DNA of 34,672 nucleotides, from positions 1 through 34,672 of IMG/VR virus record IMGVR_UViG_3300011115_000875; one strand, given 5' to 3'. The notes below the pieces were generated by a model that was not told where the DNA came from, did not search any database, and saw nothing but the letters and a program-made list of their open reading frames with translations. The DNA is from a virus. The translations under genes and the position numbers were made by a program. This document shows positions 1-34,672 of this stretch, piece after piece (position 1 is the stretch's first letter; each line of letters opens with the position of its first letter).

Positions 1-13
1 GGGTTTCAAGACC
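1..13. other. Left copy of 13-bp terminal repeat, putative cohesive end (cos)
   Basis: The first 13 bases, GGGTTTCAAGACC, are repeated exactly at the right end of the window (34660-34672). The site lies about 50 bp upstream of the small terminase gene, where lambda cos lies relative to nu1. Like lambda cosN it starts with GGG and ends with GACC(T), and it has partial dyad symmetry (8 of 12 positions of GGTTTCAAGACC match its reverse complement). A GpA-type terminase fits a cos phage. The alternative is a trivial overlap left by circular assembly. Confidence 0.5.
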
Positions 14-66
14 TATGAACATTTCTTGCGAATGATTTTTTGTATTTGATTTACTTTATTAACTAA

Positions 67-513
67 ATGGCGAAAGCCTCAAAAGTTGAACAATGGATAA
101 AGCTTGCCGGAGATTTAAACGTCAGCCGTCAAAGCATTTATAACTGGCGCAAGATTGAAGGTGCACCAGCCACTCCGAGCGTGGACGAGTGGCGTGAGTT
201 CATGGCATTTAAAGGTTTGAAAGCAGGTCAAAACCGAGATCTGGCCGAACTCAAAGCATTGATCGCTGAGCAGGAACTAGAAAAAAAAGAGCGCGAGAAT
301 CAGGTGGCGAGAAAAGCAGTGGTGCCGATGGAAGAAGTGACGGCATCAGCTCAGCGCGCTACCGCCATCTGGACACTAGCACTTCGTGCAAAGCTTGAGA
401 CTGAAAGCCCAGCGCGCCTAGTCGGAAAGGATATGGCTGAGTTACGTGCTGAGATTCGCACTATCTTTGATGAGTTATGTGAAGAGGTGGCCAAGACTTT
501 TGACTCTGAATGA
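67..513 (+). CDS. Terminase small subunit (Nu1-like)
   Basis: Probably the DNA-recognition subunit of the packaging terminase, 148 residues. Residues 12-35 read as a helix-turn-helix (LNVSRQSIYNWRK), followed by a charged, probably coiled-coil stretch near 58-80 and a C-terminal helical region that would bind the large subunit. This matches the order in lambda gpNu1 (181 residues). It is the first gene after the putative cos and its stop overlaps the start of the GpA-like gene by four bases (ATGA), so the two are translationally coupled. The start follows AACTAA directly with no Shine-Dalgarno sequence. The role is inferred from the helix-turn-helix and the position. Confidence 0.8.
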   Translation: MAKASKVEQWIKLAGDLNVSRQSIYNWRKIEGAPATPSVDEWREFMAFKGLKAGQNRDLAELKALIAEQELEKKERENQVARKAVVPMEEVTASAQRATAIWTLALRAKLETESPARLVGKDMAELRAEIRTIFDELCEEVAKTFDSE

Positions 514-2261
514 GACCAGAAATAAAAGCAGCCTATCGGCCGGCGGCACCTGATCGACGTTCAATGTATGACTGGGCGCGAGATCACATCCGCGACATTC
601 CCGGCAGTCCGATCAAAGGCAGGTTCGACATCCGAAACAGTCCGTGGCTCAAAGCGCCATTGGATTCGCTGACCGATCCGCTCTGCCGGCACACCACGCT
701 CATCGCTCCGGTGCAGACAGGCAAGACGTTGCTGGCCGAGATTGCGGTGGCGTGGCGCTTGGTGAATGACCCTGGCCCTTGCACCTTCACGTTTCAATCG
801 GACGAGATGGCAGCGATTGAGGCTAAGACCCGATTGATGCCGTTGCTTGATTCCATTGAAGCCGTGGCCCGCATCCTTCCGCGCCCAGGCCCACTTCGAA
901 CACAGCAGGAGATTTACCTCGGCAACCAATTCTTGGTGCTGAATTCAGCCAATCTTGCGCACCAGCAAAGCCAGTCGATCAGATATAAAATTAACGATGA
1001 GCTTTGGTTCCCGAGATGGTCGGAGATTTATCCGCACGCAGTGGCTCGCGTGTCGGCTTTCGAGGCCCAAGGCATTAGCCACATTCTCGACATCAGCCAA
1101 GGCGGCACCGAAGGCGACACGGCACACACATCTTTCATCGGCGGAACTCAAGAATGCTGGCACGGAGATTGCCAAAGCTGCAGGAAACCAATGCCGCTGC
1201 GCTTCCACATCGTGCGCGAAGATAAGAGTCGAGCTGGCGTGGTTTGGGATTCAAAGGCCAAACGCGACGATGGAACTTATGACGTAGGGCTTGCGGCTGG
1301 GAGTGCTCGATTTGTTTGCGTTCACTGCGGCCATGAGCACGCCGACTCAGATCGCACACGTGCGCTTTGGAGAAACTCCGGTCAATATATAGCCACCACC
1401 GAAAGTCGGCGTCGTCGCTCGTTCACCTATGAATCCTTGGTTGCTCACAGCCTTGAAACCCTAGTTACAAAGTATTGCTTGGCAGAGAACGACTTTGCCA
1501 GACTCGGTGACGAAAATAGTCGCATAAATTTCCGTCAAAAACAAGAAGGCCGATTCTGGGTTGTTGAAAAAAATACCATTGAATTATCAGGCCGAAAGAA
1601 AAGTGGATACCTTACCACGACGTATCAAAACACAACCGTGCCCGGAGAAGTAGCGCGCATCATGGTCTGCGACCGACAGCAGGCTGGCTGGTGGGTTGAG
1701 ATCGGAGCGTGGACACCAGAGCCAACGTATCGGCAGCTCTACTTTGGAAAGGTTGAAACGCGCGATATGTTGCGCGAGTTACAGCGAATGTATCGCATAG
1801 ATGACTGGGCGGTAGGACAGGATCGCGGTTACATGCCGTCGGAAGTGGATCGTGACTCGGTGGCGTTTGGGTGGAGTGGCATCCAAGGCGCCAAAACAAA
1901 AGGTAAACGCTGGCCGATGCGTGATCAGCAAGGCCAAGTGATTAACGTGCCGATTTCTGACACCTACATCGCGGCCGTTGGCAACGGTCACACCGCACCC
2001 TATATTGAGTTCGATGGTGAGTGGGCCAAGGACATGCTTTCAAATGCGCTTGCTGGCCGCGGTTTCCCTTACCTTTTACCTGATGACTTTAATCCTTTGT
2101 GGCCCGATCAAGTGGCGAGCGAGGAAAAGCGTGAGGTTCGACCTGGTGTTTGGCATTGGTGCGAAGTGAAACAGAACAACAATCACGCCCTTGATTGTGC
2201 CGGCATGATGATCGCCGCCGCAATGGCTCGCGGAGTTTTACGGTTCGACCCAAACGGCTGA
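510..2261 (+). CDS. Terminase large subunit, GpA family
   Basis: Packaging ATPase and cos nuclease, 583 residues. The ATPase domain shows a Walker A motif APVQTGKT at residues 66-73 and a Walker B-like segment INDELWF at 161-167 with acidic residues 163-164. A cysteine cluster follows (Cys216, 221, 224 and Cys270, 273), probably a zinc-binding insertion typical of GpA relatives. The C-terminal half, with QDRGYMPSEVD and the NNHALDCAGM segment, fits the RNase H-like nuclease. Length agrees with the family (lambda gpA 641). It acts with the small subunit at the portal vertex. The gene normally following it (portal) is missing here and lies at 14153. Confidence 0.95.
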   Translation: MRPEIKAAYRPAAPDRRSMYDWARDHIRDIPGSPIKGRFDIRNSPWLKAPLDSLTDPLCRHTTLIAPVQTGKTLLAEIAVAWRLVNDPGPCTFTFQSDEMAAIEAKTRLMPLLDSIEAVARILPRPGPLRTQQEIYLGNQFLVLNSANLAHQQSQSIRYKINDELWFPRWSEIYPHAVARVSAFEAQGISHILDISQGGTEGDTAHTSFIGGTQECWHGDCQSCRKPMPLRFHIVREDKSRAGVVWDSKAKRDDGTYDVGLAAGSARFVCVHCGHEHADSDRTRALWRNSGQYIATTESRRRRSFTYESLVAHSLETLVTKYCLAENDFARLGDENSRINFRQKQEGRFWVVEKNTIELSGRKKSGYLTTTYQNTTVPGEVARIMVCDRQQAGWWVEIGAWTPEPTYRQLYFGKVETRDMLRELQRMYRIDDWAVGQDRGYMPSEVDRDSVAFGWSGIQGAKTKGKRWPMRDQQGQVINVPISDTYIAAVGNGHTAPYIEFDGEWAKDMLSNALAGRGFPYLLPDDFNPLWPDQVASEEKREVRPGVWHWCEVKQNNNHALDCAGMMIAAAMARGVLRFDPNG

Positions 2262-2376
2262 CGCGGAACGGCGTCTTATTAAGCCGAGAGACCACCGCCG
2301 CCTCGGTCGGCCTCGACGCTCCTTGGCCGGGTTCATATAACTCACGGCACGCAGCCGGAGCAACCGAGGCACTGCG

Positions 2377-2393
2377 TAACTTTTACGCTTCGC
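2377..2393 (+). repeat. 17-bp leader repeat, copy 1
   Basis: TAACTTTTACGCTTCGC occurs here, 9 bases before the ATG of the protease gene, and again at 6886-6902, 20 bases before the ATG of the 6923 gene. In this copy GCGTAA-CTT-TTACGC can form a small hairpin. It may be a translation or transcription signal shared by two late genes. The function is unknown. Confidence 0.6.
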
Positions 2394-2402
2394 GCTTTTG
2401 TT

Positions 2403-3287
2403 ATGGGTGCAAAAGCCACTTTCTTTTCAGTGCTGCAAGGCCGCGTCGACCGCGAGACCGGCATCATTCATGGCGTGGCCGTTATTACCAAAGGCCCAGC
2501 TTTAGGTCATGGAATGTCGGTTGATGACACCACGCTGGCGCAGGTAATGGAGCAGGCGAAGACCTATTCAGGCGGCCTTAAGGTCAAGCTCGACCACACC
2601 AACAGCGCTTCTGAGATCGTTGGGTTTCTGAGCGGCTTTGCAATCGACGGCAGCACCGTGCGCGCCGATCTGCATCTGCTCCGCTCTTCGCCTCGGCGCG
2701 AATACATTCTTGAGCTGGCAGAGACCATTCCAGACACGTTTGGACTCTCCATCGCATTTTCCGGCACCGACGAAAAAATCGGTGAACACTGGTTCGCTCG
2801 ATGCACCGAGATCTACTCGGCCGACATCGTTTCAGAGCCTGCCGCCAATCCTTCCGGCTTGTTTCAAGTCGGTGAAACGCAACCCACTCCTCCTAATAAA
2901 ATGACTCCCGAAGAGATCCAAGCAGCCATCGCCGCAGCCATTGCGCCGTTGGTCGAGAAAATCGCGGCCCTTGAAGCCGCTATCGTGGTCGATACGACCA
3001 GCGATGTAACCGAGATGACCGACGCCGCCAAGGCGCAGGTTCAATCCGCCGCCAAAGAAGCCGCGCTCTCCGTGCTGCGCGAGTTCTCGGCCAGCCTCCC
3101 AGCTCCGGTCAAGTTCTCCGCTCCTGCGGTCGAGCCTACTGCCGACAGCTTTGAAGGTTTGGTTCGTGGCCTCAAGGCCGCTGGCACCAAGCACAATGAC
3201 GCCGTGCGTAAGGTTCAGACTGAAAAGCCTGCTCTTTATGCCGCCTATCTTTCCCGCGCCCAACAGGGCGAGGTAATTCTGTTCTAA
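2403..3287 (+). CDS. Prohead protease with C-terminal scaffold domain
   Basis: Head maturation protease fused to a scaffold, 294 residues. The first about 155 residues match the HK97/Mu-like prohead protease pattern: a conserved His at 65 (VKLDHT), Ser116 in FGLSIAF and the closing SADIVSEPAANP near 139-150. These would be the catalytic His and Ser. From residue 167 the protein turns into alanine- and glutamate-rich helices typical of scaffolds. An in-frame ATG at 2901, preceded by CCTAATAAA like other starts in this genome, would make the scaffold alone (128 residues), as with C/Nu3 in lambda or I/Z in Mu. It stands directly before the decoration and capsid genes. Confidence 0.85.
   Translation: MGAKATFFSVLQGRVDRETGIIHGVAVITKGPALGHGMSVDDTTLAQVMEQAKTYSGGLKVKLDHTNSASEIVGFLSGFAIDGSTVRADLHLLRSSPRREYILELAETIPDTFGLSIAFSGTDEKIGEHWFARCTEIYSADIVSEPAANPSGLFQVGETQPTPPNKMTPEEIQAAIAAAIAPLVEKIAALEAAIVVDTTSDVTEMTDAAKAQVQSAAKEAALSVLREFSASLPAPVKFSAPAVEPTADSFEGLVRGLKAAGTKHNDAVRKVQTEKPALYAAYLSRAQQGEVILF
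2901..3287 (+). CDS. Possible separate scaffold protein from an internal start
   Basis: An in-frame ATG inside the protease gene (codon 167) follows TCCTAATAAA, which resembles the TAAAATG context of other starts in this window. The 128-residue product (MTPEEIQAAIAAAI onward) is helical and alanine-rich and contains no protease residues, as expected of an assembly scaffold. Nested in-frame scaffolds are known in lambda (Nu3 in C) and Mu (Z in I). The sequence shows a plausible start only; expression is inferred. Confidence 0.4.
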   Translation: MTPEEIQAAIAAAIAPLVEKIAALEAAIVVDTTSDVTEMTDAAKAQVQSAAKEAALSVLREFSASLPAPVKFSAPAVEPTADSFEGLVRGLKAAGTKHNDAVRKVQTEKPALYAAYLSRAQQGEVILF

Positions 3288-3305
3288 CCCTTACACTTAA
3301 CTCAC

Positions 3306-3659
3306 ATGTCCACGCTCTACTCTGGTAACGGCACGTTCCTCGCGAACACCACCGTGACCGCTTTCAAAGCCGTGGTGCTGTCCACCAACGGCGGCATCAC
3401 CCTCAACTCTGGTTCCACCAAGCCAGACGGTTTCGCTCTGACTGACGCCGCCTCTGGCGATTACGTCTCGGTCAAATTCCTTCACAATCCCGGCACCCAA
3501 AAAGGCTCGCTCTCCGCTGCTCCGATTACCGTCGGTGATGTGGTTTACGCCGCCAATGCTGGCAATGTTTCCCCTTCCGGCACCGTCGCCATCGGCAAGT
3601 CGCTCACCACCTCTGCCGTCACTGGCACGGTGATCGAGTTCATCGCTAACACCCTCTAA
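3306..3659 (+). CDS. Head decoration protein (gpD/DUF2190-like)
   Basis: A 117-residue small protein rich in Ser, Thr, Gly and Val, expected to trimerise on the expanded capsid and stabilise it. The order protease-scaffold, decoration, major capsid is that of lambda C-Nu3-D-E, and lambda gpD has 110 residues. The segment GDYVSVKFLHNPGT followed by ITVGDVVYAANAG near residue 75 is typical of DUF2190-type capsid cement proteins. No signal peptide or membrane segment is seen. The ATG follows CTTAACTCAC without a Shine-Dalgarno sequence. The assignment rests on position, size and composition. Confidence 0.75.
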   Translation: MSTLYSGNGTFLANTTVTAFKAVVLSTNGGITLNSGSTKPDGFALTDAASGDYVSVKFLHNPGTQKGSLSAAPITVGDVVYAANAGNVSPSGTVAIGKSLTTSAVTGTVIEFIANTL

Positions 3660-3671
3660 TAACTACCCATC

Positions 3672-4622
3672 ATGTATTCAAATTCAAATGCCATTTACCG
3701 CGCCGAGTTGGCCGGCTATGTTTTCGAGACCGAAGGCTGGGAGAAAGGTCTTATTGGAACTCTCGCTCTGCCCGTTGTGGAGGTCGCTCTCCCCGAAGGT
3801 CAGTATCCAAAGTTCCAGAAACAACAGGGCCAGTTGCTCAAGACCGACGTTAAGGCCCGCTCGCCTTACTCCGGTTTTGCCCGCGGCACCTCGTCCTTTG
3901 TTCAGGACACCTACGCGTGTCTTGAGTATGGTTACGAGCAGGCTGTCGACGACACCATCCGCTTAAAGAACAGCGTGTTCTTTGATGCCGAAGTTGTTGC
4001 GACCCGCATCGCTCGCCGCAAACTCCTCCTCGCCCATGAGCTGCGCGCTGCTGCTCAGTTGTTCAACGCTACCACCTTCACCAGCACCAATTCTGGCACC
4101 GCTTACACCACCGCCAACATCGCCACGTTTGATGTCGGTTTGGATGTCGATGATGCCAAGGATCGTCTAGTGTCAAAAGGCGAGATCGCCAACACCGTCG
4201 TTATTCCTTATCAGGTCGCCACCCGTCTCCGCGCCTCCACCAAGTTCCAGCAGCGCGCCCGTGGCGCTGGCGTCTCCTCTGATGCTATCCTGAATCTTGA
4301 TGCCAGCGCAATGGCTGACGTGTTTGGTGTTGATCGCGTGCTTATCGGTCGCGCTGCCTATGATGGCGCTGGCGAAGGTATCGCGTTCTCCAGCTCCCTG
4401 ATCTGGTCGAACAGCTACATCTGGGTGGGTAATGTCGGTTCAAGCCTGCTTGATGGCGGCGCCGCCTACACCCTCAACTGGTCGCAGTATGGCACCGTCC
4501 TTAATGTCGAGACCTACCGTGACGAGCCGATCAAGTCGGACATCGTTCGCGCCGCGCACTCGACCGCCGAGAAGGTTGTCAATGCCGCCGCCGGTGAGCT
4601 TATCGGAACGCAGTATTCCTAA
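3672..4622 (+). CDS. Major capsid protein
   Basis: Main shell protein, 316 residues (lambda gpE has 341). The N-terminus carries YKPxx-poor, charged segments (YPKFQKQQGQL), as in lambda-E-type capsid proteins. A central part around 165-225 contains NTVVIPYQVATRLRAS and ILNLDASAMADVFGVDRVLIG, a pattern common in this family (conserved hydrophobic strand, then the LA-like segment). It is followed at once by a strong terminator, which suits a very highly expressed gene. It follows the decoration gene after 12 bases. The start ATG lies after CTACCCATC, again without a Shine-Dalgarno sequence. Confidence 0.88.
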   Translation: MYSNSNAIYRAELAGYVFETEGWEKGLIGTLALPVVEVALPEGQYPKFQKQQGQLLKTDVKARSPYSGFARGTSSFVQDTYACLEYGYEQAVDDTIRLKNSVFFDAEVVATRIARRKLLLAHELRAAAQLFNATTFTSTNSGTAYTTANIATFDVGLDVDDAKDRLVSKGEIANTVVIPYQVATRLRASTKFQQRARGAGVSSDAILNLDASAMADVFGVDRVLIGRAAYDGAGEGIAFSSSLIWSNSYIWVGNVGSSLLDGGAAYTLNWSQYGTVLNVETYRDEPIKSDIVRAAHSTAEKVVNAAAGELIGTQYS

Positions 4623-4643
4623 GCCATAAGCGCTTAGTTCTGA

Positions 4644-4673
4644 GCCCACCCTTTTACCGGGGTGGGCTTTTTT
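4644..4673 (+). terminator. Rho-independent terminator after the capsid gene
   Basis: An 8-bp perfect stem GCCCACCC / GGGTGGGC (4644-4651 and 4660-4667) is followed by six T residues. It should end or reduce transcription after the major capsid gene and so set the capsid level above that of the neck and tail genes. The same stem core (GCCCACC / GGTGGGC) is used at 30786. Confidence 0.88.
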
Positions 4674-4677
4674 GGGC

Positions 4678-5268
4678 ATGACCGATTACTCACAAGGTGG
4701 AGAGCAGGCCGTCATCTTGGCGCATTGCGGCAAGCCTGGCGTGTTCCTCGACATCGGAGCCAACGACGGCGTTACCTTCTCCAACACCCGCGCTCTTGTT
4801 GAACTGGGCTGGCGTGGCGTTCATGTTGAGCCTGGTGCTTTGGTCTTCGCCAAACTCAAGCAAAACCTACCCAATGCCTGCGCTTATCAGGTGGCCGTCT
4901 CGGATCAGGACGGAAAGGCTGCGTTTCACGAATCTGATGCCAACAGCAGCCACATGGTTTCGTCGCTGGTCGATTCTGAGAAAGAAAGATGGAGCTGCTA
5001 TACCTTCACTACGGTTCAAGTTGAGACCATGACCGTTGCCAGCCTACTCAAGCGCGCCGAGCTTTCTTGTGTGGATTTTCTGAGCATCGACGCCGAAGGA
5101 TCTGATCTCCTCATCTTCCGCCAGTTCGATCTTTCTGCGCTTGGTGTTCGACTGGTTTGCGTCGAGCACAATGGGAAAAGCCTGACTGATTTTGATGCCC
5201 ACGCTTCCGAGCATGGCTTTAGTCGAATTTTCAACAATGCGGCCAATGTTATATACCTGAAAAAATGA
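4678..5268 (+). CDS. FkbM-family methyltransferase
   Basis: S-adenosylmethionine-dependent O-methyltransferase of the FkbM type, 196 residues, usually acting on sugars. Motif I FLDIGANDG lies at residues 23-31, the acidic residue for the SAM ribose is in HVEPG near 49-53, and DFLSIDAEGSDL near 135-146 is the characteristic FkbM segment. An upstream TTG at 4674 is in frame, but it lies in the T-tract of the terminator, so ATG 4678 is preferred. The gene starts only four bases after the terminator and sits between capsid and neck genes like an inserted extra gene. With three glycosyltransferases in the genome, a role in glycan modification is likely (inference). Confidence 0.85.
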   Translation: MTDYSQGGEQAVILAHCGKPGVFLDIGANDGVTFSNTRALVELGWRGVHVEPGALVFAKLKQNLPNACAYQVAVSDQDGKAAFHESDANSSHMVSSLVDSEKERWSCYTFTTVQVETMTVASLLKRAELSCVDFLSIDAEGSDLLIFRQFDLSALGVRLVCVEHNGKSLTDFDAHASEHGFSRIFNNAANVIYLKK

Positions 5269-5579
5269 GCGACTTTGACACCACCCAACTCAACACCGAC
5301 CTTGCAGCCATCTGCGCGACCACGATGGGTGGTGAATCTTTTGTGACTGGTGGTATAACTTACTCGGGAATCTTCAACCAGCTTGATCAGGTGTATGCGT
5401 TTGAGCAAGTCGGCAACAGCACCAATGGCCGCATGACCTTGGTGGTTAATCGCGCAGCTTATACGCCCACGATCAACGCGCTGGTTTATCGTTCGTTTGA
5501 TTCAATAACTTACCGCATCACCGACTTTAAGCCTGATCTGCAAGCGTTTGAAATTTCTTTAAACACCTTTAAAACGTGA
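5265..5579 (+). CDS. Head-tail joining protein, lambda gpFII-like by position
   Basis: A 104-residue protein that starts inside the stop of the methyltransferase gene (AAAAAATGA). Size, position after the capsid gene and beta-rich composition (FVTGGITYSGIF, ALVYRSFDSITYRITDFKP) fit the gpFII-type connector (117 residues), which completes the head and offers the surface for tail docking. The ending DSITYRITDFKPDLQAFEI is typical of small connectors that finish with a base-plate-like beta strand. No enzyme motif is visible. The assignment is mainly from gene order. Confidence 0.55.
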   Translation: MSDFDTTQLNTDLAAICATTMGGESFVTGGITYSGIFNQLDQVYAFEQVGNSTNGRMTLVVNRAAYTPTINALVYRSFDSITYRITDFKPDLQAFEISLNTFKT

Positions 5580-6388
5580 ACCTAAAGATCGACTTTAACA
5601 ATCTGGCATTTCGCGCCGCCATGAAGGAGGCGGTGATAAAACTCAAGGCTGACGGCCCGCAGTTGGTGCGTGAAGAGACCCGGCTTTTCATTGGTGAGTT
5701 TATGCGCCGCAGTCCTCCGTTTGCTGGTGGAAATTATGGAAAGTCGGTTGGAAGTCCGGCGGATTATAAAGCCGGAGAAAAAACCATTGTTAAAGACATG
5801 GCACAAGTAGCAGGACATGGAGAAACTGGATTCCTTCAATTTATTGCAAGCAAGTTTGGAACCAGCGAAATAAAACAGCAGCTCTATAAAAAAGGCACAA
5901 AAAAATCCTATGTTATTGAATGGGATAAAATTGTTTTTTCGCTTGGTGAATTAATGCAGTATCACAGATCAAAACTTAATCCATATGGTCGGCCACCAAA
6001 ACGCTCAAAGGCAACGGCTGGGCAATGGGATGGAAAAGAAAAAATTGTAGTTCCAAACGAAGTTTATACGCAGTATTTAAAACAACTTCATGATGCCATC
6101 GGATCGGCCAAAGCATCATTCAATGCGGCCGCTTTGACGCTTGGTTTAAAACCATTTCCAGCATGGATAAAACGCCACGGCCCGCGAGGCACTTATTCGG
6201 AGAGCGGAGATCCAGCAAACTTCGTGGCAATCATTGCTGGAAAATCTCAGGTGCCAGGTGCCCAGCGCGCAGTTGATGAAGCCATCGCTATTCGTTCAAA
6301 GAAGTTTCAGGCTGAAATGAAACGTATCATCAAAACCTTTGCCGAGACTGGAAAGATAACTAGCCGCCGCAAATCTCTCAATTCCTGA
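5576..6388 (+). CDS. Neck/tail completion protein, gpZ-like by position
   Basis: A 270-residue basic protein in the place of lambda Z (192 residues) between the gpFII-like and gpU-like genes. The segment EFMRRSPPFAGG at 48-59 resembles the N-terminal part of minor tail proteins in this position, where an arginine-rich helix precedes a proline turn. It starts with GTG overlapping the previous stop (GTGA). The middle third (about 5760-6060) is clearly more A-rich than its neighbours. I cannot identify a domain with certainty; HK97 gp10-like is the alternative. Confidence 0.5.
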   Translation: MNLKIDFNNLAFRAAMKEAVIKLKADGPQLVREETRLFIGEFMRRSPPFAGGNYGKSVGSPADYKAGEKTIVKDMAQVAGHGETGFLQFIASKFGTSEIKQQLYKKGTKKSYVIEWDKIVFSLGELMQYHRSKLNPYGRPPKRSKATAGQWDGKEKIVVPNEVYTQYLKQLHDAIGSAKASFNAAALTLGLKPFPAWIKRHGPRGTYSESGDPANFVAIIAGKSQVPGAQRAVDEAIAIRSKKFQAEMKRIIKTFAETGKITSRRKSLNS

Positions 6389-6390
6389 TC

Positions 6391-6888
6391 ATGTCCACTC
6401 AATACTATTTAACCGACAACATCCGCCAGTCCGTCGTTGCTGTTCTTGCTTCCGGCCAGAACTACGTGACAAGCGCGAACATCATGTTTAACCGCTCCAA
6501 CATTTCCTCCGACATTCCGCGCATTGAGGTCAATGTCACCAACGTGTCCCGCGCCAGTCTTCAGATGGGCTCTAACGCCACCTACGGCTGGTTCTACAAC
6601 CATTTTGCGGCCGACGTAGGGGTCAAGGTTGTTACCGACCGTGCCGGCACCACAGGAGCCAGTCACGAAGACGTTGTGGAGTCGGTGCGCTATCTGATGA
6701 GCCGCGAGGCCCAGAAGCTTGTTTCCCCGGTGGTGACGTGGTATAATGTCCTGGACGTAACCGAGCAGGGCGAGGCCCACGAAATCATGGCGGATGTGCG
6801 TGAGGATCACAGCACAATCAACTTTAGGTTGGAGGTAATGATCATCGCATCGAGTTACGCAGTGCCCAGCAGCGGATCTCCGCTTTAA
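6391..6888 (+). CDS. Tail terminator-like protein, gpU-like by position
   Basis: A 165-residue protein expected to cap the tail tube. It starts just after the previous stop (TGATCATG). The composition is alpha/beta: an N-terminal helix (TDNIRQSVVAVLAS), strands, a helix HEDVVESVRYLMSREAQ near 95-110 and a strand-rich end (STINFRLEVMIIAS), which fits the gpU fold (131 residues in lambda). No membrane segment or enzyme motif is present. Call by gene order and general fold only. Confidence 0.5.
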   Translation: MSTQYYLTDNIRQSVVAVLASGQNYVTSANIMFNRSNISSDIPRIEVNVTNVSRASLQMGSNATYGWFYNHFAADVGVKVVTDRAGTTGASHEDVVESVRYLMSREAQKLVSPVVTWYNVLDVTEQGEAHEIMADVREDHSTINFRLEVMIIASSYAVPSSGSPL

Positions 6889-6902
6889 CTTTTACGCTTC
6901 GC
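6886..6902 (+). repeat. 17-bp leader repeat, copy 2
   Basis: This is the second exact copy of TAACTTTTACGCTTCGC, overlapping the stop codon of the gpU-like gene and lying 20 bases before the ATG at 6923. See copy 1 at 2377-2393. Confidence 0.6.
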
Positions 6903-6922
6903 ATAAATAAACCACCTTTATC

Positions 6923-7261
6923 ATGGCCATTCCCTATCTCACCAGCACGACTCTTCCCTATGGTTCCCGCGTTGTTACCATTGGTTCCGTTGGCTATATC
7001 GCCAACAATTACAGCGTTTCTCAATCGCTCAACGTGATTGAACGCCAAGATTCCCTCGGGGCTCCTAATGGTGCGATTGGTATCCAGCAGGCTAAAACTG
7101 GATCTGCTCAAGTCCAGCTTGCTACCAGCTCGACCACTGCTCCTGCGGCTGGCGATACTTTCTCGGCCGATTCCGTGACCTATTTCCTCACCGAGATTTC
7201 CAAGCCCGAGGAAGCTCAAGGTTTCAAGGTCGTTGACATAAACTTCCGCGAGTCCGTCTAA
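6923..7261 (+). CDS. Probable tail tube protein
   Basis: A 112-residue Ser/Thr/Ala-rich beta protein located between the tail terminator-like and chaperone-like genes, the place of the tail tube gene (lambda V). It is much shorter than gpV (246 residues), so the C-terminal Ig-like domain would be missing. Features are an N-terminal strand region (GSRVVTIGSVGYIANNYSVS) and a closing strand FKVVDINFRESV. The preceding leader holds the 17-bp repeat and the sequence ACCACCTTTATC, without a Shine-Dalgarno sequence. Function is inferred from order and composition. Confidence 0.5.
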   Translation: MAIPYLTSTTLPYGSRVVTIGSVGYIANNYSVSQSLNVIERQDSLGAPNGAIGIQQAKTGSAQVQLATSSTTAPAAGDTFSADSVTYFLTEISKPEEAQGFKVVDINFRESV

Positions 7262-7265
7262 GTTC

Positions 7266-7898
7266 GTGCCAATCGACGCCCAAGCATTATGGGCGGAAAA
7301 ATACGCCGCCCGTTTCGCTGCCGCAAAGTTCTCCGAGGACACGGCACGCGAACAGGCATTTGTAGATGATATTCATATCGTCTATGGCGAGCGTCTTCGT
7401 GGTTTAACGGCCAAGGATCTGCTTCACCTCCAGGTGGTCGAGTCGCCGATCATCTACGGCCAGAGCATCCCAAAGCCATCCGACATCATGCTTTTTCTTT
7501 GGGCACTTAACGTCGAGAACCAAGGCGCATTTCGCTTTTGGAAACGTCGGCGTATGATGAAACGGATTCTTGGCCGGCATTCAGAAAATCCAATTGAGGA
7601 CGCATTAACAGCAATTGGAGATTATCTGGTCAAGATGTTCATTGATGCACCGGGTGGAAGTAGCGATGAAAGCAAGCCATTTGGCGCGTGCTGGCTAGCT
7701 CCGATTATGGTGCGTTTATCGTCCAAGATCGGCTCGGTTGATCCGTTGGATGGTCGAGCATGGGCTGACGTTCCAATGCCTCGTATCTGGCAGTATATCA
7801 AAGCGGCCCGCGCCGCCGAAGAACCTAAGTTCAAAGATTATTCACCATCTGACAAAATCCTTTCTGACTGGCAATCAGAGGTAAACGCACTTTCCTAA
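7266..7898 (+). CDS. Probable tail assembly chaperone
   Basis: A 210-residue mostly helical protein directly before the tape measure gene, where tail assembly chaperones (G and GT in lambda) are found. It begins with GTG five bases after the previous stop. It contains a conserved-looking central stretch (DIMLFLWALNVENQGAFRFWKRRRMM, residues 77-102) with many aromatic residues. I saw no convincing slippery sequence that would give a longer frameshift product, and there is no second overlapping reading frame before the tape measure gene. Function from position only. Confidence 0.45.
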   Translation: MPIDAQALWAEKYAARFAAAKFSEDTAREQAFVDDIHIVYGERLRGLTAKDLLHLQVVESPIIYGQSIPKPSDIMLFLWALNVENQGAFRFWKRRRMMKRILGRHSENPIEDALTAIGDYLVKMFIDAPGGSSDESKPFGACWLAPIMVRLSSKIGSVDPLDGRAWADVPMPRIWQYIKAARAAEEPKFKDYSPSDKILSDWQSEVNALS

Positions 7899-7899
7899 A

Positions 7900-9225
7900 A
7901 TGGCATTCGAAGAAATCAAAGCAAAGCTGGGTCTAGATGTTACCGACTTTGAGCGTGGCGTATCTAAAGCTCAAGGAGCACTTGGTAATGTTGTTGGTCA
8001 AGCCACAAAGAAATTTACAGACTTTAAACAAATCGGGCAAACTCTTGCAACTGCCGTTGGTTTTAATCTTCAAAGCATTTCTGAAGGTTTAGCGCGTATG
8101 ATTGTTGGGTTTAGTAAACAACAAGAGACGGCATTATTGCGGCTTGTTGATGTTTCAAAAACAGCAGCAGATGAAATGGGAAAAATTGCTGCAAAAAAAC
8201 AAGGTCTTGATGACCCCAAAAAACGTATTCAATTGCTTGATCGTGAACTAGAATCTGTTTCACAACAGGCAAAAGGCAGAACAAAATTAACACTTTCAGA
8301 AAAACTTAGTATTATAAATCAAGATGGTTATATTGCAGGAATAACCAAAATAATTGCCGAAGAAGAAAACTTAGCAAAAAGTCAGCAAGATGCTCAAATT
8401 AGAATTGGGCAAATTTCGCGTGAAAGGTTTTCCGCTCAGATGGAAATTGATGATGAAGCTGCAAAAAAATCAAAGGATAATATAAAAGAAGTTTCTGCGC
8501 TAAATACAGAAACAGCAAAAATAGAAGAAGAGTCGCGTCAAAAAACTTTAACGCTAGATCAAAAAATTGCAGAAGCTCGCGCTAAAGTTGAAAAACCGAT
8601 TTCGGTGGCAACCAGCAATGTAGAGGAAACAGCAAAAAAGCAGGCACAGGAAAAATTAGAAAGAGCTAAGGCAAAAACAGATCTTGCTAATTTGCTTTCA
8701 GAAAAAAAGAAGCAACAGGAAGAATTAAACAAAACCGCACAAGATGCAGCCGACAAAGAAAAATCAAAAACCGCAGAGTTAGAAAAGCAGACAGGCGAAC
8801 TAAGGAAGCAAATTAAGGTTAAGCAGGATGACATCAACAATTCACGCCGTCAGGCCGAGCTTCCCACGATGGCCGACGTTATCAGCGGAAGGCGAAACAT
8901 TGGAGGCTTTGGAAAAAGCACTGCAAGCAAACTTGAGAAAGCTCGCGCCAAGGAGCTTCAATTATCCGATGCCGAACAGCGCGCGCGTGAGGCTTATGCC
9001 GGCGCAACGACTGGTGGAGCGAAAGATGCTGCATTGGCTCAGGGTCGCGGCATTCGCGCACGGCTCGACCAGACTCGCGGCCAGATCGGATCAATGGAAA
9101 AGCTCCTCGGTTCGCGCGTATCAGATGCTAATCCTTATGCTGCGATGGAAAAGGAATTGGCTTCAGTCAAAGATGAGCTTATCACCCTCAACACAAAAAC
9201 CTTGGCCTCTACTTCCGCAAAATGA
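7900..9225 (+). CDS. Tape measure protein, short
   Basis: A 441-residue, strongly helical protein in tape measure position. The beginning (FEEIKAKLGLDVTDFERGVSKAQGAL) is the common start of phage tape measure proteins, followed by a hydrophobic stretch (ATAVGFNLQSISEGLARMIVGF, about 50-71) and then a long lysine/glutamate coiled coil to the end. At about 0.15 nm per residue it implies a tail of roughly 65 nm. Nucleotides 8100-8830 are markedly A-rich compared with the rest of the genome. The start overlaps the upstream stop region as TAAAATG. A separate lysozyme or peptidase domain is not seen. Confidence 0.75.
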   Translation: MAFEEIKAKLGLDVTDFERGVSKAQGALGNVVGQATKKFTDFKQIGQTLATAVGFNLQSISEGLARMIVGFSKQQETALLRLVDVSKTAADEMGKIAAKKQGLDDPKKRIQLLDRELESVSQQAKGRTKLTLSEKLSIINQDGYIAGITKIIAEEENLAKSQQDAQIRIGQISRERFSAQMEIDDEAAKKSKDNIKEVSALNTETAKIEEESRQKTLTLDQKIAEARAKVEKPISVATSNVEETAKKQAQEKLERAKAKTDLANLLSEKKKQQEELNKTAQDAADKEKSKTAELEKQTGELRKQIKVKQDDINNSRRQAELPTMADVISGRRNIGGFGKSTASKLEKARAKELQLSDAEQRAREAYAGATTGGAKDAALAQGRGIRARLDQTRGQIGSMEKLLGSRVSDANPYAAMEKELASVKDELITLNTKTLASTSAK

Positions 9226-9866
9226 GCGTTTCATATTTTAAGACATCCGCGCAGGCGTCATTCACTGCATCTGCCGTTACCGTTGGCCCAATTGAATGGG
9301 AGGCTCCGTTTGATGGATCGACTGAAAAAGTATTGTTCCGCCAGAAATACCAACAGGACATTGATTCATGGTCAGCGATCAGCATCAGCTCGGCTTACGC
9401 CGGAACATCATTGACCAATTTTGTGTTGGTAAGGGAGTCTGATTTTCAGGCCATCGGAGGAGGACAGCACCAGTGGAACCGTTACTATGCGATCACGCCT
9501 TCGCAGCGCATAGAATACACCTCCTACGCTGGCCAATTCCCTGGCTATGAGTTTATTCGTGATCCGCTCAATGCAACCACTCCGGCCAGACTTACATCTG
9601 ATTATTTTCTGATTAACAGTTCAACCGACATTCCGGTTTTATATGGGCCATCCGTTGTTGTTTATCCAACCGGAGAAACCGCACCGTTGCTTTCTGGTGT
9701 TTACCTCACGCCCACCACCACGCTTTCAATCAACGCTTACATTGCATTGGTATCGGCTGATGCTGTAAGCTATGGCCAATTCTCAATCACTGCGGAAGCG
9801 CAAAGCCTAAGCCGTTGGCAGGGTAATTTCTACGAGCGTAAAACGATGCACACCAAAGCAAGATGA
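9222..9866 (+). CDS. Minor tail protein, unknown
   Basis: A 214-residue beta-rich protein, unrecognised. It starts inside the stop codon of the tape measure gene (AAAATGA) and ends with the same overlap to the next gene, so it belongs to the tail operon. Aromatic and polar residues dominate (WNRYYAITPSQRIEYTSYAG near 85-104), typical of distal tail or receptor-contact proteins. No Cys, signal peptide or membrane segment stands out. The place behind the tape measure gene suggests a distal tail role. Confidence 0.55.
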   Translation: MSVSYFKTSAQASFTASAVTVGPIEWEAPFDGSTEKVLFRQKYQQDIDSWSAISISSAYAGTSLTNFVLVRESDFQAIGGGQHQWNRYYAITPSQRIEYTSYAGQFPGYEFIRDPLNATTPARLTSDYFLINSSTDIPVLYGPSVVVYPTGETAPLLSGVYLTPTTTLSINAYIALVSADAVSYGQFSITAEAQSLSRWQGNFYERKTMHTKAR

Positions 9867-10465
9867 ACGAGTCTGCAAAACCTCCGAGTTCATTGGTGGC
9901 GAAACTTTCATCGGTTCCGCAGGCGTTTGTTTTTATCGCCAAAAAGATCAACGAAATCATTGATCGAAATCAGCCTTTAAAAGCAGGCACCGGAATCACC
10001 ATAACAGAGTCTGAAACCAGCAGGCTGATTTCTTTGGATAGCAGTATTTATGGTGAAGTCAGCGGAGGCATAAACGGAAACCGTGGAAGGCTTAGTCGAC
10101 CACCTTGGTTTTTGACTGGACAGATTGAGGCAGGCCCGACTGCAAAAATATATATTCAGCCTGGCATGGTGAATAGTTTTGTTCCGACTATTGGTGGAAC
10201 ATCAATGGCGGCTTATCCGCGCCCGAGCATCACCGTGACTGGTGCGACGGGTATCATTGAATTAAAGGCAACCGTAGATTCCGCCGGCACGATCACGGCT
10301 TTGATTGCTCAGAATGTCACGACGGCTTCGACGGACACATCGACCAATAAATACAAGACGCTTGGAACGTGGATGGCTGCAAGTGGTGCGTTCACTTCTG
10401 TCACTTCAATTCTGAACACGAACCAAACATTTCGAGTCTGCAACGGAACCGCTGAGTGGTATTGA
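9863..10465 (+). CDS. Minor tail protein, unknown
   Basis: A 200-residue protein, unrecognised, translationally coupled to the previous gene (ATGA overlap). The first about 35 residues are helical (SLVAKLSSVPQAFVFIAKKINEII), then glycine- and threonine-rich strands follow (AGTGITITESETSRLISLD), a pattern of virion proteins with an N-terminal anchoring helix and a beta domain. The next gene starts after one base. Probably a tail tip or fibre component; no motif gives more. Confidence 0.5.
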   Translation: MNESAKPPSSLVAKLSSVPQAFVFIAKKINEIIDRNQPLKAGTGITITESETSRLISLDSSIYGEVSGGINGNRGRLSRPPWFLTGQIEAGPTAKIYIQPGMVNSFVPTIGGTSMAAYPRPSITVTGATGIIELKATVDSAGTITALIAQNVTTASTDTSTNKYKTLGTWMAASGAFTSVTSILNTNQTFRVCNGTAEWY

Positions 10466-10466
10466 T

Positions 10467-11912
10467 ATGGCTATTCCTTCCGATACCTGCGCGCTTTGCT
10501 GCGAGTGTCCGACTGCGACGGTCGAGTGGGATTCGCGGAGTGCTAGTCGAACACAATACGGATACGAAGATGGTGCAGATTTCTATACGACCAAAGTATT
10601 AAACGAAACGTATTCTGGTTCGACTTCATCATCATCTGGCACGGCAACCAATGGATGTCCTGGCGCATTAAATGCCAGTTCCGCAGCCGACACAGGACTT
10701 GTAACGAATAACTGCACGCTTTCAATGAGCGGAGAAACGTGCGCTGGCTGGACTGGAACTGTTACCGAAACGCTTTTCTCTGGTTCTTATGGTGGCGATT
10801 GCGGCCCGACTGATTGCGGATTTGCGCTGCAAGTTGATACGGTCAATACCTATACTTGGACAACACCAGGAGCATCTGGAACGGTGCGCTCGGTTCAAGA
10901 TACAGATTGGAAACCATGCACAGGTTTTCCAGACACACATACCGATACAACAACCGCAACTGGTCCTTATACTGCTTTTGTCGCAGCAACAGGGTCGCCA
11001 ACATCAACTACAACCTATGATGGATTTATCACGTTTCCAGACCTTTATGCTTTAGCATATGCCGACCTTCCAGCCTATGACTCAAGCTGGACAGACACGG
11101 CAGGCAGCTATCGGAATCAAGAAAGCATATCTTCGACGCGCACAATTTCAATTCGTGAAAGTCGCTATCGCTTACGCTTCAAGATTCCGACTGTAGGAAC
11201 TGCACTTAATTTCCGCGCAACTTGGATGGAAAGATTTATTGGAGAAGCTGGCACATCCATTTCATCAGTCGAAGTGCTTTCTAGTGGAGTTTATCGCCCA
11301 ACTGTCACGCTTTCCGCACCTCCTTCTGGCGGAACACAAGCCTATGCGGTCGCCGTTATGTCCTCGACCGGCACAGTTGCCAGTATTTCAATTCTCAACA
11401 TCGGCAGTGGATACACTTCCGCGCCGACCGTTACCGTTCAAACTGCATCTGGTGGTGGCACGACATCGACTGGCTGGACGGCAACGCTTACGGCTGGATC
11501 AGTCACAGCAATCGCAGGCGGAACCGCTGGCGATTATCGACCCACGCTCGCTTTCTCTGGCGGTGGCGGCTCAAGCGCAACCGCAACCTGCACCGTAAAC
11601 GCTCAAGGTGGAATTGACGTTGTGACCATGACGGCATCTGGCACGGCTTACACTAGCGAGCCGACTTTGACGATCACGCCAAAAGTCTCCGGTTCAACTG
11701 CTGCGGATCTCCTCATTCATCTTGGAACCGAGACAAGCAAATGCACGGTATGGGACGGCACAACACCAGGCGGATACGATCCAGCGACTTCCTCGACTTG
11801 GCCAATCCTTCCATCGGCTGCACCAAACTATTACTCGCTCGCAGTTCCTGCAACAGACGGAACAACGCTTGTCGCTAACGTGCGCACTTTCTGCGATGGC
11901 TCAACTTGCTAA
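10467..11912 (+). CDS. Tail protein with repeated beta motifs
   Basis: A 481-residue Ser/Thr/Gly-rich virion protein. The N-terminus has a cysteine cluster (CALCCECP, residues 8-15) and more Cys pairs follow (GDCGPTDCGF). The C-terminal third, about 265-420, holds four related units, each ending in a Y-x-x-x-PT-(V/L) pattern (GVYRPTVTL, SGYTSAPTVTV, GDYRPTLAF, TAYTSEPTLTI) followed by a glycine-rich turn. Such units are common in tail fibres and adhesins. It may bind the host surface. The downstream Cys-rich gene overlaps its end by 17 bases, so the two Cys-rich proteins may work together. Confidence 0.6.
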   Translation: MAIPSDTCALCCECPTATVEWDSRSASRTQYGYEDGADFYTTKVLNETYSGSTSSSSGTATNGCPGALNASSAADTGLVTNNCTLSMSGETCAGWTGTVTETLFSGSYGGDCGPTDCGFALQVDTVNTYTWTTPGASGTVRSVQDTDWKPCTGFPDTHTDTTTATGPYTAFVAATGSPTSTTTYDGFITFPDLYALAYADLPAYDSSWTDTAGSYRNQESISSTRTISIRESRYRLRFKIPTVGTALNFRATWMERFIGEAGTSISSVEVLSSGVYRPTVTLSAPPSGGTQAYAVAVMSSTGTVASISILNIGSGYTSAPTVTVQTASGGGTTSTGWTATLTAGSVTAIAGGTAGDYRPTLAFSGGGGSSATATCTVNAQGGIDVVTMTASGTAYTSEPTLTITPKVSGSTAADLLIHLGTETSKCTVWDGTTPGGYDPATSSTWPILPSAAPNYYSLAVPATDGTTLVANVRTFCDGSTC

Positions 11913-12222
11913 AATCCCACTTGGTGTTGTTCAAGTCAGAGATGACATTTGCAAGGATTGCCCGACGCCTTGCACGCCTCGGCCAGATTCATCGTCGCCA
12001 TGTTCCCATTGCGACATTAACCGCTGGGGAACCTATGGTCAATGCACGCCAGAAGCCACTAAAACTGCACCTATGCGCGGACTCGGTGACTTAATCGCCA
12101 AGATTGCAGAGCCTATCGCCAACGTGATCGGAATCAACAAGGCAACGTGTGGGTGCCAGAAGCGTCAAGACTGGCTGAATCAGGCTGTTCCATTTGCACA
12201 GTCTCAGGATTCCGCGCGATAA
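11896..12222 (+). CDS. Small cysteine-rich protein, unknown
   Basis: A 108-residue protein with ten or so cysteines, including DDICKDCPTPC near 17-27, CSHC near 37-40 and CGCQKRQDW near 86-94. The arrangement would suit one or two metal sites or disulfides. The ATG at 11896 is chosen because upstream in-frame codons lie deep inside the previous gene and the protein sense starts there (MAQLAKIPLGV). Its 3' end overlaps the end of the opposite-strand glycosyltransferase gene by 89 bases. Probably part of the tail tip together with the Cys-rich N-terminus of the preceding protein. Confidence 0.55.
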   Translation: MAQLAKIPLGVVQVRDDICKDCPTPCTPRPDSSSPCSHCDINRWGTYGQCTPEATKTAPMRGLGDLIAKIAEPIANVIGINKATCGCQKRQDWLNQAVPFAQSQDSAR

Positions 12223-13861
12223 ACAAAGCACGTCCGCGCTCATAGCGTTCTGGTGCATTGGTCGCTTGGTAGGTGGCATCCAGTTCGCCCTTGCCGAAGA
12301 ATGGATGAGCATGATCAAAAACCAGATCCTCCCGGCGATCAATGACGACGCCATCCGCCCACGCTCGATGCGAAAATTCGTTGTCGGAAAACACCGATTC
12401 GTAACCCTCAAAGAACAAATCTCCCTGCGCTTCCAGACGCTCGCGGTTGAGGATTGCCATGCAAAGGAGCGAGTCCTTGCGGTTGCCATCTGACACGGCC
12501 AGCACAGCACCAGCCAGAATGTCTTCGAAAGCGTTTGAGATCGTTGCATCCCAGTCTTGAGGCGGACTAAAATCATCCGAAAGCTGGATTAGGATTTCGC
12601 CGCGAGCCATCCGCGCTGCAGCATTCCAAGCGCGAACGCATGAACCAGGCTCAACAACAACGTGCCGAAACTGCTTGGCTAGCTCACGGCTTGCTTTGTC
12701 GTCCGAGTCCACGGCCATGATATATTCAATATCGTCTGGCTCCGATGCTAAGGCCATCCACTTCTCGCGGCACTCCCAAGCTTTCTGCGGCCGATTTCTA
12801 GTGGCATGAAGCAATGTGATTTTGGGCGAGTAGTTTTCAGTTTTAGCAGGCAATCCATTGAGCCGTTCACACCGCTCCAACAAATCACGGCCATGCCACC
12901 GATACCATTTTGCCTCAAACGTCCACGGCCGGCGCTCATCTGGTGGAACCGGAATAGCAACCATCCGCCGCGCCAGCTCTAAGGCACGCACCGGCTCGCC
13001 ACCCTCAAGCGCAGCCAGCACAGCGCCGGCCAGAGGCTCACGTAATTGAGGCATCTCGACCACTCCACGGCCGAACCACTCAAGCGCCTCCTTTGGCGTC
13101 TTGGCCAACCGCCCGAGATTCATGATAATCTCAAAGCGGAATGTCTCGTGGAGGTTAGGGAAACCCAACGCCAGCAGGCCAAACTCCCGCGCTTTTTCTT
13201 CTGAGCGCGCGTAGAAATGTTCCTGGTGCACGTAGAAAAGCTGCGAGCCAGCTTCGCGTAGGGCATTTGAAAGGATGCGAAGGTTGCGGTCGTGGCTGCG
13301 TGGTTTGGCTGCAACTGGCGAATGCACCCAGACCGGAGCATCCACCGACAGCCGCTTGTCTCCATCGCGCAGAATTAGGTTTTCATGCACGGCAAACTGC
13401 CACCGCCGGCCAGCTTCAAACAGGCTGCGACGAATGCACCGCTCGCGCCACGGTGCTTTGTTGGTGCCGGGCACGTCGTAAGTGAACAGCAGCAGGTCGG
13501 CTTTAGTATCGGCACAAGCTTGAATAATGCCCGCTGGATCTCCGCGCAGCGTGTCATCGGCATCGGCCCAGAAGATCCAGTCGCCGGTTGCCAACTCAAA
13601 AGCCTGATTACGTGCGGCCGCGAAGTTATCGACATGCCGCCAATCCTTGGCCGAATCGCCGTTTCGGTAGATGCCAAACTGGATCTCGACGCCCAGCTCC
13701 TCGGCAATCTTATGGGCGAGATCGACTGTCTCATCTGGCTCCTGGGCACCTATGGCTTGGACAATACAGAGTTCATGGAACGAGCCAGCAAACGAGCGCA
13801 GGCAATGCTCTATGTGAGCCGCCTCATTTCCAACTATCATGGCGAGGGAGATTTTGGGCAT
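12134..13861 (-). CDS. Two-domain GT2 glycosyltransferase
   Basis: A 575-residue cytoplasmic enzyme that probably transfers sugars from nucleotide donors. The N-terminal GT-A domain has the opening strand ISLAMIVGNEAAHIEHCL and the metal-binding DADD at 100-103. Residues about 190-340 are helical and repeat-like (TPR type). A second GT-A-like domain starts near 346 (PKITLLHATRNRPQ) with DSDD at 385-388 and SDDF at 428-431. It runs against the tail operon and lies between the tail-tip genes and the displaced gpW/portal pair, overlapping the 11896 gene at its 3' end. This looks like an inserted extra gene. The substrate is unknown: capsid, tail or host glycan. Confidence 0.88.
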   Translation of the reverse strand: MPKISLAMIVGNEAAHIEHCLRSFAGSFHELCIVQAIGAQEPDETVDLAHKIAEELGVEIQFGIYRNGDSAKDWRHVDNFAAARNQAFELATGDWIFWADADDTLRGDPAGIIQACADTKADLLLFTYDVPGTNKAPWRERCIRRSLFEAGRRWQFAVHENLILRDGDKRLSVDAPVWVHSPVAAKPRSHDRNLRILSNALREAGSQLFYVHQEHFYARSEEKAREFGLLALGFPNLHETFRFEIIMNLGRLAKTPKEALEWFGRGVVEMPQLREPLAGAVLAALEGGEPVRALELARRMVAIPVPPDERRPWTFEAKWYRWHGRDLLERCERLNGLPAKTENYSPKITLLHATRNRPQKAWECREKWMALASEPDDIEYIMAVDSDDKASRELAKQFRHVVVEPGSCVRAWNAAARMARGEILIQLSDDFSPPQDWDATISNAFEDILAGAVLAVSDGNRKDSLLCMAILNRERLEAQGDLFFEGYESVFSDNEFSHRAWADGVVIDRREDLVFDHAHPFFGKGELDATYQATNAPERYERGRALFIARNPETVQMEQPDSASLDASGTHTLPC

Positions 13862-13901
13862 TCTTGAAGGCTTCCGTAAAGTTTACGAATCCGCCCATTT
13901 T

Positions 13902-14150
13902 ATGGCGCTCGCTAACCCTTTCATCGGCCTAGACTCGGCCACGCTTACTACTTTGAAGACGCAGGCCGTGGCCGCGCTCTCGGCTATTCTCACCAATCAA
14001 AGCTACTCGCTCAACGGTCGCAGCGTTACCCGAGCCAACTTAAACGAGGTTAAAGATATGGTCGGCCAGCTTCAGTCTGCTTTGGACATCTCCAACGGCA
14101 ACACCGCAGAAGTCACGTTCGTGCAATTTAACAGCTCCAACACTTGGTAA
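13902..14150 (+). CDS. gpW-like head-tail joining protein
   Basis: An 82-residue protein ending two bases before the portal gene. The pattern of an N-terminal helix (LTTLKTQAVAALSAILTN), a beta hairpin (SYSLNGRSVTRAN) and a second helix (LNEVKDMVGQLQSAL) matches the gpW fold (68 residues in lambda), where W directly precedes portal gene B. ATG 13902 is preferred over an upstream ATG at 13839 because the extra residues lie opposite the start of the glycosyltransferase and do not belong to the fold. gpW plugs the portal after packaging. Confidence 0.7.
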   Translation: MALANPFIGLDSATLTTLKTQAVAALSAILTNQSYSLNGRSVTRANLNEVKDMVGQLQSALDISNGNTAEVTFVQFNSSNTW

Positions 14151-14152
14151 TC

Positions 14153-15874
14153 ATGGAACGTCCCGACATCGCCGGCCTAGTCAAAAATCAGAACGCTTTT
14201 GAGCGAGCCCTTGGCGCTATTGCTCCAAGCTGGGCGACGAATCGGCTGCGCTCCAAGATCGAGAAGCACCTTTTTGAGTATCAGGCCGCGCAGGCGAATC
14301 GTCTTTTCGCTCCAAAAACTTACGAGCTGCCAGCCGAAAGCTCCAAAACCAGCCGCGAGCGCAAGGTGATGATGTTTGAGGCCCGCGACCTCATCGCCAA
14401 TTTTTCAGCGCTTGCCGGCATCCCAGAAAAATTCGCGTTGAATTGCACACCGAATGAATGGAGTCCGGCAACTGGTGACCGTGAATACGACCGCACCATT
14501 GCTGAGTATTTCCATACGTGGTGCAAAAAGGCCGACGTAACAGGCCGGCACTCATTTCGTCAGCTTGTCGGCATGGCGCTGCAAATGCGGCCCGTCGATG
14601 GCGATTGCGGATTTGCTATTCGCAAGACCGCTGATGGTCTTCGGCTTCAACTCGTTCCCGCCGATCTAATTGGCAACCCGAACGAGATTTCGATGTTTGA
14701 GAAATACATCGACGGTATCGTCGTCGATGATTTTGGAAAGCCGGTTGCATTCCGAGTATTTCAACGCGACCGCAACGGCTCATATTCAAATCCAGAAGAC
14801 GTTCCCGCGCGCGCGTTCTGCCATTACTTCGACCCATTCCGTGCCGATCAATACCGTGGCGTGACCGAGTTCCATGCGGTTATAAACACCGCCAGGATGC
14901 TCAAGGGCATTCTTGATGCTGAGCAGGTTGGCGTGCGTTTTGCGTCCCAGCAGGCTGCGCTAGTGTTCAATGAGCGTGGTTCAGCCTCGCCTCGGCAGGC
15001 CTTCAGCGCTGCTCCTTCTCTTACTCTTGATAATGGTCAGCAGCGCAAGGATGAGATTTCCGAGATGGGCATGATCAAATATTTCAACACCGCTGACAAA
15101 GTGGAGGTGATGCCCTCGCGTCCGTCGTCCGCCTTCACCGGATTTGTCGAGCATTTAATGGACGAGATCGCTATGGGTCTCGGCATTCCCGCCGGCGTGC
15201 TATTTGGAACTCAAGGCTACAAAGGCCCGAACGTGCGCGCCGAGTTCGCCCAGGCTGATCGTGTCTGGGATCGTCATCGCGGTGTGCTTTCCGACAAGGT
15301 GCTCGACCCGATTAAGAACGACGTAATTTTGATTGGCATTGCTGAAGGAGAAATTCCGCCGCCTCCAGCCAAGGAAGGAGAGACCGCGGTGCAAGCATTG
15401 CGTCGTGCTTTGCGTGGCGAGTGGCGCTGGCCAGCACGGATGTCGATTGATGTAGGCCGTGAGTCCACCGCCAACCTCAACGAGAATCGCCAAGGCATCA
15501 AATCCGGCCAGCAGATCGCCGCTGAAAATGGCTATGACTACGAGGACACACTTGAGCAGCTCGCTATTGAGGCCGCAAAAGTCTCCGAGCTTGCCGCTCG
15601 CTACGGCGTGCCCGAGACCGCCATCCGCCTCACTACCTCTTCGCTTCCGTCCACGCCTTCCGCTGCGGCTGCGGCTGGATCTGAGGTTGGAGCTTCTGCC
15701 GCTGCGGCTTCGCTTCCGCCTCCTGAAACTACCGCTGCGGCCATGCAATCCATTGTTGATGGAGTTAAAGGACTTTCAAATAGTTTGGACACGGTGGAAA
15801 AGCTCGAAAACGAGATCCACGAAATCGGAGTTTTTAACGGTCTGCTCTCTGGTTTCAACGTATCCAAAAAATGA
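14153..15874 (+). CDS. Portal protein, lambda family
   Basis: Forms the dodecameric ring through which DNA is packaged, 573 residues (lambda gpB 533). Typical segments are the N-terminal YQAAQANRLF, the core NCTPNEWSPATGD, FAIRKTADGLRLQLVPADLIGNP and the hallmark GIPAGVLFGTQGYKGPNVRAEF. The C-terminal 90 residues are alanine- and serine-rich and then helical. ATG 14153 is chosen over an in-frame TTG at 14144. In lambda relatives the portal follows the terminase; here it lies about 11.9 kb downstream, after the tail genes, still paired with its gpW-like partner. It overlaps the next gene at AAAAAATGA. Confidence 0.93.
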   Translation: MERPDIAGLVKNQNAFERALGAIAPSWATNRLRSKIEKHLFEYQAAQANRLFAPKTYELPAESSKTSRERKVMMFEARDLIANFSALAGIPEKFALNCTPNEWSPATGDREYDRTIAEYFHTWCKKADVTGRHSFRQLVGMALQMRPVDGDCGFAIRKTADGLRLQLVPADLIGNPNEISMFEKYIDGIVVDDFGKPVAFRVFQRDRNGSYSNPEDVPARAFCHYFDPFRADQYRGVTEFHAVINTARMLKGILDAEQVGVRFASQQAALVFNERGSASPRQAFSAAPSLTLDNGQQRKDEISEMGMIKYFNTADKVEVMPSRPSSAFTGFVEHLMDEIAMGLGIPAGVLFGTQGYKGPNVRAEFAQADRVWDRHRGVLSDKVLDPIKNDVILIGIAEGEIPPPPAKEGETAVQALRRALRGEWRWPARMSIDVGRESTANLNENRQGIKSGQQIAAENGYDYEDTLEQLAIEAAKVSELAARYGVPETAIRLTTSSLPSTPSAAAAAGSEVGASAAAASLPPPETTAAAMQSIVDGVKGLSNSLDTVEKLENEIHEIGVFNGLLSGFNVSKK

Positions 15875-18087
15875 GCCCACAACTACTCCAGATCGCCGAG
15901 TGCCTCAACGAGGCTAACATCCGAGAAATCAAGATTGCCAGATGCTTAGCTGAGTCGCTCAAGCGTATTCAAGAACTGGAGCAGTTTAAAACTGAAGCAG
16001 GCCAACAAGCCGAAGAATCCGAAAAAAAGTTTAACGCCAACGTGCGTGATTTTTCCGAACAACTTGCAAAAGCTCACGAGGAAAGCTCTATCACCGTTCA
16101 AGGTTTATCGGAACAGATCATCGCCGAAAGAGAGCAGTTTAGCGCCGAGCTAGACCGCACCATTAATCAAGTCATCAAGATCAACGAGCAGGCTAATATT
16201 GATTTGGCCAAGCAGATGGAATTAATGGTCGCCATTCCCGCCGAGCTTGCCGCCATCAAGGCCGAGCTAGCCGTCCCCGCCGCGCAGGCTGAGACCCCAA
16301 AATCCTTCAACCCTCGCGGAGCCTACGAGCCTGGTGAGAAATACAAGCCCTTTGATTACGTCAGCAGTAACGGCTCCTCATACATCGCCCTTGTAGAGAA
16401 CCCTACCCAACCACCATCCAAGCGGTCAAAACAATGGATGCTGGTAGCTGCTCGTGGTGCAGGTGGTGGTGGTGGAATTATAAGTGCTTCCGAAGTTGTC
16501 GGTCTCGGCACCGCATCGACCCGCAACGTAGGGCAGGCGAGCGGCAACGTGCTGGAGTTAACCAACTCTGGCGAAATCTCAATTGGAGATGGCAGCGGCG
16601 CGGATGGAGTTATAAAAATATATGATAATGTGCTAGAGGCATATTCCGCTGTCCGCTCGGTAGATGGACAGTTAACAATAGATGGAAATCTAATTGCGCT
16701 AACCAGCGATCTTGCAGGCCCGTCTCTTGGGTCAATAACTACGCAAGTAACCGGTGGTCAAATAAGTGCCTTTAGTAATTTTCAGTTGGGTGCTAATTCT
16801 ACTCTGATTTATGGAGCTTCGGTAAATGGAGTTACACTGACGTGTCCCAATATCTCCGGCACTATTGCGCTGACTTCCCAAGTAGGCGACCGATATTTGA
16901 CCAGTTCGACCACCTCGATTTTAATCGGCAACGGTGCAAAAACTCTCACGGTTGGAACTGGGCTAGCTTATTCACCAACCCAGGACGTTACCATCGCGTA
17001 TAACGCGAGCAACCATATGCACGCATTGGTCACGACCTATAATTCGACAACTGGCGTATTAGTTGTGGACGTGCAACAGCACACCGGAGCTGGAACGTAT
17101 ACCGCTTGGACTGTGAATGTCGGTGGCATTGATGCGGGCGCAATCCCAAGTGGCGGCACGGCTGGTCAAGTGCTGGCAAAAGTCTCTTCAACCAACTACG
17201 ATGACGCATGGGTGACTCCTACGGTTGCGGTTAGTGGCATTACCGGACTTGGAACTAGCGTAGATACTGCGCTCGCAATCAGTGTCGGTTCTGCTGGCGC
17301 ACCCGTAGTTTTCAACGGTGCTGGCGGAACACCATCAAGCATCACGCTAACCAACGCGACTGGTTACCCAGCGGCAACGACCACCACGGCTGGGACGGTG
17401 CCAGGCATTGGCGGATTTCCGCTGACGAATGCGACCAATTTCTTTTCGTTAGTTCACCGCTATCGTTCAATCCCAGTAACCGCTCAGACTTGGACGAACG
17501 CAGGAACTGGAACCGGATCGGTTGGTGGAGAACCGGGAGCAATGCGCTACGGTGGGTCAGCCGGAGTAACCACTTTGTCCACCCTGCGTTTTTACCCAAA
17601 CAACGTAGGCAATAGTTTACAGGGTGCGCTGCATGACGTAAACTCAAACTCAACTCTCAACTTCTCTGCCCGCTGGGCATTCACGTTTCAGTTTTTTACT
17701 GATTCGCAGCACGCAACTGCGACGACGTATTTTATGTTGGGCATCGCGGTGGGAACAGCTTACGGCGCACCCGCAACAAAGAGCGTAGGGCTTAGGGTAG
17801 TAAACGGAACTGGTGTTGGCTTTGCGCATGACGGAACGACGCTTAACGTGTCATCCACGATTGGGACGTTCAGTGGTTTTGTGTCCAATGTCCTCACCAT
17901 TGAAAATATGGGAACTGGAACAGTTAATTTCTACCTTAACGGAGTGCTATCGGTGACGATGACCAATGGGCCTACCGGAATGTCAGCGAACTCAGGAGAA
18001 ACCTTCGTGGTCGCGTTTACAAACGGTGCAACGGCTACGTCGAACCGCGCATTCATCCTCTCCGCATCGGCACTTCGAATGCACTAA
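15871..18087 (+). CDS. Tail fibre protein
   Basis: A 738-residue fibre-like protein. Residues 1-140 form a coiled coil (helical, Glu/Gln/Ala-rich). Residues about 145-190 (FNPRGAYEPGEKYKPFDYVS, then SSYIALVENPTQPP) resemble small carbohydrate-binding or fibre-collar modules, followed by a glycine run near 200. The rest is Ser/Thr/Gly beta structure with short repeats, ending in a segment like a jelly-roll (FYLNGVLSVTMTNG). It would contact the host surface. It is coupled to the portal gene by an ATGA overlap, unusual company for a fibre gene. Confidence 0.7.
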   Translation: MSPQLLQIAECLNEANIREIKIARCLAESLKRIQELEQFKTEAGQQAEESEKKFNANVRDFSEQLAKAHEESSITVQGLSEQIIAEREQFSAELDRTINQVIKINEQANIDLAKQMELMVAIPAELAAIKAELAVPAAQAETPKSFNPRGAYEPGEKYKPFDYVSSNGSSYIALVENPTQPPSKRSKQWMLVAARGAGGGGGIISASEVVGLGTASTRNVGQASGNVLELTNSGEISIGDGSGADGVIKIYDNVLEAYSAVRSVDGQLTIDGNLIALTSDLAGPSLGSITTQVTGGQISAFSNFQLGANSTLIYGASVNGVTLTCPNISGTIALTSQVGDRYLTSSTTSILIGNGAKTLTVGTGLAYSPTQDVTIAYNASNHMHALVTTYNSTTGVLVVDVQQHTGAGTYTAWTVNVGGIDAGAIPSGGTAGQVLAKVSSTNYDDAWVTPTVAVSGITGLGTSVDTALAISVGSAGAPVVFNGAGGTPSSITLTNATGYPAATTTTAGTVPGIGGFPLTNATNFFSLVHRYRSIPVTAQTWTNAGTGTGSVGGEPGAMRYGGSAGVTTLSTLRFYPNNVGNSLQGALHDVNSNSTLNFSARWAFTFQFFTDSQHATATTYFMLGIAVGTAYGAPATKSVGLRVVNGTGVGFAHDGTTLNVSSTIGTFSGFVSNVLTIENMGTGTVNFYLNGVLSVTMTNGPTGMSANSGETFVVAFTNGATATSNRAFILSASALRMH

Positions 18088-18088
18088 A

Positions 18089-18457
18089 ATGATAACCGCT
18101 GAAGACATTCAAAACGCTCTTGGACTCACGGGTGTTACCCTTTACGGCGACGGCACAATCACTGCGGATCAACCCGTGAGCGAGGCGCAACAGACTCGCG
18201 TCAGATTATGGTTTGAAGATGGTGAAGTGAGCCCTTCGCTTACGCAGTCCGGTGCAACGGTCATCCGCCGTCTCACCGATGCCGAGATCGTTGCGCTGGA
18301 TTCATCCAGTCACCCCGCCGCGATTCGCGCCAAGATGCTCGCCCAATCTGAGGGTGTAATCTCCGAGTCAGATCCAGATTTCGCCTCGCTGACTGGCGCA
18401 CTCGACCAGCTCGGAATCATCGTATCTAACCGCTGGGAAATCCTACTTGCGCCATGA
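18089..18457 (+). CDS. Unknown protein, possibly fibre-associated
   Basis: A 122-residue acidic protein, unrecognised. It starts one base after the fibre stop as TAAAATG, so a fibre chaperone or fibre-tip role is possible. The N-terminal part is beta-like (LTGVTLYGDGTITADQ) and the rest helical (DAEIVALDSSSHPAAIRAKMLAQ). It ends overlapping the small membrane protein start (ATGA). ATG 18089 is used since earlier in-frame starts lie inside the fibre gene. Confidence 0.5.
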   Translation: MITAEDIQNALGLTGVTLYGDGTITADQPVSEAQQTRVRLWFEDGEVSPSLTQSGATVIRRLTDAEIVALDSSSHPAAIRAKMLAQSEGVISESDPDFASLTGALDQLGIIVSNRWEILLAP

Positions 18458-18558
18458 ATGACGAAAAAGATGCTTTGCAGTTTCTAATGGCTCTGGCCGT
18501 TGCAGCCAGCGGAGCTATCATCGGATTAAGTTATTTTCTGTTCTGCTTATTTGTATGA
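18454..18558 (+). CDS. Small single-span membrane protein
   Basis: A 34-residue protein (MNDEKDALQFLMAL start) with a short acidic N-terminus and one hydrophobic segment from about residue 10 to 34. It overlaps both neighbours by ATGA, which strongly supports that it is translated. Size and context, next to a lipoprotein-like and a holin-like gene, fit a lysis accessory protein such as a small holin or antiholin. Function is inferred. Confidence 0.55.
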   Translation: MNDEKDALQFLMALAVAASGAIIGLSYFLFCLFV

Positions 18559-19430
18559 CCTGCAAATGCCAGCATCCCGCACCGCTCAAGCCAACTGCTC
18601 AAGCTTGGTATCATTTAAGGTGCGCTGGCCGGCATTTGTTAAAGGCATTCGCAGCTTTGTTGCTCTGTCGTGTTGCTCCATTCATCATCTCTCTCTGCAC
18701 ACTTGGCGTTTGTTTGCTTTTCACTGGTTGCAATACGGCACGCAAGCTATCGCCAGCCGTTGAATCCGCGCCCATTCTGGCGAGTCAAGAGGGAAAAGAT
18801 ACCACCATCGTTTCTGAAGCCGCTAAAATCGACGCAATCGCACCAGCGGCCAAGCCTCACACCGACGCTCAGCGTGCTGCCGTCGCAGCCGCTCCCGCCG
18901 CTGACGTAGCCAAGTTGGTCAACGGATACGACGCCAAGATCAAAGAACTCACCGATCAAATCGTTGGCCTCAACAAAATGATCGAGAACCTCAAGGACGC
19001 AGAGCAGAAAAAGCAGGTCGCCACTCTTCGCTGGTTTGGACTCGGTGCGTTGGCTATCGCCGGACTGCTCGCCTGGGCGCAGCAGGTTCGCTTCGCAGCA
19101 GTCGGTGCGCTGGTCGGAATCGTTTCTCTCGGCCTTGCCCAGCTCATTTCCCAGCCGTGGTTCATGCCGGCCGTTGCCATCGCCTCAGGTGTTGCTCTGC
19201 TCGCCCTTGGCTGGGCTGCGTGGCATGCTTACGAAAAAGGCACGCTTGCTCGCAAAGTTGAGCTTGAGTCCAGCCGACTTAAAAATGCTTTGACCACCAT
19301 TGTTCCAGCCGTTGATTCGGCCATCGACTCGCTCGACGACGCCGCAAAAACCGTGGTCAAGAATGCTTTGTCCCGATCAATGGATGCAGACCACAAGCGA
19401 CTCATCAAAGAGATCCGCGCACGGCTTTAA
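18555..19430 (+). CDS. Membrane protein with lipobox-like signal and three membrane segments
   Basis: A 291-residue protein. A hydrophobic stretch (about 32-58) ends in LFTGC with Cys59 as a possible lipidation site; Phe at position -3 is slightly off the consensus. Then come an Ala-rich periplasmic-like part, a coiled coil (118-155) and three hydrophobic segments at about 158-175, 180-198 and 203-223, and a charged C-terminal helix. It may belong to the lysis functions (spanin-like) or be a structural membrane protein. The start overlaps the previous stop (ATGA). The 42-residue N-region is unusually long for a lipoprotein signal, so the true start is uncertain. Confidence 0.5.
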   Translation: MTCKCQHPAPLKPTAQAWYHLRCAGRHLLKAFAALLLCRVAPFIISLCTLGVCLLFTGCNTARKLSPAVESAPILASQEGKDTTIVSEAAKIDAIAPAAKPHTDAQRAAVAAAPAADVAKLVNGYDAKIKELTDQIVGLNKMIENLKDAEQKKQVATLRWFGLGALAIAGLLAWAQQVRFAAVGALVGIVSLGLAQLISQPWFMPAVAIASGVALLALGWAAWHAYEKGTLARKVELESSRLKNALTTIVPAVDSAIDSLDDAAKTVVKNALSRSMDADHKRLIKEIRARL

Positions 19431-19459
19431 TTTACGGTATCAATTAAGTAATACGCCTC

Positions 19460-19693
19460 ATGAATTTAACGCTCGATGTGAACACAATCCTGACCAGCTT
19501 AGTCCTTGGTGGTATTGTGTGGATTCTTAAAGGCCAAAGCGCCAACAACACCGCATCGGCCCTTGCGGTGCAACGGCACGAAACTGCCGAGCGTGAGATG
19601 GTCGAGCTACGAGCGCGAGTCGTCGCAGCCGAAGCCGCCATCGCTGAGGTCTCGATTCGCGTCGCGCATCTTGAAGGCTCAAAGCAGACCTGA
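19460..19693 (+). CDS. Holin-like protein
   Basis: A 77-residue protein with one membrane segment at about 8-25 (TILTSLVLGGIVWILKG) and a coiled coil at about 35-74 (REMVELRARVVAAEAAIAE). Short N-out membrane anchor plus cytoplasmic helix is a common layout of single-span holins and of XhlA-like proteins. It lies behind the lipoprotein-like gene but about 10 kb from the lytic transglycosylase at 29672. Spanin or other membrane scaffolds are alternatives. Confidence 0.5.
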   Translation: MNLTLDVNTILTSLVLGGIVWILKGQSANNTASALAVQRHETAEREMVELRARVVAAEAAIAEVSIRVAHLEGSKQT

Positions 19694-19702
19694 TTCCACT
19701 CT

Positions 19703-20521
19703 ATGAAAACCAATAAACGCCCGAAACTTGTATTTGTTTTGAGCGACTTACATTGCGGCTCAACTCTGGCCGTGATGCCACCGAGTTTTCAGACACTGGA
19801 AGGAAACGTAATTGAGCATAACGCCATCCAGCAATGGCTTTGGACATGCTGGCTTGAAACTAAAAAATGGATTCTTGAAACCGCGGATGGCGATTCATTT
19901 GCGCTGATTATCAATGGCGATTTGATCGAAGGAAATCATCATCGCACAATGCAGATAATCTCGCCCGACGTTGCCGATCACGTAGGTGCTGCCATCGAGC
20001 TTTTAACTCCATTAGCCAAGGATGCTTCAAAGGTCTTTATCGTTCGCGGAACCGAGTGCCACACCGGCAGCATTGAAAATGCAATCGGCAAGGCTTTGAA
20101 GGCCACGCCAACGCCAGACGGAGCCGGTGCATGGGATCGCCTCTTGCTCGACGTAAACGAAACCCGCTGCGTGTTCCGCCACCATATCGGAACCTCAACC
20201 CGACTTGCGCTTTCGCTAACCCAGCTCGGCGTGCAATTGGCAGAGGAGCAGCTTGAAGCGGCCCGTGCCGGCGACCCGATCCCAACGGTTCTCTGCTGCG
20301 CGCATCGCCACAAGTTCGACCACGGTGGAAACCACAAGGGCATCGTGATTGTATCTCCACCTTGGCAGGCACTCACTCGTTTTGGTCACAAGGTTGTTAG
20401 CCAGGCCCGCACTTATCCCGGTGTGTTCGCCCTTGATTTCCGAGGCCAAAACGCTGGAGAGATTCCCCGAGTTCGCTCCTGCATTTTTGAGCCACCCACA
20501 CCCGACTCCGTTGTTTTATGA
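19703..20521 (+). CDS. Calcineurin-like metallophosphoesterase
   Basis: A 272-residue two-metal phosphoesterase. The family motifs are all present in order: DLH at 15-17, NGDLIEGNHH at 71-80, a GTECH variant of the GNHD motif at 116-120, HH at 160-161 and AHRH at 200-203. The substitution of GNHD by GTECH is notable but keeps the histidine. The substrate could be nucleic acid ends, cyclic nucleotides or a phosphoprotein; sequence alone does not decide. It sits between membrane proteins and a winged-helix-like gene, whose ATG overlaps its stop. Confidence 0.8.
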   Translation: MKTNKRPKLVFVLSDLHCGSTLAVMPPSFQTLEGNVIEHNAIQQWLWTCWLETKKWILETADGDSFALIINGDLIEGNHHRTMQIISPDVADHVGAAIELLTPLAKDASKVFIVRGTECHTGSIENAIGKALKATPTPDGAGAWDRLLLDVNETRCVFRHHIGTSTRLALSLTQLGVQLAEEQLEAARAGDPIPTVLCCAHRHKFDHGGNHKGIVIVSPPWQALTRFGHKVVSQARTYPGVFALDFRGQNAGEIPRVRSCIFEPPTPDSVVL

Positions 20522-20793
20522 GCCACACAATAAAGAAAATCCCAACACCCGCAGGCTGGTCGGAAGCGACCACGATCCGTTCCGCGCTTTTGGCGAAAAA
20601 ACCGCTGCCTCCAATTCCAGCAGGCTGGGAAACCATTCACACGCTTGCCAAAAAGGAACGCATCTCGATCTGCTCACTTCGCCGGATGATACCCGATGCA
20701 ATTGCCGCTGGTCTTGTTGAGAAAAAAAACTGGCCGCAGCCCGACTTAAATGGTCGTGTTTTGAATTACCCGATTTATCGCCGGATAAAATAG
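20518..20793 (+). CDS. Small winged-helix-like protein
   Basis: A 91-residue basic protein. The part ETIHTLAKKERISICSLRR followed by DAIAAGLVEKKN and a closing strand reads like a helix-turn-helix with a wing, similar in outline to the C-terminal domains of the 27864 and 31344 proteins (NGYTIRTAYRRIDLM, then GGLVEQK). It starts within the stop of the phosphoesterase gene (ATGA). It may be a DNA-binding regulator. Identification is by eye and tentative. Confidence 0.45.
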   Translation: MSHTIKKIPTPAGWSEATTIRSALLAKKPLPPIPAGWETIHTLAKKERISICSLRRMIPDAIAAGLVEKKNWPQPDLNGRVLNYPIYRRIK

Positions 20794-20800
20794 CTTTTCC

Positions 20801-21010
20801 ATGCGCTTAACCCTTCGCGTCGAATACAGTCACGTGGATGGTGAACGCACGTATTCCTCCGAGGTGGAGATGAGCGATAAGACCAGCATGGAAGTGGTCG
20901 AGGCTCACTGCAAAACCATGCTCAAGATTCTGGCCGATCAAGCTGCCGCAGATTGCGATGACGAAGACGATGATGAAGACGGCTGGAAAGAAACCACCGG
21001 GCAATCCTGA
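20801..21010 (+). CDS. Small acidic protein, unknown
   Basis: A 69-residue protein with a beta-like N-terminus (LTLRVEYSHVDGERTYSSEVE) and an acidic run of Asp/Glu near 52-62 (DCDDEDDDEDGW). Such acidic tails are typical of DNA-mimic or nucleic-acid-displacing proteins, but no family is recognised. Its 3' end overlaps the end of an opposite-strand reading frame (20938-21168) by 73 bases. Confidence 0.5.
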   Translation: MRLTLRVEYSHVDGERTYSSEVEMSDKTSMEVVEAHCKTMLKILADQAAADCDDEDDDEDGWKETTGQS

Positions 21011-21168
21011 CAGGCTTGAGCAACTTGATCGGCATCCAAAGTTCCAAGCAGCATTTCGCCACCGCAACGACCGCAGCATAAACCGTTGTCTTTTGTCCAT
21101 GTGATCGCTTCGCGCAAAGCTTTGTCTGCCGAATAATGCGAGCTAAAAATGAAGGCGGAAACTTTCAT
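20938..21168 (-). CDS. Possible zinc-ribbon protein
   Basis: A 76-residue opposite-strand frame with a clear pair of CxxC knuckles (CGRCGG and CQDC, 17 residues apart), which is not expected by chance from antisense sequence. The start is ATG after AAAAGCAA. The C-terminal serine run is only the antisense reading of the acidic run of the 20801 gene, so the last 15 or so residues may be fortuitous. The non-overlapping part spans an otherwise empty gap of 240 bases, which supports a real gene. Confidence 0.5.
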   Translation of the reverse strand: MKVSAFIFSSHYSADKALREAITWTKDNGLCCGRCGGEMLLGTLDADQVAQACQDCPVVSFQPSSSSSSSSQSAAA

Positions 21169-21252
21169 TTGCTTTTAGGTTGAAGGTAAAGATGCGGTGT
21201 GCTTAGCGTGTCCAATGCAGGCCATTCTGGCCCGCACTTAATCAATAAAAAT

Positions 21253-21792
21253 ATGAGCACATGGAATGGAAGACTAATGGCAGAGGGACGCAGCACATCA
21301 ATTCTGGACATGGCGGATGTCATGCTGGAGCGATGCGGAGCACGATCAACTCCGGTGGGATTGTGCGCCGAGCGCGTGCGGATCTTGATGCTTAAACAGG
21401 CCAAAGACGTTGAAGAAAAAAAGGTGATCAACCGCATAAAAGTAAATCTCCCGAATCCGAAGGCGCTCAAGCCAATCAAGATTCGCGTGAATAAAAGACG
21501 CGATGACTGCTTAAAAAAGTGGTTGGCCACGCCAGAGGATGAACGCGACTTTCACCCATTTGCTAAAAAGCACAGGATCAAACCGACCACGCTCGGTTCC
21601 TGGTTGCACGCTGCGAAAATCAACCCATACCCGCCAGCTCTGCGCGCTCGCGTTATCAATACTTACGCCGATGGAGGCATTGATCACGTCGAGAGAACCA
21701 CGAAACTCAGCCGCACTCTTGTCGTTCGTATTCTCTACGAAGCTGGAATCAAAATGCGGAAATGTGGTGCTATAAAAGACGTCCAAACATGA
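21253..21792 (+). CDS. Helix-turn-helix DNA-binding protein
   Basis: A 179-residue basic protein, probably a transcription or recombination regulator. Two helix-turn-helix-like parts are visible: FHPFAKKHRIKPTTLGSWLH near 104-123 and GGIDHVERTTKLSRTLVVRIL near 143-163. ATG 21253, after CAATAAAAAT, is preferred to GTG 21199 because the A-rich context matches other starts here. Its N-terminal NGRLMAEGR resembles SLNGRMMADR in the 21817 protein, so both may share an origin. The end of the gene lies inside the first copy of a 47-bp direct repeat. Confidence 0.6.
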   Translation: MSTWNGRLMAEGRSTSILDMADVMLERCGARSTPVGLCAERVRILMLKQAKDVEEKKVINRIKVNLPNPKALKPIKIRVNKRRDDCLKKWLATPEDERDFHPFAKKHRIKPTTLGSWLHAAKINPYPPALRARVINTYADGGIDHVERTTKLSRTLVVRILYEAGIKMRKCGAIKDVQT

Positions 21793-21827
21793 ACCGCAGG
21801 CGCGGAAGAATACTCTATGAAAATGAC
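21781..21827 (+). repeat. 47-bp direct repeat, copy 1
   Basis: The sequence from GTCCAA to ATGAAAATGAC recurs at 22048-22093 with one substitution and a short indel near base 8. It contains the last codons of the upstream gene and the ATG of the next one. The copies bracket the 21817-22086 gene with a period of 266-267 bases. Confidence 0.85.
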
Positions 21828-22086
21828 TAAACTGACCGAAAACGATACGCCTAGAACAGATAAACAAGCTATGGATAGCAGCTTAAACGGTAGAATGATG
21901 GCCGACAGGGTAGACGCCGACTTCGCCCGCGAGCTGGAGCGCGAAAACGCTGCGCTCAAAAAAGCGGGAAATGCGATTCGATTCATGCAAATAGAAACCG
22001 AACTGCAATGCTCCGAAAAGCTAGCCGCATGGGATGCTTTGGCTAACGTCCAAGATGAACCTCAGGCGCGGAAGAATACTCTATGA
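21817..22086 (+). CDS. Unknown protein bracketed by direct repeats
   Basis: An 89-residue protein starting with MKMTKLTENDTPRTD, a beginning often seen in small phage proteins, followed by a helical part rich in Glu and Ala (FARELERENAALKKAG, near 37-52). No domain is recognised. Both ends of the gene lie in copies of the same 46-47-bp repeat, so start and final codons derive from duplicated sequence. It is probably a mobile or duplicated accessory gene. The stop overlaps the next ATG (ATGA). Confidence 0.55.
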   Translation: MKMTKLTENDTPRTDKQAMDSSLNGRMMADRVDADFARELERENAALKKAGNAIRFMQIETELQCSEKLAAWDALANVQDEPQARKNTL

Positions 22087-22093
22087 AAATGAC
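22048..22093 (+). repeat. 47-bp direct repeat, copy 2
   Basis: This is the second copy of the repeat at 21781-21827. It supplies the last codons of the 21817 gene and the ATG of the 22083 gene. Its GAACCTCAGGCGC part could pair weakly with the right half-site at 22127-22150. Confidence 0.85.
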
Positions 22094-22331
22094 AGCTAAA
22101 AATATCTCGAATGACCAGTTGCCCTCGTTGGCTCTAGCGCCTTGTTCGGCTCTGTCTGGTGGCCCCGAAATCTGGAACGTAGTTGCATGGGGCGACGCGC
22201 GCGAATGCCGATCCATCTCATCTGTGATGGAGGAAGTCCGCGAAGCAGTAGAACTCGGATGCCGAACGGTGTCCATTGAGCGTCAGGGTATGCCGAACGC
22301 CCGGAGTGAGCCGCCCCAGTCGAACACCTGA
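22083..22331 (+). CDS. Unknown protein, likely integron-type cassette cargo
   Basis: An 82-residue protein. The meaningful-looking part is about residues 25-68, containing EIWNVVAWGDARE, SISSVMEEVREAVELG and RTVSIERQG, an alpha/beta pattern without a known family. The first about 22 residues are encoded by repeat and half-site sequence, and the last about 12 by the left arm of the attC-like site at 22292. The actual start may therefore be later, for example a CTG at 22152; none of the standard codons gives a clean alternative. It lies in cassette A (22144-22410). Confidence 0.5.
   Translation: MKMTAKNISNDQLPSLALAPCSALSGGPEIWNVVAWGDARECRSISSVMEEVREAVELGCRTVSIERQGMPNARSEPPQSNT
22127..22150 (+). 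other. attC-like right half-site opening cassette A
   Basis: GTTGGCTCTAGCG at 22127 is followed, 17 bases from its start, by GTTCGGC (22144-22150). The same layout and spacing recur at 22394 and 23428. It opens the 267-bp cassette A, whose end carries the exact complement GCCGAAC at 22292. A matching left arm upstream is weak (GATGAAC at 22054). Confidence 0.6.
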
Positions 22332-22417
22332 AACTTTATATGCAAACCGACTTTCAAATGACCTGCGATACAAGCAGTCTGGCAAGTATAGGGGTTGGCT
22401 CTAGTCCTTTGTTGGGC
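22292..22417. other. attC-like recombination site 1, between cassettes A and B
   Basis: This is an imperfect palindrome of 126 bp. The left arm begins GCCGAAC and contains GAGCCGCCCC; the right arm contains GGGGTTGGCTC and ends GTTGGGC. Pairing of GAGCC-G-CCCC with GGGGTTGGCTC leaves bulged bases, as attC stems do. GTTGGGC fits the consensus GTTRRRY, and the size is within the known attC range. Consensus, spacing and the complementarity rule are visible; recombination activity is inferred. Confidence 0.7.
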
Positions 22418-22420
22418 TCC

Positions 22421-23338
22421 GTGGTTCGTTTCTCAACGCCACGGAAACCCAAACTAGCCGTATCTTTTTCTGGAGGCCGAACCTCTGCTGTGATGACAAA
22501 GCTCCTTTGGGAGCAATACCGAGAAACCCACGAACTAGCGGTCTGCTTCGCGAATACCGGTTGCGAACATCCGGCAACGCTCGATTTCGTGGACGCCTGC
22601 GATAAGCACTTTGGGTGGGGAGTCGTGTGGCTAGAGGCAGTAGTAACGCATGGTGAGCGAGTGAGCATCAGGCACAAAGTGGTCAGCTATGAAACCGCCG
22701 CTCGAAAAGGTGAGCCGTTTGAGGAATACATAAAAAAGCACGGTCTTCCGGGGCCGACACATCCACACTGCACATCTCGACTAAAAGAAGAAGTGATGGA
22801 TTCATATAGGCATCGAGAACTTGGATGGGAGAAGGGCGAATACTGGACAGCTATAGGCATCCGAGCTGACGAAATGGATAGGGTAAGCGAGAAACGCTTA
22901 GAAAAAAGGTTCGTCTATCCGCTGGTGAAATCAGGATGGAGAAAAAATGACATAGCAAAAGAGATAGAATCGTGGCCGTTCGATCTACAACTACCGGGCG
23001 ACCATCTCGGCAACTGCACATGGTGCTGGAAAAAAAGCATCCGCAAGCTTTTGACCGTGGCCGCACAGCACCCCCGCGAACTAGACTTCCCTGAGCGCAT
23101 GGAAGCTGAACACGCGGGCATCGACAATGCCGGGACGGGTAGCGGTGAACGCTTCTTCTTCCGTGATCGGCGGCGCGTGGCAGATCTGCGCCGGATGGCA
23201 GCAGATGGCGGCTTCGTTCCGTATTCTGACGCTGCGCGGGAGCAAGGGCTGTTTGATTTTGCGGGCGCAGGCTACGACCTAGAACTAGACACAGGCTCCG
23301 CTTGCGGAGAGTCCTGCGAGATAGGGGCCGATGATTGA
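22421..23338 (+). CDS. PAPS-reductase-family protein (cassette cargo)
   Basis: A PP-loop enzyme of the phosphoadenosine-phosphosulfate reductase family, 305 residues. The nucleotide loop SFSGGRTSAVM lies at 15-25, followed by FANTGCEHPATLDFV, HCTSRLKEEVM, IGIRADEMDR and a late LGNCTWCWKKS with a CxxC pair. Relatives in phages are linked to sulfur or nucleic-acid modification, but the reaction here is unknown. GTG 22421 is chosen: it lies four bases after the attC-like right end, as cassette genes usually do, and family members begin just before the PP-loop. ATG 22340, in frame, would add 27 residues read from the attC-like site. The stop lies 10 bases before the next left arm. Confidence 0.82.
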   Translation: MVRFSTPRKPKLAVSFSGGRTSAVMTKLLWEQYRETHELAVCFANTGCEHPATLDFVDACDKHFGWGVVWLEAVVTHGERVSIRHKVVSYETAARKGEPFEEYIKKHGLPGPTHPHCTSRLKEEVMDSYRHRELGWEKGEYWTAIGIRADEMDRVSEKRLEKRFVYPLVKSGWRKNDIAKEIESWPFDLQLPGDHLGNCTWCWKKSIRKLLTVAAQHPRELDFPERMEAEHAGIDNAGTGSGERFFFRDRRRVADLRRMAADGGFVPYSDAAREQGLFDFAGAGYDLELDTGSACGESCEIGADD

Positions 23339-23347
23339 TTTCTGTAT

Positions 23348-23451
23348 GCCCAACGCGCCCGGTGAGCCACGCGACCTCTGACGCCCGAAGGCTCTATGGC
23401 CTAGCGCATTCCGTGACGGTCAATCGCGTTGGCTCTAGCGGCTGGTTAGGC
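23348..23451. other. attC-like recombination site 2, end of cassette B
   Basis: This is an imperfect palindrome of 104 bp. The left arm begins GCCCAAC and contains GAGCCACGCGA; the right arm contains TCGCGTTGGCTC and ends GTTAGGC. The pairing GAGCC-ACGCGA with TCGCGTTGGCTC leaves one extra base, like the extrahelical base of attC. GCCCAAC is the exact complement of GTTGGGC, which opens cassette B at 22411. The 193 bases between the neighbouring genes hold only this site and a short palindrome. Confidence 0.75.
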
Positions 23452-23496
23452 TCCGATGATTTATTTTCGAGAAACTTTGATTTTCCGCTTGCATAT

Positions 23497-23509
23497 CCCG
23501 ACTGTCGGG
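23497..23509. promoter_or_regulatory. Short perfect palindrome upstream of the 23532 gene
   Basis: CCCGAC-T-GTCGGG, a 6-1-6 dyad, lies 23 bases before the ATG at 23532. It could be an operator or a small hairpin; no T-tract follows that would make it a terminator. Confidence 0.35.
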
Positions 23510-23531
23510 TTTCTAGTGTATCCCGTAACCT

Positions 23532-23732
23532 ATGAACAACACTCGCAAACCTCGCAATCTGATCAACAAAACGACAGGCATCCGCGCCATTTTCATCAAG
23601 CTGGATAACGGCGACGTGAAGGCACAGACGCTGGATATTGACGGCACGGTAATCGACCAAGGCGTAATGAGCGCCGCCGATGCTCGCCATCAAGCGGCGC
23701 AAGACCGCAAACACGGATTTGTAGCCGCATGA
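23532..23732 (+). CDS. Unknown small protein
   Basis: A 66-residue basic protein (MNNTRKPRNLINKTTG start) with a beta-like centre (IRAIFIKLDNGDVKAQTLDIDG) and a helical end (SAADARHQAAQDRKHG). It is not recognised. It is the first gene after the attC-like site at 23348-23451 and so the first gene of the possible cassette C. Its stop overlaps the start of the next small gene (ATGA). Confidence 0.55.
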   Translation: MNNTRKPRNLINKTTGIRAIFIKLDNGDVKAQTLDIDGTVIDQGVMSAADARHQAAQDRKHGFVAA

Positions 23733-23896
23733 AGTGCCCGCACTGCGGAAAGAAAATCAACGTGGGCGCTCTGCTGCGAAGCAAGCGCCCCACTCCTGCG
23801 CAGCGGGAGGCAGCAAAACTGAACGGCAGAAAGGGCGGACGCCCCAAAAAGGAAACCAATGATACCCGAATACCTAGAAAAACAAGTGACCAATAA
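23729..23896 (+). CDS. Small zinc-knuckle, basic-tail protein
   Basis: A 55-residue protein starting MKCPHCGKKINVGALL, with one CxxC knuckle, then a basic stretch with NGRKGGRPKK, similar to an AT-hook. It is coupled to the gene before it by an ATGA overlap and overlaps the next gene by 38 bases. The composition suggests nucleic-acid binding, for instance in regulation. The family is not known. Confidence 0.55.
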   Translation: MKCPHCGKKINVGALLRSKRPTPAQREAAKLNGRKGGRPKKETNDTRIPRKTSDQ

Positions 23897-24230
23897 CGCC
23901 CTCCTAAACTACTGCCACGAACTAGAACAGTCCGTGAAATACTGGAAGGATAAGGCGGAGACGACATCAAAAAGCATGCACATGATTCATAGCGAAGCTG
24001 GCGAGAAGCACGCTGACCAACAGGCCGAGATTGCGCTGTGGGCAAGCGCGGCGGAATCGCTGTGGGACTTGATGGACGACATCGACACGCTGAGCGACTC
24101 CATCAGGCCACGCGACGAGGAAAGCCACGCGAAGTTCTATCGGCTCACGATGGAGCTGGTAAAGCGCCGCAACGACCATGTGCGCCACAACGAAACCGGC
24201 GGGCTGTCTTTGGTTTTGCCGTCTGCCTAA
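23859..24230 (+). CDS. Unknown helical protein
   Basis: A 123-residue acidic, mostly helical protein with probable coiled coils (LNYCHELEQSVKYWKDKAE near 16-34 and the DDIDTLSDSIRPRDEE part near 73-88). No enzyme motif is visible. The ATG follows GGAAACCA and lies in the previous gene. Its stop codon is part of GCCTAAC (24225-24231), the complement of the GTTAGGC that opens the possible cassette C, so the gene may be the last of that cassette. Confidence 0.55.
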   Translation: MIPEYLEKQVTNNALLNYCHELEQSVKYWKDKAETTSKSMHMIHSEAGEKHADQQAEIALWASAAESLWDLMDDIDTLSDSIRPRDEESHAKFYRLTMELVKRRNDHVRHNETGGLSLVLPSA

Positions 24231-24231
24231 C
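24225..24231. other. Possible left core (R'') ending cassette C
   Basis: GCCTAAC here is the exact complement of GTTAGGC at 23445-23451, and it coincides with the stop of the 23859 gene. This is where an integron cassette would carry its left core. Unlike the two other sites, no GAGCC arm follows and no convincing right half-site was found downstream. A chance match of 7 bases in about 800 has a probability of roughly 5 percent. Confidence 0.35.
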
Positions 24232-24272
24232 AGTAGATTAGACGGAACCGAAAAATGAACGTAAGACGTAAA

Positions 24273-24581
24273 TCAATACACCGCACGCTCCCTAAGAACC
24301 CGAGTTAATAGATCCAGCATCGGGCCGCTCATCAACGTTGTTGGAGTGCAACGCAACACGCACCAACCCGCCGCCGCAGCGTGATTATATTTTTCGCAGT
24401 CAGCAAGGTAACCCTTACCGCGAGTATGCCGGCCACCAGTCCAGACCCCTCCCTCCACCTCGACGGCTACCTTCAGATCCGGCCATGCAAAATCAAATCT
24501 CCATTTGCGTTCAGCGTGAAATCGGTGCTCGGTTACAGGAGCCGGGAGACCCAAAGATTTAAGGATGAGCTGGAATGTCAT
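24273..24581 (-). CDS. PD-(D/E)XK-type nuclease, DUF559/VSR-like
   Basis: A 102-residue single-domain nuclease. Residues RFDFAWPDLKVAVEVEGGVW (28-47) give the catalytic pattern Asp30, Glu41 and Glu43 on the second strand. WTGGRHTRGKGYLADCEKYN follows, and the strand GWCVLRCTP at 72-80 completes the fold. Small nucleases like this often accompany phage recombination genes and may nick or trim DNA. It is transcribed away from the recombination operon that starts at 24670. The start is ATG at 24581. Confidence 0.78.
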   Translation of the reverse strand: MTFQLILKSLGLPAPVTEHRFHAERKWRFDFAWPDLKVAVEVEGGVWTGGRHTRGKGYLADCEKYNHAAAAGWCVLRCTPTTLMSGPMLDLLTRVLRERAVY

Positions 24582-24630
24582 GCTCTGGTTTAAGTCGTAA
24601 AATAATTATTCCAACTTGGACAGAAAGTGG

Positions 24631-24660
24631 TTGACTTGTCTTTTTCTTGTTGGTCTTAAT
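24631..24660 (+). promoter_or_regulatory. Candidate promoter for the DNA-metabolism operon
   Basis: TTGACT (24631-24636) and CTTAAT (24655-24660) are 18 bases apart, resembling -35 and -10 boxes. Transcription would begin only a few bases before the ATG at 24670, giving an almost leaderless message. TTGACTT, nine bases, then TTGTTG recurs upstream of the 32298 gene (32263-32284). The gap of 88 bases lies between two divergent genes, as expected for a promoter region. Confidence 0.5.
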
Positions 24661-24669
24661 CGCAGCGCA

Positions 24670-24840
24670 ATGAAGAAAATCTCATTCACAATTACGCCGA
24701 CGCAGCACGCGGCTTTTGAGGCAGCTCGAAAGTCATCTGCGCTTGGTATCGAGCCAGCCGCAGCCGTGGCGCGCAGGCTTTTTCTCATAGGCCTATCTCA
24801 GGTCGGTATCCAACCCACAAAACTAAAACTGAAAAAATGA
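24670..24840 (+). CDS. Small ribbon-helix-helix-like protein
   Basis: A 56-residue basic protein. KISFTITPTQHAAFEAARKSS, followed by a second helix EPAAAVARRLFLIGLSQ, fits a short strand plus two helices, as in CopG/Arc repressors. It is the first gene after the candidate promoter and could regulate its own operon. It ends in LKLKK with the next ATG in the same AAAAAATGA. ATG 24670 is used rather than an upstream in-frame start at 24616, which would precede the promoter. Confidence 0.55.
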   Translation: MKKISFTITPTQHAAFEAARKSSALGIEPAAAVARRLFLIGLSQVGIQPTKLKLKK

Positions 24841-25760
24841 ACATATCCAAAGGCAAACAGAAGCAAGCCGTTCGCGCCGTAATCTACGGCGTTGAAGGCA
24901 TCGGAAAATCCACATTCGCGGCTGGGCTTCCCAGTCCGCTTTTCCTTGATCTTGAAAAAGGCACGTCGCATCTGGACGTGGCTCGCGCCGATGTCGAAAC
25001 ATGGGCTGACCTTGAATTGGCCCTTACCGAGTGCCTCACCACCGACTTTGAAACCATCGTCATTGACACCGCCGACTGGGCTGAAGCCGCTTGTGCCGAG
25101 ATGGTGCTGAAGAAGCACAACAAAAAATCCATTGAGGACTTTGGCTTTGGCAAAGGCTACGTGATTTTGGCCGAGGAGTTCCGCAAGATTATCGCTCGCG
25201 CCGAGGCGCTTGTCTCCCGCGGAAAGAATGTCGTGTTTTTGGCGCATTCCAAGATCGTCCGCCAGTCGCCACCCGACCAGACCGATGGCTTTGATCGCTA
25301 CGAACTGAAGCTGGCTAAGCAGGTTTCACCAATTCTCAAGGAGTGGGCTGACTTGTTGGGCTTCGCAAACTTCAAGACTCAGGTGGTCGAGGGATCTGAC
25401 GGTCGCAATAAGATTACCGGAGGTAAGGAACGCATCCTCCACCTTGAGCATTCGGCTGCATGGGATGCGAAGAATCGTTTTGGCCTTCCGGCCTCAATGG
25501 CATTTGCCTCCGACCAGATCAGCCACATATTTGTCGGCGTCCAGACCCGCGCTCCGCTCACCATCGCGGCCAAGGCTGAGCCTGCCAATGTTCCGGCCGA
25601 TGCGCTGGCCGAGATTGCAGCTATCGCAGCCAAGTCGCCGGCCGCGAAGAAGGTGCTGGATCGAGCCCAAGACCATTACCAAGCCGTCGAGCTTTCAGAG
25701 CTAACCACCGATCAGGCTGCAATCATCCTAAAGCGGATGCGTGAGGAGGCTGCAAAGTGA
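24837..25760 (+). CDS. Sak4-like RecA-fold ATPase (AAA_24 family)
   Basis: A 307-residue phage nucleotide-binding protein of the AAA_24 group, to which the Sak4 recombination protein belongs. Walker A YGVEGIGKST is at 17-26 and Walker B ETIVIDTAD at 72-80. The helical region after it contains KIVRQSPPDQTDGFDRY, characteristic of the family, and the C-terminal 60 residues form a helical extension. It probably promotes single-strand annealing or strand exchange with the DUF669-like protein two genes on. The order Sak4-like, Gp157, DUF669-like is a common phage module. Confidence 0.82.
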   Translation: MNISKGKQKQAVRAVIYGVEGIGKSTFAAGLPSPLFLDLEKGTSHLDVARADVETWADLELALTECLTTDFETIVIDTADWAEAACAEMVLKKHNKKSIEDFGFGKGYVILAEEFRKIIARAEALVSRGKNVVFLAHSKIVRQSPPDQTDGFDRYELKLAKQVSPILKEWADLLGFANFKTQVVEGSDGRNKITGGKERILHLEHSAAWDAKNRFGLPASMAFASDQISHIFVGVQTRAPLTIAAKAEPANVPADALAEIAAIAAKSPAAKKVLDRAQDHYQAVELSELTTDQAAIILKRMREEAAK

Positions 25761-26266
25761 GGCTTTACGAAATCAACGCCACCATTGCCTCGCTTTGGGA
25801 CGAGGCCGAGCAGAGCTTTGCAGCCGATGCTCCACCGGAACACCTAGAGCAGATCGAGGCCATGCTCAAACGCATGGAAATCGACCAGAAGACAAAGGCC
25901 ATTGGCCTCGCTTGCATGATTAAGAACCTTGAGGCTGAATCCGAGGCTTTAGCAGCCGAGGAGATGGTGCTCAGGAATCGCAGAAAGTCAGCAGAGCGTC
26001 AGTCCGAATGGCTGCGGTCTTACCTCGTCGGAAGTCTTGAGCCCGGCACAAAGATTACGTCTCCTCAAGTTGTCATCTCTTGGCGCAACACGCAGTCCGT
26101 GCAGCTCCTCGTTGCAGTCGGAAATCTTCCGCGCCAATTTATCCGCGAGAAGGTAACTATAGAACCAGACAAGCTCGCCATCCGCGAAGCTTTTGAAAGT
26201 GGTAAGGCAGCACAACTCTCCGGCCTCGCTGAGGTCGTCACCAAAAAATCCATCCAACTAAAATGA
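25757..26266 (+). CDS. Gp157-like protein (siphovirus Gp157 family)
   Basis: A 169-residue helical protein of the siphovirus Gp157 type. The N-terminus (MRLYEINATIASLWDEAEQ), the long coiled coil to about residue 90 and the C-terminal part with VEL-like strands (TKITSPQVVISWRNTQSVQL) and IEPDKLAIREAFESGK are typical. Members accompany phage recombination genes; their exact role is unproven. It starts with GTG overlapping the previous stop (AAAGTGAG) and ends as CTAAAATGA with the next start. Confidence 0.85.
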   Translation: MRLYEINATIASLWDEAEQSFAADAPPEHLEQIEAMLKRMEIDQKTKAIGLACMIKNLEAESEALAAEEMVLRNRRKSAERQSEWLRSYLVGSLEPGTKITSPQVVISWRNTQSVQLLVAVGNLPRQFIREKVTIEPDKLAIREAFESGKAAQLSGLAEVVTKKSIQLK

Positions 26267-26676
26267 TACCCATCGGAAAACATGTTGCGACCGTAACCAC
26301 GGCCGCTCTTTCGGAGTCCTCTAAAGGAACTCCTTGCATCCAAATCGAGTTTGAGTCCGCCGGAGAAACCGCAACGGCTTGGCTCTACCTCTCAGATAAG
26401 GCTTTTGAAAACTCAGTCAAAACCTTGCGTGATGCGTTTGGTTTTGATGACGATTTTGAGACGCTTGAAGCGCAGGTGATCGGCCGCAAATGTCAGATCG
26501 TAGTTGAGGAAGAAGCCGACGACAAAGGTAAACTCAAGCCTCGCGTAAAGTGGATCAACTCGTTACGCTCAACTCCTCGACCGCTTTCCAATGCCGAGGA
26601 ACTCAAAGCGATACTCACGGCCAAAGCAGCGCGCTTGTTGCGCGACGTTAAGGCAGCACCAGGAATGCCCTTCTGA
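26263..26676 (+). CDS. DUF669-like protein, probable ssDNA-binding
   Basis: A 137-residue protein with a beta-rich OB-like body. ATAWLYLSDKAFENSVKTLRD and VIGRKCQIVVEEEADDKGK are the two recognisable parts, and the C-terminus ends in PGMPF, like the tails of phage single-strand binding proteins. In phages, DUF669 proteins lie next to AAA_24 recombination proteins, as here. It would coat single-stranded DNA in replication and recombination. The helicase gene starts one base before its end (TGATG). Confidence 0.7.
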   Translation: MIPIGKHVATVTTAALSESSKGTPCIQIEFESAGETATAWLYLSDKAFENSVKTLRDAFGFDDDFETLEAQVIGRKCQIVVEEEADDKGKLKPRVKWINSLRSTPRPLSNAEELKAILTAKAARLLRDVKAAPGMPF

Positions 26677-27764
26677 TGAATCTGCGCGCCTATCAGTCCG
26701 ATGCCGTTGCTTGGGTTGGTGGGCGTCGCATGTCCTGCATCGTGGCTCCGGCCGGTGCAGGAAAGACAGTCATCGCAGCGGCCATCGTTGAGCGTTTCGG
26801 CTTAATGTTTGGCCGTTGTGCATGGCTAGCTAATACCCGCGACCAATGCGACCAAGCGAAGGTTGCGCTGGCACGAATCGCTTTGCCACTTGGCAACGAG
26901 GTTGAGGTTGGGTGCTATGGTTCTTTTTCTGCTTTAGTCGGCTTTGACTTGGTAATCCTTGATGAATGCCATCACCTCCCATCCCGCACCGTTTACCTTC
27001 TCATCCAGACGCTTGAACCTCACGCTCGACTGGTGGGTTTCACCGCCACGCCGAAGCATTCAAACCCTGAACGCAACGAGGTTATGCGGCAGGTATTTTC
27101 AGACGGCTTTCATGTCATCCAAAAGTCCAATGTGATGGAGGCTGGTGGTTTGGTAGCTGGTCGGCTTCAGGTTCTAAAAACCTCTGAACATGGTGCATTT
27201 GATGACCAGATTGAAGCCGAGGTGAAAAGAAAAATGGGTGGCCGATTTTATGGCTCAATAAAAGACGAGCGCGAGAGGCAGTTGAGAAACCAAGTCACTC
27301 ACGACATTCTCCGAGCGAATCACCAACGAAATGCTTTGATCGTGGCCACCGCCGATGCTCACCTTGCAAGCGGCGCCAAGGTTCTGGTGCTGGTTGGCAC
27401 CGTAGAACATGCCGAGCTGCTGGCCGCGGCAATCAATGGTGCCGCGGCTTGCTTTTCTAAAATGGGAATGAAGCGCCGGCGTGAAACCATCGGAGCGTTT
27501 AAGGATACCGAAAGCGCGGTGCGTTGTCTCGTCGCAACCAGCTTGGCCGATGAAGGGCTTGATTGCCCGGTGGCCTCGGTGGTCATCATGGCTTGCGGTG
27601 GCCGCGAGTTTGGTCGAGTCATCCAGCGAGTCGGTCGTGTCATGCGGCCGCACGCCGACAAACGCTCTGGCCTCATCATTGAACTTGAAGATGCTGGCGC
27701 TCGCACCGCTTACAATCAGCACAGATCACGGCTCAAAGTTTATCGAACAGAAGGATACACATGA
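26676..27764 (+). CDS. DEAD/DEAH-type superfamily 2 helicase
   Basis: A 362-residue ATP-dependent helicase. Motifs: Q-like start LRAYQSDAV at 3-11, Walker A APAGAGKT at 24-31, DECHH at 96-100, GFTATPK at 121-127 and a C-terminal RecA domain with the arginine finger region RVIQRVGRVMRP near 316-327. It is small compared with most SF2 phage helicases (about 450-550), and the accessory domains are short. Branch migration or replication restart are the likely tasks. It overlaps the next ATG by ATGA. Confidence 0.9.
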   Translation: MNLRAYQSDAVAWVGGRRMSCIVAPAGAGKTVIAAAIVERFGLMFGRCAWLANTRDQCDQAKVALARIALPLGNEVEVGCYGSFSALVGFDLVILDECHHLPSRTVYLLIQTLEPHARLVGFTATPKHSNPERNEVMRQVFSDGFHVIQKSNVMEAGGLVAGRLQVLKTSEHGAFDDQIEAEVKRKMGGRFYGSIKDERERQLRNQVTHDILRANHQRNALIVATADAHLASGAKVLVLVGTVEHAELLAAAINGAAACFSKMGMKRRRETIGAFKDTESAVRCLVATSLADEGLDCPVASVVIMACGGREFGRVIQRVGRVMRPHADKRSGLIIELEDAGARTAYNQHRSRLKVYRTEGYT

Positions 27765-27952
27765 ATCTTTTTCCCACCATCACCGACAAGGAATGGAGAA
27801 TCGGAATCGCGGCAGCGCGTGCTCGGAGAAACGTCAGAAAACAACAACTCAAAACCTTTTTAAATGAACAAGAACTCAACCATTCCATCTATCGAGCGCA
27901 GACTTTTGTCGGAGCTTCTGCTCGACCGCAAGAACCTGCTCGCGGCCAATGA
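27761..27952 (+). CDS. Small basic protein overlapping the helicase and ATPase genes
   Basis: A 63-residue protein starting at an ATGA overlap with the helicase stop. Residues 1-38 (for example WRIGIAAARARRNVRKQQLKT) are basic and helical. The rest is translated from the same bases as the first codons of the next gene in another frame (89 bases of overlap). The coupled start supports it; the second half may carry no function. No family is recognised. Confidence 0.45.
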   Translation: MNLFPTITDKEWRIGIAAARARRNVRKQQLKTFLNEQELNHSIYRAQTFVGASARPQEPARGQ

Positions 27953-29324
27953 TGGAGGGATCGAAGGAACAACGTGGTATGTCCCAGCGCACGCCGAGAT
28001 TTTCAAAGCGCTGAATCGGCTCTCGGCTGAGGCTTATGATGTTTCAGGGCTTATGGTGGAGCTGGAAAAGGACGGCCTGCTGGATCAGGTCGGCGGCATC
28101 ACCGCGCTCACTCAGATTTCAGACATCGCCCCGACTTCTTTTCACCTCCGCAAGAGCATCCAGTCCGTGGCCGATGCGGCCCGCGCTCGCGTGTTGGAGA
28201 CTGAGGCCAGGGGAATGCTTGAGGCGATCAAGGATCATGCCGGCGCCGTGCCGGATTCCATCGCGCTCTCGTTGGAGCGTATGGCCCTTACGCTTGAGGG
28301 AAAAGGCGAGGCACCGATCCTCGACATGCTCGACGCCCGAGCCTTCAGCGTAAGCAACCAGACTGACAAACCCAAACTCCGAGTCTGGCTGGGTGGATCT
28401 CAGATCTGCACCTCGGGCAATCTTTCGGCGCTCATCGCTCAAGCCAAGGCTGGCAAGAGCACGGTGGTCGGTGCAATCCTCGCGGCATTCCTCGGAGCGG
28501 ATGAGGACGAAGCACTAGGTTTCAAAGCTGCAAATCCAGAAGGCTTCGCGGTGCTTCACTTCGACACCGAGCAGAGCAACTACGATTCCGACCAACTTAT
28601 CCGCCGGAGCATGGCCAGAGCTGGCGTGCCGGTGGTGCCTCGCTGGTTCCTTTCCTATCGGCTCGCCGGGCTTCAACCGAAGCAGGTGAGGCTCTGCATC
28701 CAGAAGGCAATCACGCGAGCCATCAAAGCTTACCGCGGCGTGGCGCTAATCGTGATCGACGGCGTGGCTGATGCGGTGGTGGATGTGAACGACCCGAGCG
28801 AAGGCAACCCATATATTGCCGAGCTTCAGGGAACGGCCATCGACCGTGACTGCCCGATCCTTTGCATCATCCACCAGAATCCGCATGGAGCGATCAAGGC
28901 CAAGGGCCCGGAGTCATCAAAGGCTCGCGGCCATCTTGGCTCTCAACTTGAGCGGAAATGCGAGTCGAACATCTACATCACCAAGGGAGACGATGGGGTG
29001 TCGGTGCTCTGGTCGGACAAAATGCGCGGCGCCCCGATCCCGTTGGCTCGCGGCCCAGCATTCGCGTGGCACGACGAGTTATCGCGGCACGTTCTGGTGC
29101 GGAATCCTTACGCTGAGTTGACCGAGAAAAAAACCAGCGCGCTAGCTCCCGAGTTGGATGCGGCATGGCCATCGAATGCCGGATCCATGAAGAAGGCCGA
29201 CCTGGTGGAGCAGCTTTCAAAGCGGAACTCCTACACCACCCGCACGGCCGAGCGACGGCTCAAGGCTATGATTGATGGTGGGCTTTTAGAGGTAGAAAAT
29301 GGAGTGGTAAGAAAGAAAACATAA
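27864..29324 (+). CDS. DnaB/RepA-like replicative ATPase with C-terminal winged helix
   Basis: A 486-residue protein. Residues 1-125 match the N-terminal domain of DnaB helicases (SIERRLLSELLLDR, then FKALNRLSAEAYDVSGLMVEL). The ATPase core is RecA-like (AAA_25/RepA type): Walker A AQAKAGKST at 192-200, HFDTEQ near 232-237 and Walker B VALIVIDG at 293-300. A sensor-like CIIHQNP lies at 334-340. A winged helix closes the protein (NSYTTRTAERRLKAM, then GGLLEVE). It probably unwinds or loads at the phage origin. The ATG follows TTTTTAA and no Shine-Dalgarno sequence. Confidence 0.82.
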   Translation: MNKNSTIPSIERRLLSELLLDRKNLLAANDGGIEGTTWYVPAHAEIFKALNRLSAEAYDVSGLMVELEKDGLLDQVGGITALTQISDIAPTSFHLRKSIQSVADAARARVLETEARGMLEAIKDHAGAVPDSIALSLERMALTLEGKGEAPILDMLDARAFSVSNQTDKPKLRVWLGGSQICTSGNLSALIAQAKAGKSTVVGAILAAFLGADEDEALGFKAANPEGFAVLHFDTEQSNYDSDQLIRRSMARAGVPVVPRWFLSYRLAGLQPKQVRLCIQKAITRAIKAYRGVALIVIDGVADAVVDVNDPSEGNPYIAELQGTAIDRDCPILCIIHQNPHGAIKAKGPESSKARGHLGSQLERKCESNIYITKGDDGVSVLWSDKMRGAPIPLARGPAFAWHDELSRHVLVRNPYAELTEKKTSALAPELDAAWPSNAGSMKKADLVEQLSKRNSYTTRTAERRLKAMIDGGLLEVENGVVRKKT

Positions 29325-29453
29325 GCTAAGTCGTTGGTGTTACTCTGGTTTTATTTACTCAATAATTAAATCTTGAGTGGGTAAGAATGATGTGTATGGT
29401 GGTTGGTATGGAAGCCACAACGGCGACCGACAAAAACATCAACTAAAACTAAA

Positions 29454-29666
29454 ATGAATATCCGCACCTTCCCCTCGCGCCTCGATAAACGCCTAGTTGG
29501 AATTACTTGCGACGAAGCTGATATGCCCAAGCTTCGCCTTCGCGTTGGATCATCCGCAGCGGCTGGCACATGGCGCACGGCCAAGGAATGCTTCACCGTT
29601 CCGGCTTTTCTGATCAACGACGTGCTTAAGACCGTCGTTAAGGATGGCGATACTCTTTCCAATTAA
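29454..29666 (+). CDS. Unknown small protein
   Basis: A 70-residue protein without a known family (MNIRTFPSRLDKRLVGITCD start). The strand-rich C-terminal half (TWRTAKECFTVPAFLINDV) suggests a compact fold. The ATG after AACTAAAACTAAA shows the A-rich initiation context most clearly. It is the first gene after the replication block and ends five bases before the lytic enzyme gene. The 129 bases upstream contain no further convincing gene. Confidence 0.5.
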   Translation: MNIRTFPSRLDKRLVGITCDEADMPKLRLRVGSSAAAGTWRTAKECFTVPAFLINDVLKTVVKDGDTLSN

Positions 29667-29671
29667 TTCCG

Positions 29672-30061
29672 ATGAAACTTTTCCTCCTTCTGCTACTCAC
29701 TGCCACTGCCGCCAGCGCGCAGGTCAGCGACCGCCTCCTCAATGCCATTGAGCAGGTAGAAAGCCACGGCAACGTCAGCGCAGTAGGCGACCAAGGCCGC
29801 GCCCTTGGCTCAATGCAGATCTGGCAGTGCGTGGTGACCGATGCCAACCGCATCGCCCACACCTCATACAGCCACGCAGACGCCTTCGACCGCGCCAAGG
29901 CGCGCGCCATCGCTAGCATTTACCTCAACTACTACGGCCGCAGGATCGGGCACGCTCCAACAGATCAGGATTACGCCCGCATCTGGAATGGTGGCCCAAG
30001 CGGCCACAAGAAAACCGCAACCCTTGGCTATTGGGCCAAGATCAAAAAGGAACTAAAATGA
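29672..30061 (+). CDS. Secreted lytic transglycosylase-like endolysin
   Basis: A 129-residue muramidase or transglycosylase with a signal peptide (MKLFLLLLLTATAASA, cut expected after residue 16). The catalytic Glu is probably Glu30 in IEQVESHGN; ALGSMQI at 44-50 and RIWNGGPSG near 110-118 are typical of SLT-like lysozymes. Sec-dependent export would let it reach the periplasm without a holin pore. The gene stands far from the possible holin genes at 18454-19693. The stop overlaps the next start (CTAAAATGA). Confidence 0.78.
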   Translation: MKLFLLLLLTATAASAQVSDRLLNAIEQVESHGNVSAVGDQGRALGSMQIWQCVVTDANRIAHTSYSHADAFDRAKARAIASIYLNYYGRRIGHAPTDQDYARIWNGGPSGHKKTATLGYWAKIKKELK

Positions 30062-30387
30062 AATACTGCTCTGAATGCGGTGGCTATAAAGGCCACCATT
30101 TTCTCGGATGCCCAGAAGCACCCGAGCCCGAGGACACGAAAGAAATCATCACTGAAACTGAAACCGAAATTGAAGAGGAAACAAAAATGAATACACAAAC
30201 CATAGACCAAAAACTCAACTTACAAAACCGCCTCCGCTATCGTGCCGCGCTGCTGCAGGCTCGCGCTGAGGAGCTTATTGACAAGCCTGGTCAAATGCTC
30301 CGGGCATTCCGCATCGCTGAGCGCGCACGACGTGCCAATGCTCAGGCAGACCGCACCTTCATTAACTTCAGCCTGCTTCTCAAATGA
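30058..30387 (+). CDS. Unknown protein with zinc knuckle and helical domain
   Basis: A 109-residue protein. Residues 1-20 hold a metal-site pattern (CSECGGYKGHHFLGC), then an acidic Glu/Thr-rich linker to about 43, then a basic helical part (LNLQNRLRYRAALLQARAEEL). An in-frame ATG at 30187 after GAAACAAAA could produce the helical part alone (66 residues), so two products are possible. The ATG at 30058 overlaps the lytic enzyme stop. No family is recognised. Confidence 0.55.
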   Translation: MKYCSECGGYKGHHFLGCPEAPEPEDTKEIITETETEIEEETKMNTQTIDQKLNLQNRLRYRAALLQARAEELIDKPGQMLRAFRIAERARRANAQADRTFINFSLLLK

Positions 30388-30503
30388 TCGCTCTACTCAT
30401 CATCATTCCCTGCATTTCTATTTTGGCCGTCATCGCCGTGGCTCCGGTGTTCTTTTCGCGTCGTGATTTTTTTGAGAGCAACGGCGAGGAGGAGGAGAAA
30501 TGA
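30384..30503 (+). CDS. Small membrane protein with acidic tail
   Basis: A 39-residue protein whose first 24 residues are strongly hydrophobic (MIALLIIIPCISILAVIAVA) and whose C-terminus is charged (RRDFFESNGEEEEK). It overlaps both neighbours by ATGA. A single-span holin or antiholin is an obvious option because the lytic enzyme gene is only 326 bases upstream. The repeat of Glu codons GAGGAGGAGGAG serves also as a strong Shine-Dalgarno sequence for the next gene. Confidence 0.55.
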   Translation: MIALLIIIPCISILAVIAVAPVFFSRRDFFESNGEEEEK

Positions 30504-30760
30504 CAACCGCACCCAAAGATCCGAACTGGAAGCTCATCCAGCTTCATTTCTCAGCCATTGCCACGGCCAAAGAGGACATCCGCCGGCGCAAGCAGATGAT
30601 CAAGCAGATCCTGCCTAGGCTTTTCACCACTTCCGAGCTGGCTCACGCACTCGAAACTGGGCCAGCGAATGCCTCCGACATCCGCTCAGGCAATCGAAAC
30701 CTGACAATCGAAAACCAGCAGAAGGCCATAGCGTATCTTGAAAAGAAACATTCCGCCTAG
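30500..30760 (+). CDS. Unknown helical protein, possible DNA-binding
   Basis: An 86-residue basic protein. A helical first half (KLIQLHFSAIATAKEDIRRRK) is followed by TTSELAHALETGPANASDIRSG, which could be a helix-turn-helix. It has one of the few clear Shine-Dalgarno sequences in the genome, the GAGGAGGAG run ending two bases before the ATG, formed by the Glu codons of the gene before. A terminator follows 25 bases after the stop. Confidence 0.5.
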   Translation: MTTAPKDPNWKLIQLHFSAIATAKEDIRRRKQMIKQILPRLFTTSELAHALETGPANASDIRSGNRNLTIENQQKAIAYLEKKHSA

Positions 30761-30785
30761 TCATTTGCTTCCGCTTTAACCTTCA

Positions 30786-30813
30786 GCCCACCTTCACCCG
30801 GTGGGCTTTTTTT
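30786..30813 (+). terminator. Rho-independent terminator
   Basis: A 7-bp stem GCCCACC / GGTGGGC (30786-30792 and 30800-30806) is followed by seven T residues. It ends the lysis/replication-side operon. The stem repeats the core of the capsid terminator at 4644. Confidence 0.88.
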
Positions 30814-30820
30814 GTAACCT

Positions 30821-31183
30821 ATGAAAAATATTTCAAAGGGACTCTCCCACTCGCTCAAGATTAAGAAATCACCAGGCTGGGCGCGCTATCAAGCCGAGCG
30901 CAAAGCATTGAAGCCAGTCGCTCTGGATGAAGAAGAGATGAAAGCCGCGATGAAGAAAGCCGTTTGCCGTGTTCGCCGTCGCAAGCTGACTCCTGATCCT
31001 CAAGCATGGCTCAAAGCCTGCGGATTCGATTTGTCGGGTATCCGTGAGCAACTCAGGAAGACTTACATCTGCGGCTACGTTGCCGCGCTCCGTGATGTGA
31101 AACAAGAGCGTGAACGCAGAGAGGCTGCATCGTATGAAGATGCCTTCACCAAGCCTGAACAGCCGAGGCAGATTTTCTATTAA
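30821..31183 (+). CDS. Unknown basic protein
   Basis: A 120-residue highly basic protein (calculated by eye: many Lys/Arg in KNISKGLSHSLKIKKSPG and VRRRKLTPDPQAWLK). It starts seven bases after the T-tract of the terminator. The middle may hold a nucleic-acid-binding helix pair (LKACGFDLSGIREQLRKTYICGYVAAL). It is not recognised. How it is transcribed is unclear as no convincing promoter lies between terminator and ATG; read-through is possible. Confidence 0.5.
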   Translation: MKNISKGLSHSLKIKKSPGWARYQAERKALKPVALDEEEMKAAMKKAVCRVRRRKLTPDPQAWLKACGFDLSGIREQLRKTYICGYVAALRDVKQERERREAASYEDAFTKPEQPRQIFY

Positions 31184-31204
31184 ATTGAAGTCTATGACAG
31201 CACG

Positions 31205-31220
31205 ACAAGTCATGACATGT
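31205..31220. promoter_or_regulatory. Putative operator palindrome
   Basis: ACAAGTCATGACATGT is a 16-bp palindrome with one mismatched pair (7 of 8 symmetrical). It lies 6 bases upstream of the -35 box of the candidate promoter at 31227, a place typical of repressor or activator binding. Confidence 0.4.
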
Positions 31221-31226
31221 TTTTTA

Positions 31227-31254
31227 TTGACACATAAAAATAATTGATTACAAA
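31227..31254 (+). promoter_or_regulatory. Candidate sigma-70-type promoter
   Basis: A perfect TTGACA (31227-31232) stands 16 bases before TACAAA (31249-31254). The first codon at 31264 lies about 9 bases after the -10 box, so the message would be nearly leaderless. The region is A+T-rich compared with the genome. Confidence 0.6.
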
Positions 31255-31263
31255 TTACGTGCC

Positions 31264-31347
31264 ATGAAAACAACTCATAACGTCAAGGCGACGACGCAAA
31301 CCGCCATTATTCATAAACTTAACGCAAGCAAAGGAGCAAACGTATGA
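31264..31347 (+). CDS. Leader-like 27-residue peptide
   Basis: A 27-codon frame (MKTTHNVKATTQTAIIHKLN start) directly behind the candidate promoter. Its last codons contain AAGGAG, a good Shine-Dalgarno sequence for the next gene, whose ATG overlaps the stop (ATGA). It may be a true small protein or a translational leader that controls the 31344 gene. Confidence 0.45.
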   Translation: MKTTHNVKATTQTAIIHKLNASKGANV

Positions 31348-31736
31348 ATGCAGCCATTTATCAGGCTTTTGAACGAATGAAAGTAAATGCCATTGAAAAG
31401 GTTTTAATTGATGGAAGACCATTAGCCATGCAAGCCGCTACCGTGGCCGTGATCATACGCGAATATACCAAGCATGAATTAGAGTTTAAAAAACAATACG
31501 ATGCCGTAATTTGGCCAGTAGATTTTGTTAATGAAAAAATCTTTGGTCTTGAAATTGAGCTGAATACATCTTGGCCATTGGAATCTGAAATTATCAAACG
31601 CAGTCAGTTTTTAAAGAATCTTGCTCGACAAAATGGTTACACAATTCGCACGGCTTATCGTAGAATAGACCTAATGATTACCGGTGGTTTAGTTGAACAA
31701 AAAGGTGAGTTTCTTCAAAGAAAAAAAGTAAATTGA
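31344..31736 (+). CDS. Winged-helix-like regulator, A+T-rich
   Basis: A 130-residue protein. The C-terminal 45 residues (FLKNLARQNGYTIRTAYRRI, then GGLVEQKGEFLQRKK) closely resemble the end of the replicative ATPase at 27864 (LVEQLSKRNSYTTRTAERRL, then GGLLEVENGVVRKK), a winged helix. The N-terminal 85 residues are unrelated and unrecognised. It has a proper Shine-Dalgarno sequence and much higher A+T than the genome, so it may have a different origin. It may regulate replication or compete for the same DNA site. A terminator follows. Confidence 0.6.
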   Translation: MNAAIYQAFERMKVNAIEKVLIDGRPLAMQAATVAVIIREYTKHELEFKKQYDAVIWPVDFVNEKIFGLEIELNTSWPLESEIIKRSQFLKNLARQNGYTIRTAYRRIDLMITGGLVEQKGEFLQRKKVN

Positions 31737-31763
31737 AAAACTGCATTTCCTAAATATACCCAC

Positions 31764-31793
31764 AAGCTCACCAAAATTAGGTGAGCTTTTTTT
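31764..31793 (+). terminator. Rho-independent terminator
   Basis: A 9-bp stem AAGCTCACC / GGTGAGCTT (31764-31772 and 31780-31788) is followed by a T-run of about seven including the end of the stem. It ends the transcript of the 31344 gene. Confidence 0.85.
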
Positions 31794-31806
31794 GTCCACC
31801 GACACG

Positions 31807-31920
31807 CCGACAAACACTACCAAAAACGCATTTGTCGGACGCTGTTTTTTGCAGTTAAAATAACGCAACTTTATACTTCATCAAATGTTTAGAAGTATTT
31901 TGTATTTGTCGGACAAATAC
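31807..31920. promoter_or_regulatory. Cluster of TTTGTCGG sites with a 19-bp palindrome
   Basis: CCGACAAA (31807-31814), TTTGTCGG (31831-31838) and the perfect palindrome GTATTTGTC-G-GACAAATAC (31902-31920) share one core in three places. Between them a candidate promoter, TTGCAG (31849) and TATACT (31872) 17 bases apart, and a small inverted repeat ATACTTC / GAAGTAT (31873, 31892) are seen. Repressor operators, replication initiator sites (iterons) or a recombination site are all possible. It makes up the first half of the 299-base gene-free gap. Confidence 0.55.
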
Positions 31921-31926
31921 TGTTTT

Positions 31927-31986
31927 CCCTGTCATGGGATTATAGAGCCCGCCGCTCCTATGGGCGGCGGGCTCTAAAAGACAGGG
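31927..31986. other. Long GC-rich nested hairpin
   Basis: A perfect 12-bp stem AGAGCCCGCCGC / GCGGCGGGCTCT (31944-31955, 31964-31975) is enclosed by a 7-bp outer stem CCCTGTC / GACAGGG (31927-31933, 31980-31986). No T-tract follows on either strand, so it is not a standard terminator. It could be an RNA element in the leader of the 32036 gene, a structured small RNA or part of an origin. Confidence 0.55.
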
Positions 31987-32035
31987 GCGAAGTGAAATAA
32001 TAACGATCCACCCAACTTGTCAACACCATTTTTTA

Positions 32036-32266
32036 ATGAATAATTCAGCACTTTCCAGATTCCTAACAACTCGCGCCAAAGCACTATCAGCCAAAACCTT
32101 GCCCATTCCTTTGCTTGAAAAAACCAACACAGCACCAGAAATAATTCAAAAGAAATCCACGTTCAATCTGCCGGAACCTCGCGGCGAATGGACGACAACA
32201 TGGAACGACGGATGCGTCGTTCGTGAAAGGTGCATAAACGGCATTTGGATTACGAAAATATATTGA
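32036..32266 (+). CDS. Unknown small protein
   Basis: A 76-residue protein with a basic N-terminus (LSRFLTTRAKALSAKTLP) and a C-terminal part EWTTTWNDGCVVRERCINGIW that looks like a small beta domain. It is not recognised. The leader is long, about 150 bases if the promoter near 31849 is used, and includes the nested hairpin, so its expression may be regulated by RNA structure. The ATG follows CATTTTTTA. Confidence 0.5.
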   Translation: MNNSALSRFLTTRAKALSAKTLPIPLLEKTNTAPEIIQKKSTFNLPEPRGEWTTTWNDGCVVRERCINGIWITKIY

Positions 32267-32294
32267 CTTAATTGTTTATTGTTGTGTTCGTAAT
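32263..32294 (+). promoter_or_regulatory. Possible promoter upstream of the 32298 gene
   Basis: TTGACTT, nine bases, then TTGTTG matches the arrangement upstream of the 24670 gene. TAAT at 32291 would be the -10 part, but the spacing (22 bases) is too long for a standard sigma-70 promoter. The shared pattern is clear; promoter activity is doubtful. Confidence 0.3.
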
Positions 32295-32297
32295 TCC

Positions 32298-32501
32298 ATG
32301 AAGCGCGGCCGGCCAAAACTCACACACGAAGAAAAAAGGATCACCGCATCCTTCGCGCTCCCTCGGCAGCTCGTTCTTCTCTGCGATCACCACGCTCTCG
32401 CTTCCGGTCTCAGTCGCTCAGCTTGGCTCACCCGATTTCTTTCCACTCATGTCCCCGCTCCTCTCCATCCTAACTCCAGCGATTCCCGAGCGGCTGAATA
32501 A
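32298..32501 (+). CDS. Ribbon-helix-helix-like small regulator
   Basis: A 67-residue basic protein. The N-terminus KRGRPKLTHEEKRITASFALP is an arm and strand, and VLLCDHHALASGLSRSAWLTRFL gives the two helices of a CopG-like fold. It may repress its own operon, which holds two glycosyltransferases. The 3' end overlaps the next gene by 53 bases in another frame, and the C-terminal tail seems to be non-essential. Confidence 0.6.
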   Translation: MKRGRPKLTHEEKRITASFALPRQLVLLCDHHALASGLSRSAWLTRFLSTHVPAPLHPNSSDSRAAE

Positions 32502-33051
32502 GCTGCAACGGCTGGCTGCGCTGCTCGAGCCGCAATTGCGGCCCTACCCGCACTCGGTCGAGTGGCTCACGCTCATCGACCCTCGCGGCCAGCGCACCAT
32601 CGGAGAAAAGCGTGATGAGCTTGTCCAACTTGCTCGCGGTCAATTTTTGGCATTCGTGGATGACGATGATTTTGTCTCGGAGCATTACGTTGCGGCTTTG
32701 GTCGATGCCATTTCGCGCATCGTGGCAGATCAACAGCCCGTGGATGTCGTTACTTTTCGCCAGGAGGCCATCTGGTGCAATCTGCGTTCCGAGGTGCGCT
32801 TTAACCTTCGCGCCGAGAACGAAGATTTCAATGCCGGCTTCATCACTCAACGCGCAGCCTGGCACGTGTGCGCATGGCGCTCGACCTTAGCTAAGCGTTT
32901 CCACTTTGAGGCGAGCAACTACGGCGAGGACTGGGCATGGGCTCGCCATCTCAACCTAGATGCTCGCTCGGAATACCACATTCCTGCAATTTTGCACACC
33001 TACGTGCACGATCCAAAAACCACTGCTGCTCCTATTCCTTTATTTTTATGA
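32449..33051 (+). CDS. Small GT2-like glycosyltransferase
   Basis: A 200-residue GT-A-type protein. It opens with the strand LLSILTPAIPERLNKLQRL, continues with GEKRDELVQLARGQFLAFVDDDDF, where the acidic cluster DDDD at 71-74 is the metal/nucleotide site, and ends with FEASNYGEDWAWARHL near 153-168, the usual ED acid position. It is at the lower size limit of the family. The start lies inside the previous small gene. It probably works with the following glycosyltransferase, whose ATG overlaps its stop. Confidence 0.8.
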   Translation: MSPLLSILTPAIPERLNKLQRLAALLEPQLRPYPHSVEWLTLIDPRGQRTIGEKRDELVQLARGQFLAFVDDDDFVSEHYVAALVDAISRIVADQQPVDVVTFRQEAIWCNLRSEVRFNLRAENEDFNAGFITQRAAWHVCAWRSTLAKRFHFEASNYGEDWAWARHLNLDARSEYHIPAILHTYVHDPKTTAAPIPLFL

Positions 33052-33902
33052 GCACACCAAAAATCTCCTGCGTAATCGGCACGTATAACGAAGAGGCGCG
33101 AATCACGCGCGCTCTGACTCATGCGATGCAATGGGCTGACGAAGTGATTGTTGTCGATAAATCCAGCACAGACAAAACGCCTGAGATTGCCGCACGCATG
33201 GGCGCTCGGGTCGTCACCGTTCCCTGGTCGCCACAAGGCCACGAACGAGTAACCGACACCATGCAACTCCCGGCGAATGATTGGGTATTCTTTTTCACCG
33301 CAGGCGAGATACCTTCACGCGGCCTTATCGCGGCCATGAAAGAGGCCGTTGAGACTTTACCCGACCTTGCGCTCATCATGGTGCCGGTTGCGTTCTTTAG
33401 TTTTGGTATCAACAACCCGCGCTCGGTCTGGCGCAATAATTCGCAGCCTCGTGCCATCCATCGTCGCCGTGCTACCATAAGCAATACCGTTCACGCCAAT
33501 TTCGGTTGTGATCCAGCCAACCGAATCATTATTCCGATGACTCAGGGCTGCTATCTCCTGCATCAAACTCATGCAACCGTTGCCGACTTCGTTCGCTCAC
33601 ACTGCGATTACATGAGCGCCGAGGCAGCAGGCGCCCAAGATCTCAATGCCAAGTTAGCTGAGGCACGCTCAATGATAATCGCCAACGAAGCCAATTTCTC
33701 GGCGCATCCAGAAATTGAGATCCACGCTCACGCATGGAAGCTCTATTGGCACGGTGTTGCTTTGTACTGCCTGGAGGCGCTAGCAGGTGGCCCAACGGCA
33801 CCAGCCGAATACCTCGCACGTGCCGAGCGTGTCCTTGCCCGCGAATGGGCCACAATTTCTTTTACCCAAACCTATGAAAACACCAACACAACAGCAGCCT
33901 GA
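33048..33902 (+). CDS. GT2-like glycosyltransferase with altered DxD motif
   Basis: A 284-residue GT-A-type protein (ISCVIGTYNEEARITRAL at 6-23, DEVIVVDKSSTDKTPEIA at 31-48). Where relatives have the DxD-type motif (such as DADE), this one reads FFFTAGE at 81-87, with Thr and Gly replacing the Asp residues. The C-terminal part is helical with one aromatic stretch (HAWKLYWHGVALYCLEAL). Thus it may be a metal-independent or inactive partner of the GT2 protein before it. ATG 33048 (ATGA overlap) is preferred to the earlier in-frame start at 32937. Confidence 0.8.
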   Translation: MSTPKISCVIGTYNEEARITRALTHAMQWADEVIVVDKSSTDKTPEIAARMGARVVTVPWSPQGHERVTDTMQLPANDWVFFFTAGEIPSRGLIAAMKEAVETLPDLALIMVPVAFFSFGINNPRSVWRNNSQPRAIHRRRATISNTVHANFGCDPANRIIIPMTQGCYLLHQTHATVADFVRSHCDYMSAEAAGAQDLNAKLAEARSMIIANEANFSAHPEIEIHAHAWKLYWHGVALYCLEALAGGPTAPAEYLARAERVLAREWATISFTQTYENTNTTAA

Positions 33903-34116
33903 TCCTCAGTTACTCGCCCGCGCTCACCGCGCTATTCGCTTGCTCGAAACCCGTAAGAAGGCCGTGTTAAAAGAGCACGCCGAACGCATCAAGCGACTCA
34001 AGAATGCGTGCGATCTTATCGTCAATGATTCGTTTGAGTCCACGCTGATTGATACCAAGCTCACGCTCGACCCCGACATTCTCTCGCTCATCGACTCACC
34101 CGACGAGGGACTATAA
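33874..34116 (+). CDS. Unknown helical protein
   Basis: An 80-residue protein with a long basic helix (LLARAHRAIRLLETRKKAVLKE) and an acidic end (DPDILSLIDSPDEGL). It overlaps the glycosyltransferase end by 29 bases and the next gene by one base (TAATG). ATG 33874, after CCCAAACCT, is used. It is not recognised. Confidence 0.5.
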   Translation: MKTPTQQQPDPQLLARAHRAIRLLETRKKAVLKEHAERIKRLKNACDLIVNDSFESTLIDTKLTLDPDILSLIDSPDEGL

Positions 34117-34550
34117 TGCTCACCGTATATCAGCAACCCATCACTGCCGCCGACCGAGGCGAGCATCCAGAGCGCACCGTCGAGGCCGAGTTGGCCGCTA
34201 TCGCCGGCGAGATTGCAGCCCGTCTCGATGAGATGGAAGGACTGAAGCTTATGAGTGGTGGTGCGCTGGTATCAAAGTTCGCTGCATGTCGCGCCATTTC
34301 TCCGGTCGCTTTTCGTATGACCGTGCAGCTCCTCTCGGGTAACGTATCACCGCTGCTGTCCTATGCCGACCGGGCACACGCTCGCGGTGTGTCGAAGCAG
34401 ACCGTCTTTCTCGAAACCAAGAACGAGCTTGAGCGAGTGCGCCATATTTTCCCTCAACTCGTTATTGCTGTTGAATCTATGCGTCGAAATGCTTTGATGC
34501 ACGAAGATCCAACAGGGAATGCCGATGCAATTGCACAATCTAACGTATAA
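34116..34550 (+). CDS. Unknown protein upstream of cos and the terminase
   Basis: A 144-residue helical protein. The part SYADRAHARGVSKQTVFLETKNELERV near 81-107 could be a helix-turn-helix. On a circular map it is the last gene before the small terminase gene, so a role in packaging initiation or late gene control is possible. No family is recognised. The gene ends 109 bases before the terminal repeat. Confidence 0.5.
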   Translation: MLTVYQQPITAADRGEHPERTVEAELAAIAGEIAARLDEMEGLKLMSGGALVSKFAACRAISPVAFRMTVQLLSGNVSPLLSYADRAHARGVSKQTVFLETKNELERVRHIFPQLVIAVESMRRNALMHEDPTGNADAIAQSNV

Positions 34551-34566
34551 TCCTCATTTTTACGTG

Positions 34567-34622
34567 TTTTTTACATATTTTTTACATATTTTGTCGAAAA
34601 ATGGGATTTTTTGCCCGTTTTT
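34567..34622. other. Phased A/T tracts (curved DNA) next to the putative cos
   Basis: Six runs of T or A, starting with two exact tandem copies of TTTTTTACATA (34567-34588), have centres about 10-11 bases apart up to 34622. Tracts in phase with the helix produce intrinsic bending. In lambda the region next to cos holds terminase and IHF sites that depend on bending. The role here is inferred. Confidence 0.5.
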
Positions 34623-34659
34623 AGGGGAATTTAAGGATTCCGGGCTAGGCGGGGGGATC

Positions 34660-34672
34660 GGGTTTCAAGACC
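34660..34672. other. Right copy of the 13-bp terminal repeat, putative cohesive end (cos)
   Basis: This sequence is identical to bases 1-13. If the window is a linear virion genome with filled-in 5' ends, the repeat is the cohesive sequence; joining the ends places it between the 34116 and small terminase genes. Confidence 0.5.

Follow-up and report, generated by a model that had tools for sequence, protein, structure and literature searches.

What does an array of gene cassettes do in a phage genome that has no integron integrase? The question is raised by the region 21779-24245 of IMGVR_UViG_3300011115_000875, an IMG/VR virus record that we analysed over its entire length of 34,672 bp (the window from here on). 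A preliminary description of this DNA had noted that the integrase is missing, and indeed no match to TIGR02249 or PF00589 was found in the record. The window encodes a terminase, a portal, a major head protein, a DNA helicase, a DnaB-like helicase and a Sak4-like annealing protein. Among annotated phages its terminase has only distant relatives, and 22083-24230 has no DNA match. A glycosyltransferase-like gene (phrog_13126) lies on the minus strand amid the structural genes (12134-13861), and an ORF on the plus strand (4672-5268) resembles, by eye, an FkbM-type methyltransferase.

The boxes quoted in the preliminary description are all where it had placed them. The half-site GTTGGCTCTAG occurs in the window only at 22127, 22394 and 23428, with GGCTCTAG absent elsewhere on both strands; GTTCGGC, GTTGGGC and GTTAGGC begin exactly 17 bases after its copies, and the complement boxes GCCGAAC (22292), GCCCAAC (23348) and GCCTAAC (24225) are present. 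The sites have the build of attC, i.e., an imperfect inverted repeat with R''/R' boxes (RYYYAAC/GTTRRRY), L''/L' boxes and an extra base on the L'' side. A search of Rfam gave no match. The pattern GTTGGCTCTAGNNNNNNGTTNGGC, on the other hand, was found in 42 stretches of our genome collection, nearly all from Verrucomicrobia and many from Opitutaceae, and integron integrases scoring higher than the TIGR02249 cut-off were found in 13 of the 18 repeat-bearing genomes searched. The array of sites in the complete IMCC26134 genome (CP011265) ends ca. 1 kb from a 382-bit integrase, and the box following one site complements the box preceding the next; such complementary boxes were found in 93 of 97 host cassettes. 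Judged by its sequence, the repeat in the window belongs to the attC of Opitutales integrons, and the attC and attI family makes an Opitutales host probable for the phage. Among the viral contigs the strict pattern GTTGGCTCTAGCGNNNNGTTAGGCTC found no match, while a looser one did.

A covariance model (R1) was built from 49 host attC sites, with 13 pairs showing changes on both sides. It finds additional sites in host arrays; in another 72 viral loci, 1.05 Mb in all, it gave only six matches, spread over three loci. When this host-based model of our own was run on both strands of the window, two of the three sites were matched, the third (22292-22417) fitting poorly (14 bits, E 0.1, covering 22326-22417). 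These matches, and the presence of the same repeat beside host integron integrases, bear out the idea of an integron-derived attC and cassette array in a phage. Single-strand folds of the three window attC were no better than those of shuffled sequences (z of +1.85, +0.18 and -0.48), which may mean that these attC are weak or in decay.

The direction of the array has to be turned round. The preliminary description had read it on the plus strand, with crossovers at the G^TT of 22144, 22411 and 23445, but the attC and attI are read on the minus strand. This follows from the host arrays, in which the genes run opposite to the direction first proposed and the integrase is divergent, from the strand preference of the model (23348-23451 scores 47.4 bits on the minus strand vs. 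10.3 on the plus) and from the points of exchange in viral contigs. The crossovers are placed instead in the RYYYAA^C boxes at 22047, 22298, 23354 and 24231. The two gaps that had been noted also close: the left arm thought to be missing is GGCTAAC at 22041, with which the model recovers a whole site, and what follows 24231 is no remainder of a lost half-attC but a junction resembling attI. From 24231 leftwards, the order is cassette A (24230-23354), cassette B (23353-22298), cassette C (22297-22047) and a decayed site (21779-21838). The features are the following:

21199-21792, phage gene left of the cassettes, in the same direction as the window's cassette genes
21779-21838, minus strand, decayed terminal attC with one arm remaining (42-bp repeat), homologous to the attC of contig L279, which is intact at the equivalent position
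21817-22086, plus strand, 89-aa ORF in the decayed cassette; family searches gave no convincing match
22041-22150, minus strand, attC of cassette C with left arm GGCTAAC (R1 32.1 bits, E 4.7e-7)
22047-22297, minus strand, cassette C, 251 bp, boxes GTTCGGC and GCCGAAC complementary
22083-22331, plus strand, 82-aa ORF starting within the attC after GGAAG and continuing through its right arm; family searches gave no match
22292-22417, minus strand, attC of cassette B, with a long loop; R- and L-box arms from sequence
22298-23353, minus strand, cassette B, 1056 bp, boxes GTTGGGC and GCCCAAC complementary
22340-23338, plus strand, PAPS-reductase-domain gene of cassette B (PF01507, E 1.3e-8; phrog_424, E 1.5e-49)
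23348-23451, minus strand, attC of cassette A (R1 47.4 bits, E 1.5e-11)
23354-24230, minus strand, cassette A, 877 bp, GTTAGGC (attI side) complementary to GCCTAAC (attC side)
23532-23732 and 23859-24230, plus strand, ORFs in cassette A; a search for relatives of the 123-aa ORF found none
24225-24245, minus strand, attI-like site CTAATCTACTG^TTAGGC, where the array begins, with the crossover placed between 24231 and 24230
24273-24581, minus strand, phrog_503 gene flanking the attI-like site (E 4e-36), conserved in contigs L176 and L177-L179
24837-25760, Sak4-like annealing protein

In all three intact window cassettes the start is complementary to the R'' box of the cassette's own attC. The same holds across the viral arrays, where the two boxes of a cassette are perfectly complementary in 40 of 54 cases (9.0 +/- 2.6 expected from permutations), whereas within single viral attC the two boxes agree in no more than 15 of 70. 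Complementarity that goes with the cassette and not with the site is the mark of cassette exchange and sets these arrays apart from plain palindromes.

The putative attI rests on a comparison with seven host arrays, in which the attI beside intI reads CTAATAACACTG^TTRRRY or something near it; the corresponding stretch of the window, CTAATCTACTG^TTAGGC, runs from 24241 to 24225 on the minus strand. A weight matrix made from these 7 host sites, with one gap allowed, ranked the 24231 site first by sequence match among the 1,126 GTT sites of the window, and the homologous sites came out as the best of 152 in L176 and the best of 266 in L094, although the three sites are mutually homologous and do not constitute independent tests. 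A scan of the flank across viral contigs matched L176, L094 and also L279. The matrix missed the array starts of L084, L085, L089, L095 and L099, and we therefore claim an attI for L094 and the window's lineage only. In two of these other arrays, L085 (5075, minus strand) and L099 (5617, plus strand), the start has a different flank in common (GCCTATCTGG...GCCTA......CG^TTGGGC), perhaps a second type of attI.

Close relatives of the window differ at precisely this locus. L176 matches it over 21074-21802 (92% identity) and 24212-25760 (87%), and between these two stretches lies a series of attC-bounded cassettes that are its own. L279 matches over 18242-21833 (91%) and 24229-24792 (87%) and has a single cassette of ca. 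290 bp, with complementary boxes GTTGGCC and GGCCAAC and a helix-turn-helix product (PF01381, E 1.2e-7). Flanks that are 86-92% identical thus enclose several cassettes in L176, one in L279 and three in the window, and the flanks of all three, and that of L094, match up to AA^C and then diverge. The preliminary description had proposed a search of related phages for precise presence or absence of cassettes; L176 and L279 have other cassettes at the locus, with the junction at the AA^C on the 24231 side. That the cassettes are simply fixed phage genes can be rejected, as these two contigs carry different genes at the locus. The phrog_503 gene next to the site is also present in L177-L179, which are more distant relatives; an attI-like site was looked for after it and not found there. 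In relatives of the PAPS-reductase gene (L273-L277) attC were sought and none were seen.

Other viral contigs allow single events to be followed to the base. L097 (67.6 kb) and L089 (39.4 kb) have 552 bp in common at 99.3% identity and, in the stretches compared, nothing in common beyond it; L096 also has this segment, which consists of an attC and a Dam methyltransferase gene (PF05869). Its left junctions are GGCGAA^CGCCAG and GCCTAA^CGCCAG and its right ones GCCTAA^CGCCAC and GCCTAA^CAAGAA, while the adjacent segment of L097 is found elsewhere in L096, ending at GGCGAA^CGTCCC. Only 4-5 bases are in common at the junctions, which makes misassembly through repeats unlikely. Comparison of these contigs, as aligned, lets us conclude that cassettes of this attC family have moved between them exactly at the G^TT crossover. 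Besides, L092 and L099 have a DNA methyltransferase cassette in common at 75% identity, and L176 and L092 the body of a cassette, with different attC on its two sides.

The phage array and the sedentary chromosomal integrons of Opitutales (IMCC26134, CP011265) have the attC family, a similar attI core and the crossover point in common. They differ in that the hosts have intI beside attI, in the attC (ca. 98-103 nt and 80-114 bits in Opitutales, ca. 20-50 bits in the phages) and in the direction of the genes. When polarity was called from the longer ORF of each cassette (by a factor of 1.25), host arrays had 83 sense, 2 antisense and 12 ambiguous cassettes, whereas viral arrays had 6 sense, 32 antisense and 15 ambiguous. 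In the window, the cassette genes run antisense to their attC, among them the PAPS-reductase gene, for which an ATG within the attC is a possible start. Host contigs L106, L137 and L114 have arrays that mix high- and low-scoring attC, with all genes in sense. No genes common to host and viral cassettes were seen among the loci compared. attC of host type (83-101 bits) do occur on viral contigs (L092 3264-3362, L179 2989-3086 and L020 3905-4003), and the one in L092, lying inside an array of phage-type attC, suggests the transfer of a host cassette.

Many viral cassettes seem to have their start codon in the attC. In 21 of 26 viral attC of at least 100 nt, the frame of the gene has an ATG inside the attC and meets no stop codon on its way through the arm, vs. 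3 of 52 for the other two frames, although the counts include related cassettes, which are not fully independent, and the TAG of GGCTCTAG closes one frame and so lowers the number for the others. In shorter attC the corresponding figures are 3 of 27 and 2 of 54. Two candidate start codons of the window fall within attC, at 22083 and 22340, and the helix-turn-helix cassette of L279 is read in such a frame. A codon-position bias in the attC leaders was only suggestive. Overall, with inverted genes and starts in attC loops, the cassettes look adapted to phages. Host attC (e.g., L104, L162) are often open in frame as ATGAAAACTGAGCCTAACAAGGCGCTAGAGCC (MKTEPNKALEP), and small predicted Opitutales proteins of this kind may be translated attC and not genes.

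We consider it likely that the phage carries, at 21779-24245, an integron platform that lacks an integrase and the cassettes of which would be exchanged by an integrase acting in trans. Along the minus strand, the putative attI at 24231 would precede three intact gene cassettes and a decayed fourth, all with attC of the Opitutales family, cassettes entering and leaving at the G^TT of attI or attC. The recombinase would be the integron integrase of the Opitutales host or of a co-infecting element. As the cassette genes point against attC and attI, they could be read by a plus-strand transcript arriving from the left, and in many of them one attC arm would be translated as a leader from the start codon in the loop.

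There are other ways of reading the locus. Two of them can be put aside: that the repeats are dispersed palindromes unconnected with integrons is very improbable, because, despite their palindromic form and weak folds in the window, arrays of the same repeat adjoin integrases and attI and the complementarity follows cassettes, not sites; the host arrays already refute it. Even less credit can be given to a plain bacterial integron misbinned as viral. Such a suspicion could arise from other contigs of the set, namely L083, L089 and L097, which have few phage-family matches and owe their viral label mostly to IMG/VR itself. The window array, by contrast, is surrounded by the terminase, portal, major head protein and replication genes, the neighbouring genes are the same in three relatives and the polarity is unlike that of the hosts, which together rule out misbinned host DNA here.

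The history of the integrase deserves more thought. Several viral contigs with the same attC family do carry one: the record of L089 (354 bits, 1921-2925, adjoining the array end, divergent, and 46-50% identical to three Opitutales integrases), that of L083 (280 bits, 1198-2256, beside the array) and that of L094 (313 bits, G046:59459-60397, with one in-frame stop codon), while L084 and L087 reach 212 bits, below the cut-off. The enzyme could therefore come from a host chromosome or from a co-infecting element. L272, from the record of L083, has a Mu-type transposase and a DNA transposition protein a few kb from the integron integrase and attC, and is possibly a transposable phage with an integron. 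An ancestor of the window's lineage might also have had an intI of its own and lost it, as suggested by these contigs, among them L094, with an integrase and an attI flank like the window's; as neither the window nor the L176 fragment shows any remnant of intI, we regard this as doubtful, and it would in any case be compatible with the use of an integrase in trans today. Rather unlikely, in our view, is a fossil array, acquired once and altered later only by homologous recombination between attC repeats, e.g., by the phage's own Sak4-like protein. The missing integrase, the poor folding, the decayed attC and the cassette body common to L176 and L092 without its attC would fit, but the junctions of L097, L089 and L096 are exact to the base at AA^C with so few bases in common, and the similarity between the flanks in the window, L176, L279 and L094 ends exactly at the attI-like G^TT. 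Some exchange in the window's own lineage may have gone by such homologous recombination between attC repeats.

A platform served in trans, which we favour, would appear to go beyond what has been described. Clusters of attC without an integrase (CALINs) are known from phage genomes, with attC used by IntI1 (Qi et al., 2023; PMC9892861). The window resembles them in having three attC within 1.4 kb and no intI in the record, and to this extent the preliminary proposal of an attC cluster without an integrase stands. It does not consist of attC only: an attI-like site, recognized here by sequence and conserved in several related contigs, adjoins the first cassette, exceeding the usual definition of a CALIN, and the locus is variable, with cassette turnover in close relatives, mostly inverted genes and starts inside attC. 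It is no complete integron either, with no intI in the record and genes antisense to attC, whereas those of complete integrons run in sense and are read from a Pc promoter. ORF-11 of attI1 (PMC8876359) is likewise a case in which a site of recombination supplies the signals for translating a cassette gene, but it sits in attI and acts via translational coupling, while the phage start lies in a long attC, accompanies the cassette when it moves and shares the reading frame of the cassette's gene. In the literature covered, with most subscription papers and preprints outside its scope, we came across no earlier account of integrons in Opitutaceae, of inverted cassettes in phages or of start codons carried by attC. 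The integrase-less attI platform, the inverted cassettes and the attC-embedded starts appear to be new, phage attC clusters being already known. Whether they amount to a phage form of the integron, with attI and an array but no integrase, an enzyme in trans and its own pool of inverted, attC-started cassettes, is a proposal to which we give about even chances.

Integrons are known chiefly as bacterial gene-capture systems. If our reading is true, phages of Verrucomicrobia would swap DNA methyltransferases, regulators and metabolic genes at a single site, in an exchange network that uses the integron system with the polarity of the cassettes reversed to suit phage transcription. A captured gene would be translatable at once from the phage transcript, the long attC bringing its start codon and an N-terminal leader. 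This would offer a testable route for the flow of cassettes between host and phage and among phages, in which recent exchanges can be resolved to single bases.
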